Below, piece after piece: positions 1-64,000 of a DNA stretch of 64,000 nt. A model generated the notes under the pieces. That model saw only the letters and a list, made by a program, of their open reading frames with translations. It made no database searches and was not told where the DNA came from. This DNA comes from Spirochaetia bacterium (GTDB lineage Bacteria > Spirochaetota > Leptospiria > Leptospirales > Leptonemataceae). Position 1 is the stretch's first letter. Each line of letters starts with the position of its first letter. Made by a program: the position numbers and the translations under genes. The stretch lies in the NCBI GenBank assembly GCA_021413825.1, contig JAIOPQ010000010.1:26983-90982 (forward strand), given 5' to 3'.

Positions 1-2
1 GA

Positions 3-1031
3 ATCCTTGTCTTAATCATTCGCGAAATAGATCTAAGTCGTCGCGCTGCGTTGATCTCAATTCTACTCTCGCTTGCAGTATTTGCTGCAGCCTTTGATGT
101 AATCCTTGGAATTATTAATTTCACACAACTCAAGGTGCCTTGTCGTCTATGTCTGTATACGTACTTCTGCACGGCTGTGCTTCTGGGGGCAGCGTTCTGG
201 TTAAACTCTATGATGAAAAAAGAAAAAGTTAAAGAATTACCGTTCATGGACGGAGTTAAGGGATCCCTTCCAGGGGCCGGAATTGGAGCTGTTGTTACAG
301 CACTGATCATATCGATGTTCTTCTTTGCTTCAAAGGCATCGGGAACACCTGCAGCCTCTGGCGATCTTCTGGATGCAAAAAACGTTACGGAAACTCTAAC
401 AGACTTCCGTGCCTTGACTAAGATTGAACTATCAACGCAAGGACTTGATGGCGTTGAAGGCGACGCGAGTGGATACATCGTGATTCATAAGTTTGCAGAT
501 TTTATGTGTCCGCACTGCCTGCATGCTAGCAAGGAACTTCAAACAATTCTGAAGCGCTGGCCAGGAAGAGTTAAAGTGTACTATCGTCATTTCCCTCTTG
601 ATGGAACATGTAACCCGCTTGTTCAAAGGAAAGATCAGCACTATGGAGAGATGCGTTGCAACGGTGCACAAGCAGCACTTTGCGGGCCAGAGCAAAAAAT
701 CTTTGCTCCACTGTATCACGGAATCTTTGACCTGCAGAATGATCCGGATGGAATCAGCGTAAGCAATCTGCAGCTCGTAACCGAGAAGGTCGGTGGGAAC
801 TGGCCGCGTCTTTTGAATTGCATGCAATCGCTTCGCACCAACCAGGCGCTTCAGCGTGACATTCGCGATGCGCAGTCCTTTAAGTTGAATTCAACGCCAA
901 CTATCATTGTTCAGGACAGGCTGCTTCCAGCCGGAACTCCGGATGAAACCTACTTCAAGCATCTAATCGATGCGCTCGTGTATGAAAAAGAAGGCGAGGC
1001 AGCTTACAAGGAATACAAAACTCGCAGGTAA
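3..1031 (+). CDS. VKOR-domain / DsbA-like thioredoxin fusion protein, 5'-truncated by window edge
   Basis: Frame is open to the window start upstream of the listed TTG at 51. VKOR-like CRLC motif (VPCRLCLYTYFC), then DsbA-like FADFMCPHCLHASKEL with cis-Pro region STPTIIV. Confidence 0.85.
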   Translation: MLVLIIREIDLSRRAALISILLSLAVFAAAFDVILGIINFTQLKVPCRLCLYTYFCTAVLLGAAFWLNSMMKKEKVKELPFMDGVKGSLPGAGIGAVVTALIISMFFFASKASGTPAASGDLLDAKNVTETLTDFRALTKIELSTQGLDGVEGDASGYIVIHKFADFMCPHCLHASKELQTILKRWPGRVKVYYRHFPLDGTCNPLVQRKDQHYGEMRCNGAQAALCGPEQKIFAPLYHGIFDLQNDPDGISVSNLQLVTEKVGGNWPRLLNCMQSLRTNQALQRDIRDAQSFKLNSTPTIIVQDRLLPAGTPDETYFKHLIDALVYEKEGEAAYKEYKTRR

Positions 1032-1034
1032 AAA

Positions 1035-1514
1035 TTGAACGAAGGTTATACATCTGGACTTGAAAAAAACGCAGGAGCGGGACAGCGGCATGCAATCGTG
1101 CTTACGCGATGGAATTCTAAGATTGTTGAAGCACTGAAGCAAGGCGCAATCTCCGAGCTCACTGCGTTTGGAGTTAGATCCCAGGATATAGAAATCTTCT
1201 ATGTTCCCGGCGCATTTGAGTTGGGCAGTACGGCCAAAGGTATCGCGTTAACAGGTCGATTTGCTTCTGTAATTTGTTTGGGCTGTGTGATTCGAGGCGA
1301 TACGGACCACTATCAGTTTGTTGCGGGGGAAGCCGCTCGTTTGATCGCAATGGCTGCATACGATACGCAAATTCCCGTGATCTTTGGCGTGCTCACTACT
1401 AATACAGAACGTCAGGCGGAAGACCGCGCTGGCTCAACTGGAAATAAGGGTGCAGAAGCAGCGCAAACCGCAATCGAAATGGCCGCCTTAATGGCCAGGC
1501 TGAAGAAGCCATGA
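1035..1514 (+). CDS. ribH: 6,7-dimethyl-8-ribityllumazine synthase
   Basis: VPGAFELG, GCVIRGDTDHYQFVAGE, FGVLTTNTERQAEDRAG, GNKGAEAA motifs; full length. Confidence 0.97.
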   Translation: MNEGYTSGLEKNAGAGQRHAIVLTRWNSKIVEALKQGAISELTAFGVRSQDIEIFYVPGAFELGSTAKGIALTGRFASVICLGCVIRGDTDHYQFVAGEAARLIAMAAYDTQIPVIFGVLTTNTERQAEDRAGSTGNKGAEAAQTAIEMAALMARLKKP

Positions 1515-1963
1515 GCTCGTTTAAACGACACAAGAACTCGCATGGCCGAGAAATTGCACTGCAAGGACTCTATCAAATCGAGATTGGAAACAGCCCCGTA
1601 GCTGAGGTTTTGCACTTCCGCTGGCTCAATGAGGCCATGGACAAGGAAGAACGAGCCTTTTGTGAGGAATTGATCTGCGGCGTCATTGACCATGGACCGG
1701 CCCTGGATGAGATTTTAGCTGCTTCTTCTACAGTAGATTTTAGTCAGATTTCCTCAATCGTCCGATGTATTATAAAAATGGGCATCTACGAAATCCGTAA
1801 ATCGGGAAGGGAACCTTCTATAGTATTGGATGATTTGTTGAATCTGGCGCGTCGCTATGAGGGAGATCAGGCTGTTCCGTTTATAAACGGCATTCTGGAC
1901 CGCTACGTGCGCGACATGCAGGAGGCTGCTGTGAAGCGCCTGGCACAGGGATCCGATGCATGA
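1511..1963 (+). CDS. nusB: transcription antitermination factor NusB
   Basis: N-terminal REIALQGLYQIE, C-terminal FINGILDRYVRDM; overlaps the ribH stop (ATGA). Confidence 0.93.
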   Translation: MSSFKRHKNSHGREIALQGLYQIEIGNSPVAEVLHFRWLNEAMDKEERAFCEELICGVIDHGPALDEILAASSTVDFSQISSIVRCIIKMGIYEIRKSGREPSIVLDDLLNLARRYEGDQAVPFINGILDRYVRDMQEAAVKRLAQGSDA

Positions 1964-4020
1964 GTCGTTTTACCCTCGATGATGATTCGAGCACTCCTTC
2001 ATTTGAAGGGGACCCGCTTAAGCAGCGCAAGCGATTCCGACTCTATGTGATCGCTGGCGTAATTGCATTCATACTTCTTCCCATTGGCGGCTGGGTTGGT
2101 TATTACTACTGGAAAAAAGCGCATTCCGAACCCGAAACGTTGCTCGATCAAAAGTTGCAGAGCGTTGATCTTGAAGGGTTGAAAGATCGAATCTATATTC
2201 CAGAAGAGCAAGTCAGCCTGCCGCTTCAAAAAGCGATTGAGTTTTACAAATCCAACAATCGCGATCAGGCCAGGCGCGAGTTTCAGAATTTTCTACTTAC
2301 CGACGCCTCTGAGCATGAGAAAGCAATTGCGCTGACGTATCTGGGTGTCATGGCCATGGAGAGCGAAAAGTATCCCCTGGCAGAGCACAATCTTCTGCGC
2401 GCTCTCAAGCAGGACGAGAAATTCGTTCCGGCCCTTGTAAACCTGTCTATCGTTTCGCAGAAGCTTGGCAAGGTTGGCGAGGCCAGACAGTTTGCAGAAC
2501 GTGCACGTGAGCTTGCGCCCAAAGATCCGCGCGTTGCAGCACTTCTAGGCAATCTCCTTGCTGCAAATCAGGATCTAGCTGGTGCAATCGATACGTATCG
2601 CGAGGGCATTAAGGCTAATCCAGACGATGCAACCTTGACGTATAATCTTGCGGTTTCGCTTTTACGCAAACAGAACTATGAAGAATCAATACTTTACTTT
2701 TCTAAAGTAATCGCAATTTCCCCTGGCAGCGAGATTGCAGCTAAATCTCAAGCTCAGCTGGGGCAGATTTATTTTTCAAAGGGCAATTATGAAATGGCTG
2801 CAGATCATATGCAGAAGGCGGTTACAGTCGCACCAGGAAATGCAAAGTACCTGTACAACCTTGGAGTAATTTATCTGCGGATGCGCAAGAATGCAGAAGC
2901 GGCCACGGCGTTCAAGCGGGCCCTGGAAGCGGGCTCAGGCGATGCCACGGTATTCCGTGGGCTCTCAGCGGCTTTCTCTGAATTAAAACAGCCAGCCCTG
3001 GCAATCAAAGCTCTGAAGAAAGGACTGTATCTCAATCCGGACGACCTGGCCAGTCTGTTTGCCCTTGGAGATCTCTATCTGGATGAAAAAGATTTACTAA
3101 ACGCAGCGGATACGTACAAAAGAATCGTAAACATAACTCCCGGAGATAAGAATACAGAAGATGCCCTTCTGCGGCTTGGTTCGGTTTACACGGAACTCGA
3201 ACGATTCAACGATGCACAGGACGCGCTTGAGCGTGTAACGTCTATCAATCCGGCAAATGTCCAGGCCAGTTATGCTCTCGGGATTGTGTACAGAAAAGCA
3301 GGTCGAATGGAACTTGCAATTCAGGTCTGGAAGCGTGCGCTGAATCCGCCAGGGAACACAGACAACGATAAGACAGGACTTGCGCGCGAAGAGGAACGAA
3401 CCATTCGTATGGCTCTTGCTGACGTTTACAGAAAGAACGGCGCATTTGATCTGGCCCTGAACGAATACAAATTGATTGCATCGCGCAATCGTGAAGCCCC
3501 CGCAATTGAAGAAGATCCAGGACTTGATCTGGATGTAGCGCGCACGTATTTGCAACTACGTAGCTATGATGTGGCTGTTAAGTCATATAAGCTGGTTTCT
3601 GAGGCGCGCACAGCGACCCCGGAACAACGCAAAGAGGCCTTCCGCGGGCTTGCCCTTGCTTACAGTAACAGCGGTAAACCAGAGGATCTGGACGCTGCCC
3701 GCGCTGAAATCAACAAAGCCGTGCGCATGGATCCCGACGATTCTGATTTGCAGCTACTGCGAGCTGGAATGCTGATGAAGACCGGGTCCATGGTGGATCG
3801 CGAGAAGGCAATTGAAGTTCTAACAGCGCTCACGGCCGGTGATCTGGATTCAGCAAAAGCATCGCAAGCATACAATCTTCTGGGACTTGCCTATCATAAA
3901 AACGGGGAGTACAAACGCGCGCTTCGTGCGTTTGATTCAGCGATTCAGCTCAATCCTCAGAACCGTGAAGCATACGAAAACCAGCGCGTTAGTTCAAACG
4001 CATTCGAAAATCAACGCTAG
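1960..4020 (+). CDS. TPR-repeat membrane-anchored protein
   Basis: Single N-terminal TM helix followed by many TPR motifs (e.g. ALVNLSIVSQKLGKVGEARQFAERARELAPKDP). Confidence 0.9.
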   Translation: MSRFTLDDDSSTPSFEGDPLKQRKRFRLYVIAGVIAFILLPIGGWVGYYYWKKAHSEPETLLDQKLQSVDLEGLKDRIYIPEEQVSLPLQKAIEFYKSNNRDQARREFQNFLLTDASEHEKAIALTYLGVMAMESEKYPLAEHNLLRALKQDEKFVPALVNLSIVSQKLGKVGEARQFAERARELAPKDPRVAALLGNLLAANQDLAGAIDTYREGIKANPDDATLTYNLAVSLLRKQNYEESILYFSKVIAISPGSEIAAKSQAQLGQIYFSKGNYEMAADHMQKAVTVAPGNAKYLYNLGVIYLRMRKNAEAATAFKRALEAGSGDATVFRGLSAAFSELKQPALAIKALKKGLYLNPDDLASLFALGDLYLDEKDLLNAADTYKRIVNITPGDKNTEDALLRLGSVYTELERFNDAQDALERVTSINPANVQASYALGIVYRKAGRMELAIQVWKRALNPPGNTDNDKTGLAREEERTIRMALADVYRKNGAFDLALNEYKLIASRNREAPAIEEDPGLDLDVARTYLQLRSYDVAVKSYKLVSEARTATPEQRKEAFRGLALAYSNSGKPEDLDAARAEINKAVRMDPDDSDLQLLRAGMLMKTGSMVDREKAIEVLTALTAGDLDSAKASQAYNLLGLAYHKNGEYKRALRAFDSAIQLNPQNREAYENQRVSSNAFENQR

Positions 4021-4081
4021 TTGCGGATACCGGGTACCCGGAAACTCTTGCAAACTTGCATTGCCGAGCTAGCCTGGTTCA

Positions 4082-5624
4082 ATGCGCAAACATGACCCTG
4101 GCATTCCAATTTCTTTGTCCATGCAGCCGCTATTGACGCAGGAGGACATGCGTGTATCTCCTGAGAAGGAAAAAGCTCGCATCTTTTTTCTAAGTCTAGT
4201 GGCAATTCTCATTGCAGACGTTATGTGCTTTATCGCGCGTTTCCTGGTTGGATTGATTGATGTGCTCGTGAATCTGTTTTACTTTGGTCGATTTTCAGCT
4301 TTGCATGTGACACCCGCGAGCAGTGGGCTGGGAATCTGGGCGATTGGCATCCCTGCGCTGGGCGGACTGATTGTGGGATTCATGGCTTACTTCGGCTCGA
4401 AGGCAATCCGTGGCCATGGAATCCCGGAAGCGATGGAACAGATACTGACAAATGAAAGTAAGATCAAGCCATCCATTACGATTCTCAAACCACTTTCAGC
4501 AGCGATCTCGATCGGCAGCGGTGGCCCGTTTGGTGCAGAAGGTCCAATTATCGCAACGGGTGGTGCACTGGGATCTTCCATTGGTCAGCTGCTGCGAATT
4601 TCTGCCGACGAAAGAAAGATAGAGACTGCCGATTCATTGGGTCTGGTGGCCAGCGCTCGGTGGGCTCTTTGATGGAGCGATTGGGCTGTTTGCACCCCAA
4701 ACCCTTGGAGTTGGTTACGAGAATATCAGCATTGTGCTTTCCGGTTCGGCATCCGTTCGCCTGCTCTGGATTCTATGTCTCCTTAAATTTCTTTCGTGGG
4801 CTGTAGCGCTTGGAAGCGGAACGTCAGGCGGAACACTCGCACCTTTGTTGACTATAGGCGGTGCGACCGGTGCTCTTGCCGGGCATTTGATGGTGCTGCT
4901 CTTTCCCGGTCTTTCGGTTTCCATCTCCGTCTGCGCACTGGTTGGCATGGCTGCAATGTTTGCTGGCGCTTCGCGAGCACTCTTAACATCGATCCTGTTT
5001 GCTCTGGAGACAACGGGCCAATTAAATGGTCTACTGCCTCTGATAGCCGGGAGCACGGCGTCCTATTTCGTATCCTTTTTTCTAATGGATACTACCATCA
5101 TGACAGAGAAGATCGCGCGTCGTGGTGTTGTTACTCCTGATTCGTATACGGCCCAGACCCACCAGGACGTAAACGTGACAATTGCAATGCAGAAAAATCC
5201 CTGGCTTGTGAGTTCTGAAAATTCAATTTCCGACGTTCGCAAATGGCTGAGGCGACGGGTTCACAAGGAAAATCATTTGATCGTGGTCAGGCCTGACGGA
5301 CAGTTTCTGGGTCTTGTGGGTGTGGTTGAATTGTTCGCCGCAGATTCCAAAGTGGCGCTCACGTCCCTTTTACGTCACAAGGGTCTGGAGTCGGGGACAG
5401 GCATGTCAATTCAGCAGGCTACGGAGCTCATGGCCGCTGAGGATATAGACGTGCTGCCAGTGATAGAAGACAGGAAAGTTGCAGGTGCTATCACAGCCGG
5501 TGACCTGATTCGTCTGCACGGTCGAAGGACCGCCAACCTGCGGAATCGTAGCAAACGCTACTCGCTCAGGAAACGAAGCCTTCGGCTTATGGTCCATGGG
5601 AAAAACCTGATCAGAAGGAGTTAG
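4082..5624 (+). pseudogene. ClC-family chloride channel/antiporter with C-terminal CBS domains, disrupted by internal deletion plus frameshift
   Basis: ORF 4082-4672 carries GHGIPEAME and GSGGPFGAEGP...ISADERK. A second frame, open from just after TAG at 4620, reads RLPIHWVWWPALGGLFDGAIGLFAPQTLGVGYENI and continues into ORF 4734-5624 (GTSGGTLAPLLTIGG, CBS pair). The segment normally joining ADERK to LPIHWxWWPA is absent. Confidence 0.85.
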
Positions 5625-5645
5625 GCGCTCTTGCGCATCGAAATC

Positions 5646-6257
5646 TCACGCGCCCCAGAGTCCTTTGGGAACTGTGCTGTAAAGATAGTAAGAACTTCCA
5701 ATTAGCGCAAAGTGATACAAATCATTGTGTAGCTTTCTTGTGCGAAGCCACTCCACTCTTTCTAAAATCATCCAGAGGGCATTGGAAGCAATGAGGAAGC
5801 ACCAGGCGATTCGCAACTCAGCTTTTGAAACTACAGCGCAGAGCCCGTAAATTCCAACGAGCGCAAGTGCAATGTAACCAAATTTACCCCAGGACTCACC
5901 ATAGAGTGAACGAATGTAGAGCGCTGCTAGAATTCCAGTCCATATAAGACCAGCCATTAGCAGCCAGGGATTTACTTTGATCGCGATGAGTGTCAGGCCG
6001 TTAAGAATTACGACAAAGATGCTAATCAAGATCCAGAAAAAATTGTGTCGACTGCGCGTTTTGTCGATGGCCGGGATGTGAACAAGCATCCCCAGGATTT
6101 TCAAAATGAAAACACAGAGGAATGTTAGAAAAATAAATGCTGTAAAGTTAGGATGTCCGGAATTCAGACCCACATAAACCAGCACGGTATACGTTCCGAG
6201 TGCGATTGCATGCATTGCATTTGTGATTGAGTTTAGCATCGAAGGACAATAATACAT
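5646..6257 (-). CDS. polytopic membrane protein, unknown function
   Basis: About 6 hydrophobic segments; ends HNDLYHFALIGSSYYLYSTVPKGLWGA; no family assigned with certainty. Confidence 0.7.
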   Translation of the reverse strand: MYYCPSMLNSITNAMHAIALGTYTVLVYVGLNSGHPNFTAFIFLTFLCVFILKILGMLVHIPAIDKTRSRHNFFWILISIFVVILNGLTLIAIKVNPWLLMAGLIWTGILAALYIRSLYGESWGKFGYIALALVGIYGLCAVVSKAELRIAWCFLIASNALWMILERVEWLRTRKLHNDLYHFALIGSSYYLYSTVPKGLWGA

Positions 6258-6322
6258 GTATCGACCTTCTCGTCAATTCACGCTTGACGCTCGACCGTCC
6301 AATCCAAGACTGCCCGAGAGCC

Positions 6323-6395
6323 GAGGCGTTAGCTCAGTCGGTAGAGCATTTCCCTTTTAAGGAAGTGGTCCCGGGTTCAAGTCCCGGACGCCTCA
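6323..6395 (+). tRNA. tRNA-Lys(TTT)
   Basis: GAGGCGT/ACGCCTC acceptor, GCTC/GAGC D-stem, TTTCC-CTTTTAA-GGAAG anticodon arm, CCGGG-TTCAAGT-CCCGG T-arm, discriminator A. Confidence 0.96.
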
Positions 6396-6440
6396 AATTC
6401 TGATTGCACGCATGCGCTTACGCAGGAATGCAGTCGAAGC

Positions 6441-6512
6441 GGCCCGTTCATCTAGCGGTTAGGATACCGGATTTTCATTCCGGGCACAGGGGTTCGATTC
6501 CCCTACGGGCTA
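6441..6512 (+). tRNA. tRNA-Glu(TTC)
   Basis: GGCCCGT/ACGGGCT acceptor (one G-T), CCGGA-TTTTCAT-TCCGG anticodon arm, AGGGG-TTCGATT-CCCCT T-arm. Confidence 0.95.
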
Positions 6513-6636
6513 ATTTCTTCTTTCCCTCTAAATTCATTCCTCACCGCGCAGAGTTTGCTGAAAATTCCCGGTCGGACCTATACAAAGCAAGAATCGTTTG
6601 ACCTGCCGCCCGTTTTGAGTAAACTGGTTTTTCCTT

Positions 6637-6710
6637 GGAGTTGTAGCTCAGTTGGTTAGAGCGCCTGTCTGTCACACAGGAGGCCGCCGGTTCAAGTCCG
6701 GTCAGCTCCG
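6637..6710 (+). tRNA. tRNA-Asp(GTC)
   Basis: GGAGTTG/CAGCTCC acceptor, CCTGT-CTGTCAC-ACAGG anticodon arm, GGTTCAAGTCC T-loop. Confidence 0.96.
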
Positions 6711-6764
6711 CATTTCCGCTTTCATGAACCCGTCGTTCGCGGGCGATTTATGAGAAAACGCATC

Positions 6765-9700
6765 TCAATTGTCGAACCAATTGTCTCTTTTTGCAATTTC
6801 GCCAACCGGCGTTATTTTCTCAGCTACGTTTTGGCGGCACGTTTCCTCAGCGACTGCCACTAACTCGGCAGGATAATTCTCACAATTTTCAATTATTTGT
6901 TCTGCGACGCTCAGAGGCAACCGTTGAGCGCGAATGGCTCCGGCCAAATAGTAAGCATAAGATTCGTCGCTTTCGACTCCGGCTGAGTGCGCGCGTGAAA
7001 CTATCGGCAGCCAATCTTGCCAAGTGGTCGCGTCAGCGTGTGCAGCGCCAAGAGCAACTCGCTGACAAAAACGCAATACGGCAGGGTCATCCCCCTCATA
7101 AGAGCGCAAGCGCTCACGCACTAGGTCGTCTGCGGCAGGATTACGAATCCGATTTCCAAATGCGGCTATTGTTCTCTCGGATAGGCTCGTAGGGAGCTCA
7201 CTGAATGGAATTCCGGTGTCTTTCTTTTCTTGCATAATACCTATTGATTCACTCAACCTGAGCCAATCCGATTGATTTAGGGCCAAGAGTTTTTCATCTA
7301 TGAGTTCTGCGTTCTTTTCAAGGACAGTCCATCCACCCCACTGGAGTAGGATTAGTAGAGTAAACTGAATATTAGCCGCACCTGCCGAAAGTATTTGTTC
7401 TTCCCACCAGTTGGCTGCGCCAGCCCGCAATCTGGCATACCTGGCCCTCCGGCATAGGGAAACTCTTGAATCATGCAAGTTCGGTGCATCGTCGCAGGTC
7501 TCGCTCTTAGAGGTAATGCCCGCGCTAAGGTTTGCAAGGACAAAGAAAAGCCACCTTTCACCAAAGAGGTGCCGGGCTTGTTCCACAAGTTCATTCCAAG
7601 GTTCCAATTCGGTTGCCCATCCTGACGCCGGACGTTCTGCAAGCTTGAGACTGGTTTCGATCACCCTACGGCAATCTTCAGTCCTGCTAGTTGCTTCAGG
7701 ACCCAAACTATCGGCGGAGTATGAGGCAAACGAGTCCATTAGGTGATAACGGCTCCATAGATTCTTCAACGGGATGGGCTGACGGTCTTGGAAGACAATC
7801 GCGTACCGCTGTGGCCAGAGGGCATTTAGGAAATTTGCGATACTAGATCCACGACGTATTCCAGCTAAGGGATATTGAGCAAGGGAAAAGTCTAAGACCT
7901 TAGTGAATCGACTGGCGTCCGATTCTACATAATCACTCTTTCCACCATGAAGGAAATGAGTCAGGCGTTTCGTCTCATCCTTGCCATCCCCCATAATTAC
8001 TGTGATTTGTTCCTCCTCGAGTTGTGCCAATGCACCGAGGTACAGACCGAATCCTATCCAAGCGGTCCGTTGCGGGCCTGATGCAGCTTTCACCGCCGCT
8101 AACCAGCGACTCAAAATGTCTTCTAGTGATGCATTGGCCTTGATCAGTTCAATGAGAAACATGGCGTAATCATTGTGTGGATTCGAATCGAGCAGATGAA
8201 AGCATCGCTCTAGAAGTTCTTCTTGTCCGTTTTGTCTAGGTAAGATAAGAGCGTCTTGATGGCGAAATGGGCGCCCGCTACGCGTGTTGATTAGGCCAAT
8301 TCCGTTCAAGACCATAGTGACCACTTTCTTCATTGATCTAGGTTGCTGTGCGAAAACCCAATCAGCCAATAGTGTCGCGGCTAATGTTTTGGGATGTCGC
8401 GTATTCCTGTACCCCTCTGCTTTGGATAGTTCCTCGAGTCTATCAACAAGGGAAGAAAGTTCGCCTTTGTTGAAGCAGCCAGCATAGAAGCGAGTAACAT
8501 TATACCAAAAGAAATCTCGAGACAAGGCATCGAATCGATCCGGTAGTGTCCCGCTGACGGGGTTACCAGCGGGCGAATAAGGAGCTGTTTCATAAAGGTG
8601 GCGGGCTGCGAAATACTCTCGAAGGGGTTGGACTTCGAATTCATAGGTCCCTTCCACTCTTGAAACCAGAGCGACAACCCGTTCGACCATGCCATCGAAG
8701 AGCGGGGCTACGAGCGATGAATCGTGTCCTTCCTCGTTCAGATAATCTGAAACGAGCTGTCGTAAGCGCTCACTGCTGACACTCCCGCGATTCTGCGCGG
8801 TTTGGGCTTCAGAATGCAGAATCCACGCGAGATATCGATGAATGTCTAAGAGCAAATCTCGATGATCCCGCACTACGTTTGATTTTTCAGCCTCCCGGCT
8901 GAAGAAGAGTTCAACGTAATTATCATAAAGAGCTGTCCTTTTATCGGGTAGAGATCCGCCCCTGGTTTGGATTAGGCTCAACAAAATCGCTAATTGCATG
9001 GGATTCCTGGCCAATTCCTTCAAGTGAGGTTGATCCAGTTTCTCGCGTAGAATTCTTCGGACCTCAGCCGCCTCCTTTCCCGGCAGGCGCCTGGCAATTA
9101 GCCATTTTTCTGCGTATTGTTCGATTAAAGGTCGGTTAATGGACGCAAGGTGGTAGAAGCTGAAGGTCCCATCCGGCATAGCCGGCGAATTAACAAACGC
9201 CGCTGGTCGCGTCGTAACAACTGTTTGTAAGGAAACCGCGACTTCCTCGATTCTGCCGATCCCCTTCGTAATGTGGTCGATGACATCGCGGCGCCGGCCA
9301 ATGTCAGCTACTTCATCTAGACCATCAAAAACAATTAGTAGTGCGCTGATTCTTGCGACTGCGTGAAAGTCGGATACATCAAAAGCGGCTCCTCCGGAAT
9401 AGTGGCTGACTTGTGCCGCCAAAAAGGACTCCAGTGATTTCAACCAGTCCTCAGGCAATTGCGCACTGGCTTCCGCCGCAAACGGATTCTGGCGATTAAG
9501 CCAAAGGGCGAAATCTCGACAATCGACTTTGAACGGAAGCCGTACGGGCGACAGACGATGTCCTTGAGGAATACGTTCATCGCTTATCCCCTCGTTTAGT
9601 ATTCGACTCCGATGTATTTGACAAACGTATTGAACGATAGTTGACTTACCTTGGCCTGGGGCTCCTTCGAGGACAGTGCGCTTTAGGTGTTCCTGAGTGG

Positions 9701-10472
9701 CCGAATGTAGCAACAGAGTTGCGGCACCGGTTCCCTCATCGACTCCGCTGTTTCGTCCAATCTGATTAGCTATTGCGCTGAATGTAAAGAGGTGCCTACG
9801 ATGCTGCATTTCTTTTGACGCACCATCACGAAAATTCAAGGGAACGTCTATGAAAAGGTCGAGTAATTTATTCTGTAATTCTACTTGTTTAAAGCGAACT
9901 TCAGTGTCTCGTTGGAACTGATCGCGCAAAAAGGCTTTGATAGCGCTTGTGCGGCGATTCGCGTGTTCACCTAAACCACTTTCAACAATCGCGCGAAGAA
10001 TATCTTGGCTACTCAGAATTTCAGGATAGGCCCATTTGATATTCCAGCTGTCGTCGAGTCGACGGTTCAAATCGTCTCGCCACCAACATTGCGCTGGAAT
10101 CGGTAGATACTCACTAAATACCTCTTGAACAAGGTCTATTGACCCGACGCTTGGATGTGCCGTGCCGGGAACGTTCGTTAATAGGTAATATTCTTTAGCT
10201 CCTTTCGGAATCAGATCTCGGACTTTAGGTGCTTCTTTTTCTACGATGTCTTTAAGCCATTCGCGGCTTATCGGATCGGATGCCTTTCGAACAAATTTGA
10301 CTTGATAGACTACAAACCCATCTTCCCCCGAAAAGCGGGATACTGCGTCTCGACCACCGTCGGGTTGTGCAATAGGAAAGCACTGAGTTCGGGGGAATGC
10401 TTTGGTAAGCAGGGCTTGGCAAACTTCTTGAAAACGTTCAGGCCCTAATTGTTCCAATGAATAATCCATCAC
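6765..10472 (-). CDS. NACHT-domain STAND NTPase with N-terminal PD-(D/E)XK (Mrr-like) nuclease-type domain; candidate anti-phage NLR
   Basis: N-terminal FQEVCQALL...PDGGRD...FVVYQVKF (nuclease-like, about 10361-10293); Walker A EGAPGQGKST (about 9665-9639); Walker B LLIVFDGLDEV (about 9341-9312); NACHT-type ...RNPMQLAILLSLIQ.RGGSLPDKRTALYDNYVELFF; long C-terminal helical region. Adjacent to a tRNA cluster. Confidence 0.85.
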   Translation of the reverse strand: MMDYSLEQLGPERFQEVCQALLTKAFPRTQCFPIAQPDGGRDAVSRFSGEDGFVVYQVKFVRKASDPISREWLKDIVEKEAPKVRDLIPKGAKEYYLLTNVPGTAHPSVGSIDLVQEVFSEYLPIPAQCWWRDDLNRRLDDSWNIKWAYPEILSSQDILRAIVESGLGEHANRRTSAIKAFLRDQFQRDTEVRFKQVELQNKLLDLFIDVPLNFRDGASKEMQHRRHLFTFSAIANQIGRNSGVDEGTGAATLLLHSATQEHLKRTVLEGAPGQGKSTIVQYVCQIHRSRILNEGISDERIPQGHRLSPVRLPFKVDCRDFALWLNRQNPFAAEASAQLPEDWLKSLESFLAAQVSHYSGGAAFDVSDFHAVARISALLIVFDGLDEVADIGRRRDVIDHITKGIGRIEEVAVSLQTVVTTRPAAFVNSPAMPDGTFSFYHLASINRPLIEQYAEKWLIARRLPGKEAAEVRRILREKLDQPHLKELARNPMQLAILLSLIQTRGGSLPDKRTALYDNYVELFFSREAEKSNVVRDHRDLLLDIHRYLAWILHSEAQTAQNRGSVSSERLRQLVSDYLNEEGHDSSLVAPLFDGMVERVVALVSRVEGTYEFEVQPLREYFAARHLYETAPYSPAGNPVSGTLPDRFDALSRDFFWYNVTRFYAGCFNKGELSSLVDRLEELSKAEGYRNTRHPKTLAATLLADWVFAQQPRSMKKVVTMVLNGIGLINTRSGRPFRHQDALILPRQNGQEELLERCFHLLDSNPHNDYAMFLIELIKANASLEDILSRWLAAVKAASGPQRTAWIGFGLYLGALAQLEEEQITVIMGDGKDETKRLTHFLHGGKSDYVESDASRFTKVLDFSLAQYPLAGIRRGSSIANFLNALWPQRYAIVFQDRQPIPLKNLWSRYHLMDSFASYSADSLGPEATSRTEDCRRVIETSLKLAERPASGWATELEPWNELVEQARHLFGERWLFFVLANLSAGITSKSETCDDAPNLHDSRVSLCRRARYARLRAGAANWWEEQILSAGAANIQFTLLILLQWGGWTVLEKNAELIDEKLLALNQSDWLRLSESIGIMQEKKDTGIPFSELPTSLSERTIAAFGNRIRNPAADDLVRERLRSYEGDDPAVLRFCQRVALGAAHADATTWQDWLPIVSRAHSAGVESDESYAYYLAGAIRAQRLPLSVAEQIIENCENYPAELVAVAEETCRQNVAEKITPVGEIAKRDNWFDN

Positions 10473-10857
10473 GCTTCAATCCTTCAAAACTTGAGTGAAG
10501 CAACCGCAAGGTTCCGACCGCACAAGACTTTTTTGATTTCTGATGGGGAACCTGGTTCGAGCTCCGCGCTACCGCAATCGAGGGGTGCGAACTTGAGGCA
10601 GGGTCTTACTGCTAGCGAAAATCCACTCGAACCACCTACCTTCGCAGATGTTTCCCTCGGTCCGTCCATGGACCGACGGCGCGACCGCACCTCCTGTTGC
10701 GTGCGCAGTCTCTGCCCGCGATCATCCGGCTGTGCGAAAACAAGCCGTTCACAGTTTGAGTTCCCATTGTGTGACATCCTTATCGCGCAACTGCGCCGCT
10801 TCCGCCTGTCGAATGAAACACTGAGCTCAAGTTGCTGGCTCATTTCGCCCCTCAATC

Positions 10858-11994
10858 TCACATTGGATCAGTCGCAAATATTTCATTGATCGGACTGGAC
10901 ATGCTTCCGGTAATAATCACACCGCCGAGAGTTACGCCGCTCTGGGGATTCATTGTCGTCATGGTTCCATCTGAGTTTCGCGCATAAGTAAAAAGGACTC
11001 CGCCACCCGGATTGAGCGCGTAACCAAACTTTCCCTGGGCTTCAATGGAAATTCCAAACGCATTTGCACCGCCGCTGGCATTGGTGGCGAGTGAGGTTAA
11101 GACGCCAGTATTCGGATCAAAGCTGAGCGTTCGCAGGCCATTGCTCGACGCGTATACATAGTTTCCAAAAACTGTGAGGCTGTAAGATCCAGCAGCAAAA
11201 GGGAGTGAACTACGCAATGTCAGAGCTCCCGTAGATTGATTCACAGCATAGGATTCCACATTGGTACTTGTAACGACAAAGAGATAGTTGCCGCCCGAAT
11301 CAAAGCCGATGGTTTGAATGTTTCCGGTCACGCCCAGTGTATTTGGGCCATCCGCTAAGGCACCGGTATTCCCATCGATGATGCGCGAAGCGATTGTTGT
11401 GTTGTTTCCACAATAGAGAAATTTTCCTCCAGGATGGGCGGCTGCTCCCTGATTGTTATTGCAAATAGTGGACGGGTTAAAGCTTTGAATTGGTGTAAGC
11501 AGTCCAGAAGAAGATACACGCAGGGTTACTACAGCACCCGATCCCCCGGAACTGCTTACAAATACAAACCTCTGCAGTGCATCATAGGTAATGCCATTCA
11601 GAGTGGTGGCGGCAATCGTAAGATCGCCCAGATTTACGAGCGCTCCTGTACCTGGCGTTACCCTTAGTTGAGAAACCGTTGTTGAATTCTGCGTATAAAT
11701 GAATTTACCGTTGATCTCGGTTGTCATCCAACTCGGACTGGGTACGGCCAATTTGGGGGCAATCTGGGTCAGGGCGCCAGTCTCCAGGTTAACTGAATAC
11801 TGGAGTACAAAACCGCTTTGGTCCGTCGCATAGTAATAACGCGGTTTCAGAATCTTTAACCAGAATAGGGAAAGGAGGGAGGAGCAACCAGGATCGCCAA
11901 GGTCAGCGCAGGATGCGTTGACCTTGCAAGCAGTTGAGAGCAAAAAACCAAGACATAGGGGAAGAATTGAAAGGTGGGTCAGCCGAAGCTGCAT
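10858..11994 (-). CDS. lipoprotein, lactonase/YVTN-type beta-propeller
   Basis: Signal peptide with lipobox LLSTAC; repeated VxxxNxxTGALT...SxxGxxxYV blades. Confidence 0.8.
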   Translation of the reverse strand: MQLRLTHLSILPLCLGFLLSTACKVNASCADLGDPGCSSLLSLFWLKILKPRYYYATDQSGFVLQYSVNLETGALTQIAPKLAVPSPSWMTTEINGKFIYTQNSTTVSQLRVTPGTGALVNLGDLTIAATTLNGITYDALQRFVFVSSSGGSGAVVTLRVSSSGLLTPIQSFNPSTICNNNQGAAAHPGGKFLYCGNNTTIASRIIDGNTGALADGPNTLGVTGNIQTIGFDSGGNYLFVVTSTNVESYAVNQSTGALTLRSSLPFAAGSYSLTVFGNYVYASSNGLRTLSFDPNTGVLTSLATNASGGANAFGISIEAQGKFGYALNPGGGVLFTYARNSDGTMTTMNPQSGVTLGGVIITGSMSSPINEIFATDPM

Positions 11995-12066
11995 GGCGAT
12001 CGTTCTGCAAAATCGGACTGGCCTGTCAGCAAGAAATTCGCTTAAGCAGCGATGCGCATTGAGTCC

Positions 12067-12984
12067 TCAGCGCACCAGCGGTATTGCGCGTGGGACTATG
12101 GAATATGTTAGCTGACCGGCCGAGGACTCGTATATCTCACCGTCTGCTTCACCCTTTACCTTGAATTTGCTGCCAATCTGGATTTCACTCGTCTGAAATT
12201 GAACGATTCCCGGAAATTCTGCAACACGGCCGGCATACACAAGATTGCTTTTTAAGACGAGTTGCAGTTTGCTAACGCCTGCAATCAAAACAATATTGAA
12301 GAGTCCATCGTCAAGAGTCGCCGTAGGAGCCCAGTTCATGCCGGCCCCGTTGAATCGACCGTTGCAAGCAAAAAAGTTCAGCGGGCTTACATCCATGGTT
12401 TTACTGGCTCCGGAGGGATCGATCCATTTGAGTTGCATGGGTTTGGCGCGATATGCTATGAGCGAATAGAGCGTGTGATAGAGATATGCGATGGTTCCAA
12501 CTCGAAACGATGAATTCTCCCGATTAAACATGATATCACCCGCAACGCCTGCTGAGGCAATATTCATGAAGTGAATAACACGGTCGCCTATCGTTAATTT
12601 TCCGCAGTCCGCCTTCTTGATTCGATTTTCTACAAGCGCCGTTTCGTAATCCGGGCTCATTTGTCGCAAAGCGCGCGAGAAATCACCACCACTTCCGAGA
12701 TTAATGATCCCAATTCCCACCTTGTCATTGATAACCTTGCCATTCTCAAAATACCCGTTCACAACCTCGTTTACAGTTCCATCGCCACCGGCCACAAGGA
12801 TCTGCTCCACGTTACCCCTTTGGAGCAACTTACGTACTTGATGCGTAGCATCCAGTCGTTCAGTTGTCTTATATACATCAAATGAGCCAAGCTTCGAAAG
12901 TAGTTCCGGTTTCAATTGCAGAAACAACGATTCGCCTTTGCCGCCACGGCTTGCAGGATTAAGGATAACGATTCGTTTCATTTG
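12067..12984 (-). CDS. diacylglycerol kinase-like lipid kinase (YegS/BmrU type)
   Basis: IVILNPASRGGKG, VAGGDGTVNEVVNG, GIINLGSGGDFSRAL motifs; start taken at MKRIVILNP. Confidence 0.92.
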   Translation of the reverse strand, partial: QMKRIVILNPASRGGKGESLFLQLKPELLSKLGSFDVYKTTERLDATHQVRKLLQRGNVEQILVAGGDGTVNEVVNGYFENGKVINDKVGIGIINLGSGGDFSRALRQMSPDYETALVENRIKKADCGKLTIGDRVIHFMNIASAGVAGDIMFNRENSSFRVGTIAYLYHTLYSLIAYRAKPMQLKWIDPSGASKTMDVSPLNFFACNGRFNGAGMNWAPTATLDDGLFNIVLIAGVSKLQLVLKSNLVYAGRVAEFPGIVQFQTSEIQIGSKFKVKGEADGEIYESSAGQLTYSIVPRAIPLVR

Positions 12985-12995
12985 GTTTCCTCCCT

Positions 12996-14627
12996 TCATG
13001 TCGGAATGGCTAATCGACGTTGTACCAATTCCAGTTCAGCCGCACTCTTTTCCTGACTCCACTTGAGCTCTTTTGCAGCCACAGATGCGATCTCGCGCAA
13101 CAGGCCGTCTTCCGGGAGGCCCATTGTTGCAAATGCTGTGCGACGAGTCACTATATCTAGCAGCGTGACTGCCATCTCCTCGCGGATTGCAAAAACGACC
13201 TCTGCCAGAATCTCTCCGTCTGGATTCTTTGGACTGGCAAGCGCAGGCGTTTCTCTCGCAATATCGAGGACTCGAGTGTAATCTGTCCCATAACTATGCA
13301 CCAGGTAGGTGATAGTCCCGGCAGTAAAATCCGGATTGTTCTGAATTGCGCCCCGCATAAACACATCAAGATCTTTCATTTCTGATCCATAAAGCGGTCG
13401 CAGTCTTGTTCTGCTGGCTGGTAAAGAACATTCCAGATGCTTTTCAGCTACCTTCATTACGCTCTCTGCAAGATTTCTGCTTGTTGTGTATTTACCGCCT
13501 TCAACGGTAATCAAGCCAGCCATGCCTTCTTCTGCGCCGTCAAATATCTCATAACGTCTAGAAGAAGAGTATGTGCTTTCTGTATGCGTGTCGGTTAACG
13601 GGCGCAGGCCACCGTATACATGAATAATGTCCTTGTAACGAACCACTTCTTTGCCAAACGTAGCGTTGATTTCAGTAAGGAATTCTTCAATGCTTGCGCG
13701 TGAAACTCTGTACTCGTCCGGGTTTCCCTTGTATTCTTTGTCGGTAGTTCCTATGAGAGACTTTCCGCGCCATGGGATTGCAAAGAAGTGGCGCTTAGCC
13801 GGAGTCTGCAGGACTAGCGCATGGTCTTTTGTGATCGGCGGAACAAGAATATGAATTCCTTCTGACATGCGAATTCCATGTTCTGATTGTTTCCCGGCGG
13901 CTGCGTCGAGCAATTTGCCGGCCCAGGGTCCACCACTGTTGATCACAAGTGAGCCACGGACAACTGTGCTTTTTCCCGTCAGGCGATCCTGGGCAACGAC
14001 TCCTGCAATTTGACCGTCTGTACCGTGAACAAATTCCTTAACCTCTGCATAGTTGCTGACACGCGCGCCGCAGGCCACGGCAGATTTAATGAAGGCAAGC
14101 GTGAGTCTCTCAGGAAACAGACTCTGGCAATCATAGTAAACGTGGCCTCCCTTCAGTTTTGCATTGTCCAGAATTGGAGCAATCTTAACTACTTCCTCTC
14201 TCGAAAGTGAGTGATGGTGCGGGAGCTTTTTAGAACGATCGCGCGTGTACCCCTTATCCAGTGACAGCATGTCGTATAAAATCATGCCAAGTTTTAGCAC
14301 CCAGCGATTGGATGAAATTCCCGGATACGCCGGAATTAGAAAAGGCAAAGGATACACAAAGTTAGGAGCAATGTCTTCCAGAATTCTTCTTTCGCGGAGC
14401 GATTCTCTAACAAGACCAAGCTCGAAATAGCTCAGGTAGCGCAGCCCGCCATGGATTAACTTGGACGTTGCAGCAGACGTTGCGCCCCCGAAATCTGATT
14501 TTTCAAAAAGAGCTACACGTAATCCGCGACTGGCTGCCTCGTATGCAACGCATGCACCGGAGATCCCGCCTCCAACTACAATCACATCAAAACTTCTGAC
14601 CTCTGGATGCTCAATGTATCGTTTCAT
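12996..14627 (-). CDS. glpD: glycerol-3-phosphate dehydrogenase (FAD)
   Basis: VIVVGGGISGACVAYEAASRGLRVALFEKSDFGGATSAATSKLIHGGLRYL; full-length with C-terminal domain. Confidence 0.95.
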   Translation of the reverse strand: MKRYIEHPEVRSFDVIVVGGGISGACVAYEAASRGLRVALFEKSDFGGATSAATSKLIHGGLRYLSYFELGLVRESLRERRILEDIAPNFVYPLPFLIPAYPGISSNRWVLKLGMILYDMLSLDKGYTRDRSKKLPHHHSLSREEVVKIAPILDNAKLKGGHVYYDCQSLFPERLTLAFIKSAVACGARVSNYAEVKEFVHGTDGQIAGVVAQDRLTGKSTVVRGSLVINSGGPWAGKLLDAAAGKQSEHGIRMSEGIHILVPPITKDHALVLQTPAKRHFFAIPWRGKSLIGTTDKEYKGNPDEYRVSRASIEEFLTEINATFGKEVVRYKDIIHVYGGLRPLTDTHTESTYSSSRRYEIFDGAEEGMAGLITVEGGKYTTSRNLAESVMKVAEKHLECSLPASRTRLRPLYGSEMKDLDVFMRGAIQNNPDFTAGTITYLVHSYGTDYTRVLDIARETPALASPKNPDGEILAEVVFAIREEMAVTLLDIVTRRTAFATMGLPEDGLLREIASVAAKELKWSQEKSAAELELVQRRLAIPT

Positions 14628-16309
14628 ACTGTCTCTCCCTTTGTTTTCTGTGTGCCAAGTCCAAGGACTCCCGGATTCAAGATGCCGTGCGGATCCAGAA
14701 ATCCCTTGATTGCTTTAATCACGCCCATGCCCGTTGCTCCTATTTCCCCAGGCAGCCACCGCGCAAGCAGACGCCCAATCCCATGGTGATGTGTGATAGA
14801 CGCTCCGCTCGCTTGAATCGCATCAACAATAGAACTGTGGTATTTTAAGAATTCATCGCGCGCCATCTTTCCCATAAAGATGAAATACAGGTTGGCTCCT
14901 TGCGGATAGAAATGCGACAGGTGGGTTGTGACTATTGTTCCTGGTCTTGAGTGACAGACAGCCCGGACATTTTTGTAAACGTGTGGAAGATTTTCCCAGC
15001 TTGCTGAGCATTCAAGAGTATCGAGGACAATCCCAAAATCCATAAGATCGTCGCGCATGTATGGATCCATGAACCTGGATTTTTCCCATTTTGCCGTTAC
15101 CAGTCCAGTCGAGTTCATTGCACCAAATCGATGTGCGATTCGCTTAACGTTTTCATGGACAAGGTTTGCGTATCGTGCGCTTCCATCTGCCCAACCAATA
15201 AGCAGGCAGCGTTTATTTTGTTTTAGTCTCCACAGTTTGAAAAGCCACTCCAGGGGCGTTCCTGCTACTCCGTATAAATGCAATGCAAGATCCGTTTCCT
15301 CAGGATCAGAAAGTCTAAACACAGACGGAAGACCTGTTTGTGACTGCATAATTTCTCGTGTTGCCCCAAGACCTGATTCAAAATCAGGGAACATGAAACT
15401 GAAGCGCCTGCGGTTCTGGGGAAGGAAGCGGCGGATTCGCAATGTTGCAGAAACCAGAATTCCAAAAGATCCCTCGCTTCCCATCATCATTGAATCCAGG
15501 TCCGGGCCTGCAGCGGTTGCCGGTACCACTGCGGTTACGAGTTTGCCGATTGGAGTTACATATCGCTGCGCGATTACTATATCTTCAATCTTTCCGAAGT
15601 AGGTTGAATTCTGCCCGGCACCTCGCGTGACAATCCAACCTCCAACGGTTGTAAACTCGAATGATTGCGGAAAGTGGCCGCACGTATAGTTGTGCGGTGA
15701 GTTTTGTTGCTCCTTTGCCTTCTGAAGGAATTCTTCGAGCGCGGGGCCAGTAATTCCGCTTTCGACTGTAACTGTTTCGCTGATTGCATCAAGCTTGATC
15801 ACTCGATTCATTCGCGCAGCAAGATTTAACGTGACCCCACCGCTGGTTGCTTCAAATCCCCGGGTTACACTCGAGCCTGCGCCCATTGCCTGAACGGGAA
15901 TGCGATGCTCGGAACAGTATTGGACGATCGCGGCCACGTCATTCTCATCGCGGGGTAACAGGACAGCGTCCGGCGTATTTTCAATGATATGTTCGCGCAG
16001 GCGCAACAGATCGTACATTGTTTTACCGTACGCAGCGCGGATACGGTCATAGGCTCCCGTAAGAACGTTATGCGCTCCTATCATGGTGCAGAAAGCTGCC
16101 AGATGATCTGGTGCAAGGGAGTTTTTGAGTGTGACTTCAACCTGTTCGGTACATGGTTGCGGTGTTTCGAAGTCGGCCGGTTTGAGTTTCAAACGATCCT
16201 GCAGGATGCTTACCAGACGATCATTTGGATGTTTGAATGCGTCCGGTTTTCCCCAGCGAAATAGGGATCTGTACGATCCTTCAGGTGTATGTTTTACCCA
16301 GTTGGCCAT
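14624..16309 (-). CDS. FAD-linked oxidase, alkyldihydroxyacetonephosphate synthase (AGPS)-like
   Basis: VQAMGAGSSVTRGFEATSGGVTLNL; GHFPQSFEFTTVGGWIVTRGAGQNSTYFGKIEDIV; C-terminal SITHHHGIGR...FLDPHGILNPGVLG. Confidence 0.88.
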   Translation of the reverse strand: MANWVKHTPEGSYRSLFRWGKPDAFKHPNDRLVSILQDRLKLKPADFETPQPCTEQVEVTLKNSLAPDHLAAFCTMIGAHNVLTGAYDRIRAAYGKTMYDLLRLREHIIENTPDAVLLPRDENDVAAIVQYCSEHRIPVQAMGAGSSVTRGFEATSGGVTLNLAARMNRVIKLDAISETVTVESGITGPALEEFLQKAKEQQNSPHNYTCGHFPQSFEFTTVGGWIVTRGAGQNSTYFGKIEDIVIAQRYVTPIGKLVTAVVPATAAGPDLDSMMMGSEGSFGILVSATLRIRRFLPQNRRRFSFMFPDFESGLGATREIMQSQTGLPSVFRLSDPEETDLALHLYGVAGTPLEWLFKLWRLKQNKRCLLIGWADGSARYANLVHENVKRIAHRFGAMNSTGLVTAKWEKSRFMDPYMRDDLMDFGIVLDTLECSASWENLPHVYKNVRAVCHSRPGTIVTTHLSHFYPQGANLYFIFMGKMARDEFLKYHSSIVDAIQASGASITHHHGIGRLLARWLPGEIGATGMGVIKAIKGFLDPHGILNPGVLGLGTQKTKGETV

Positions 16310-16413
16310 TGGATTTCCTAGACCGAACCATTATGCAACGAAATCGAGCACAATGCAATGGGGGCAGGGCAGAACGTCCTTTGGTTAGGGTGAACAGCGA
16401 ACTCGGCGGGTGA

Positions 16414-17295
16414 CTATTCCGGCCTAACCCGCTGTCCTTCCTCCACAGACTCACCGGGATAGAGAATTACCTCATCACCAGGAGCAAGGCCAGATTTCAG
16501 CATGGTCTCAAGAGGTCCTCTGCGTTCAATCTCTACCGGCGTTTTTCTAGCCCGACCCTTGATTACACGAAATACACTCCACGAATCGCCTTCGCGAAAG
16601 AGTGCGCCTGAATTCACCTTTAAGGCGTCAGGGTTTTGATATGTCACTATCTTGCATTCTAGCCGGAAATTATCACCAAGGCTTTTCCATTTTTCCTTCT
16701 CAGTTACAATATCTGCTATGATGCGTACGCGGCGCTCTTCCACGCCCAGGGCTGAAACCTTTGCAAATGCCTGTGGTTCAACTGTGCGGACCTGACCTTC
16801 CAATGAATCCGGGCCACCCCAGCGCAAAATGTGGACAGGATTTCCCCGTTGAATGTTGACTGCATCCGCAGAAAGAACTTCAATTACAATTTCAATTGAA
16901 TGAGTATCGCCTATCTCCATAATAGGCTGGCCAATTTCAATTGGCCCTTCATCTTCGCGAAGTATCTTTAAAATTGAACCGTTAGCCGGCGATGCAATGG
17001 GTTTGGTCCAATCCCATTGGATGATCGCAACGGTTTCTCCCCGGCGCACAGAATCACCCGCATGTTTCTGCACTCGTTTTAATACCCCGCTGTACGGGGA
17101 AAGAACTACGTGGCGTTCCTTGATTCGAGTATTGCCATCTTCCTGTACCGTTTGTTCGTACAGGCCCTTTTGAACGCTGGCAATTTCTACGGGTGTCTTT
17201 CCAGGAATAAACATCCAGATGAGAAGGGCCACACCCCCAAGGGTGAGCGACGCATAAATGATTCTTTTTTTTGTGATGAGTTCGCTTATTTGCAT
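16414..17295 (-). CDS. HlyD-family periplasmic adaptor of an ABC exporter, lacking the usual coiled-coil hairpin
   Basis: ETVQEDG-type start (GLYEQTVQEDGNTRIKERHVV), lipoyl/barrel parts RGETVAII, WTKPIASPANGSILKILREDEGPIEIGQPIMEIGD, VSALGVEERRVRI. Confidence 0.85.
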   Translation of the reverse strand: MQISELITKKRIIYASLTLGGVALLIWMFIPGKTPVEIASVQKGLYEQTVQEDGNTRIKERHVVLSPYSGVLKRVQKHAGDSVRRGETVAIIQWDWTKPIASPANGSILKILREDEGPIEIGQPIMEIGDTHSIEIVIEVLSADAVNIQRGNPVHILRWGGPDSLEGQVRTVEPQAFAKVSALGVEERRVRIIADIVTEKEKWKSLGDNFRLECKIVTYQNPDALKVNSGALFREGDSWSVFRVIKGRARKTPVEIERRGPLETMLKSGLAPGDEVILYPGESVEEGQRVRPE

Positions 17296-17298
17296 GGA

Positions 17299-19591
17299 TT
17301 ATTCTCTCAATTTTAATACTGCAACCAGATCGAGTTTCTGAATCTGACGCCTGGCCAGAAGGACAGAAAAAAAGGTGCTAACAATTATGATGAGTGATGC
17401 AATTGCAACCGTAGATGGGACTATTACCAGCGGAAAATAGAATGCTTCCACCTTACCTGCTGACTTCTAGAATTATCTCGCCAATCAGCAGGCGGAAAAC
17501 CTCTCCACGCGTAAACCCAAGAACACGGAGGCTTGCAAGCTCCCAGGATCTTTCCGAAAGCGAAACCATCACCATATTGTACACCACCCCAACTGCAATC
17601 ACGCTTGCAAAGCCGACCATGAAGAAGGCCATTGTAAGCATCATGGTTGCCAGCATTTTTTGAAACGTCTCGATCTGTGCTTTCTTTGAGTCTACACTTG
17701 CAACCATGGGCATACCTTTAAGCCGCGTGAATACTGTGTCCGTCAATCGCGGGTCGACTGTGATTGCAGCCATGGTGATTGTATTGTCTTCCTGCAGGAT
17801 TCTGTTTAGCGCACGGATATCCATATAGGCACCAGAGCCAAGCAACTCTTCTGTAATGGCCGTAATTACAACCCTCAAGTGCTTCTTGTTACCGGTTAAC
17901 GTTTCTATCTCAAGGAAATCACCGGGGTGCGCGTCCAATTTTTCTGCCAGGCGCACATTGAGCATTAAGCCTTCCTGTGCAATAGCAATTGGAGTCAAAT
18001 CGCGATTCATCAGCCTGCGCAATCTTGAGGTCTGTGGCAATCCTATGATGGATGTATCCTTAAACAATTCACCCTTGCGCAGTCTTACACCTATGGCGCG
18101 ATAGCCTTCCGCGTATGTTACGCCCGGTGTTGCCATTAGCTCGCCCAGGGCGCGATCTGGAACTACATCATTGAACAAGACTGTTGCGTCTTCGCGCTGA
18201 GCATTGTTAAACTGAAACTTCAGAAGAAAACTAATTGTATCGGTCCAGAATAATCCAAGAAGCACTATGCCCAGGGCCATAGCCAGGCCAAGGATTGAAA
18301 GTCCGCTGCGAAACGGTTTCATTGTAAAATTTCGCACGGCCATCTTGCTGCGCGTTGAAAGGCCACCGGCCAGCTTCTCGATCCATGCTCGCTTGTAAAT
18401 TGGTGGAGCGGGGGGGCGCATGGCTTCAGCAGGGACAAGACGAAACGCTTCGCGAAGGGAAAGGGACGCCCCAAACAATGCCGCACCGAGGCTTACCGCG
18501 ATGCCGATTAACGGCACGTACGCAGAGAATACATAGTCGAGCGACGGAAAGCGAAAATAGTCCGCGTACAGATTTGTCATGGCCTGTCCAAGCCAGATCC
18601 CCGGCCCGATAGCGCCAATTGCACCCAATAGAATCATGATAGATACAATCTTGAAATAATGAACTGCTATTTGAAAATTTCCGTACCCCAGGGCTTTGAG
18701 CGTTGCGATTTGTTCGCGTTGTCTGGTTACAAGTCTTGCTATTACTATGTGCAACAGAAAGGCAGCAACGCCCAGGAAAATGGACGGCAGCGCAATGATC
18801 ATAACCTTAAGTTCTTCGAGTTCGCTGTTTAAGAAAAAGTGAGACGGGTGTTTATCTCTCCCAAAGGCACCCAGTCCGCCATAGCCATTGAGTAATCGAT
18901 CCAGAGTATGAATGATTTCTTGTTCTGATCCATCTGATTTCATTCGCAGTGAAACACTGTTGAACATTCCTTCGTAGTGCAATGCCTGCGAAAGAGTTCG
19001 CTCCGATACCCATACAACTCCGTAATGCTTATCATCCGGGAGAATACCACGAATGAAATAGACGTACTCCGGCGAAAGTCCAATCCCGACCACATTAAAC
19101 ATTTGATAGCGACCGTTGATCGTAGCTGAGAATTCCGCACCTGGATTCAGGTTGTTGGCCTTTGCGAATGCCTCGCTAACTACTGCCTCCGTTAAGCTGA
19201 ATGGCTCTGGGATTCGCCCGCGGGTAATGTAAAGACGATTCAGGACGGATTCAGTGTCATCAGGAAGCGAAACAAATCTACCTGTTGCAGGCTCAATCAT
19301 ATCAGGGAGGTTGATTGTAGCGTCGAAAAGAATGCGCCCTTCCGCAACGTCCACGCCCTCAATATCAGAAATTTGTCCGAGCAGCGTTCGCGGAGCGCGT
19401 TTTACAACACTGAATACATCAGCAAAGCGCGAGGACCTATAAAATATGTCTACTGCATGATTGAGTGAATTGTAGGCTGTGATGTATGAAATGAGAATTG
19501 CCACACCGCACGCAGTTACGAGTGCAATCGTAATGGTCTGGCTTTTCATTCCCAGCAGTTCGCGCAGTGCTTTACGGTCGAGTGGACTCAC
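17299..19591 (-). pseudogene. FtsX-like ABC transporter permease with short internal deletion and frameshift near the 3' end
   Basis: ORF 17453-19591 stops at ...GEIILEVSR*. The +1 frame continues KVEAFYFPLVIVPSTVAIASLIIIVSTFFSVLLARRQIQKLDLVAVLKLRE* to 17299, i.e. the conserved C-terminus of this permease family. About 20-30 residues between GEIILE and EAFYFPLVI are missing. Confidence 0.85.
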
Positions 19592-20319
19592 CAGTGAATC
19601 TCTTGCGGTTTAAGTTTTGTCTTGTTCACTCGCTCTGATGCTATCCGACCATCTGCTAAATGGAAAACTCGATCCGCCATTCCTGCAATTGCCGCGTTAT
19701 GCGTAATTATGACTGTAGTTGCTCCAAGCTCTTCGTTCACCTTTTTTAGCGCATCCAGAACGATCTGGCCCGTCTTGAGATCGAGCGCACCTGTAGGTTC
19801 ATCACACAGAAGCATGTCCGGCCTTTTGGCTATTGCACGTGCAATAGCTACCCGTTGTTGCTCACCACCTGATAACTGCGAAGGAAAATGATCAGCTCTG
19901 TCTGTCAGGCCAACCAGTGTTAAGGCCTGGTCTGCTGTCATGGGGTTCTTTGATATCTGGATTACAAGTTCTACGTTTTCTCTGGCAGTTAGGCCTGGAA
20001 TGAGATTGTAGAACTGAAACACAAATCCAACATGCTCACGTCTGTAGCGAGTCAACTCTGCTTCGTCTGCTTTAAGCAAATCATGATCACGATATCTTAA
20101 TTGCCCAGAGGTTGGAGTATCCAGTCCTCCAAGTATATTTAGTAATGTGGATTTGCCGCTTCCTGACGGTCCAAGTAGTACTACAAATTCACCTCCGTAC
20201 AACGTTAGGTCAATTGTTCTGAGCGCAAATACGTCAATCTCACCGGTATTGTAGACTCGACTCAGACCCTCTGCTATGCAGATAGGATCGCGTGAATGTT
20301 GCTTCTTGTGATGCTTCAT
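19588..20319 (-). CDS. ABC transporter ATP-binding protein (LolD/MacB-like)
   Basis: Walker [10 protein letters not shown], signature [15 protein letters not shown], Walker [12 protein letters not shown]. Confidence 0.95.
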
Positions 20320-20321
20320 TG

Positions 20322-20591
20322 CTACGTTCGGTCGGTGTTTTGCCGCAACCGATGGTGGAGATGATGCAATTGATCAAGCAGGCCAAGAATAATTGGAATT
20401 GCTTCATCGTTAACCCCAAACTCTGAGCGCAGATTAAGAATCAGTTGAATGCGCGCAAGATCCTCTTCATCGAGTGTGTTGTCTGGCTCCGCTGGCATGA
20501 TCCACTCATTCTGGATCCACTCTACAATTATGGTCGTTTCAATGGAGCATTGCCTGGCAGCTTCCTCAATCTTGAACAATTGCCTGTCCAT
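20322..20591 (-). CDS. cbpM: CbpM/MerR-like chaperone modulator
   Basis: 89 aa, helix-turn-helix-like [31 protein letters not shown]; follows the cbpA-type DnaJ with an ATGA overlap. Confidence 0.75.
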
Positions 20592-21476
20592 CAGTTTGCC
20601 TCCGCCTGTTTTTCAAATTCCTCTCTGGGATTATACGAATGAGTTTCGCTCCATTCCTTTACTGCTTCTTTTAAACTCGAATCGATCTCAGTTGGAAGCA
20701 CCACTCTAAGAACTACAATCAAATCTCCGCGCTCACTTGAATCAGGCGATCCAATTCCCTTTCGGCGGAATTTTTAGTAAAACAGGAGATTCCATTGTAG
20801 GAACGCGCACTTCTCCGCCAAGGATCGCTTCGCTAAGCGAGATTGGCAGCTCGACTTCAAGATTCTTTGAAACTCGTGTGAACAGTTTCGAAGGTCGTAC
20901 GTGAATTTCTACGTAAGCATCGCCGGGTGGACCATCACCCATTCCTGGTCCGCCAAGACCTTTGAGGCGCAGTTGTTTCCCGGATTCAATTCCTGGGGGA
21001 ATCTTGACTTTAAGTTTCTTTCCGCCTGGTAAATTGATTTCTTTTTCAGCTCCAAGGACTGCGTCGCGAAACTCAACTTCAAGGCTGAATGCGCGATCTT
21101 CGCCGGAAAAAGAAGCCTTGCCGCCCCTGCCAAACAGTGATTCAAAGAGGTCTGCGTCCATTCCTCCAAACGATGACGAATAACGTCCGCCGTCTGATTG
21201 TGTCTCGTAGTAGAACGGTCCCTGTGATCCTGGCCTGGTCTGTTGCTCCGCTCCGCTTTCGTCTATTTCCCCATTGTCATAGCGGGTGCGGATTGCGGGA
21301 TCACTCAGAAGATCGTTGGCGGAAGTAACTTCTTTGAACTTCTTCTCTGCTTCCTTGTTTCCTGGATTTAGATCCGGGTGATACTTCTTTGCCAGTTTGC
21401 GATATGCGTTCTTGATGTCAGTTTGGGATGCCTCCCTGGTTAGGCCCAGAATCTCGTATGGATTTTTGTTTGCCAT
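20591..21476 (-). pseudogene. cbpA: CbpA/DnaJ-type co-chaperone with internal deletion and frameshift before the C-terminus
   Basis: J-domain [48 protein letters not shown] ends ...[13 protein letters not shown]. The other frame continues [55 protein letters not shown] to 20591. Roughly a dozen residues (usual xxSGKxLRLKGK) are absent. Confidence 0.85.
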
Positions 21477-21619
21477 GCAGGAACGCTCTCCTTGCGCGAG
21501 TGAGGATAGGTGTGCCTTCGCGCTCTCCAGATTGTTAACTGACTGTTTTTCAAAGATAGCACTATATTCTGAAAATTTCAATAGCGACGCAGCCCGCAAA
21601 AGACTCTCTGTCTAAAAAT

Positions 21620-22225
21620 ATGAAAAAAATAGAAACTCTGCGTGATCCGTTGAGTGGGTCGCAAATCCGACTTGGTGTCATGGGAACTTCTGCAGATACG
21701 TTTGATGATCGCCTGCGACCTTTATGCCATGCGCTGGGCCGTGCGATTGTAGAGAGCGGGTGTTGTATTGTGACTGGTGCTTGTCCTGGCATTCCGCATG
21801 AAGTGGTCCTGGCTGCGCATGCAGCTGGAGGACGCGCAATCGGAATTTCGCCCGCGACCAACCTCAAAGAGCACGTGGAGCGATACGACAGTCCCTATCA
21901 TGAATATGAGACCATGATTTTCACAGGGCTGGGTTTGATGGGTCGGGAAGTTATCAATATTCGCTCAAGCGACATGATCATCATTATAGGCGGTCGGTCA
22001 GGAACTCTAGGCGAGTTCGCAATTGCGTATGATGAAGGGAAGCTGATTGGAGTTCTGGATCACACCGGCGGCATCGCAGATGTAATTCCGGAAATCGCAA
22101 GGCGGATTGGCAAAGCGACTGGTGCAGAGGTAATACGGGCAACCGATGCCCAGGCACTGGTTAAGGCCATGCTCGATCGATATTTTTCACCGGACTATCA
22201 GTGTCCCGGAAATCCCTCCGCTTAG
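21620..22225 (+). CDS. LOG/SLOG-family Rossmann protein (TIGR00725-like)
   Basis: VMGTSADTFDDR, CCIVTGACPGIPHEVVLAAHAAGGRAIGISPA, IIIGGRSGTLGEF. Confidence 0.8.
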   Translation: MKKIETLRDPLSGSQIRLGVMGTSADTFDDRLRPLCHALGRAIVESGCCIVTGACPGIPHEVVLAAHAAGGRAIGISPATNLKEHVERYDSPYHEYETMIFTGLGLMGREVINIRSSDMIIIIGGRSGTLGEFAIAYDEGKLIGVLDHTGGIADVIPEIARRIGKATGAEVIRATDAQALVKAMLDRYFSPDYQCPGNPSA

Positions 22226-22671
22226 GATTTGGAAACTTCTATTGGTTTCATCCTGGAACCAGCCGCTTCAGATTCAATGGCGCATTTTAGTATGTCAGAT
22301 GCGCTAATGATGCCGCGATATTTCATGCGATCATCTACAACTACCAGTCGATCAACCTGTCTGATATCCATGGTGTTGACTGCATCCCAGAGCGGCGCAG
22401 TATACTGCACGGGGACAAGTCGGCTGAACGGGCGCGATTCATTAATGGGCAGTTGCGAAAGTTCAAGGCTGTGCGGTAAAACCAGATTCAATAAATTCAA
22501 GGCGGAAAGAAGGGCCACGGGCCGTTGATCGTCGTCAAGAATCACAAGGTAGGAGGCGTTACTTGCCTTCAATCCTGGCACAATATCAGCCCAGGACTTG
22601 TGTAGCGAGACGGCCAGAGCATTCGTATCCATGGCGTCCTTGACGGTTTTCGCCGGGAGAGGGAGGATCAC
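22222..22671 (-). CDS. two-CBS-domain protein
   Basis: ASYLVILDDDQRPVALLSALNLLNL and VDRLVVVDDRMKYRGIISASDILK. Confidence 0.8.
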   Translation of the reverse strand: MILPLPAKTVKDAMDTNALAVSLHKSWADIVPGLKASNASYLVILDDDQRPVALLSALNLLNLVLPHSLELSQLPINESRPFSRLVPVQYTAPLWDAVNTMDIRQVDRLVVVDDRMKYRGIISASDILKCAIESEAAGSRMKPIEVSKS

Positions 22672-22753
22672 GTGATTAGCCCCATAAAATTAGACACCAT
22701 CGTATCATGACCAGGAAGCGTCCAACCTGCCATGACGTGCGACAGGCGCTACG

Positions 22754-22767
22754 CTGATTTAGATCAG
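22754..22767. promoter_or_regulatory. Crp/Fnr-type palindrome CTGAT-TTAG-ATCAG
   Basis: Perfect 5-bp arms with 4-bp spacer (core TGATN4ATCA), in the divergent region between the CBS gene and the Crp/Fnr gene. Confidence 0.6.
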
Positions 22768-22827
22768 ACTTTTTACCCGGCAGATATGGCGTATACCTGC
22801 TCATTCGACCATTCGCCCCATCCCCCG

Positions 22828-22856
22828 TTGACTGAAACTTTCAAATGATGTATAAC
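22828..22856 (+). promoter_or_regulatory. sigma70-type promoter TTGACT-N17-TATAAC for the Crp/Fnr gene
   Basis: Near-consensus -35/-10 with 17-bp spacer immediately upstream of ATG at 22874. Confidence 0.65.
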
Positions 22857-22873
22857 TCTTTTGAGGCGAATAT

Positions 22874-23575
22874 ATGGCAGAAACTAATAGCAATTCATCC
22901 GCGGTTGTAACCCCGGGATTTTTCTCACGTCTGACGAAATCGGGAAGTGCGGTACTTGAGCGGATTCGTCGCAAGCGCATCCTGCGTAAGAACCACCATC
23001 TTTTGCATGAAGGCGACGATGCAGGACAGTTTTTTGAAATTGTCCAGGGCATGGTTCGCATCTATCGCACAACGCGAGAGGCAAAAGAGCAAACCCTGGA
23101 AATTCATCGTGCAGGAGATCTGGCCGGTCTGCGAGATTGTCTTGGACAAACAACGTTTCATCATTCTGCGGTCTGCATGGAGGATTGTGAAGTTTACGTA
23201 TACACCCTGGCCAACCTCCAGGAAATTCTTGCAGCCGATCCTGCCTTCCACCGTGTAATCGCCAGCTGGTTGGCTTCCGGTTGGGTTGCTTCAGAGAATC
23301 GCGTTCATTCACTTTGCACAAAACCGGTTCACGGTCGTCTTGCAGAATTGATACTCTCCCTGGGCAGCCAGAATGACTCAATATGCTTTGACTTCACCCG
23401 AGAAACCCTTGCGTCGTTGCTGGGCACTAGCACAGAAACGATCATTCGCGCCCTCTCTGATTTCAAATCCAGGCACTGGATAGAAGTTGAAAAAAGATCC
23501 GTCAGAATCTGCAACCCGGCGGAATTAATGCGCCTTGCTGAAATGCATGATCGCGGTCTGGCGGTGGCAAGTTGA
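22874..23575 (+). CDS. Crp/Fnr-family transcriptional regulator (no N-terminal Fe-S cysteine cluster evident)
   Basis: cNMP-binding fold (LHEGDDAGQFFEIVQGMVRIYR) plus HTH FTRETLASLLGTSTETIIRALSDFKSRHWIEVE. Confidence 0.9.
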   Translation: MAETNSNSSAVVTPGFFSRLTKSGSAVLERIRRKRILRKNHHLLHEGDDAGQFFEIVQGMVRIYRTTREAKEQTLEIHRAGDLAGLRDCLGQTTFHHSAVCMEDCEVYVYTLANLQEILAADPAFHRVIASWLASGWVASENRVHSLCTKPVHGRLAELILSLGSQNDSICFDFTRETLASLLGTSTETIIRALSDFKSRHWIEVEKRSVRICNPAELMRLAEMHDRGLAVAS

Positions 23576-24843
23576 GCGCCCGGACTGTACACACGCAGCG
23601 GGCCATCGAGGCGATTACATCCGGGCAACGCGTCTTTGTCCACGGTGGAGCTGCAACACCGCAGGCGCTCATCAAAGCGCTCGTGTCACGCGCACCCGAG
23701 CTCAAGAATGTTGAGATAGTGCAAATTCATACGGAAGGTCCAGCTCCCTATGCTCAGCCGGAACTTTCCGCAAGCTTCAGGCCCAATGTTTTTTTTATTG
23801 GGGCGAATATGCGTGAGGCCGTGCAAACGGGTCGAGCGGATTATATTCCAGTGTTTTTGAGCGAGGTGCCACGGTTGTTTCGCCGGGGCATTCTGCCTTT
23901 GGACGTAGCCATGGTGCATGTTTCTCCGCCGGATCAACATGGATTCATGTCGCTTGGTGTCTCCGTGGACATAGCCCGGGCAGCCGTGGATTGCGCCAGG
24001 GTCGTAATTGCGCAGGTTAACCCCAACATGCCCAGGACGCATGGAGATAGTATGGTCCATAAAGATCACGTCGACATGATAGTTGAATGCAACGATGCGA
24101 TCCCTGAGACTGCGATCCCTCCTTTTACCTCTGTTGAGGATTCGATTGGACGTCATGTGGCATCTCTTGTCGAGGACGGTGCATGTTTGCAGATGGGCAT
24201 TGGTGCAATCCCGAATGCTGTCCTTTCGAAGCTTGGGTCGCATAAGCACCTTGGCGTTCACAGTGAAATGTTTTCCGACGGTCTTGTAGATCTTGTTGAA
24301 TCGGGTGTTGTAACCGGTGAGATGAAAACAAAACATCCAGGTAAGATAGTGTCTGGCTTTGTGATGGGCACAAAGCGTGTATTTGATTTTGTAAACGACA
24401 ATCCCCTGGTCGAGATGCTGGATATAGCCTACATCAACGATGCCGCCGTGATCAGAAGGAATGCGCGCGTCACAGCCATCAACAGTGCCATTGAGGTTGA
24501 TTTAACAGGACAGATATGCGCTGACTCAATTGGACACAGACTGTTCTCGGGGGTCGGTGGGCAGATGGATTTCATGCACGGTGCATCGCTTTCTGAAGGC
24601 GGAAAACCAATCATCGCCTTGCCCTCTACAACCTCAAAGGGTGTATCAAGAATCGTAAATACATTGCGACCGGGTGCAGGTGTAGTCACAACCCGAGCAC
24701 ACGTGCATTATGTAGTAACAGAACACGGGATTGCTGATCTCTACGGTAAGAATCTCAGGCAACGCGCCCGAGCACTGATTGAAATTGCACATCCAGAACA
24801 CAGGGAGTTTCTAGAAGAGCAAGCGCGCAGCGTAGGCGCATAG
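23572..24843 (+). CDS. acetyl-CoA hydrolase/transferase (4-hydroxybutyrate CoA-transferase-like)
   Basis: QMGIGAIPNAVLSKLGSHKHLGVHSEMFSDGLVDLVESG; VTEHGIADLYGKNLRQRARALIEIAHPEHR. Confidence 0.92.
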   Translation: MSARTVHTQRAIEAITSGQRVFVHGGAATPQALIKALVSRAPELKNVEIVQIHTEGPAPYAQPELSASFRPNVFFIGANMREAVQTGRADYIPVFLSEVPRLFRRGILPLDVAMVHVSPPDQHGFMSLGVSVDIARAAVDCARVVIAQVNPNMPRTHGDSMVHKDHVDMIVECNDAIPETAIPPFTSVEDSIGRHVASLVEDGACLQMGIGAIPNAVLSKLGSHKHLGVHSEMFSDGLVDLVESGVVTGEMKTKHPGKIVSGFVMGTKRVFDFVNDNPLVEMLDIAYINDAAVIRRNARVTAINSAIEVDLTGQICADSIGHRLFSGVGGQMDFMHGASLSEGGKPIIALPSTTSKGVSRIVNTLRPGAGVVTTRAHVHYVVTEHGIADLYGKNLRQRARALIEIAHPEHREFLEEQARSVGA

Positions 24844-24861
24844 CTGGCAGGCGAGCGAGGC

Positions 24862-24877
24862 ACTGATAAATATCAGT
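24862..24877. promoter_or_regulatory. Crp/Fnr-type palindrome ACTGAT-AAAT-ATCAGT
   Basis: Perfect 6-bp arms, 4-bp spacer, core TGATN4ATCA; about 57 bp upstream of the usp start; TATAGT at 24922-24927. Confidence 0.65.
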
Positions 24878-24934
24878 ATCATTCGCTGACGTCAAGCAGG
24901 CGAGCCCAATCGCTTCTCTTCTATAGTATTGATT

Positions 24935-25369
24935 ATGAAGTTTCAAAATATACTCTGCCCAACCGATTTCTCTGAGTCTGCCGCAAAAGCACTGACGCTG
25001 GCCGACGAGATGGCTGCACAATTTGATGGGAAGTTGAATTTGCTGCATGTTGTCTACGATTTGAATATTTACTCCGGAGCAGCATCGACTATGGCCTGGT
25101 ATCCCACCATGTATGTTGATCTGGAAAAAATAGCGCATGAGGAAATGCAAAAGACCTTAAAGTCTGTTAAGCGTGCAAAACGAGTCTCAAGTAAAATTGA
25201 GCGGGGAACGGGCAGCGACCTTATCCTGAACTACGCCCGGGCTAATGGATGTGATTTAATTGTTATGGGAACTCATGGACGGAGCGGAATTGAACGGCTC
25301 GTCATGGGTAGTACAACTGAGCTAGTAATCCGCCATGCAGAATGTCCCGTGCTGACTGTCAGACTATAG
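24935..25369 (+). CDS. universal stress protein UspA family
   Basis: ILCPTDFSESAAKAL and DLIVMGTHGRSGIERLVMGSTTELVIRHAECPVLTV. Confidence 0.93.
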   Translation: MKFQNILCPTDFSESAAKALTLADEMAAQFDGKLNLLHVVYDLNIYSGAASTMAWYPTMYVDLEKIAHEEMQKTLKSVKRAKRVSSKIERGTGSDLILNYARANGCDLIVMGTHGRSGIERLVMGSTTELVIRHAECPVLTVRL

Positions 25370-25406
25370 GGCTGACAATCGTCACTGGAGATCTGCGATT
25401 TCAATC

Positions 25407-26728
25407 ATGGAATTCATGAAAACGCCAATGCAAACTTCAGACATGCAATCAGATTACGATAACAAGATCGTTCGAATGTGGGTGTACAGCACGGTGACGT
25501 GGGCCCTGGCAGCTATGCTGGCGGGAGTTCTTGCGGCATTCCAGCTCGTATTTCCAGTTATGAACGGTGAGCTAGCTTACATTTCCTTCGGAAGATTAAG
25601 GCCCATCCATACGAATGGGGCGATCTTCGGATTCACGGCAAGCATTGTGTTTGCCACTTTCTACTACGCGATTCCGCGACTGCTTCGCACACCGATGTGG
25701 TCCAGGAAGCTCTCGTTGATTCACTTCTGGGCTTACATTGCCACGATTATTTTAGCCGTGGTTACTCTATCTATGGGTTTTACCCAGAGCAAAGAATACG
25801 CTGAGCTGGAATGGCCAATATTGTGAATAACCTTTCCATTCCTGCGGGTCTCTGGAAATCCTATTCAATTTACTCGGGATCAACAGATGCGAGTATTCAA
25901 TGGTGGTATGGCCACAACGCAGTGGCATTCGTTTTGACTACGCCGATTCTTGGCATGATGTACTATTATCTGCCCAAGCACACTCACTTACCAATATTCA
26001 GTCATCGCGTTTCGATTGTGCACTTCTGGTCGTTGGTATTCCTCTATATCTGGGCCGGTCCACATCACTTGCTCTATCATCCAATTCCAGACTGGGCACA
26101 AACACTCGGTATGGTTTTCAGTTTGATGTTGATCGCACCATCCTGGGGCGGTATGCTCAATGGGTTTCTCACGCTAACACAGGCTAAAGAGAAAATCAGA
26201 ACCGATGCGACTTTGAAATTCATGCTCGTTGCGCTTACATTCTATGGAATGTCAACGTTTGAAGGTCCAATGATGGCGATTCGTGCTGTCAATACGCTTT
26301 CGCATAACACCGATTGGACTATCGGACACGTTCATGGTGGTGCACTCGGTTGGGTAGGTGGCATGGCATTCGCTGCGCTCTACTATCTGGTGCCGCGTCT
26401 ATGGAATTCAAAACTCCATTCGGAGCGTCTGGCTGAGATTCACTTCTGGACTGCGACTGTTGGAATTCTAGTCTATGTTGTGTCAATGTGGGTTTCCGGA
26501 ATTACGGAAGGCCTTATGTGGCGTGCCGTTGATGCGCAGGGTTCACTTCAATATCCAGACTGGATTGAAATCGTAAGAACACTGAAGCCATATCGTCTGG
26601 CGCGCGCACTCGGTGGCTCATTGTTCCTGAGCGGATTCTTGATCATGCTCTACAATCTCTATAAGACAATTAAGAACGCGGGATCTGGTTTTGAAGTCTC
26701 CAGTCTTCGCGAAGGAGCAAATACATGA
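25407..26728 (+). pseudogene. ccoN: cbb3-type cytochrome c oxidase subunit I, internal deletion plus frameshift as sequenced
   Basis: ORF1 ends ...[19 protein letters not shown]2 resumes (M A N) [37 protein letters not shown]. The TM/loop block normally between ELEWPID and HIVNNLS (about 40-50 aa) is missing. Confidence 0.88.
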
Positions 26729-27384
26729 ATCATGAAAATCTTACATGGTATGAGAAGCTCAGCCATGCAGTTGAAGGCAAAGCTTTCAAGTTCACAGTGT
26801 TTACTGTGATTGCGATTCTAGTCGGAGGGCTCGTGGAGCTCCCACCATTCTTTATGGTGGGTGCAGTGGAGCGCATTCCTTCTGTTAAGCCGTACGCACC
26901 GCTGGAGCTGGCAGGTCGTGACGTGTATCAACAGGAAGGTTGCTTCTATTGTCACACACAGATCATTCGACCCTTTAAATGGGAAACAGATCGCTGGGAT
27001 AGGAATCGGGAATATGGTCCAGAGTCGTACAGTAAGGCTGGCGAGTTTGTATATGAGCATCCGTTTCTCTGGGGTTCAAAACGAACAGGTCCCGATCTTT
27101 CGCATGAAGCGAGTTTGAATGCAAATGCATCCTGGCACAGGCAGCATCTTATGAATCCGCGTGAGACATCGCCTGATTCAATTATGCCGGCATACCCATG
27201 GCTATTTGCAACCAAATTGGATCCAGAAAAGGTTCAGTCGAGCATGCGCGCACTCAGGATCATCGGTGTTCCGTACACAGATGCAGAGATTGAAAGCGCA
27301 GTTAAGGCCACAAGCGGTAAGACTGAAGGTGACGCGTTGATCGCCTATCTTCTGAAGCTTGGGCGCGATACTATGGTGAAGTGA
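26725..27384 (+). CDS. ccoO: cbb3-type cytochrome c oxidase subunit II (monohaem c)
   Basis: [38 protein letters not shown]. Confidence 0.95.
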
Positions 27385-27391
27385 GGAACAT

Positions 27392-27568
27392 ATGGAAGAA
27401 TGGATAGCTATCTATAAAGGTCTGCGGTTGCCCGTACTGGGTCTGCTGCTTTCTGCAATTGCAGTCTACGTTTTCTGGCCTTCGCGCAAGAAACGTCTGG
27501 AAGAACCAGCGAAACGAATGCTGGAAGATTTACCACCCGGGAGGAGTGAAACCAATCATGCAAAATGA
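27392..27568 (+). CDS. ccoQ: CcoQ-like small subunit
   Basis: ATG at 27392 gives MEEWIAIYKGLRLPVLGLLLSAIAVYVFWPSRKKRLEEPAKRMLEDLPPGRSETNHAK; one TM, positioned between ccoO and ccoP. Confidence 0.8.
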   Translation: MEEWIAIYKGLRLPVLGLLLSAIAVYVFWPSRKKRLEEPAKRMLEDLPPGRSETNHAK

Positions 27569-28082
27569 CGATCAAGAAATCATTACGAATCGTGGCTGGC
27601 TTCCCACATGGTGGATGCTTTTGTTCTACGGATCAATTGTATTCTCCATAGGTTATGTGGTCTACATGCACGGAATAGCGGGCTGGTCTACAACACGTCA
27701 GTACAAAGAAGAAGTTGCTGACTTTGACAAGAATTTCCCATCGCAGACAGCAAAGCTGAATGATGATGGATCCAATCCTTTTCGCGGCGATGCCGCTGCG
27801 GTTGCCGCAGGTCAGAAAACCTTCGATGGGTTATGCGCTGCATGTCACAAGGTTGACATGACTGGGCTTGTTGGGCCCAATCTGATCGATGCTACCTGGC
27901 TGCACGGGGCTACCGACAGGGAAGTCTATCAGGTGATTCTCGAGGGCGTGCCTATTGAGAAAGCTCTGCAAAATCCAGCGCGGGGGGCAATGCCTGCGCA
28001 CAAAACCAGTCTAGGCTCAAAGAAGATTCTTGAAGTGATGGCATACGTTGCCAGCAAGAATCCAACTCTGCGAGTGAAATAG
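27558..28082 (+). CDS. ccoP: cbb3 oxidase subunit III with a single CXXCH
   Basis: MQNDDQEIITNRGWLPTWWMLLFYGSIVFSIGYVVYM; LCAACHKVDMTGLVGPNL. Start placed at 27558, not at the listed 27459. Confidence 0.88.
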   Translation: MQNDDQEIITNRGWLPTWWMLLFYGSIVFSIGYVVYMHGIAGWSTTRQYKEEVADFDKNFPSQTAKLNDDGSNPFRGDAAAVAAGQKTFDGLCAACHKVDMTGLVGPNLIDATWLHGATDREVYQVILEGVPIEKALQNPARGAMPAHKTSLGSKKILEVMAYVASKNPTLRVK

Positions 28083-28091
28083 GAAACGTAT

Positions 28092-29420
28092 ATGGTGATC
28101 GCAAGACCAATTCAAGGCAAGCATCGCACGATCAAGACCAGGATTAATCTGGTGCTCTTTGCATTGTTTGCGATCGTTCCGTATGTGCGCGTCGGTGGAC
28201 ATCCGCTCTTGTTGCTGGATATCCCCGCGCGCAAGTTTCATATCTTTGGTCTGACTATATGGCCACAAGAATTGTATTTCCTGCACCTATTGCTCCTCCT
28301 TGCGGGACTTCTACTTTTCTTTTTCACCAGTTTGCTCGGGCGAATCTGGTGCGGATATGGATGTCCGCAGACTATATTTACAGATTTCTACGACGCTGTT
28401 GGAAAGCTAGTGGTAGGTTCCAGCTTTGGCAAAACTGCACTCTCAAGCGCGCAGAAGGTCCGTCTATATGCCGCGTGGCTGGTAGTGGCATTTCTCTTCT
28501 CTTTTCAATTCCTTGCTTTCTTTGTTCCTTATGAAGTGATCTGGAGTGATCTACAACACGGGGAGTTCTTTCCGTATCTTACAACAAGCTCCGCTGTGTT
28601 CAGGTTTGTTCCCGCACCCTGGATCATGTTTCTGATTTTTTCAACCGGGTTTGCCCTGTTCAACGTTGGATATTTTAGAGAGAACGTTTGCAAACTCGTC
28701 TGTCCTTACGGACGATTCCAGACAGCACTACTTGATTCGCATTCGCCTATTGTTCACTATGACGTGCATCGCGGCGAGCCGCGCCGTGAAAAGGGTCAAA
28801 AATCCGGTGTTGGTGACTGTGTTGATTGCAACATGTGCAAGCTGGTCTGTCCAACCGGAATCGATATCCGCGATGGCCTTCAGATCGGATGCATTCAATG
28901 CGGGCTCTGTGTGGATGCTTGCACGTCTGTGCTTTCAAAGTTTCATAAACCGACTCTGATCGACTACAGAACGATTGCACAGTCAGAGGACCCTGCAGCT
29001 CCGCGGAAATATGTGCGTCCGCGCACACTCGTCTACGGAAGTCTAATTGCGGTATTTCTTGCTGCATTCGTTTATCTGTTAGTTGTCCGGATTCCAATCT
29101 ATGCCGTTACATTGCGCGACAAAGCAATCAGCGTGCATCTCGCAGACAGATATCAGAACGGATATGAAATTCATGTAGGGAATATGTCGTACGAGCCTGT
29201 TCGCGTCAGCATTCGCGTAACTGACGAGCGTTTCAGGATACTTGCGCCCGCAACAGAATATAAAGTAGAACCTGCTGGCTTTGAAAAAATCCGCTTCGTT
29301 GTGGAACATCCGGAACCCGGCGAGAACAAATTCACAAAAGAAATTCAGTTCGAGCTGCGCGACATGGATCACGCAGATCGTAAATTGAAAATGAACAGTA
29401 TCTTTTCATTTAGAGGATAA
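28092..29420 (+). CDS. ccoG: cytochrome c oxidase accessory protein CcoG (FixG/RdxA)
   Basis: GRIWCGYGCPQTIFTDFYD; 4Fe-4S motifs CVDCNMCKLVCP, GCIQCGLCVDAC. Confidence 0.95.
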   Translation: MVIARPIQGKHRTIKTRINLVLFALFAIVPYVRVGGHPLLLLDIPARKFHIFGLTIWPQELYFLHLLLLLAGLLLFFFTSLLGRIWCGYGCPQTIFTDFYDAVGKLVVGSSFGKTALSSAQKVRLYAAWLVVAFLFSFQFLAFFVPYEVIWSDLQHGEFFPYLTTSSAVFRFVPAPWIMFLIFSTGFALFNVGYFRENVCKLVCPYGRFQTALLDSHSPIVHYDVHRGEPRREKGQKSGVGDCVDCNMCKLVCPTGIDIRDGLQIGCIQCGLCVDACTSVLSKFHKPTLIDYRTIAQSEDPAAPRKYVRPRTLVYGSLIAVFLAAFVYLLVVRIPIYAVTLRDKAISVHLADRYQNGYEIHVGNMSYEPVRVSIRVTDERFRILAPATEYKVEPAGFEKIRFVVEHPEPGENKFTKEIQFELRDMDHADRKLKMNSIFSFRG

Positions 29421-29421
29421 T

Positions 29422-29916
29422 ATGCAAACAGTCAATGAAACTCCAGGATTGTCGAGGTCCATGAAGAATGCTTTCTGGATGATTGGGACGTTTCTGACGG
29501 CTGCGGTCATCTGGCTTGGATGCTTTGTGCGCATTGCTGTTGCGCATTCTGAACCTGCTATCGACAATCGATTCTTTGAGCGCGGCAAGAGTTACAATGA
29601 TAGATTTCGCTCGCTTGAGGAAGGGCGTGCCGCTGGCCTGCGTATCGAATCAAATCTGAGCAATGGCCAGAGCTTTCAGATTCATCCCATCCAGGCAACG
29701 TTTCAGCTAAAGGCCAATGTTCCTATCCAACAGGTTCATGGCACTGTTGTCCTTGAACGCGCGTCTACTTCGCGGGATAGACAGGTCATACCGATCGAAT
29801 CAGGCAACACAACCATTGCACTTGCGCCGGACAAGGGTCTCTGGGATGTAAGACTCGAATACACTGTAAATGAATCCCTGGTTGTGCATCGAAATATTCG
29901 CATAACGGTGCAGTAA
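29422..29916 (+). CDS. ccoH: FixH/CcoH-like protein
   Basis: Position between ccoG and ccoS; one TM plus FixH-like RFFERGKSYNDRFR and C-terminal Ig-like region. Confidence 0.75.
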   Translation: MQTVNETPGLSRSMKNAFWMIGTFLTAAVIWLGCFVRIAVAHSEPAIDNRFFERGKSYNDRFRSLEEGRAAGLRIESNLSNGQSFQIHPIQATFQLKANVPIQQVHGTVVLERASTSRDRQVIPIESGNTTIALAPDKGLWDVRLEYTVNESLVVHRNIRITVQ

Positions 29917-29917
29917 T

Positions 29918-30112
29918 ATGCCTGGTATTGAAATTATGCTTCCGATTGCGCTTGGGATTGCCGGAATTTTTCTAATCCTGTTTCTCTGGAGCGCCAGGAA
30001 CGGGGACATGGAAGACCTTGAGGCTAGAAAATTCCGCCCCCTGATGGATTCATCCAATGATGTAGACCGTTCTGTTCTGCCGCAAGGGAAGAAAGAGAGA
30101 GACGAGTCATGA
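29918..30112 (+). CDS. ccoS: cbb3 oxidase maturation protein CcoS-like
   Basis: 64 aa, ALGIAGIFLILFLWSARNGDMEDLEARKFRPLMD. Confidence 0.8.
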   Translation: MPGIEIMLPIALGIAGIFLILFLWSARNGDMEDLEARKFRPLMDSSNDVDRSVLPQGKKERDES

Positions 30113-30753
30113 CGACTATCGTCTTTGCTGCGTTCGTTCAGGGCTTGATGGGAATTGCTCATTGCCCGATCATGTGCGGGCCATTCGCCAGTATTGCGCA
30201 AACGCATTCCAGGAATGGAGTGATCGGAAGTGTTTTGTATCATACGGGGCGCATGACAGGTTATGCGACCGTGGGCGGAATCAGTGGCCTTCTAGGAAGC
30301 TGGCTCAACACAACGTTTCTTGAGCAGTCTGCCGCAATACTCGGTGCGGCGATTATTGTACTCTATGCTGCATCAATTCTATTTCAGTTTCCCTTGCCTG
30401 GATTTCTACACGCTCCCGCAAAATTTCTAATTCCGTGGATCCGAAAGGGTGGCGCAAGCGCTGTGGCTCTCGGGCTTTGCAGCGCTTTGCTTCCCTGCGG
30501 AATGTTGTTTCCGGCCTATGCGCTTGCCATTAGTTCAGGCACGCTACAGGGTGGAGTAGCCGTTATGGTGGCTTTTGCGTTTGGCACAATGCCAGTCTTT
30601 ATTGTGCTGGCCCTCTTCAATCGACCATTGCAAAATCTTTTGAGCAATTGGAAATTCAATCGCATACTACCTGCAATACTACTCATGGGGAGCCTTGGCT
30701 TAATCGCGTACCGGACTTACTCAGCAGAGGTGCTTTGCGTCCATCCGCAGTAG
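30109..30753 (+). CDS. sulfite exporter TauE/SafE / UreH-like membrane protein, cbb3-associated
   Basis: GLMGIAHCPIMCGPFASI; GLCSALLPCGMLFPAYALAISSG; overlaps ccoS. Confidence 0.85.
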   Translation: MTTIVFAAFVQGLMGIAHCPIMCGPFASIAQTHSRNGVIGSVLYHTGRMTGYATVGGISGLLGSWLNTTFLEQSAAILGAAIIVLYAASILFQFPLPGFLHAPAKFLIPWIRKGGASAVALGLCSALLPCGMLFPAYALAISSGTLQGGVAVMVAFAFGTMPVFIVLALFNRPLQNLLSNWKFNRILPAILLMGSLGLIAYRTYSAEVLCVHPQ

Positions 30754-30755
30754 GT

Positions 30756-33197
30756 ATGAATACTCGAACTAAAACAACGGCCGCCATGTGCCATCATTGC
30801 GGAACGCAGATTGCAGGAACTTTAGTTCAGAACAATGGATTTGATTTCTGCTGTTCCGGCTGCAGCACGGCCTATGAAGTCATTAGAGATTCTGGACTTC
30901 TGGATTACTATGCAAATAGGAATGATTTTGGATCCAGGCCGATTGCCGGCAATGCTCTGAGTCTCTATGACGCCTGGGAAGAAAAACTCAAGCTGAAGGA
31001 ATCAATCCGTAGCGGAAGTTTTGTAGTAGAAGGAATGCATTGCGCTTCCTGCGTTTGGTTGAGCGAGCGCGTTCTTAAGAGTATCCCTGGAGTGATTGGT
31101 GCTGAGGCCAGCCTGATGGGACGTAGATTGATTCTGACGTACGACCAGAGAATTACCAATTTACGTCGCATAGCCGCAGTTCTGCAAGGAATAGGATATA
31201 ACATTGCTCCAGTCGGCGTTAGCCAGAAGCCAAAACTGAGTCGGGATCTACTGAAACGGATGGGAGTTGCGGGATTCTTTGCTGGAAATCTAATGCTGAT
31301 CGCTGTGGCCTTGTATTCTGGATATTTTAGCTATATTGATCGATACTCCAGGAACCTGTTCCATATTGCTTCTTTGATTCTTACGCTACCCGTTGTTTTT
31401 TACTCGGCTCAGGTATTCTTCAAAAACGCCTGGCTCTCGATTCGTCACCGAATGTTCTCAATGGATTTATTAACTTCAGCTGGAATATCCCTCGCATTTA
31501 CGTTCAGTACATACAATACACTAACAGAACAAGGCGAAGTATTTTTCGATTCAATAGGGTTTGTAACTTTCATTCTGCTCACAGGTCGCTTCATTGAAAA
31601 TCGTTTGATGGAGAAAAATCAAACAATGGTGGAGAATCTCAGTCTTGCCATTCCCGATATTGCCAGACGGATTACGGATGGAGGGGACATTGAGATCCCG
31701 TCTAGTCAGGTTGAAATTGGAGATGAACTCCGTATCTTCGTCGGTGAGTCGGTTCCGGCTGATGGCATTCTGCGGCAACCAGCGTTATGCGAATTTGATG
31801 AATCATTGCTGACGGGCGAGTTTACGCCGGTTGTTCGAAACTCTGGAGCGCTTGTCCTCGGTGGATCGCGTGTGCTTCAAGATATAATCCTCCAGGTTAC
31901 AGCCACGCCCGCGGAATCTGTAATTGGCCACATTCAAAGGGCGGCTGAAAATCCTGAACCACCAACAATTCTTCGAATCACGCAGGTGGCTGCCCGCTGG
32001 TTTCTAGCGTTCGCATTCATTGCGGCAATTGTAACGTTTGCCTCCTGGTGGATTCGCGGTGATCATATGCAGGCTGTCATTTCAACGGTGGCGTTGTTGA
32101 TTGCTGCATGCCCGTGTGCGCTTTCCATGGCAGTTCCAACTGCATACAATGCAGGTCTTGAGCTTGCACTGAGAGCGGGGATAATACTGAAGCATGGGCG
32201 CGTGCTTGAGGATCTTGCTCGAGTTGGAACCCTGGCACTCGATAAAACGGGAACTCTTACCCGAGCCCGACCGAGGATCGTACAGACGCATGCACGCGAA
32301 ATCTCTGAGTTTGATGCCATTCGCATAGGCGATTACTTGCAGAGCATGGCTGATGCACCTCACCCATTGCGATTTGCCTTTGCAGAAGCAAATCTGGAAT
32401 ACCCAGAGCAAACAGGGACCGGCACAAGCACAACGTTAATCGATTTATCTCCGGATCAATTTACTACAAGCTATGAAGTAGGGCAGGGCATTGTGGCAAG
32501 AGGTATCTCCGAAACATGGCTTCTTGGGTCAGCCACGCTACTTGCAAATTTTCAGGTAAATGAGTTCGACTTGCTTCCTTCACCAAGCGGAAGCCCGGTA
32601 TATCTTGCGCGAGTTCGCGGGAAAGAAGCTACGTGCCTGGCAGTTTTCTTTATCGAGGACGAGCTTCGGCCAGGAGTTGCCAGAGCGATTTCTGCTCTAA
32701 AGAAATTCTTAAAAGTTGAAATGCTGACGGGCGATGGGCATCGAGCAGCTCTTGAAGTGGCGCGCGCCACAGGGATTGACAGGGTGCATGCAGATCTCAC
32801 CCCATTTGAGAAAGAACGCATAATACGCAGCCTGCGCGAATCGACGGGCGTATGTATGGTTGGGGACGGGATCAACGATGGAGCGGCGCTGGCTTCCGCC
32901 GACGTTGGAATAGCATTTGCAACAACAGCACAGATCCCTCTAACCGGCGCCCATTGCGTAATCCCAGGAAAAGATCCTGAGGCGCTTCTGTTTTTGTTTC
33001 GCATATCCAAACAGACACGCGCGAAAATCATTCAAAATTTAATCATAAGTTTCATTTACAATCTATGTCTAATTCCAATGGCGATGTATGGCTGGATTAT
33101 TCCGCTGACCGGTGCACTGTTCATGTCAGCCAGTTCTCTGACTGTGCTTTTGAATTCGCTGTCTCTGCTTCGGATGAAGAAGGAAGTGCATACTTGA
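30756..33197 (+). CDS. ccoI: copper-translocating P1B-ATPase for cbb3 assembly
   Basis: CHHCGT, FCCSGC, GMHCASCVW, CPC, DKTGTLT, GDGINDGAALASADVGIA. Start taken at 30756. Confidence 0.93.
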   Translation: MNTRTKTTAAMCHHCGTQIAGTLVQNNGFDFCCSGCSTAYEVIRDSGLLDYYANRNDFGSRPIAGNALSLYDAWEEKLKLKESIRSGSFVVEGMHCASCVWLSERVLKSIPGVIGAEASLMGRRLILTYDQRITNLRRIAAVLQGIGYNIAPVGVSQKPKLSRDLLKRMGVAGFFAGNLMLIAVALYSGYFSYIDRYSRNLFHIASLILTLPVVFYSAQVFFKNAWLSIRHRMFSMDLLTSAGISLAFTFSTYNTLTEQGEVFFDSIGFVTFILLTGRFIENRLMEKNQTMVENLSLAIPDIARRITDGGDIEIPSSQVEIGDELRIFVGESVPADGILRQPALCEFDESLLTGEFTPVVRNSGALVLGGSRVLQDIILQVTATPAESVIGHIQRAAENPEPPTILRITQVAARWFLAFAFIAAIVTFASWWIRGDHMQAVISTVALLIAACPCALSMAVPTAYNAGLELALRAGIILKHGRVLEDLARVGTLALDKTGTLTRARPRIVQTHAREISEFDAIRIGDYLQSMADAPHPLRFAFAEANLEYPEQTGTGTSTTLIDLSPDQFTTSYEVGQGIVARGISETWLLGSATLLANFQVNEFDLLPSPSGSPVYLARVRGKEATCLAVFFIEDELRPGVARAISALKKFLKVEMLTGDGHRAALEVARATGIDRVHADLTPFEKERIIRSLRESTGVCMVGDGINDGAALASADVGIAFATTAQIPLTGAHCVIPGKDPEALLFLFRISKQTRAKIIQNLIISFIYNLCLIPMAMYGWIIPLTGALFMSASSLTVLLNSLSLLRMKKEVHT

Positions 33198-33202
33198 AAA
33201 CA

Positions 33203-34552
33203 ATGGTTGATCTGGGATTACTGGCCGGTTACTCCAAACCTGGGCCGCGATACACTTCATATCCTCCTGCTAACATGTTTGAGAATGGGGTTGGCGGCGA
33301 ATTGTATTCAGGCAGTCTATCAAATTGCAAGCGCGACCTTTCCATTTATGTGCATTTGCCGTTTTGCGAACGAGCTTGTTCATTCTGCGGTTGCAACGTT
33401 ATCTATACTAGAAATCACGCGCACGTCGCGCCGTATCTGAAGCTGCTTGAGAATGAGATCAAGCTTGTATCCGCATCCCTTCCGGCTGGAAAAGAAGTCA
33501 GGCAAATTCACCTGGGTGGGGGAACTCCCACGTTCCTGAGTTCGTTCGAAATCGTATACTTGCTGGAACTCCTGGACGATTCTTTTCAGATTTCGCCGGA
33601 CGCTGAGATGAGCGTGGAGCTTGATCCACGCGTCACATCAAAAGCACATATTCAAGCCCTTGCATCTTGCGGGTTTTCGCGCGCCTCGATCGGCATTCAG
33701 GATATTGACGACAGGGTGCAAAAAGCTGTGAATCGGGTCCAGAGTCCGTTACTAATTGAAGAGACGGTCCGCGTCTTGCGCGCTATGGGTTTCACAAGTT
33801 TGAATGTGGATCTAATCTACGGCCTCCCGTTCCAATCGAAAGAGAGCATTCAACGTACAATAGAATTTGTAATAAACATCCTGCCGCAGCGTATCTCCTG
33901 TTTCAATTTTGCTTACATTCCATCCCTCAAAGCGCACCAAAGATCCATCCGACCCGAAACATTGCCCAGTGCTACGGAGCGGTTAGAAATTTTGCAGTAC
34001 GTGATTGAGCGACTAACAGATGCAGGCTATGATTTTATCGGTATGGATCATTTCGCATTGAAAGGGGATGCCTTAGCGCGCGCACGCGAAGAGGGTACCT
34101 TGCATAGAAACTTCCAGGGCTATACAACGCATGGTGATCTAGATTTAATAGGTCTGGGTGTATCTTCAATCAGCGAGGTTGCAGATGCGTACTTTCAGAA
34201 CTACAAAACTATGGACCAATACAAGCTTGCCATCGAATCAGGGAGACTTGCAACGGAGCGTGGTCACGTGCTCAGCGTCGATGATAGAATTCGCCGTGAC
34301 GTGATCATGAAGCTGATGTGCTACGGCGATCTGAATTTTGCGGAGATTGAGCAGGCGTATTCTATCCAGTTCAAACAGTATTTTGAAAAAGAACTCAATC
34401 ACCTGGCCGCTTTTGAGCCGGAAGGTGCTGTAAGGCTCAGGACAGATGGTATTTCGCTTTCGGAAGCCGGTCAGTTTGTGGTTCGTAACGTGTGTATGAT
34501 TTTTGATGCATACACAAATTCGTCATCGCCAGCCTTTAGCCCTACTGTATAG
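33203..34552 (+). CDS. hemN: oxygen-independent coproporphyrinogen III oxidase
   Basis: PGPRYTSYPPANMF, YVHLPFCERACSFCGCN, HLGGGTPTFLS, YTTHGDLDLIGLGVSSIS. Confidence 0.95.
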   Translation: MVDLGLLAGYSKPGPRYTSYPPANMFENGVGGELYSGSLSNCKRDLSIYVHLPFCERACSFCGCNVIYTRNHAHVAPYLKLLENEIKLVSASLPAGKEVRQIHLGGGTPTFLSSFEIVYLLELLDDSFQISPDAEMSVELDPRVTSKAHIQALASCGFSRASIGIQDIDDRVQKAVNRVQSPLLIEETVRVLRAMGFTSLNVDLIYGLPFQSKESIQRTIEFVINILPQRISCFNFAYIPSLKAHQRSIRPETLPSATERLEILQYVIERLTDAGYDFIGMDHFALKGDALARAREEGTLHRNFQGYTTHGDLDLIGLGVSSISEVADAYFQNYKTMDQYKLAIESGRLATERGHVLSVDDRIRRDVIMKLMCYGDLNFAEIEQAYSIQFKQYFEKELNHLAAFEPEGAVRLRTDGISLSEAGQFVVRNVCMIFDAYTNSSSPAFSPTV

Positions 34553-34561
34553 GTTGTAGCC

Positions 34562-35941
34562 GTGTTAAACCAAGAGCTGTCCATAGAGTTTCTCGGGGCT
34601 GCGGGAACGGTTACGGGATCCAAGTACCTGGTGAGATCACCGGACGCTACTGTCCTAATCGATTGTGGGATGTTTCAGGGCCTGAAGAAGCTCCGCCTAC
34701 TAAACTGGGAAGCTCCGCACTTGAACGTCGGAATGTTGGACGCTGTCTTACTTACGCATGGCCATCTGGATCATGTGGGCTACCTTCCAAGGCTTGTAAA
34801 GGCAGGGTTTCGCGGTCGGATACTGGGATCAAGACCTACGTTGGACATTGCAGAAATCATCTTAAAGGACAGTGCGCACATTCAGGAAGAAGAGGCCGAG
34901 CGAGCCAATCGATACGGCTATTCCAAACACAATCCAGCAGCTCCATTGTATGACAGCGACGATGTGGAAAGGACTGTTCGTTTGTTTGGGAATCTGGAAT
35001 TGGACAAGAGCGAATCACTGTCGCCTAACGTTACATGCAGGCTGAGATACAACGGGCATATTCTGGGGGCGACCTTCATTGAGCTTGACGTTGCAGGTAA
35101 GCTGTTGGTGTTCTCGGGCGATATCGGTCGCAAGGTCGATCCCTTATTGCGGCCTCCAGAAAGACCAGAGCGCGCAGATGTACTCGTAATTGAAAGCACC
35201 TACGGAGACAGGTTACACGACAATGTTGACGCTGCTTCGCGTCTTGCAGAGATCATTTCGCGCACTGCTAAGCGCAATGGAACGGTTATTATTCCGAGCT
35301 TTGCCGTTGAGCGCACTCAATCGATCATGTACTATTTGTGGAAGTTGCAGGCCGAAAAAAGGATTCCTGGGATTCCAGTTTATATGGATAGCCCAATGGG
35401 AAACCGGGTGCTTGACCTGTTTCACAGATACATACCCTGGCATAAGTTATCTCCGCAAGACTGTACAAAGATGTGCGACAAGATTCATCGAGTAGCTTCT
35501 ATGAAAGAAACGATGGCAATCGCCGATGACAGACGGGCCAAGATTGTAATTGCTGGAAGCGGGATGATAACAGGGGGCCGTGTCCTTACCTATTTGCAGA
35601 AACACCTGGGCGATCCAAATTCTACCGTGGTGCTGGTTGGCTACCAGGCGACCGGAACACGCGGACGTGATCTGCTTGAAGGCAAGAAGTCCCTAAAGAT
35701 ATACGGGAAAGTTTATGATGTTGGTGCAGAGATTGAAAACATTGACGGACTTTCTGCACATGCAGACCAGGCCGAACTAATTGATTGGTTAGGGAATCTC
35801 AAACAGCCGCCAGGCCGCATATTCATTGTTCATGGGGAGCCGGAAGCAGCGCTTGGATTGCAGAAGGAGATTCAGAATAAGTTTGGATGGAAGAGTGAAA
35901 TTCCAGAGATGTATCAAACGTTCCGGATGGATCTGACTTGA
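34562..35941 (+). CDS. MBL-fold beta-CASP RNA-metabolising hydrolase
   Basis: LLTHGHLDHVGYLP, VLVIESTYGDRLH, SGMITGGRVLTYL, GLSAHADQAELIDWL. Confidence 0.92.
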   Translation: MLNQELSIEFLGAAGTVTGSKYLVRSPDATVLIDCGMFQGLKKLRLLNWEAPHLNVGMLDAVLLTHGHLDHVGYLPRLVKAGFRGRILGSRPTLDIAEIILKDSAHIQEEEAERANRYGYSKHNPAAPLYDSDDVERTVRLFGNLELDKSESLSPNVTCRLRYNGHILGATFIELDVAGKLLVFSGDIGRKVDPLLRPPERPERADVLVIESTYGDRLHDNVDAASRLAEIISRTAKRNGTVIIPSFAVERTQSIMYYLWKLQAEKRIPGIPVYMDSPMGNRVLDLFHRYIPWHKLSPQDCTKMCDKIHRVASMKETMAIADDRRAKIVIAGSGMITGGRVLTYLQKHLGDPNSTVVLVGYQATGTRGRDLLEGKKSLKIYGKVYDVGAEIENIDGLSAHADQAELIDWLGNLKQPPGRIFIVHGEPEAALGLQKEIQNKFGWKSEIPEMYQTFRMDLT

Positions 35942-35964
35942 AATGCCAGGCGATGGCACTGGAG

Positions 35965-36687
35965 TCATGCAAGAAATTCTTTGAACTGGCTCAAGTATTT
36001 TCTTCCAATGGGTAATTGCGACTCGTCCTCATCTTTTAGAAATACGGTATAATTTCCGGTCAGATCGCTTTGTACTTTGAGTACATGCGATACGTTAATG
36101 ATATATTGCTTGTAAATACGAAAGAACAGATCCTGTGGCAGACGCGTTTCCATGAGTTTGAGCGAACTATAGGTCACATAATCACGCTCGGCTGTATGAA
36201 TCACGCATGAGTTATCGTGCGAAGACACATAAATAATATCTGAAAACGGAACTAGAAAATAATTCTCTTTCTCGGTAATGAAAAGCCCATTCTTCTTGCC
36301 ACGCCCGGTTTCGCTGGCCGTTTTTTTGAAGAACTGCATTGCCCGATCAACGGATTTCCCAAATCGCTCTTGCGAGAAAGGTTTCAATAAATAGTCAATG
36401 GCGCCCAGCTCAAACGCTTCTACAGCACGATCGTCGAGGGCCGTGGTAAAGATAATGTAGGGAGTCTTGTTTACTTTCTCGAGGGCTTCAAAGCCAGAAA
36501 GGCGCGGCAGGTTAATGTCCATAAACACTAAATCAAAGTCTGTGTTGGTCATTACTTCAACAGCTTCCTCACCATCCCTTGCCATGCCGGCTAACTTTAA
36601 TTCCGGACGATCGAGCACATACCTTATTAGCAGATCCCTGGTAGGAGCTTCATCCTCCACAACGATGACTCGAATGTCCTGACTCAT
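35965..36687 (-). CDS. LytTR-family response regulator
   Basis: Receiver (VVEDEAPTRDL, DLVFMDINLPRLSGFE, LLKPF) plus LytTR domain (YVSSHDNSCVIHTAERDYVTYSSLKLMETRL). Confidence 0.93.
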   Translation of the reverse strand: MSQDIRVIVVEDEAPTRDLLIRYVLDRPELKLAGMARDGEEAVEVMTNTDFDLVFMDINLPRLSGFEALEKVNKTPYIIFTTALDDRAVEAFELGAIDYLLKPFSQERFGKSVDRAMQFFKKTASETGRGKKNGLFITEKENYFLVPFSDIIYVSSHDNSCVIHTAERDYVTYSSLKLMETRLPQDLFFRIYKQYIINVSHVLKVQSDLTGNYTVFLKDEDESQLPIGRKYLSQFKEFLA

Positions 36688-38036
36688 AGGCTCCTCGGAT
36701 AGAGAACCAGGCGAGCTATGGTTCCACCGTCTGGATGTTCTGCAACAGTAAGGCTTGAACCCGGAAGGCAGTATCGCAACCGTTCTGCCACAGTGCCCAG
36801 TGTTCCTGCCATTACGTCCTTCTTTCCCGGCCCAACACCGTTGTCCTGGATCTCAATCTCTGCATGCTTGCCGTTCAACCTCGCGATAGCCGTGATCCGG
36901 CCTCCTTCGCGCTTGTCGCGAATTCCATGCTTGTAAGCATTTTCAATCAGAGGTTGCAAGGTTAGAGGTGGAATAACAAATCCAGAAAAATCTGATTCCT
37001 TTCTAATGTCAACCTGCATGGTGTCTGAGTGGCGGAGTAACAACAGGTGTGCATAGTTTGTCATGAATTCCCATTCAATGCTAAAAGGTATGGTTTCTTT
37101 GTTTGAATGCTGGATCAAGAAACGATAATTATCTGCGAGCATCAAGATTGCAGAATCTGCAAGCGCAACATTTGATCCAAGGAATGCATGAATGATGCTG
37201 AGCGTATTGAAGAGAAAATGCGGGCTCATCCGATCTTGTAATGATCGCAGGTTATTTTCTGCATGTCTAACTTTCTCTTCCCCTTCTTTTCTCTGGGTGA
37301 TGTCGTTGCGAATCGCCAGATAACGTATGGGCTTTCCTTTTTCATCGATGATAGGAGAAACAGTTGTGTTCACCCAGTAGAATGTTCCGTCCTTTCTACG
37401 ATTGCGAACCTCTCCATTCCAGATTTCTCCATGCGCAATAGTCTTCCAGAGGTCCTTGAAGAATTCTGGAGGATGATATCCGGAATTCACTAGACGATGA
37501 TTTTTTCCGAGCAGCTCTTCGCGACTGTATCCACTGATTTTACAAAAGTTATCATTTGCTTCAATGATATCACCGCGCAGATCCGTAACAGCTACAATAG
37601 AAGCTGCGTTTACGGCGCTCTTGAAGGCCGTGAGCTCTCCATAGGCCTGACGTAGCCTGGTCTCTGCGCGGTTGCGCTCTGAGATATCGTTTATAGTCAG
37701 AAGGTTGGCCTGGGGCGTTGTAAGCGACTTCCAGTGCAGCTCAACGTCTAGAATCGAGCCATTTGCGCGGACCAGATGAAATCCTTCCAGCGTGGTAAAA
37801 TCAGGATAGCGTTTGCGCATGCAGACCTCGAACCGATCGCGGTCTTGGATGCTGACTAGATCCAGGACGGATCGCTGGAGGAATTTCTCCCTTGCGTATC
37901 CAAATTGGTTAACTGCGGCAACGTTCACGGCAAGGAAGTTCAAAGAATAGATGTCATAGACCCACATCGGAAGGGGGTTTGCATCGAACAGTTCCTTATA
38001 GGTTTGATCCAGAGCCGGATCAAACGAGCCATTCAT
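36684..38036 (-). CDS. PAS sensor histidine kinase (LytS/His_kinase type)
   Basis: PAS domains; RMSPHFLFNTLSIIHAFL; PPLTLQPLIENAYKHGI; IQDNGVG; ATGA-coupled to the LytTR regulator. Confidence 0.92.
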   Translation of the reverse strand: MNGSFDPALDQTYKELFDANPLPMWVYDIYSLNFLAVNVAAVNQFGYAREKFLQRSVLDLVSIQDRDRFEVCMRKRYPDFTTLEGFHLVRANGSILDVELHWKSLTTPQANLLTINDISERNRAETRLRQAYGELTAFKSAVNAASIVAVTDLRGDIIEANDNFCKISGYSREELLGKNHRLVNSGYHPPEFFKDLWKTIAHGEIWNGEVRNRRKDGTFYWVNTTVSPIIDEKGKPIRYLAIRNDITQRKEGEEKVRHAENNLRSLQDRMSPHFLFNTLSIIHAFLGSNVALADSAILMLADNYRFLIQHSNKETIPFSIEWEFMTNYAHLLLLRHSDTMQVDIRKESDFSGFVIPPLTLQPLIENAYKHGIRDKREGGRITAIARLNGKHAEIEIQDNGVGPGKKDVMAGTLGTVAERLRYCLPGSSLTVAEHPDGGTIARLVLYPRSL

Positions 38037-38203
38037 CGGTTTATTATCATAGGTTTGTTATCCTCTGGACTGTTCGTTTAAGCCAGCTATCCAGACATGA
38101 GCCCCCGGCTCAAAAACCGCAACGCAAATCGAGGCCCTCGGCAAAGCCGGAAAGTCCATGCGCCGGGTCCCCAGTTTGCGGGGTTGCATAAAAAAGCAGC
38201 ATA

Positions 38204-38217
38204 TTGATTTTAGTCAT
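38204..38217. promoter_or_regulatory. Fnr/Dnr-like site TTGAT-TTTA-GTCAT upstream of nirK
   Basis: Nine of ten positions of a TTGATN4GTCAA-type half-site pair; 46 bp before the nirK ATG. Confidence 0.45.
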
Positions 38218-38263
38218 TGCTTGATCCTGAACTGGGTCTGATTAGCTATACAGGAGGTGCACC

Positions 38264-39640
38264 ATGCATCTAAAATTCTGGGCTATTCTTATCTCGATTC
38301 TGGCTTTCTCAAGCTGCGGCAAGAAAACGGAGATAGCAGTTCTAGCAACCGCTCCAAACGTCCCTCCGCCAATCAACCGATCGGCCGCTCATGTGATTGT
38401 GAATCTTGAGACCAAAGAGGTTACGGGCCGCCTTGCAGATGGCGTGGAGTATACGTTCTGGACATTTGGTGGCACGGTGCCAGGTCCAATGATACGGATC
38501 CGGGAGGGCGACGATGTTGAATTTCATCTGAGCAACCATCCTTCAAGCAAGATGCCGCATAACATTGATTTACACGCTGTTACTGGTCCAGGCGGAGGAG
38601 CGGCTGCTTCATTTACGGCACCTGGACATTCCTCGCAGTTTTCGTTTAAGGCTCTAAATCCTGGTCTCTATGTGTATCACTGTGCAACAGCTCCCGTTGG
38701 CATGCACATAGCAAATGGAATGTACGGGCTAATCCTCGTTGAACCTTCAGCAGGATTGCCAGCCGTTGATAAAGAGTTTTATATAATGCAAAGTGAGTTC
38801 TATACAAAGGGTCGATTTGGTGAAACTGGATTGCAGCCCTTTGACATGGACAAGGCAGTTCATGAGCAACCTGAGTATGTAGTTTTCAACGGTTCAGTTG
38901 GAGCGATTGCAGGGGACAAAGCGTTGCGCGCCAACACCGGCGAAAAGGTTCGCTTGTTTATAGGCAATGGTGGTCCCAACCTCATCTCGTCCTTTCATGT
39001 GATTGGCGAGATTTTTGATCATGTGTATCAAGAGGGCGGTGTTAAGGTCAGCCAGGAACAGGTACAGACCACTCTGGTTCCGGCAGGTGGATCGGCGATG
39101 GTGGACTTCAAACTGGAAGTGCCCGGCACTTTCATTCTGGTGGATCATTCAATCTTTCGGACTTTCAATAAAGGTTCCCTTGGGATGCTGAAAGTTGAGG
39201 GCAAGGAAGACAAAGATATTTATTCGGGTAAGCAATCCGACTCGGTGTATCTGGCAGAGGGTGGAGCACTTCAATCAATCAAAGAAACTCAGGAACCTGC
39301 AAAAGTTCTGTCGCGCGATGAGAGCATTGCGGCTGGAAAGGTTGTATTCACTCAGAATTGTATGGCATGTCACCAGGCAAATGGAGAAGGTTTGCCCAAT
39401 GCCTTTCCGCCACTTGCCAAATCTGATTTCCTGATGAAAGACAAAGGCCGCGCTATGCGAGTTGTGCTGCACGGCCTTGAAGGCGAAGTTACAGTCAACG
39501 GCCAGAAGTTCAACGGTGTAATGCCAGCGCTCGGACTAAAAGACGCAGATGTTGCAAATGTTTTGAACTATGTTAGAAATAGCTGGGGCAACGCAGCACC
39601 GGATACAATTACTCCGGCTGAAGTGAAGGCAGCTAGATAA
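38264..39640 (+). CDS. nirK: copper nitrite reductase with C-terminal cytochrome c domain, predicted lipoprotein
   Basis: Lipobox FSSC; multicopper motifs [51 protein letters not shown]-terminal [21 protein letters not shown]. Confidence 0.96.
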
Positions 39641-39641
39641 T

Positions 39642-40289
39642 ATGCGAGTCTGGTTGGTATTTCTTATACTGTGCCAGACAGCATTGTACGCCGGTAATCC
39701 TGGCCGGACGCAAATGATTCCGGCCGGGATATTTGTTCCTTTCTTCAAGGACACAGCGCCAGTTCGCGTGCATACGTTCTACCTGGATCAGATGGCAGTG
39801 ACCAATCGGGAGTTTCTAGCTTTCGTTAACGCCAGGCCTGAATGGAGAAGAGATCGAGCCAAGCGCATTTTCGCAGATGCTGCATACTTAACCCACTGGC
39901 ATTCAGCTCTAGAATTTGCAGATTCCATTGCAGAGCAGCCAGTTACAAATGTTTCCTTTTTTGCTTCGAGAGCCTACTGTGCCTGGGTAGGTAAGCGGTT
40001 GCCAGGTCTTGCAGAATGGGAGTATGCCCTGGAGCAAAATCGCAACGGAACGTTGAACCTTCTGGATATGCCGGGTAAGAATTGGGAATGGGTAGCTGAC
40101 TTCAATTCTGTAATGCTTCCTGCCGAGTCGCGCACGGGCGCGGACAAAGACTTGTTTTGTGGTGGCAGCGTTGCAAACGGAAAAGATGCCCGTGACTATG
40201 CTACATATATGAGGTATGCATTTCGTTCGAGCCTGCGCGCCAACTATAATACAGCAAATCTTGGCTTCCGCTGCGCGAGGGATCAATGA
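39642..40289 (+). CDS. formylglycine-generating-enzyme (SUMF1)-family protein
   Basis: MIPAGIF, DQMAVTNREFLAFVNA, PVTNVSFFASRAYCAWVGKRLPGLAEWEYAL, NLGFRCARD. Confidence 0.85.
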   Translation: MRVWLVFLILCQTALYAGNPGRTQMIPAGIFVPFFKDTAPVRVHTFYLDQMAVTNREFLAFVNARPEWRRDRAKRIFADAAYLTHWHSALEFADSIAEQPVTNVSFFASRAYCAWVGKRLPGLAEWEYALEQNRNGTLNLLDMPGKNWEWVADFNSVMLPAESRTGADKDLFCGGSVANGKDARDYATYMRYAFRSSLRANYNTANLGFRCARDQ

Positions 40290-40861
40290 AAGCACCACTC
40301 CTCCTATTGCTTGCCGCTTTGTTACTGGAATCGTGCAGTCCGGGCAAGCGTCTAAGTCCCAACTCGATTCCGGAAGATTCAATCTACCAGCTTTCATCCA
40401 CGTGGAAGGATCAGACAGGAAAAGAAATAACGTTAGTCGATCTTTCAGGACGAATTCAAATAGTCGGCCTTGTTTTCACTCACTGCATTCAGATCTGCCC
40501 CGCAATTGTTTCAGATATGCAGGCAATTGAGAAAACCATACCATGGTACAGAAAAAATCAGATACATTTTGTGTTACTCACCATCGATCCCGCAAGAGAC
40601 ACACCTGAAGTCCTGGCCTCTTATATGCAAAAGCGGCAACTTAGTTCGGAGCGCTGGACCCTTTTATCCGGAAATCCGGCCGATACTTCTGATCTGGCTG
40701 CACTCCTGGGCATCAAAGTGCAGGCCCTACCGGATGGCAGTTTTGCCCATTCCAGGATGATAACGGTTTTGAATGCCTCGGGTCAGGTTGCATTTCAGGA
40801 TCCTGCCATTACAGACGAAGGTCGTAACTTTCTCCGCGCTGCAATTGGGGCCATCCGCTAG
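40286..40861 (+). CDS. SCO1/SenC/PrrC-family lipoprotein
   Basis: Lipobox LLESC; VFTHCIQICPAIVSDM (CXXXC), LLTIDPARDTPEVL, FAHSRMITVLN. Confidence 0.92.
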   Translation: MKAPLLLLLAALLLESCSPGKRLSPNSIPEDSIYQLSSTWKDQTGKEITLVDLSGRIQIVGLVFTHCIQICPAIVSDMQAIEKTIPWYRKNQIHFVLLTIDPARDTPEVLASYMQKRQLSSERWTLLSGNPADTSDLAALLGIKVQALPDGSFAHSRMITVLNASGQVAFQDPAITDEGRNFLRAAIGAIR

Positions 40862-40949
40862 CTCGAGCCAAAATCGGGCAAATTGCTGAACATTTCACCC
40901 GGCAAAACTGCGCCTCACCCTGAGGCCCGGTTACTCACCTCTGACCCCA

Positions 40950-40978
40950 TTGACCGCGTCTGATTTCCGGTGTATAAC
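40950..40978 (+). promoter_or_regulatory. sigma70-type promoter TTGACC-N17-TATAAC for the sigma-factor gene
   Basis: Near-consensus hexamers, 17-bp spacer, 23 bp before ATG 41002 (SD GGAGG). Confidence 0.65.
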
Positions 40979-41001
40979 TGTATCAGAGATTCGGAGGGAA
41001 T

Positions 41002-41766
41002 ATGCAAACAGCAATTGCCATAAAACAGTCGGCCCGTGGATACCAGAATGCAGGGGATCCTTTGCTCGCAGCGTATATGCGAGATATCAGAAGCATCCCA
41101 TTGTTGGATCGTGAAACGGAGCGTGAAGTTGCAGAAAAGGCCCATGGTGGCGACGCAAACGCTCGCGATTTATTGGTAAGATCCAATCTCCGTTTCGTTG
41201 CAAGCATTGCTGGCAAGTATTTTCACCCCGGCCTCAGCAGGATGGATCTTGTAAACGAAGGCAATCTTGGCCTGATGCGCGCTGCCGAAACGTTCGATCC
41301 ATCTCGCGGCTTTCATTTTATTACCTATGCGATCTGGTGGATTAGACAGTCCATTTCGCTTGCGATTCGGGAAAAAGCATCGATCATTCGAATCCCTGTT
41401 CGCGCGGCAAACCTGAGTCAGGAGGATTTACACAATCTTGATTGCCTGAGTCTAGACGGATTTGTAGCCGGTGAAGCATTTGATTTCGCAGGTTCTGTCC
41501 CAGATGAAACCCAAGATACTCCCGAGAGTGGTGTTTACTCGAGTGACATGCGCTCGGAGATCAACAGGAGCCTGGCACAACTTTCATCGCGGGAACGCAA
41601 AGTCGTTCAACTAAGATTTGGACTTAATGGAATGGAGCCTTGCACTCTTGAAAAGACGAGCGATCGAATTGGCGTTTCAAAAGAACGCGTTCGCCAAATT
41701 GAACGCACTGCACTTCGTAAAATCCGCATGAACAGCAGGCAGCAACTGGCTGCTTATTTAAACTGA
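41002..41766 (+). CDS. group-2/RpoD-family sigma factor with shortened region 3
   Basis: DPLLAAYMRDIRSIPLL, GNLGLMRAAETFDPSRGFHFITYAIWWIRQSI, C-terminal LSSRERKVVQLRFGL...IGVSKERVRQIERTALRKIR; IRIPVRAANL runs straight into SQEDLHNLDCLSLD. Confidence 0.9.
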   Translation: MQTAIAIKQSARGYQNAGDPLLAAYMRDIRSIPLLDRETEREVAEKAHGGDANARDLLVRSNLRFVASIAGKYFHPGLSRMDLVNEGNLGLMRAAETFDPSRGFHFITYAIWWIRQSISLAIREKASIIRIPVRAANLSQEDLHNLDCLSLDGFVAGEAFDFAGSVPDETQDTPESGVYSSDMRSEINRSLAQLSSRERKVVQLRFGLNGMEPCTLEKTSDRIGVSKERVRQIERTALRKIRMNSRQQLAAYLN

Positions 41767-41774
41767 GGCTAACT

Positions 41775-42119
41775 ATGAACACTACACTTACCAGAAACGA
41801 AACACAACAAAAGGTCTATCGCAAGGCGGTTCTATTTGAGGTGCATGCACCGGGAGCGCGTTCTGTGCACCTGGCCGGAGATTTTAACGGATGGGCTTCT
41901 GATGCCATCGAGATGATTCCGGGAAGAGACGGCAACTGGCTTGTTACTCTCAGGCTTACTCCAGGATTCTATGAGTACAAATACATCATAGATGGCGTAT
42001 GGACTTGCGCAGATGATGCTGACAGAACTTGCAACGGCCAGGTAGAATGTGTAAACAATGATCACGGCAGCTGCAATCGAGTGATTCGGATTCGTAAGGA
42101 ATCAGAGGAGCATGGGTGA
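41775..42119 (+). CDS. glycogen-binding (CBM48/AMPK1_CBM-like, isoamylase early-set) domain protein
   Basis: VHAPGARSVHLAGDFNGWASDAIEM...FYEYKYIIDGVWTCADDADR. Confidence 0.85.
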   Translation: MNTTLTRNETQQKVYRKAVLFEVHAPGARSVHLAGDFNGWASDAIEMIPGRDGNWLVTLRLTPGFYEYKYIIDGVWTCADDADRTCNGQVECVNNDHGSCNRVIRIRKESEEHG

Positions 42120-42175
42120 ATATTCATCCGTAATCCATGTAACGTGCCGCAAGAATTAAGAAGAGGTAACAGACT

Positions 42176-42559
42176 GTGAAACATTTATTCTGGATGCTAC
42201 TACTGGCACTTCCCCTGATTGCAGAGGAAACTCCAAAGAAGGAGACTGCAGAGTGCAAAGATCATTCTGCCATGATGCAAGAAACAAAAGCTCGCAACAG
42301 CAGGCTGAATGGTTTGCTCGCTTCAATGAACAAAGCGACCGGTCAAAAAAAGTCAGACTATATGGCTGACATACTTCGCGAACTTCTTTCTGAGCGCGGC
42401 GCAATGCAGCAGCATATGGCATGCATGATGGAAAAGCACAAGGATAAGATGGAAAAGATGCAGGGTTGTGATTCTATGAAATCCGGCGGCGATACAAAGA
42501 AAATGAGCGAAGAAGCAAAAACAGACACGGAGAAGAAAACACAGCCGCCTCACCACTGA
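42176..42559 (+). CDS. small secreted Met/His/Lys-rich protein, unknown
   Basis: Signal peptide MKHLFWMLLLALPLIAEE; GAMQQHMACMMEKHKDKMEKMQGCDSMKS. Confidence 0.65.
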   Translation: MKHLFWMLLLALPLIAEETPKKETAECKDHSAMMQETKARNSRLNGLLASMNKATGQKKSDYMADILRELLSERGAMQQHMACMMEKHKDKMEKMQGCDSMKSGGDTKKMSEEAKTDTEKKTQPPHH

Positions 42560-42575
42560 GAACAGTTGCCGGGAC

Positions 42576-43709
42576 TCAAACGTAGCGCAATAGAGTCCTG
42601 GTGGCCAGGTACGCATACGCGCCAAGGGCTAGAACCAGCAGTAAATTCGTTGCGATTCCGTTCTTCCATTTGCCCACGTTCTTCTGATTATTCCAGACCA
42701 ATAATGTTGCAGCCAGAAATGGAAGGAAGAGCGAGCTCACCATTGAATATAGCAAGAACAGAACCTGTATCCGGTAAAAGAGTAGCGGCAATGCAATAAG
42801 GGCAACCACGATTCTAAACCAGAAGAAGGCCCTTGTAGCTCCCATGTCTGGCGGTGGAGTTTCCTTTTTAAACGCATGCATTCCATCCACAAAGAAGTAA
42901 GGAATGCTCTGCCAGACGCCAAGCAACGACCCTACGACCACGAACCAGAATCCAACGTTAAACGCCCATGCTCCAATGCGATCACCCAGTAGTCCGCCAA
43001 TCCTTGTAAATATTTCCTTGGCTGCTCCTTCAGACCCAATGGACACACCGGCAACACGGAGGGTTGCTGCGGCTACACAGATCATTGTTAGGTTGAATAT
43101 CGCAGAAAGTACATAGCTGGTAACGCAGTCTGTTCGCATGGCGGGAATCGAGTCGACAGAGGCTTCACCACGCTCGCGAATCCAGTAGCCATAGGATAGA
43201 ACCGTCAATGTCCCACCGATTCCAGTGACGAGTGCAATCAATACCTGTCCGTCTGCGCGAAAGCTCTGTGCTTCAAGTGGCAGAGTATGAATCGCTGAGA
43301 AACCTGCGTAGAGAATCAGGGCAAACGTTGCTACTACAAGAATCTTTACAATAAGTTCAAACCGCGCATAGCCCTTCAATGAAACTACAAATATCGCAAG
43401 CGCACCGTGCAGCGCTCCGTAGAGATCGGAATTTAACACTGGATTATCAAGAATTGGTGGCAGTACGTGCGAAGCTGCAGTTCCACATGCATCCATGAGA
43501 AGCGCACTTACGCACACAGACCAGAAGCAAAAGTATCCGGCAAGAAACCAGCGCAAAGGTAAGGGGAATTGCATCCATCGCTGAATGGGTGTGATCCCCG
43601 TGATGAGTTGATTTCGCGCCGTACCCTCCGTTATTGCGTACTTGAAAACTGCACCAATGGATCTAAGCGCAGAGACAAGTTTTAGAATTGAATCGGGTAG
43701 TCGCGTCAC
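42576..43709 (-). CDS. Nramp-family divalent metal transporter, apparently lacking the first TM region
   Basis: GAVFKYAITEGTARNQLITGITPIQRW; WIRERGEAS; begins MTRLPDSILKLVSAL then jumps to RSIGAVFKYA. Confidence 0.75.
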   Translation of the reverse strand: MTRLPDSILKLVSALRSIGAVFKYAITEGTARNQLITGITPIQRWMQFPLPLRWFLAGYFCFWSVCVSALLMDACGTAASHVLPPILDNPVLNSDLYGALHGALAIFVVSLKGYARFELIVKILVVATFALILYAGFSAIHTLPLEAQSFRADGQVLIALVTGIGGTLTVLSYGYWIRERGEASVDSIPAMRTDCVTSYVLSAIFNLTMICVAAATLRVAGVSIGSEGAAKEIFTRIGGLLGDRIGAWAFNVGFWFVVVGSLLGVWQSIPYFFVDGMHAFKKETPPPDMGATRAFFWFRIVVALIALPLLFYRIQVLFLLYSMVSSLFLPFLAATLLVWNNQKNVGKWKNGIATNLLLVLALGAYAYLATRTLLRYV

Positions 43710-43824
43710 GGTCCTACCCGCGTTTCAGTGAGGATTCGCGCAACACCAATTGGATAGAATAAAATACTGCTCGCAGATACCTTCCAGTCACACGCGAGGC
43801 TGGCATGCAGCGCGCTTGAAGGGG

Positions 43825-43840
43825 CATGACGAAAGTCATG
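43825..43840. promoter_or_regulatory. palindrome CATGAC-GAAA-GTCATG upstream of the second HlyD/FtsX/ABC operon
   Basis: Perfect 6-bp arms, 4-bp spacer; TGACN4GTCA core; 26 bp before the listed ATG 43866. Confidence 0.45.
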
Positions 43841-43865
43841 TTCAAATGGAATTGCTTGGCGCTAA

Positions 43866-44750
43866 ATGGTTCCAGATGGTAGATTCATTATGTCCGTAGG
43901 TTCATTCAAGATGTCATCGCTGCGGTTTGAGCCAGAAACCGTGTTTAGGAATAGTGCTAAATGGCTCAAGGGTCATGCGATACTTGCAATTGTGGGCCTT
44001 GTGGGCGCTATTTCCATTTTGCTTGGCGCACGTTATATAATCCAGCGCTCAGAGGGAATCCTCTCAGAGCCAATTGCAACCGGAACAATTGTGCGATCCG
44101 TGTATGGAATTGGAAGCGTCATGGCAAATCGAAGTTATCAATTGAAGCTTGCGATTGTAAATAATCTAAACGAAATTTACGTTAAAGAGGGAGATTCTGT
44201 TCCAAAGAACGGGAGGCTCGTTTTAATTGATGGTATACCGTACTCAGCACCGTTTGCCGGCACCATTACATTTCTCCCATACAGGATTGGGGAGAATGTA
44301 TTTGCGTCGGTTCCAGTGCTAACTCTAGTGGACCTGCGCGATCGTTATATAGTTGCTTCGCTTGAGCAGCAAGGAGCGTTACAGGTTCAGAAGGGACAAA
44401 CTGTACGTATGAGTTTCGATACGATTCGTGACCACTATTACACCGGGACAGTATCTGCTATCTATTCGAATGAAAACCAGTTTCTGGCCAGAATCGATGT
44501 ACGGGATCTACCTGCTCAAGTTCTTCCCGGAATGACGGCTGACGTTGCAATTTCGATTCAAGAACGCAAAGACGCTCTCCTGGTGCCCGTGGCAGCTCTT
44601 GAGGGAAAGTCGGTGTGGCGAAAACGGGGCCATGAAATTCCGCGGCTAATTGAGGTACAAATCGGAATTGTAGATCGTGAGTTTGCAGAAATTGAGAAGG
44701 GCGATTTAGCCGCAGGGGATCGGGTTCTGATCAAGACCAGGGTTCCATGA
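43866..44750 (+). CDS. HlyD/RND-type periplasmic adaptor
   Basis: One TM; IYVKEGDSVPKNGRLVLIDG...YSAPFAGTITFLPYRIGENVFASVPVLTLVDL; PGMTADVAISIQERKDALLVPVAAL. Confidence 0.85.
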   Translation: MVPDGRFIMSVGSFKMSSLRFEPETVFRNSAKWLKGHAILAIVGLVGAISILLGARYIIQRSEGILSEPIATGTIVRSVYGIGSVMANRSYQLKLAIVNNLNEIYVKEGDSVPKNGRLVLIDGIPYSAPFAGTITFLPYRIGENVFASVPVLTLVDLRDRYIVASLEQQGALQVQKGQTVRMSFDTIRDHYYTGTVSAIYSNENQFLARIDVRDLPAQVLPGMTADVAISIQERKDALLVPVAALEGKSVWRKRGHEIPRLIEVQIGIVDREFAEIEKGDLAAGDRVLIKTRVP

Positions 44751-45997
44751 TCTTTCTGGCAATTCGATACCTTCTTGAACGCCGTCGCCAGACGTTACTT
44801 ACGTTGCTCGGTGTTTTCTTTGGGACGATGGCGTATGTCGCTGTGTCCGGTTTTTTCCTTGGATTTCAGGGTTACATGGTGCAGATGCTTGTCGACAATA
44901 CTGCGCAAGTTCATATCCAGGCCAGGCAGGACTACCTCAAGGCACATCAACTTGACTTTGCTTTTTTTGGTGACGCGTACAAGCACGTTTTCTGGCGTCC
45001 CGCTCCTTCGCGGCTAATTGGCTATCTTGAGGTTCAGAATCCGACTGGCTGGTATCAAAGATTAAGTGCAGATCCGCGGGTCCTTGCGTATTCCCCTCTA
45101 ATGGTAGCGCCTGCTATCTTTACTCTGGGTAAAAATTCGATCTCTGCCAATCTCATTGGATGCAATCCAGCGCAACAGGCCAAAGTAACAAGCATTGCAA
45201 CTTACATGATGGATGGTTCATTCAAAGATATTGCTGCAGGCGGGAATCGTGTCATTCTGGGGGATGAACTAATGAAACGTCTGGGGGCTGGAGTTGGGCA
45301 AACTGTTCTGGTCTCTGTTGCCAAGAGCAAACGCCCCATACCGTTTATTGTAACCGGGCGCTATCAAATTGGCAATCGAGCAGCGGATCTCCAGGCATTT
45401 GGAGAGATTGCTGATATTCAAAAACTGAATGGAACACCAAATCGCGTGACTGAAATCGCCGTGCGCTTAAAGGACTATACGCAGGCTGCAAGACTGGCAA
45501 CAAACTGGGGAACGATTTCTCCTGAGCTAGTTGAAAGTTGGGATCAGCAATTCGCAAACATTCTTTCAATGTTTCAGCTGCAAACTGCCTTGCGATACAC
45601 TATGATTGCAACTGTGTTCATCGTTGCCGGTTTTGGTATATACAACGTTCTTAACATGACGGTGAACCAAAAAAGACATGACATTGCAATACTAAGATCC
45701 CTGGGCTATGACACGTTTGACATAGTTAGTTTGTTTTTTTCACAGGGGCTGATTGTTGGAGCAATAGGTGCATCCCTTGGCGCGCTGGCAGGTTATTTCT
45801 TCTGCCTGTATTTACAGACAGTCCCGTTTACGCCAGCCATGGGTTCCAATTCGGGGACGCTTCACATCTCGCTTGCATTTCCCATCTATTTGCAGGCAGT
45901 TCTGATCGCAATTATTGCAGCTTCCCTTGCAAGCGTACTCCCGGCGCGGGCTGCAGGAAAGCTCACTCCAATCGAAATCATTAGGTCTGGAACTTGA
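44747..45997 (+). CDS. FtsX-like ABC transporter permease
   Basis: N-terminal FLAIRYLLERRRQTLLTLLGVFFGT; C-terminal FxIYNVLNMTVNQKRHDIAILRSLGYD...ASVLPARAAGKLTPIEIIR; intact. Confidence 0.92.
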   Translation: MIFLAIRYLLERRRQTLLTLLGVFFGTMAYVAVSGFFLGFQGYMVQMLVDNTAQVHIQARQDYLKAHQLDFAFFGDAYKHVFWRPAPSRLIGYLEVQNPTGWYQRLSADPRVLAYSPLMVAPAIFTLGKNSISANLIGCNPAQQAKVTSIATYMMDGSFKDIAAGGNRVILGDELMKRLGAGVGQTVLVSVAKSKRPIPFIVTGRYQIGNRAADLQAFGEIADIQKLNGTPNRVTEIAVRLKDYTQAARLATNWGTISPELVESWDQQFANILSMFQLQTALRYTMIATVFIVAGFGIYNVLNMTVNQKRHDIAILRSLGYDTFDIVSLFFSQGLIVGAIGASLGALAGYFFCLYLQTVPFTPAMGSNSGTLHISLAFPIYLQAVLIAIIAASLASVLPARAAGKLTPIEIIRSGT

Positions 45998-45998
45998 G

Positions 45999-46667
45999 AT
46001 GGGAATTGTTGCGCAGCATATAGGCAAGACGATTGGTGATCCGCCCAATCGCATTCTAAAAGACATATCGCTTGAGATCCGGGACGGTGAATTTGTTTCT
46101 TTGACTGGTAGATCAGGATCTGGCAAAAGCACTTTGTTATATTTGCTCAGCGGCCTTGATTCTGTTTCAGAGGGAAGAGTTGAAATCTCAGGAAACGATC
46201 TGGGTAAAATGGAGTCTGAAGAGCTGTATCATTTTAGAAATCAGCAGATGGGATTTGTGTTTCAGTTCCACTATTTGATTGCTGAACTGACCGCGATTGA
46301 GAATGTTTTGATGCCTGCAAGGAAGTCCAGGCGGCAAGACGAAAGATTGTCGTTTGCGCACGGCCTTCTGGAGGACTTTGGCCTGAAAGATAAAATGAAT
46401 CGGCGTCCAAGACAGCTTTCCGGGGGTGAACAACAGCGCGTTGCAATCGCGCGCGCACTTGTTATGGAGCCCAGATATTTATTTGCAGATGAACCAACGG
46501 GCAGTCTGGATCTGTCGAGTGGACAGACTGTAATGCAAATCCTGATGCAGGCCAATCGTAAAAAGACCATGACCCTGGTTGTAGTTACTCATGAGCCTGA
46601 TTTCGCGCAAATGGCGGATCGCCAAATATTGCTGGCGGATGGTGCGCTGGCGAAGCGTCGTTCCTGA
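45999..46667 (+). CDS. ABC transporter ATP-binding protein (LolD-like)
   Basis: [43 protein letters not shown]; start at 45999 overlaps the permease stop region. Confidence 0.94.
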
Positions 46668-46731
46668 TCAAAATCATGAAAGGCATTCGTTTTTCCGAGC
46701 CCGATACAGAAACAAGCGAGGCTAAATTAGT

Positions 46732-47529
46732 TTGATGCACAATATTACTGGCAAGAGGGTTCTTATTACTGGCGGTGCAGGTGGCCTTGGCAAAGCCCTG
46801 GCCCAAAAATTATCGGCAATGGGTGCGAGAGTTGCAATTGCCGATGCCGATCCAGCTGCCCTCAAAGCAACAAGTCGCGAACTTGGAATCAAGGGCTACT
46901 CGATGGACGTAACAAATCCTGACTCCATCCTCAAAGTTCGCCGAACGCTACTCACTGAGTTTGGTGGACTGGACATTCTTATCAACAACGCAGGCGTAGT
47001 ATTCGGCGGATCGTTTGCCGACTCTGCACTTGAACATCACACAAAGACCTACCAGGTTAATGCGCTTGGGCCAGTGAATGTAACTCATGCATTCTTTGAA
47101 TCGATTTGCGCCGGACCAGAGGGGCATATTGTGTTTGTGGCAAGCGCTTCAGGCTATATTGGTTTGCCTTTTGGAAGTAGCTATGCGTCCAGTAAGTGGG
47201 CCGTGATAGGCTTTGCAGAATCGATTCGCCTTGAGCTGAAGGAACAGAAAAGAAACAATGTTCATATAACAACTGTTTGTCCCTCCTATATAGACACCGG
47301 TATGTTCACCGGTGCTTCCGCGCCTTTTCTAACGCCAATTCTTCATACGGAGGACGTGGCAGAGAAGATAGTTCAAGCCATTCTCCGGAAGCGGACCTAC
47401 GTGAATTTACCCTGGATTGTAAATTGGATTCAAACGCTCCGTGGAGTTCTGCCTCTTTTTGTTTTTGATTTCCTGATGCGCTCGTTGAAAGTAAGCCAGA
47501 GTATGATGCATTGGAAAGGACGAACTTAG
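46732..47529 (+). CDS. short-chain dehydrogenase/reductase
   Basis: VLITGGAGGLGKALA, NNAG, SASGYIGLPFGSSYASSKWA. Confidence 0.93.
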   Translation: MMHNITGKRVLITGGAGGLGKALAQKLSAMGARVAIADADPAALKATSRELGIKGYSMDVTNPDSILKVRRTLLTEFGGLDILINNAGVVFGGSFADSALEHHTKTYQVNALGPVNVTHAFFESICAGPEGHIVFVASASGYIGLPFGSSYASSKWAVIGFAESIRLELKEQKRNNVHITTVCPSYIDTGMFTGASAPFLTPILHTEDVAEKIVQAILRKRTYVNLPWIVNWIQTLRGVLPLFVFDFLMRSLKVSQSMMHWKGRT

Positions 47530-47531
47530 AT

Positions 47532-47999
47532 TTGACTGAAATCGGCGAGGCGATTCTCAAGCGAATCGCGGATTTGGATAAGATAAAACTTCAGCGTCTG
47601 ATTCACTGGCTCTCTGCAAAGGAGCTGATGGCTCTTGTAACGGCTGCCGATCCAGTTCTTGAAGACTCAATCCTTGAAAATCTATCGGCGCATGGCAGGG
47701 GCATACTGCTTGAAAATCTTGGCTCGTCGGAAGTTGAATTTGCAAAACGCGCCGGTGTGCGCCGGAAGATCAATGAACTTTACCAGTCGGCACTGGGACT
47801 ATGCGCCGTTGCGCCCAACAAATCGGAGCGCCTGAAGATTCTGGAAAGCATCAAAGCCAGCCTCCCTCCAGGTGAGCAACTAACCTACGCGACTCGCTTC
47901 AAAATGCAATCCGACCAGTTTGATGAGGGGATACTCATTGGATTGACTGGATACCTTGATCAGTTGGATCGAGGCATGGGACTGCCTGGGCAGAAATGA
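47532..47999 (+). CDS. hypothetical protein with FliG-like helical repeats
   Basis: LSAKELMALVTAADPVLEDSILENLSAHGRGILLENLGSSE resembles FliG middle/C-domain repeats; TTG start right after the SDR stop. Confidence 0.5.
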   Translation: MTEIGEAILKRIADLDKIKLQRLIHWLSAKELMALVTAADPVLEDSILENLSAHGRGILLENLGSSEVEFAKRAGVRRKINELYQSALGLCAVAPNKSERLKILESIKASLPPGEQLTYATRFKMQSDQFDEGILIGLTGYLDQLDRGMGLPGQK

Positions 48000-48019
48000 G
48001 TCCAGGCCGATGAAGCGGC

Positions 48020-48684
48020 TTACGAAACCAGTTGCACGGCCTCGTCAAGAGTAAACGCAATTGGAAAGTATTCGGCATAGCCGAGCATTCTTAGATACCT
48101 TTGAACAGGATCTGAAAGTTGAGTAAAACAGATTTTGTGATTCGCGGCTTTCCATCGATTGGAGATATCAAGAAGAAAGTTGAGACCAATATTGTTTATG
48201 TATGTGACATCTTTCAGTACTAATACAACCCCGCCGGAAAGATCTCCATCTTCTGTTAATTTCTTAACCGCATTTTCGTACGCTTGCACCGAAAACTGGT
48301 CCAGCGGACGGATAAAGCTCACGATAGCTACGCCGCTTTGGTGCCGGATATAGAGTGGGCCAACAAGTTTTCCGGAATCGTTTGCATTGGTTTCCGTAGT
48401 ATCTTCAGATTTTGTTGAAGAAAGTGCCATTTTAATCGTAGTTAGCAAATCTTGCGAGTTGATGGGCTTGGAGAGAAAGTCAAATGCTTCTTCCTTAAGG
48501 GCTGTCACCGCTGTGCGCATATCAACCTTTCCACTCATCAAGATCACTGGAATTCCTGGATGAGTAGATCTTATTTCGCATTTGGAGCTTCCGAAACGGA
48601 GTAACCATTCCTGGTCAAGAACTTGCCAAACATGGTTAACACTTCCGGTTCATCATCGACTATCAACAGTTTGGTCTGGCTCAT
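48020..48684 (-). pseudogene. response-regulator receiver + STAS protein, receiver core deleted with frameshift
   Basis: ATG at 48684: MSQTKLLIVDDEPEVLTMFGKFLTRNGYSVSEAPNAK*. The other frame continues IRSTHPGIPVILMSGKVDMRTAVTALKEEAFDFLSKPI... then STAS. The phospho-Asp segment is missing. Confidence 0.82.
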
Positions 48685-50654
48685 TTAGTTGCTTCCTGAA
48701 TTGTATTGGACTCTTTGGATTGAATTGTGGGCAGATAGATCTGGAATTTTGTACCTTTACCAGGTTCGCTTTGCACTTCTACGAATCCAGTGTGATTTTT
48801 AACAATGCCAATCAGCGTGGAAAGCCCAAGGCCCGTTCCCTTGCCGGGCTCCTTTGTAGTGTAGAACGGATCGAAGATTTTATCCAGCCTGTCCGGTGAA
48901 ATGCCGATTCCTGTGTCTGAAACCGAAATTACAACGTAATGGCCCGGAGCCACTCCCGGGAGGATGCGTCCTGCTGATTTGTCTATTGTCAGGTTTTCAA
49001 TCTGAATTCCAAGCGAACCACCCTCAGGCATTGCATCCCTTGCATTCACGCACAGGTTCATTATGACCTGATACACTTCTGTGGCATCGCCGTTGATCAA
49101 GGCAAGAGTAGGCGGAATCTCTGTAGTGATTTGAATGTCGCGCGGGAACGTATCCCGAAGAATTTTAGTGATCTCCTTTACTACGAGCGAAACATCCAGC
49201 GGACCCCGCATTCCGTTTGAGCCTCGAGCAAAGGTAAGGATCTGGCGAATCAATTCCCCACCACGTATGGCACTTCGCTCAATTGAGCCGATCAGGTCCC
49301 GGTCTTCTGGATCTGTAACATTGACCTTGAGCATTTCAACGCCCATCAAAATTGGAGTTAGAACATTGTTCAAATCGTGGGCGATCCCACTTGCAAGCGT
49401 TCCGATGCTTTCAAGGCGCTGTGTTCTGCGCATGTGCTCTTCCATGCGCATTTGTTCGGTAATGTCAATCGCCATTCCAGCCGTCCGATACACAGCTCCG
49501 GACTCATCTGGAATTGGAAAAACCCGTGCATGAATCCAGCGATCTAACCCATCCGGGTGAATGATCCTGAACTTATCATTGAATCCGCCTTGCTGATCCT
49601 GCAACACACTTCCAATCCGATCACGATCTTCGGGATGGATTGTTTCAAGGAATTCGCTTTCCTGGTATATATCCGGAATAGGGCGACCCCAGATCCTTTC
49701 AAATCCAGGGCTAACGTAGGTGATTGTTCGTGTGGCTACGTCGCTTATCCAAAAAACCTCCTTTATATGTTCAACAACCTGTCTGAATCGTGCTTCGCTT
49801 TCGCGTAGTTTGTCATCTGCAGCTCGGCGCTGCGAAATATCTGTCCATACGCCAATGGCTTGCCTGCCCGGAGAATCTGAACGATCGAGAATGTGATTGC
49901 TATCTTCTATCCAGCGATAGCTGCCATCCTTGTGCTTGAAGCGATATTCCAGGGAATATCCTGGACCCAGAATCCCTGGCTCCACTCTAGCCATCACTCG
50001 AGTGCGATCATCCGGATGAAGCCCCTTATTCCACCATTCCGGCTCCAGGGCTTCTCCAACAGAATATCCCAAAATTCGTTCTATGTTCTCGCTTACGTAT
50101 TTTGCCGTGGCTTCATTTCCCTGAATGTCTAACATGTAGAGGATTGCTGGGCTATGTGAAACCAGGTGGTTCAGTTTTTCCTGGGCCAGGAGCAGATCCT
50201 GGTTTTTCTTCTCGAGTTTTTCTACAAGTCGTGCATTGTAATCGTTCCAGAGCTCCGATGTGTCCAGTGGCTTATGCGGGATGCGCTTTGAATCCGCAAT
50301 TGCTTCGCTAATTGCCTTGAGCAAGACAGCAGTGGATGCTGGTCTTTTCAGAAACTTGTCGGCGCCAAATCCAATGGCTGCTTTCTCATCTGTAGGGGAG
50401 GTGTAGGTGCTTGTGTATGCAATAAACGGAATTTCTCTGAGCTTCTCGCTTCTGCGGATTTCAATACACAACCTGTACCCGTCCATCCTGGGCATGAGGA
50501 TGTCTGAAATAATTGCATCAACTTTTGAATGATGCAATACATCGAGCGCCTTGAGGCCATCGGCGGCTTCAAGAACAGTAATATTTTCAGCCTCAAGAGT
50601 TACGCGAAGTAACTTGCGATTGATTGCATGATCATCAACGATCAGTATATTCAT
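48681..50654 (-). CDS. receiver-PAS-PAS hybrid histidine kinase
   Basis: N-terminal receiver (LIVDDHAINRKLL, DAIISDILMPRMDGY), PAS/PAC repeats, HisKA GIAHDLNNVLTPI, HATPase DTGIGISPDRLDKIFDPFYTTKEPGKGTGLGL. Confidence 0.94.
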   Translation of the reverse strand: MNILIVDDHAINRKLLRVTLEAENITVLEAADGLKALDVLHHSKVDAIISDILMPRMDGYRLCIEIRRSEKLREIPFIAYTSTYTSPTDEKAAIGFGADKFLKRPASTAVLLKAISEAIADSKRIPHKPLDTSELWNDYNARLVEKLEKKNQDLLLAQEKLNHLVSHSPAILYMLDIQGNEATAKYVSENIERILGYSVGEALEPEWWNKGLHPDDRTRVMARVEPGILGPGYSLEYRFKHKDGSYRWIEDSNHILDRSDSPGRQAIGVWTDISQRRAADDKLRESEARFRQVVEHIKEVFWISDVATRTITYVSPGFERIWGRPIPDIYQESEFLETIHPEDRDRIGSVLQDQQGGFNDKFRIIHPDGLDRWIHARVFPIPDESGAVYRTAGMAIDITEQMRMEEHMRRTQRLESIGTLASGIAHDLNNVLTPILMGVEMLKVNVTDPEDRDLIGSIERSAIRGGELIRQILTFARGSNGMRGPLDVSLVVKEITKILRDTFPRDIQITTEIPPTLALINGDATEVYQVIMNLCVNARDAMPEGGSLGIQIENLTIDKSAGRILPGVAPGHYVVISVSDTGIGISPDRLDKIFDPFYTTKEPGKGTGLGLSTLIGIVKNHTGFVEVQSEPGKGTKFQIYLPTIQSKESNTIQEATK

Positions 50655-51046
50655 CCATTGCCTCGGGTTGGCTCTGATTTGCGGCCTAGAATGGCGGAAA
50701 TTTGGTCAGTCAGAGTTCGTGTGTTGATGGGCTTTGTTATGTAACCGTCGCAACCGGCTGCAATTGCTTTAGCTTCGTCTCCTTTCATAGCAAATGCAGT
50801 AACAGCGATAATGGGGATTTCACAGGTTTCAGGCGCAGATTTGAGAATTCGCGAAAGTGCCAGGCCATCCATACCAGGAAGTTCAAGGTCTGTTAGAATT
50901 AAGTCAAATGAATGAATCCCTGTCAACTGAAGCGCCTCCTCTGCGTTCAATGCTTGCACAATGGAATAGCCCGATGCGGCCAAAACCGTACATGCAAGCT
51001 TCAAATTGATTGGATTGTCATCGATGACTAGAATTTTCTGTTTCAT
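50651..51046 (-). CDS. CheY-like response regulator
   Basis: ILVIDDNPINLKL, DLILTDLELPGMDG, PIIAVTAFAM, GYITKPIN. Confidence 0.94.
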   Translation of the reverse strand: MKQKILVIDDNPINLKLACTVLAASGYSIVQALNAEEALQLTGIHSFDLILTDLELPGMDGLALSRILKSAPETCEIPIIAVTAFAMKGDEAKAIAAGCDGYITKPINTRTLTDQISAILGRKSEPTRGNG

Positions 51047-52638
51047 GGATTGTCAAATTCCATTGGAAGGATGATTGTAAACGACGAGCCCATACCTGGT
51101 TGGCTCTCAACGTGCACCGTCCCTTTCATGAGTGCAAGCATGCGCCTGGTTAGGGCCAGACCCAACCCGCTTCCCTGATACCTTCGGTTGGCCCCTGTAT
51201 TCAACTGTTGAAACTCAATAAAGAGTTTCTCCAAATCTTCTTTCTTAATTCCAATTCCTGTATCGCGAACTTCGATCTGAAACATGTTATTCTCAGATCG
51301 CGTGGCAGATACCTTTACTGTTCCGCCTGTTTCAGTGAACTTACTCGCATTGGAAAGCAGATTGTATAAGACCTGCTTGAGCTTTTGCTGGTCCGTGCGC
51401 ACCAGGTCAAGGTCATCTGCCAGTTTGATCTCTAATGTTAAGTCTTTTGTACGAATCATTGGAGCTACAACAGAGGCAACTTCCGTAATGGCATTGCTTA
51501 GTTTGAATTGCTCAATATGGAGTTCCATCTTACCTGATTCAACTTTGGCAAGGTCGAGCACATCGTTGATAAGGTGCAGCAAATGATTGCCACTGGTTAA
51601 AATGTCGTTTAGATATTCCTTTTGTTCTGCATTGAGCGGGCCTGGCTTTTCATCAATCAGGAATTCAGAAAATCCAATTATACCGTTAAGCGGCGTTCTC
51701 AGTTCATGGGACATACTTGCAAGGAATTGGTTTTTGGCTGCCGCTGCGTTCTGTAACTCTATGTTTTGTTCGGAGAGGACGCGCTCAATTTTCTTGCGAT
51801 CCGATATGTCTCGAATCGCGCTCATCACCAGCATATTCTCTTCTGTTTTGAGTGGGCTCAGGCTGATTTCAACAGGAAACTCAGTCCCATCTTTTTTAAG
51901 GCCGTAGAGCTCGAGTCCGGCTCCCATGGCGCGGGCCCTGGGCTGTTCAAAGTAAAACGACCTGTGACTGAGATGACTGCCGCGAAATCTCCCGGGCAAC
52001 AGTATGTCTACCAGCTTGCCTGTAAGGTCTCCGCGTTCATATCCAAACAGTCGTTCGGCCTGGCTGTTGGACAATACGATGCGTCCCATTGGATTTACAA
52101 TTACAATGGCATCCGGAGTTGATTCGAGCAAATCACGAAATCTGGTCTCCACAAGCTTGGCATCTCGCAGGGCTTTTAGTTGCGTGACGTCTCTCTTATT
52201 TGAAAGGAAAAACTGTACGTTCCCGTCTGGATCCTTGATGGGTTTTGTAATGATGTCAGCGTAGATAAGCGATCCATCCTTTCTTTTGCGGATTGCTTCA
52301 TACGTGGAGATTCCAAACTCCGCGGCATCCCGCCGTGCTCTAGCTTCAGCTTCGAGTTGATCCGCCGGGATGGTTAGATTGGCCAGGTGCTGGCCAACAG
52401 CTTCTTCCTTAGCGTAGCCAAAAACTGCCTGTGCCCCCTGGCTCCAGTGAGCCACCTTTCCATCCGGTTCTGTTACAATCACGGCGTCTGGATTTTCATT
52501 CAGAAGCAGCTTTTCAAAATCTGTATCCGTGGAATGCTCCCTGAAGCAGACAACGGGCTTCAGAGAAGCTCGTTGTCCTATACCTCTAGTAGGCCATATG
52601 ATTTCCAGACTATATGAGGATTTCAGGAAAAACAGCAA
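51043..52638 (-). CDS. PAS-domain sensor histidine kinase
   Basis: Two PAS domains, SMSHELRTPLNGIIGFSEFL, DTGIGIKKEDLEKLF, GSGLGLALTRRM. Confidence 0.93.
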   Translation of the reverse strand: MLFFLKSSYSLEIIWPTRGIGQRASLKPVVCFREHSTDTDFEKLLLNENPDAVIVTEPDGKVAHWSQGAQAVFGYAKEEAVGQHLANLTIPADQLEAEARARRDAAEFGISTYEAIRKRKDGSLIYADIITKPIKDPDGNVQFFLSNKRDVTQLKALRDAKLVETRFRDLLESTPDAIVIVNPMGRIVLSNSQAERLFGYERGDLTGKLVDILLPGRFRGSHLSHRSFYFEQPRARAMGAGLELYGLKKDGTEFPVEISLSPLKTEENMLVMSAIRDISDRKKIERVLSEQNIELQNAAAAKNQFLASMSHELRTPLNGIIGFSEFLIDEKPGPLNAEQKEYLNDILTSGNHLLHLINDVLDLAKVESGKMELHIEQFKLSNAITEVASVVAPMIRTKDLTLEIKLADDLDLVRTDQQKLKQVLYNLLSNASKFTETGGTVKVSATRSENNMFQIEVRDTGIGIKKEDLEKLFIEFQQLNTGANRRYQGSGLGLALTRRMLALMKGTVHVESQPGMGSSFTIILPMEFDNP

Positions 52639-52783
52639 AATACTTCATAATCTTTAATTTTGTTACTCGTGAGTTCTTGTAGACCCAAACAAGCTCAATG
52701 AACAACGCCGCTCATGGATCTTTCATTACTTGCGCCTGGATCTCTCATCAGGACTGTGCCCGGAGCGACTAACAGGAGATACT

Positions 52784-53560
52784 ATGAAATTATCTGGAAA
52801 CACAATTCTAATTACCGGTGGGGCAAGCGGGATCGGGCTCGAGCTGGCTAAGGAATTGATTAAAAAAGGGAATGTTGTTATTGTTACGGGTCGTAACAAA
52901 GCCAAGCTTGAAAAAGCAAAGAAGCAACTGCCCGGCCTAAACGTAATTAAGAGCGATGTAAGCGTTGGAAAAGACATTGAGGCTCTATACAAGCAAGTTA
53001 CAAAACAATTCCCGGCCCTGAATATCCTGATCAACAACGCAGGAATCATGCGCACAGTGAACTTTCACGCGCCGCATGATTCGCTGGCCAATCTTACGGA
53101 AGAAATTGACATCAATCTCACGGGCTCTATCCGCATGGCTAAACAATTCCTACCGCATCTCAAGAAACAACCGGCTGCAGCAATTGTGAACGTTAGCTCT
53201 GGTCTTGCATTCGTTCCGCTTCCAATTTCACCAATCTATTGCGCAACAAAGGCTGCGCTCCATTCTTTCTCCCTTTCGCTTCGTCTTCAATTGAAGAACA
53301 CAAATGTCAGGGTGTTTGAACTGGCACCACCTGCCACGCAAACTGAAATGATGGGCGATTTCGATGCAGAAGATATGAAAGGCGTTAGCATCATGAAAGT
53401 GGAAGACATGACGCGCGATGCTCTCAATGGAATGGAAAACGATGAATTTGAGATTCGTCCAGGGCAGAGCAATCAACTGAAATTCATGAGCAGGCTTGCC
53501 CCCGGATTTATTCTGAATCAAATGGGCAAAACAGTAGATCGCATGCTTGCGAATTCTTAA
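52784..53560 (+). CDS. short-chain dehydrogenase (DltE-like)
   Basis: ILITGGASGIGLELAKELIKKGN, NNAG, SPIYCATKAALHSFSLSLR; SD AGGAG before ATG 52784. Confidence 0.93.
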   Translation: MKLSGNTILITGGASGIGLELAKELIKKGNVVIVTGRNKAKLEKAKKQLPGLNVIKSDVSVGKDIEALYKQVTKQFPALNILINNAGIMRTVNFHAPHDSLANLTEEIDINLTGSIRMAKQFLPHLKKQPAAAIVNVSSGLAFVPLPISPIYCATKAALHSFSLSLRLQLKNTNVRVFELAPPATQTEMMGDFDAEDMKGVSIMKVEDMTRDALNGMENDEFEIRPGQSNQLKFMSRLAPGFILNQMGKTVDRMLANS

Positions 53561-53567
53561 TCACAGA

Positions 53568-53586
53568 CCCGGGATTACCTCCCGGG
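53568..53586 (+). terminator. strong hairpin CCCGGGA-TTACC-TCCCGGG after the SDR gene
   Basis: 7-bp perfect stem, 5-nt loop, 8 bp after the stop; only a weak T-run follows. Confidence 0.6.
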
Positions 53587-53656
53587 CCGATTTGGCCATA
53601 TTTTACTGGATTCCAAAATATTCGTTGTAATTAGTTTCCAGGAAACACATCTAAGG

Positions 53657-55729
53657 TTGATGACCCGAAGGATTTTTCTGGTAGTATTGTTCCTTTCTCA
53701 ACTGTCAAATCACCTTTTAGCCCGCGCATTTGATCTTTCTGACTCCTTTGTACGCCGGGAAATCGGACAGGAAGTGGAAGTTCTGGAAGACCCGGGTGGA
53801 ATTCTAACGATCGAAGACGTCAGGTCCGGTCCTGCAAGCCACCAGTTTCACCCCGGCGAAAGTCCTGCGCTCAATTACGGGTTCACTCATTCGGCTTATT
53901 GGATTCGCTTCCGGCTGTCGAACCATTCCAACCAACCGGCCTGGCTACTACAGATAGCCTTTCCCTTGATAGATCAGGTTGATTTCTACAGGGAGGAAAA
54001 GAAGGCAACCAACGTCAGCGTGGGGATGACGTATCCTTTTGCAGCCAGAGAATTTCAACACCGCACTTTTGTTTTTAGGCTAAAGCCTGATCCGGAAGGT
54101 TCCACCTATTACATGCGATTTAAGAACGAAGATAGCATGCAGATTCCACTTATTCTCTGGACGCCAGATGCCTTCTTTGCTGCAGATCACAACGAGCAGC
54201 TGATCCTCGGGGGATACTACGGAATCCTTGGTGTTATGGCGGTTTACAATTTCTTTCTGTTCCTGTCTTTGCGCGACAAAGGTTATCTCTATTATATTAT
54301 TTACATTTCCTTTTTTGGATTGTTTCTACTCTCTCAATACGGCCTTGCCTACGAATATCTCTGGCCCACATGGAACACAATCGCAAGAAAGCTAAATCCA
54401 GTTCTGGCCGCGGCGCTGGAAGCGAGCACTCTTTTGTTTACGCGAACATTTCTCAATACCAGGATTAATACGCCAGGCCTCGATAGAGTCTTGCGAATCG
54501 TTCTGGTTGGAGCGGCGATTGCCTCGCCACTTGGCTTCTTCTTAAATCTAACCCATGCCGCTGTCCTGGTTGTTGTGTTTGGACTTGCTGCAAGCATCGG
54601 TGCGCTGATTGCAGGTGTCCTAACATTGCAAACGGGTTATCGCCCGGCGCGTTACTTTCTGACTGCTTTCGTATTGTTGATTGTTGGGGCAATCCTGTAC
54701 GCTCTTAAAACCTTTGGTGCAATTCCAGTTTCCTTTGTGTCGCAATACGGAATGCAGCTTGGTTCGGCGTTGGAAGTAACGTTGCTTTCTCTTGGTCTTG
54801 CCGATCGAATGAACATCCTCCGATTGGAGACTGAGTCAGCGCAACGCGATCTCCTGGCCCAGAGAACAAATTCCCTTGAAGCGCAAAAGGAGCTTACCAA
54901 TGCGTATGCCCGCATGGTGCCCGGTGAATTTCTAAAGATGCTGGGCCGTGATTCAATCCTGGAGGTGCGTCCTGGCGATTCGGTTCAGCGAACCATGACC
55001 GTTTTGTTCTCAGACATCCGATCGTTCACCGAGCTATCTGAAACTATGACGCCAAAGGAGAATTTTGATTTTCTCAATTCTTACTTGCGACGGATGAATC
55101 CCATAGTTCAACGCAATGGTGGCTACATAGATAAATATATTGGCGATGCCATCATGGCGCTGTTTCCGGAATCCCCTGAGGGCGCTGTGCGTGCTGCAGT
55201 TGAAATGCAAAAAGAGCTTCAAGTCTTTAATCAGCATCGCATCGCTGACGGGTTTCGCGCAATACAGATGGGAATTGGCATTCATACTGGTACGTTGATG
55301 TTTGGTACCATCGGTGGCGTAGATCGCATGGAGGTAACTGTAATCTCGGATGCAGTGAACCAGGCCTCCCGCATGGAAGGCTTAACCAAAGTATATGGTG
55401 TAAGCACCCTGATTAGCGAAAGCACGTTTCGTGAGTTGGCTAATTCTGCTGAGTATTCCCTTCGAATGCTCGGTTCGTTTCAGGTCAAAGGAAAGAAAGA
55501 TTCAGTTACGATTCTTGAGATTCTTGATGGGCTGCCTGAGGTCGACCTTGAAGTTCGCAAGGCCACTCGGTCTGAGTTTGAGCGCGGCGTTTTTGACTAC
55601 CTGAACGCAGATTTCATCCAGGCGCAACGCCATTTCCAGCTAGTCCTGGATCGAAATCCTGCAGACCAGGCCGCCGTATTCTACGTAAAAGAATGCCAGG
55701 AGAAGACTTTGCCCCGTCAGGCGACCTGA
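53657..55729 (+). CDS. 7TMR-DISM (extracellular + 7TM) adenylate/guanylate cyclase
   Basis: 7TMR-DISMED2-like N-terminus, 7 TM, class III cyclase TVLFSDIRSFTELSETM...NGGYIDKYIGDAIMALFP...ISDAVNQASRMEGLTK. Confidence 0.92.
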   Translation: MMTRRIFLVVLFLSQLSNHLLARAFDLSDSFVRREIGQEVEVLEDPGGILTIEDVRSGPASHQFHPGESPALNYGFTHSAYWIRFRLSNHSNQPAWLLQIAFPLIDQVDFYREEKKATNVSVGMTYPFAAREFQHRTFVFRLKPDPEGSTYYMRFKNEDSMQIPLILWTPDAFFAADHNEQLILGGYYGILGVMAVYNFFLFLSLRDKGYLYYIIYISFFGLFLLSQYGLAYEYLWPTWNTIARKLNPVLAAALEASTLLFTRTFLNTRINTPGLDRVLRIVLVGAAIASPLGFFLNLTHAAVLVVVFGLAASIGALIAGVLTLQTGYRPARYFLTAFVLLIVGAILYALKTFGAIPVSFVSQYGMQLGSALEVTLLSLGLADRMNILRLETESAQRDLLAQRTNSLEAQKELTNAYARMVPGEFLKMLGRDSILEVRPGDSVQRTMTVLFSDIRSFTELSETMTPKENFDFLNSYLRRMNPIVQRNGGYIDKYIGDAIMALFPESPEGAVRAAVEMQKELQVFNQHRIADGFRAIQMGIGIHTGTLMFGTIGGVDRMEVTVISDAVNQASRMEGLTKVYGVSTLISESTFRELANSAEYSLRMLGSFQVKGKKDSVTILEILDGLPEVDLEVRKATRSEFERGVFDYLNADFIQAQRHFQLVLDRNPADQAAVFYVKECQEKTLPRQAT

Positions 55730-55841
55730 ACAAGCCTGCCCGATTTTTCTGATTCTTCCGGCCCACAGGTCCACTATTTCCAAAACAGGACGACCAGGAC
55801 ATTCGCGTATGCTATAATCAAACCTGCATTTGAGGCAGATC

Positions 55842-56351
55842 ATGGCAAATCCTGTTATTCGATACATTTTTCTGGCAACTCTGCTGGGCGCGGCTCAATG
55901 CCAGCTAACGGTTCCAGCCGGTCAGGCCGCACTTGCGGGCGAACCCCATAACAACACCGATTCAGCAATGACTGCATTTGCCCTGGCAGGCAGTCAGCTG
56001 GCTAGTGCAAGCGATGCCACGGCAGACAGCGCGAACTCGGCGCCGACCATAACGTATCCATCCTCACCGGTTACCATAGTGAATTCGGGTTTCACAGCGG
56101 GCTTTAGCATGGTTCCCGTAGTGACTGGCAATATTACCAATTGCACGATTGCATGGCCCGTAAAGTCACCATTGACGATCGCATATTTACAAAGCCTCAC
56201 TGGTTCTACGTTTTCATTCGATCCATCTACCTGCATTGCATCGATGACCAATTGCCCCGGACTTTTCTACACGTCCACGTTCGATTTTACAGTAACTGTC
56301 ACCAACGCAAATGGAACGGGCACAGCCAATCTTCAGATCATCTTACAATAA
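55842..56351 (+). CDS. putative secreted lipoprotein with Ig-like domain
   Basis: ATG at 55842 MANPVIRYIFLATLLGAAQC (lipobox); SAPTITYPSSPVTIVNSG...FDFTVTVTNANGTGTANLQIIL; TATAAT at about 55812. Confidence 0.6.
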   Translation: MANPVIRYIFLATLLGAAQCQLTVPAGQAALAGEPHNNTDSAMTAFALAGSQLASASDATADSANSAPTITYPSSPVTIVNSGFTAGFSMVPVVTGNITNCTIAWPVKSPLTIAYLQSLTGSTFSFDPSTCIASMTNCPGLFYTSTFDFTVTVTNANGTGTANLQIILQ

Positions 56352-56378
56352 AAAATCATTGCCTTCTTTGAACATATT

Positions 56379-56399
56379 TGTATATTGCGATATATAGAT
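56379..56399. promoter_or_regulatory. AT-rich operator candidate TTGTATATTGCGATATATAGAT upstream of the ArsR gene
   Basis: Contains TATAT-TGCG-ATATA inverted repeat (56381-56394); similar TTTGTATAATATATTGATAAAATGAGATAT lies at about 56701-56731 before the next gene. Confidence 0.5.
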
Positions 56400-56696
56400 A
56401 TGAAAAAGTCCGTGCAACTCGACCCGCGCGTACAGGATTTCCTGTCAGCCCTCGCAAGCGAAACGCGCCAGAAGCTGCTTTTGGAGTTTATGGACGGCAA
56501 AGAGAAGACTGTAGGTGAGCTTGTGGCAGATTCTGGTCTGCAGCAATCTACGGTTTCCTCTCACCTGGCACAACTGCAAAGGGGAGGCCTGTTGATCAGA
56601 CGCAAGTCGGGCAAGGAAGTCTACTACAAGCCGGATCGGCATGGCATCAGTGATCTGCTGGCCAGACTTTCAAGTTATCTGAGAGGATGCTGTTAG
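56400..56696 (+). CDS. ArsR-family HTH regulator
   Basis: FLSALASETRQKLLLEFMDGKEKTVGELVADSGLQQSTVSSHLAQLQRGGLLIRRKSGKEVYYK. Confidence 0.9.
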   Translation: MKKSVQLDPRVQDFLSALASETRQKLLLEFMDGKEKTVGELVADSGLQQSTVSSHLAQLQRGGLLIRRKSGKEVYYKPDRHGISDLLARLSSYLRGCC

Positions 56697-56744
56697 TTTT
56701 TTTGTATAATATATTGATAAAATGAGATATTTAGGAGTATCAAA

Positions 56745-57632
56745 ATGAAACCTTTTCGCAGTAGGAAGCCTTTCTTCAGAATTCTTCAACGTAGCTTATA
56801 TCCCGCGTTGCTCGTCATTCTAACGGGTGTGCTTTTCTGGACCGAGGGGGCTGTTCTACCTGGATATGTTGCGATTGTAGTTGCAATCGCCCTGGGTATG
56901 ATTCTGGAACGCGTTCTACCGTTTCAGCGGGAATGGAATAAACCACAGGGGGATTCCATGACGGATTTCTGGTTTCTCATCCTGCAGCCGTTTCTTGCAC
57001 CCCTTATTGCATTCGCTGTTACGGCTGCCGTTGCCTATGCGTTGCCACCTTTGAGATTACCTTCAGTGCGTGCGGCTGGCATTTCCCTTTGGATTCAAGT
57101 CTTGATAGGCCTTGTTCTTTCCGGACTGATTCCTTACTGGTTGCATCGGTTGGCGCACGAAAATGCAGGATTACTCTGGCGTGCCCATAGCGTTCACCAT
57201 GCCCCGGAACGTCTATACTGGATGAACGCGTTCAGATTTCATCCAATCAACATTGGCTGGCATGTAGCTGGCTCACTCTTGCCAGGACTGCTCCTTGGCC
57301 TTGATTCTCGTGCAATCTTCATTGTTGGGATGCTCAACAATTTTGCTGGAGTTTACAATCACATGAACATTGATTTCAAACTGGGATTCATGAACTGGAT
57401 ATTGAACACGAACGAACTTCACCGCTGGCATCACTCAAATATATCGATTGAAAGTAATTCGAACTATAGCGGTGGAATGCTTTCAATCTGGGATGTTGTT
57501 TTCCGCACTCGTTTCTTGCCGGAAAGAAAGATGAAAGCCAAAAGCCTGGGGCTATTTGACGCGTCCACATATCCGGCGCAGTCGTTTAGCAAGCAGCTGG
57601 TTTACCCTCTTTGCGAATGCAAGTCGTCTTAA
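56745..57632 (+). CDS. sterol desaturase / fatty-acid hydroxylase family membrane protein
   Basis: His boxes HRLAHE, HSVHHAPE, HRWHHS. Confidence 0.9.
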   Translation: MKPFRSRKPFFRILQRSLYPALLVILTGVLFWTEGAVLPGYVAIVVAIALGMILERVLPFQREWNKPQGDSMTDFWFLILQPFLAPLIAFAVTAAVAYALPPLRLPSVRAAGISLWIQVLIGLVLSGLIPYWLHRLAHENAGLLWRAHSVHHAPERLYWMNAFRFHPINIGWHVAGSLLPGLLLGLDSRAIFIVGMLNNFAGVYNHMNIDFKLGFMNWILNTNELHRWHHSNISIESNSNYSGGMLSIWDVVFRTRFLPERKMKAKSLGLFDASTYPAQSFSKQLVYPLCECKSS

Positions 57633-57648
57633 AAAGCAAAGCAATCGC

Positions 57649-59076
57649 TCATTTTGCCCATAGTGCATTTGCATCAAGCGTTCCCTTTTGTGACCGGAAC
57701 TTCTGATCGAAATTGCGAGTCCGCGGGTTTTCTTTTCTCAAGCTGCGGGTTTTATAAGTAATCGGTGCGCCCCCGCGCTCACGAACTCCGGAAAGATCGT
57801 CCAAGCTGGGAGGCGCCGGTTTTTCATCTTCCATTGCAACTTCTGGCACATCCGGGGTGATTTCAGGAGTTACTGGTGTCACCGGTTGCTTGAGCTGTGC
57901 TTCCAGAAACGCAATAATCTGTGCAGTGTGTCCTTTCTCTTGTAACCAGGGATTTGCACCTTCGATTTTACGAATCCGATCGAGATCGGCCTGGGTTGGT
58001 TTGGCGCCTTTTGATAGAAGGAGTTTCAGGATTTCCAGATCGTAAGGCGACTTGCCGTAGAGCGCTTGTATGGAAGAACTGGGGTTTGCTGGATCAACTG
58101 CACCATGCTCAATCATATAGCGCGCCACGTCAGGCTGGCTATACTCAAGCGCCCAGGCAAACTCAGTCAGCCCTCCGCCGCAACCCTGGCTTTGCTCATT
58201 GTCAGCCTTTGCTCCAGCGTCGACGAGCAGGCGCGCCAGTTCCGGTTTATATTGTACGACTGCGTTTCTCAGCGGCGTGACCCCGGCAAAGTCTTGCAGA
58301 TTTGGATTGGGTTTCCCTGCCAGGATAGCTGAGACAACTTCCATCTTTCCAGTATTGACTGCGTAATGCAGTGGTGTCAGTTTTGAAATTGGTTCCTGTG
58401 CGCTTACGTCTGTTCCAGCATTGATCAATCTTTGAATTGCAACGATGTCTCCACGTTTAGCCGCTGAATGCAATGTTTTCTTATACGCTGCTGTGTCTTT
58501 TCCTTCCAATTTCAGTGCAAGTTCTACAAAGCCACCGAGACGGGCGAAATCCGCAGCCGTACACTGCGTGCTTGAATCGCTTACACACCAGCCAGGGGCG
58601 GTTCGCTGGGATTTGTTTGCTCCTGCCTTTATTAGAAGGTTGACGATCTCTTCATCGCCTTCGCCGGCTGCAAGCATCAGCGGGGTTTGCTTGGTCGATG
58701 GATTCATCGCTTTTCCGTCTATGCCCATGCGCAACATCCGGAGCACCACCTTGCGCATCGCGTCTGCTGCATCTGGCTCCATGCTACGAATAGCCCAGTA
58801 GATTGGAGGGTAATCACCGTTCTTTGTGAGATTCACATTTGCGCCCAGGTCCAGAAGGTAATTAGCTATGGCTGGCTGGCCGCCATAACAATAGCCTGCA
58901 AGCGGGAGCGGATACTGGCCATCTTCCATTGGCTTGTTTACGTTGCTGCGCGTGACTAGCTTTTTTACCTGTGCGATTTGCCCGTTGCAGATTGCGTCGT
59001 GTAACGACTGGGCCCCCAGACTAGAAATCGTAAGTAGTACAAACAATATAACGAGACTGAATTTTGCAAGTTTCAT
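57649..59076 (-). CDS. secreted ankyrin-repeat protein
   Basis: Signal peptide at MKLAKFSLVILFVLLTISSLGAQ; many ANK repeats (TPLMLAAGEGDEEIVNLLIKAGAN, TPLHYAVNTGKMEVVSAILAG). Confidence 0.88.
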   Translation of the reverse strand: MKLAKFSLVILFVLLTISSLGAQSLHDAICNGQIAQVKKLVTRSNVNKPMEDGQYPLPLAGYCYGGQPAIANYLLDLGANVNLTKNGDYPPIYWAIRSMEPDAADAMRKVVLRMLRMGIDGKAMNPSTKQTPLMLAAGEGDEEIVNLLIKAGANKSQRTAPGWCVSDSSTQCTAADFARLGGFVELALKLEGKDTAAYKKTLHSAAKRGDIVAIQRLINAGTDVSAQEPISKLTPLHYAVNTGKMEVVSAILAGKPNPNLQDFAGVTPLRNAVVQYKPELARLLVDAGAKADNEQSQGCGGGLTEFAWALEYSQPDVARYMIEHGAVDPANPSSSIQALYGKSPYDLEILKLLLSKGAKPTQADLDRIRKIEGANPWLQEKGHTAQIIAFLEAQLKQPVTPVTPEITPDVPEVAMEDEKPAPPSLDDLSGVRERGGAPITYKTRSLRKENPRTRNFDQKFRSQKGTLDANALWAK

Positions 59077-59184
59077 GGAAAACTTCCCCGGAAATAAGAT
59101 TGTTACAAAATGAACCCTGGATTGGACGCAAATGCGCTGCATTGGTGCGGAAAAAATGCTGGAGTGGATCAATTGACGGGAGCC

Positions 59185-60216
59185 TCACATATAAAAGATC
59201 TTTTCAAATCCAACCATTGTGTTTCCCATCCTTTCTTTCCGCGACTCCTGGTAAGTAAAATAATCCAGGATTACTTCCGATGTTGGGAATATCTGAATCG
59301 CACCACCAGAATTTGAGATTGAATAAGAAGAATGACCCGGATACGTTACGTCGTAAACGACTTCCCTGTAACCGACAGTCAGTTTAAAATCAACTGTGAC
59401 GTAAAAATTTGCTGCAAGCAGTTTATCAGTTCGGGTCAATCTGTAGCTTGATTCCGATCGTTCGTAGGTTGCCTGTGCACCGGAACTTGCAGGTTGAAAG
59501 ATTGTACGCTCTGATTTCATTTTGCCGCGCAATGATTCACTCTTGTCAACCCGTGTTGTTACGCTCCATCGCTTTAGAACGGGCAGCGTCAATTCGATTC
59601 CGCCGTACAGACCTGAAGCCGATGCTTTGAAAGGATTATCAAACAGGCTAACCGCTACACCGGATGTGGCGAATGCCAGCGGCTTATAGCTAAAGCCCAG
59701 ACTTTCGCGAACAAAACCTGCGCGAAGGGCCAGCAAAGATACAGCATCGTTTCGAAAATATCCCATGAAGTTGTAGGCCGCTCCTACAGTTGTGCTTGTG
59801 CGCGCATAACCTGCCAGCTCAACTATGTGAGTCCGCTCAGGTGCAGGAAGATCGGATAATCCAAAATGGGTTATAGTACCGCGCACACGAAAGTATGCTG
59901 CGTCAAAATAAAGCTGCGGAAGGAAATTAGGAGAGTAATAGGCACGCACAGGTAAATTGAATTGTGGCTTGTTGATCCAGCGATTGTTCCACTGTGCTGG
60001 GGCTACTGGTTGCGCTGCTGAATTTTGGCCGCGCAGCAAATCGTCCCTGAAGAAGCGGGTTTCCAGGTCTGACTTGTAGAAGTCGCTATTTGTTCCAGTC
60101 CAGAACTGTAATTGTACTCCGAACGTATTGCCGCTGAGTTTGTCCTCGGGTTCCGGCGCGGCGATTAGCCCGGATGTCCCAAGGAGTAATAGGAGCGCGA
60201 GGAGTCGATTCAACAT
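59185..60216 (-). CDS. putative outer-membrane beta-barrel protein
   Basis: Signal peptide MLNRLLALLLLLGTSGLIA; alternating aromatic/hydrophobic strands; C-terminal FEKIFYM. Confidence 0.6.
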   Translation of the reverse strand: MLNRLLALLLLLGTSGLIAAPEPEDKLSGNTFGVQLQFWTGTNSDFYKSDLETRFFRDDLLRGQNSAAQPVAPAQWNNRWINKPQFNLPVRAYYSPNFLPQLYFDAAYFRVRGTITHFGLSDLPAPERTHIVELAGYARTSTTVGAAYNFMGYFRNDAVSLLALRAGFVRESLGFSYKPLAFATSGVAVSLFDNPFKASASGLYGGIELTLPVLKRWSVTTRVDKSESLRGKMKSERTIFQPASSGAQATYERSESSYRLTRTDKLLAANFYVTVDFKLTVGYREVVYDVTYPGHSSYSISNSGGAIQIFPTSEVILDYFTYQESRKERMGNTMVGFEKIFYM

Positions 60217-60300
60217 GTGGCCAAACGAATCTGTAGCCGGATTGTTTGGCAAATACTATTGGTAGCGGTTTGGATGCCGCCACCAAACGCCCGGTATCGC

Positions 60301-61275
60301 TCATTGCAACTTTCGCAAGGAGAACTGTGATTGAATATAGAGACTTGTTCCGTCTGTAATTATTCCCCATGGTGCGCTGAAGCGTGCAGAGGCTCCCGTT
60401 CCGTCTGCTGAACCGGAGGCTCCCGCAACTCCCGCCAGGGTTGTGACTGCGCCAGTCGCTATGACAATCTGTCTGATTGTATGGTTGGCAGTGTCAGTAA
60501 CGTACAGATTCGTTCCGTCCGTCGTGATGCTCTCGGGCCCGTAGAATCGCGCTGCAGTTCCTGTTCCGTTCGCTGAACCTGGTGATCCTGCAACGCCCGC
60601 GAACGTTGTGACGGCGCCCGTAGCTATAACAATCTTACGTATTGTGTTGTTACCGGCATCGGGGATATATAGATTTGTTCCGTCCGTTGTTGCTCCTGCG
60701 GGGAAATAGAATCGCGCTGCAGATCCAGTTCCGTCTGCTGAACCCTGTGAGCCAGCCACCCCAGCGAAGGTGGATACGGTCCCGGTGGCGATTACGATTT
60801 TCCGTATGGCATTGTTTCCACTGTCGCTTACATACAGGTTCGCGCCATCTGTCGTCAGATCGTAAGGCTGATTAAATCTGGCAGCCGATCCGATTCCATC
60901 CGCTGTACCTGATGATCCCGCCGAACCCGCAAGTGTCGTCACTGCGCCTGTTGCAATGACTACCTTACGAATCGTATGATTGTTAGTGTCGGTCACGTAA
61001 AGGTTCGTTCCATCCATGGTAATGCCAGCGGGATATTTAAATCGCGCTGCCGATCCGGTTCCGTCTGCTGATCCCTGTGAGCCAGGAGACCCGGCGATCG
61101 TTGTAACAACACCCGTTGCAATGACAATTTTCCTAATCGTTTGTGAATTGTTGTCCGTCGCATAGATGTTCACACCGTCTGACGTCATGCCATACGTACC
61201 ACCGAATCTTGCCGCAATCCCCGTACCATCGGTCGAGCCGCCAGAGGCATAGGCGCCCGCGAAAGTAGTCACGAT
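60301..61275 (-). repeat. tandem coding repeats of about 165 bp (55 aa NHL units)
   Basis: Consecutive near-identical 55-aa units with strongly conserved nucleotide sequence. Confidence 0.85.
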
Positions 61276-63669
61276 TGCCGAAAGGTTTAGCGGATTTCCC
61301 TGCATACTTCCGCCAATCAGACTCGATGCTGCTGCGTGTACAGTCACAGAATCAGTGCTCGTTTTGGCTCCACCAGAACAAAGTCCGGGATCATCCGTAA
61401 ATGAAAGTTGAACCACATAGTCACCGGCCACATCAGGGGTGAACGTTGCTCCCGTGAGACTCGTAGAGTTTGAGATTGATGCCGTCGAGCCGCCAGGGCT
61501 CGATTGGATTGACCATTGAATTAGATAGCTTCCAACGTTAGCTGCACAGGCTACGGAATCCGGATCTGAACTTGTGTTACCGCTTAACGTTACGGTAGGG
61601 AATACCCCCCCGCTTTTATTGACTGTTTGATCGCTCCCTGCATTTGCAATAGGGGAATCATTTGCATTCATTGTAGTTGCGGAGAGCGTGCCATTCCAAT
61701 TGGAGCGATTGTTCGCATCATCGAATGCGCGGATGCAGAAGTAATAAGTCGTGTTCTCAGAAAGGCCGGTAACGGTGAAAGACAACGGACTGCCAGAGGT
61801 TGCAGGAGATACTGTATTCAACACTTCAACACCACTATCGCACTGAGTATTGTTTGCTATTGCTGTTGTCGAACGGCGAATTTCGTATGCCGAAGCACTA
61901 CCGGAATTTCCGTCGTCTCCCACAGCGTTCCAGCTAAGACGAATCTTATCCGAAGCAAGCACGGTTACGGCGGCCCCGGAAATGTCCGATGGAGCAGTTA
62001 CATCTGGCATTGCAAGGGTAGTTGCAGTTACAACGCCCTGTGTCCAGGTGTTCCTGTTACCATCTGAATCATATGCCCTTACACAGAAGTAGTAGATCGT
62101 TGAGGGCGAAAGGCCATTTATATCGAGATTTTCAACAAGTCCTGCGGTTTTTGGCGTGAGAGTTTGAGCCATGGTAGCTGCGGCATCACACTGTGTGTTT
62201 GTGGAAATGGGAGTTGTTGCTCGTCTGACTTCGTATGCTGCAGCAGCTCCGGTGTTTGCATCGTCGCCCGGAGCGGTCCATTGGAGATGAATCTTAGTAT
62301 GTGAGATAGCAGTTGCGCTTAGATTTGAAATGTTGGCCGGTGCAATAGAGTCACGCACGGTAACGCTAGCAGTTGCATTGCGCGGGCCAACCGCTGCCGT
62401 CACAGCTGTAACGCCAGGGTTGGATGCCGTAAAAACAAATCCGCTCAAACTTCCAACCGAGCCGAGGCCTGAGACGGAAATGGCTGGATTCACAAAACGA
62501 AATGCGCCGCCGAGGCTCGCGCTTGCAGCAAAAGAAACCGATTCGCCAATATCCATTGCAACGGTGGACGGAAAGATTGTTAGACTGTCGATCGTAGGAT
62601 TAGCCTCGCCATTGGGCGTAAAATCGGCCGAGTTTGGTATCCCATCGCCATCAGAATCTGGAGTGGGCGAAGGGCTCGACGAGCTATTCGGATTAAATCC
62701 ATTGTCTCTTTCCCAGGAATCGAGGTACCCATCATTATCTTGATCACGGTCATAGCCGGCGATAAATGTAGCATCACCCGAACTTGCAGGATAGTTGAAC
62801 GGGTTGGAAGGTACTTTCGAATTTGCACCATACTGATCCACAGCGATCACCTGCATAACTACGCCTGTCGTGCCTTGCGATTCGTATGGCAAGTCTGCCG
62901 AATACCAATCCGTGGTCCCTTCGCGTAGTAATGGCATGAGGTTAAGGGATCCTCCAACCGGGCCCGTTAGCAAATAGACTGTCATTGTATTGCCGTCCGG
63001 TTCAACTACATGGGCGCGAACTCGTTCGGGTACATAGGAAAGCCCTGGCTCAAAGGAGTAGAATGCACCGAGAATCGTTGGGGGAAGATTTCCTGCCGCC
63101 GGAGTTCCACCGCCAAAGATTGAAAATGTTCGTGTGTTCATTACGAGACGATCGCCCTGAACCTGTGAAGTCTGTCCCTGCCATTCCGGGAAACGTGCTG
63201 CACTTGGGTCTTCAGCTGTGGAACTATAACTGAAACCTTGAGAAGCATTTTGCTGTAAGTTAAGAGCCGAGATCATAGCGATGTCCATTGAGATGGAAAC
63301 CGTTACGTCTTTCTCGAAGCGGTAGCCGGGAGTAATTTCATATGCAGGTGTTGTGGGAAGATACTGGCCGGGCAGTGCTGCCGTAGCGGGTGTGTATTTT
63401 GTGATGGTGAATTCCTGCGCATCTGTCATTGCACCAGGTGGAATGTTGATGATGAGTCGACCATCTGATGAACTGAGAGTCATTCCCGAAGGTCCGGCCG
63501 TCCCACCTCCTACTGGAACGCCGGTCTGACCAGAGGCACCAAGCAAGCCAAGGGTTTTCATGGTGCCTTCATGATCCTTCTCTTTTGATGAATTGATAAC
63601 TCCAATGCAGTTAAGTACTGCGAGGGCTAAGAGAAGTGAGCAGATCAGTTTCATAACATTACAAGGCAA
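60301..63669 (-). CDS. large lipoprotein with ZU5-like region, two FN3 domains, PKD-like domain and C-terminal NHL propeller repeats
   Basis: Lipobox LALAVLNC; FN3-like APSDISGAAVTVLASDKIRLSWNAVGDDGNSGSASAYEIRRS; NHL repeats VTTFAGVAGSQGSADGTGSAARFxxPxGxTTDGTNLYVxDxxNxTIRKIVIATGA. Confidence 0.88.
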   Translation of the reverse strand: MPCNVMKLICSLLLALAVLNCIGVINSSKEKDHEGTMKTLGLLGASGQTGVPVGGGTAGPSGMTLSSSDGRLIINIPPGAMTDAQEFTITKYTPATAALPGQYLPTTPAYEITPGYRFEKDVTVSISMDIAMISALNLQQNASQGFSYSSTAEDPSAARFPEWQGQTSQVQGDRLVMNTRTFSIFGGGTPAAGNLPPTILGAFYSFEPGLSYVPERVRAHVVEPDGNTMTVYLLTGPVGGSLNLMPLLREGTTDWYSADLPYESQGTTGVVMQVIAVDQYGANSKVPSNPFNYPASSGDATFIAGYDRDQDNDGYLDSWERDNGFNPNSSSSPSPTPDSDGDGIPNSADFTPNGEANPTIDSLTIFPSTVAMDIGESVSFAASASLGGAFRFVNPAISVSGLGSVGSLSGFVFTASNPGVTAVTAAVGPRNATASVTVRDSIAPANISNLSATAISHTKIHLQWTAPGDDANTGAAAAYEVRRATTPISTNTQCDAAATMAQTLTPKTAGLVENLDINGLSPSTIYYFCVRAYDSDGNRNTWTQGVVTATTLAMPDVTAPSDISGAAVTVLASDKIRLSWNAVGDDGNSGSASAYEIRRSTTAIANNTQCDSGVEVLNTVSPATSGSPLSFTVTGLSENTTYYFCIRAFDDANNRSNWNGTLSATTMNANDSPIANAGSDQTVNKSGGVFPTVTLSGNTSSDPDSVACAANVGSYLIQWSIQSSPGGSTASISNSTSLTGATFTPDVAGDYVVQLSFTDDPGLCSGGAKTSTDSVTVHAAASSLIGGSMQGNPLNLSAIVTTFAGAYASGGSTDGTGIAARFGGTYGMTSDGVNIYATDNNSQTIRKIVIATGVVTTIAGSPGSQGSADGTGSAARFKYPAGITMDGTNLYVTDTNNHTIRKVVIATGAVTTLAGSAGSSGTADGIGSAARFNQPYDLTTDGANLYVSDSGNNAIRKIVIATGTVSTFAGVAGSQGSADGTGSAARFYFPAGATTDGTNLYIPDAGNNTIRKIVIATGAVTTFAGVAGSPGSANGTGTAARFYGPESITTDGTNLYVTDTANHTIRQIVIATGAVTTLAGVAGASGSADGTGASARFSAPWGIITDGTSLYIQSQFSLRKLQ

Positions 63670-63830
63670 AAACCCTTTTGTATGTCAAGGGGTTCATGCC
63701 GTAGAACACGGCTAATAGCCTGCTTTGGTTCGGTTTTTTTTTCAAAAGAATTTAAATCACCGGAACAGGCTATGCGACGTTACCAGGATAGAGCGATACG
63801 CTTCGAGTTGCGGCTGGCCGTAGATTAAAA

Positions 63831-64000
63831 TTACTGCACCTGGAGCCGTAGTTGGAGTTTTTTCGGAAAGTCTTCATAACTCTGGCTTCTGTCCTGGAGA
63901 AAAATCGTCTTCTCTGCATATTTCACTGAACCGGAAGGGCCTATCCTGCATCCAATGATAAGACTACCCGCAAGGCGGTATTGATTGGGATTGCATTTTG
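63831..64000 (-). CDS. possible 3' end of an unidentified CDS
   Basis: Open frame from the window edge ...YRLAGSLIIGCRIGPSGSVKYAEKTIFLQDRSQSYEDFPKKLQLRLQVQ*; too short to identify. Confidence 0.3.
   Translation of the reverse strand, partial: KCNPNQYRLAGSLIIGCRIGPSGSVKYAEKTIFLQDRSQSYEDFPKKLQLRLQVQ

Follow-up and report, generated by a model that had tools for sequence, protein, structure and literature searches.

The window analysed here, a stretch of 64,000 nucleotides from a contig of a Spirochaetia bacterium, carries on its minus strand one long gene for a putative NACHT NTPase (Table 1). The frame is uninterrupted across 6765–10472, with coding sequence from 10469 down to 6768 and the stop codon at 6765–6767. 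The ATG at 10469 is immediately preceded by a GTG codon, from which a product of 1235 aa would be obtained. As judged from the alignment, where the relatives begin at M-D-Y..., the ATG is the likelier start, giving a protein of 1234 aa. The intact gene of the preliminary description is thereby retained with a product one residue shorter, and the Walker A lysine numbered there as K276 becomes K275.

Upstream of the gene, where the preliminary description saw no convincing genes, there is indeed an intergenic region of 385 bp, but a lipoprotein-like ORF lies beyond it (10858–11994, minus strand). This ORF is absent at the corresponding place in a genome of the same genus (G001); it may have come together with the NACHT gene or may be unrelated to it. 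A 125-aa ORF directly upstream (10484–10861) was considered as a partner gene and rejected, since it looks spurious. No partner for the NACHT gene was found, and no other defence gene was seen adjoining it within the window. Further to the left, a gene that by eye encodes a ClC-type chloride channel (4082–5624, plus strand) is split between two ORFs in different frames (4082–4672 and 4734–5624) and is probably broken; G001 has no such gene at the equivalent place.

On its 3′ side the NACHT gene faces a cluster of tRNA genes, and the tail-to-tail placement described earlier was confirmed with ARAGORN. The left flank of G001 is collinear with the window through this cluster to about 6735, just beyond tRNA-Asp and 30 bp before the stop codon of the NACHT gene, where G001 continues with other DNA. 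The glpD block, which follows the gene here, is located on another contig there. The breakpoint against G001 identifies neither the route of arrival nor the exact empty site. It is consistent with the idea of insertion at a tRNA site, but no direct repeat accompanies it and no recombination gene occurs among the adjoining listed ORFs. Insertion by a phage-type integrase at the tRNA gene was rejected: a copy of the tRNA-Asp end, a flanking repeat and an adjoining recombination gene are all missing, and the GC content is like that of the surroundings.

Table 1. Features of the NACHT gene, its product and the adjoining region (window coordinates)
Feature	Coordinates	Strand	Basis
Convergent cluster of tRNA-Lys, tRNA-Glu and tRNA-Asp genes	6323..6711	+	ARAGORN; cluster also in same-genus G001
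Approximate synteny breakpoint versus G001	6735		G001 alignment ends near there
Complete gene, 1234 aa	6765..10469	-	No internal stop in frame; full-length relatives (32–54% identity) in other phyla
All-alpha superhelical C-terminal region, predicted sensor, residues 641–1234	6768..8549	-	AlphaFold2; fast divergence
Helical/winged-helix part of STAND module, residues 471–640	8550..9059	-	58% mean pairwise identity
NACHT NTPase domain, residues 256–470	9060..9704	-	Pfam PF05729; Foldseek Avs3/NLRP3/NOD2/NLRC4
Walker B LLIVFDGLDEV	9309..9341	-	D382, D385, E386 in 69/69 rows
Walker A GAPGQGKST (K275)	9639..9665	-	G274, K275, T277 in 69/69 rows
Linker, residues 161–255	9705..9989	-	Mean pairwise identity 31%
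Predicted effector: Mrr-like PD-(D/E)XK nuclease domain, residues 1–160	9990..10469	-	AlphaFold2 topology, Mrr_cat in relatives, PADLOC REase models
Active-site motif Q56-V-K58, QxK form of (D/E)XK	10296..10304	-	Q56 and K58 in 69/69 rows
Active-site motif D37-G-G-R-D41	10347..10361	-	D37 68/69, G39 69/69, D41 64/69 rows

Domain architecture and conservation

The N-terminal domain is predicted to be a nuclease on the strength of its relatives, motifs and structural model. In the AlphaFold2 model, residues 5–140 follow the order H-E-E-E-H-E-H-E, which is the order of the PD-(D/E)XK fold, and the pLDDT of this block is mostly 82–96; the fold expected for the N-terminus is thus seen as a confidently modelled topology. 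The nuclease-type motif DGGRD...YQVK, pointed out previously, is found as D37-G-G-R-D41 ... V-Y-Q56-V-K58 and is near-invariant in an alignment of 69 rows, where the five rows that depart from aspartate at position 41 have glutamate. Pfam Mrr_cat matches the N-terminal domain in 9 of 32 relatives, with a best value of 4.6e-5; the window protein itself gives no match to it. PADLOC models containing REase domains or unnamed parts match residues 1–180 weakly in two cases (4e-5 and 3e-4). Among 56 family members, 37 are matched by one of these models and 48 by the other. Within the N-terminal half, conservation is lowest in the linker that follows the nuclease.

The NACHT core recognised earlier by its motifs GAPGQGKST and LLIVFDGLDEV is borne out by both sequence and fold. 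Pfam NACHT (PF05729) covers residues 266–459 with 27.0 bits, just over the cut-off of 26.7, and the closest relative (L019) reaches 36.6 bits. Beside the Walker motifs, R421 is invariant (69/69 rows). Positions expected of a QxK-type PD-(D/E)XK nuclease and of a NACHT NTPase are thus invariant or nearly so in the 69 rows, and constraint acts on both active sites. Residues 471–640, made of helices and a beta hairpin (601–611) in the AlphaFold2 model, form the most conserved part of the protein.

Residues 1–650 were modelled with 56 sequences (mean pLDDT 86, pTM 0.78). A Foldseek search of the PDB with this model ranked a complex of Avs3 with phage terminase first (E 3.8e-8, probability 1.00), followed by NLRP3, NOD2 and NLRC4. 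Global TM-scores to Avs3 and the NLRs are low (TMq 0.26–0.40), which is attributed to a flexible model of several domains with unknown relative pose. Profile searches of PDB sequences returned no meaningful relative.

The C-terminal region is well predicted in a second model (residues 585–1234; pLDDT 87, pTM 0.85), as a superhelix made of helices from end to end. Foldseek found no PDB fold match for it at E<=0.001, the best being ARM/HEAT-type proteins, and no family was assigned to the C-terminal half from Pfam or the PDB sequence set. The preliminary description had put the unassignable part at about 800 aa; the failure of all libraries to assign it holds, but its length comes down to about 600 aa (641–1234), because residues 471–640 belong to the STAND module, as its conserved helical/winged-helix part. 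Mean identities over 300 pairs from the 25 closer sequences are 48% for the nuclease, 44% for NACHT, 58% for 471–640, 45% for 641–740 and 21% for 741–1234. The C-terminal part is less conserved in all 300 pairs and diverges at about twice the rate of the other parts. As far as alignment can tell, this pattern agrees with diversifying pressure on a sensor; a contribution from relaxed constraint or from misaligned repeats is possible.

Taken together, the modelled PD-(D/E)XK fold, Mrr_cat in relatives, the Foldseek matches to Avs3 and NLRs and the helical, fast-diverging C-terminus agree with the effector–NACHT–sensor layout proposed earlier for this protein.

Distribution, mobility and effector exchange

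A tblastn search against plasmids yielded 41 records. Scanning one genome per species with an alignment of these gave 79 loci; the same scan with the window sequence alone found no match. Acidobacteriota, Pseudomonadota, Cyanobacteriota and Actinomycetota contain full-length relatives with 32–54% identity. Others, whose reading frame is in some cases disrupted, come from Bacillota, Chloroflexota and Planctomycetota. At four loci (L022, L024, L028 and L037) a full-length match has its reading frame in pieces; these may be pseudogenes or assembly errors. In a quick tree, whose rows include metagenome bins, the window protein is placed beside an Acidobacteriota sequence, within a wider grouping that also takes in Cyanobacteriota and Pseudomonadota.

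Nearer to the source organism the gene is rare. It is absent from 99 related genomes, among them both same-genus genomes examined, so it is not part of a conserved core. A profile search of 393 genomes of the phylum produced three matches; the full protein is present in the source genome alone, the other two matches covering just part of NACHT and the region following it. The gene was very probably acquired horizontally. STAND NTPases also include transcription regulators, and a regulator of host physiology rather than a defence gene might be considered on that ground. Such a role is highly improbable for a protein with a nuclease effector whose motifs are intact, missing from same-genus genomes, scattered across phyla and plasmid-borne in its relatives. 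The patchy distribution, the kin in other phyla and the location of relatives on plasmids or within a P2-type prophage are, like the nuclease exchange described below, in keeping with a defence protein of the NLR type.

Plasmid relatives are annotated as hypothetical, NACHT domain-containing or ‘large ATP-binding protein’, and they adjoin Abi, AbiEi/AbiEii or type I restriction (HsdR) genes. At one locus (L068:11–7975), SIR2-like and HerA-like genes and a 1647-aa ORF stand directly upstream of the relative of the window gene; PADLOC reported SIR2 and HerA in the neighbour set containing these genes, and the locus is probably a defence island. Around chromosomal relatives, mechanically called ORFs scanned by PADLOC as a pooled set showed no clear enrichment at less than 3 kb compared with 3–8 kb, and both sets contain defence genes. 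The defence-gene neighbourhood of the relatives is therefore only suggestive as support.

Effector diversity was judged from the plasmid relatives alone. In three of them (L012, L013 and L018) an HNH domain replaces the REase domain; Pfam HNH_2 scores above its cut-off in L013 and L018 and below it in L012. The NACHT domain and following module of these proteins are 31–39% identical to the window protein. Exchange of nucleases on a similar NACHT switch supports the N-terminus as the effector. An Mrr-type catalytic domain replaceable by HNH could also be expected of an NTP-dependent type IV-like restriction enzyme, in which the Mrr-like domain would itself cut modified or foreign DNA, with the NTPase serving as its motor or regulator and without a distinct sensor for proteins, both nuclease types being known in modification-dependent restriction enzymes. 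The NTPase is, however, of the NACHT/STAND type with an NLR fold match, not a McrB-type motor, and the all-helical, fast-diverging C-terminus has no recognisable DNA-reading domain, which makes this explanation very unlikely.

Relationship to known systems

By published description, the closest parallels in layout are bNACHT25 and bNACHT32 of clade 6, in which an NCH1 domain follows a PD-(D/E)XK DNase and a NACHT module. DNA degradation, dependent on D48, sets in on infection or in response to phage coat protein, and bNACHT25 requires host DnaJ for sensing (PMC12169576). The window protein likewise has an N-terminal PD-(D/E)XK domain, a central NACHT domain and a helical C-terminus, and the catalytic aspartate comes early in both (D48 in bNACHT25, D37 here). 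Its C-terminal region matches no Pfam family, and it may or may not be of the clade 6 type with its NCH1 domain. With a STAND NTPase of the NACHT clade and an N-terminal effector retaining its active site, it can be counted among bNACHT proteins in the broad sense, as judged by its predicted domains.

Avs3 (AVAST, PDB 8dgc) has a nuclease, a STAND NTPase and a helical-repeat sensor, an arrangement also predicted for the window protein, and is the best structural match of the N-terminal half of the latter. The Avs3 chain is, however, about 2000 aa long compared with 1234 aa, and sequence identity is low (14%). The two PADLOC models listed for the window protein both match its N-terminal REase region, and neither is an Avs model. 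The likeness to AVAST/Avs is one of working, not of membership. Avs5 has the same three-part layout and no longer confers immunity when its C-terminal helices are deleted (PMC12931631). From P4 hotspots, Rousset et al. (2022; PMC9122126) described STAND proteins that combine an Mrr_cat effector with repeats at the C-terminus; the layout is again that of the window protein, compared by description with proteins of E. coli P4-like satellites.

A NACHT domain-containing E. coli protein, WP_096949132.1 (L143), is 23% identical over residues 4–689 and shares the REase and NACHT motifs, whereas its C-terminal region has no convincing similarity to that of the window protein. Its gene (L143:6001–9993) lies among P2-type prophage genes, and the search that found it gave matches in three of 5426 E. 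coli genomes. The animal NLRs NLRP3, NOD2 and NLRC4 share the NACHT and helical/winged-helix module by fold but carry a CARD/PYD effector and an LRR sensor. By its anatomy, the window protein may be expected to work like bNACHT/Avs-type proteins.

Proposed mode of action and significance

The protein, which has a likeness to animal and plant immune receptors, is likely to be a single-gene NLR-type (STAND) defence protein, in which recognition by the C-terminal region would be relayed through the NACHT switch and oligomerisation to DNA cleavage by the Mrr-like domain. In a resting cell the NACHT module would be closed and ADP-bound. The C-terminal superhelix would sense invasion, either through a phage or plasmid protein or through a host process disturbed by one. 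Binding would bring about nucleotide exchange and oligomerisation of the NACHT module, and the oligomer would gather the Mrr-like PD-(D/E)XK domains and so switch on cleavage, for which DNA is the presumed target. The invader, and probably the host too, would lose its DNA, and the protection conferred would consist in infection being stopped or aborted.

The same switch-and-nuclease machine might instead be directed mainly against plasmids and mobile elements, or against competitors of the element carrying it, rather than against phages. Some of the 41 plasmid records with relatives are conjugative or mobilizable, with the relative adjoining transfer genes; one distant relative was found in a prophage, and 50,697 phage records gave no match. 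Anti-phage cargo, however, also rides on plasmids and prophages. Among proteins with this layout Avs3 and bNACHT25 have been studied best, and what they sense is phage proteins or the effects of these; a principal role against plasmids is thus rather unlikely, and the NLR-type defence protein set out above, with phages among its probable targets, is preferred.

Proteins of this kind are already known as bNACHT/Avs-like STAND proteins, and the find is attractive rather than surprising. In the versions of PADLOC, Pfam and NCBIfam used, only the NACHT and REase parts of the window protein were recognised, not the protein as a defence system. It is possible, and put forward tentatively, that the protein represents an uncharacterised clade of NLR-type defence proteins, present in seven or more phyla, with the ARM/HEAT-like superhelix of about 600 aa as a new type of sensor and a ligand new to Avs/bNACHT proteins. 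Activators are known for a minority of bacterial NLR-like proteins. In this family of more than 60 aligned relatives, switch and nuclease are conserved, the putative sensor region diverges about twice as fast, and REase and HNH nucleases are swapped on a similar NACHT core, which makes the question of what is sensed directly testable.
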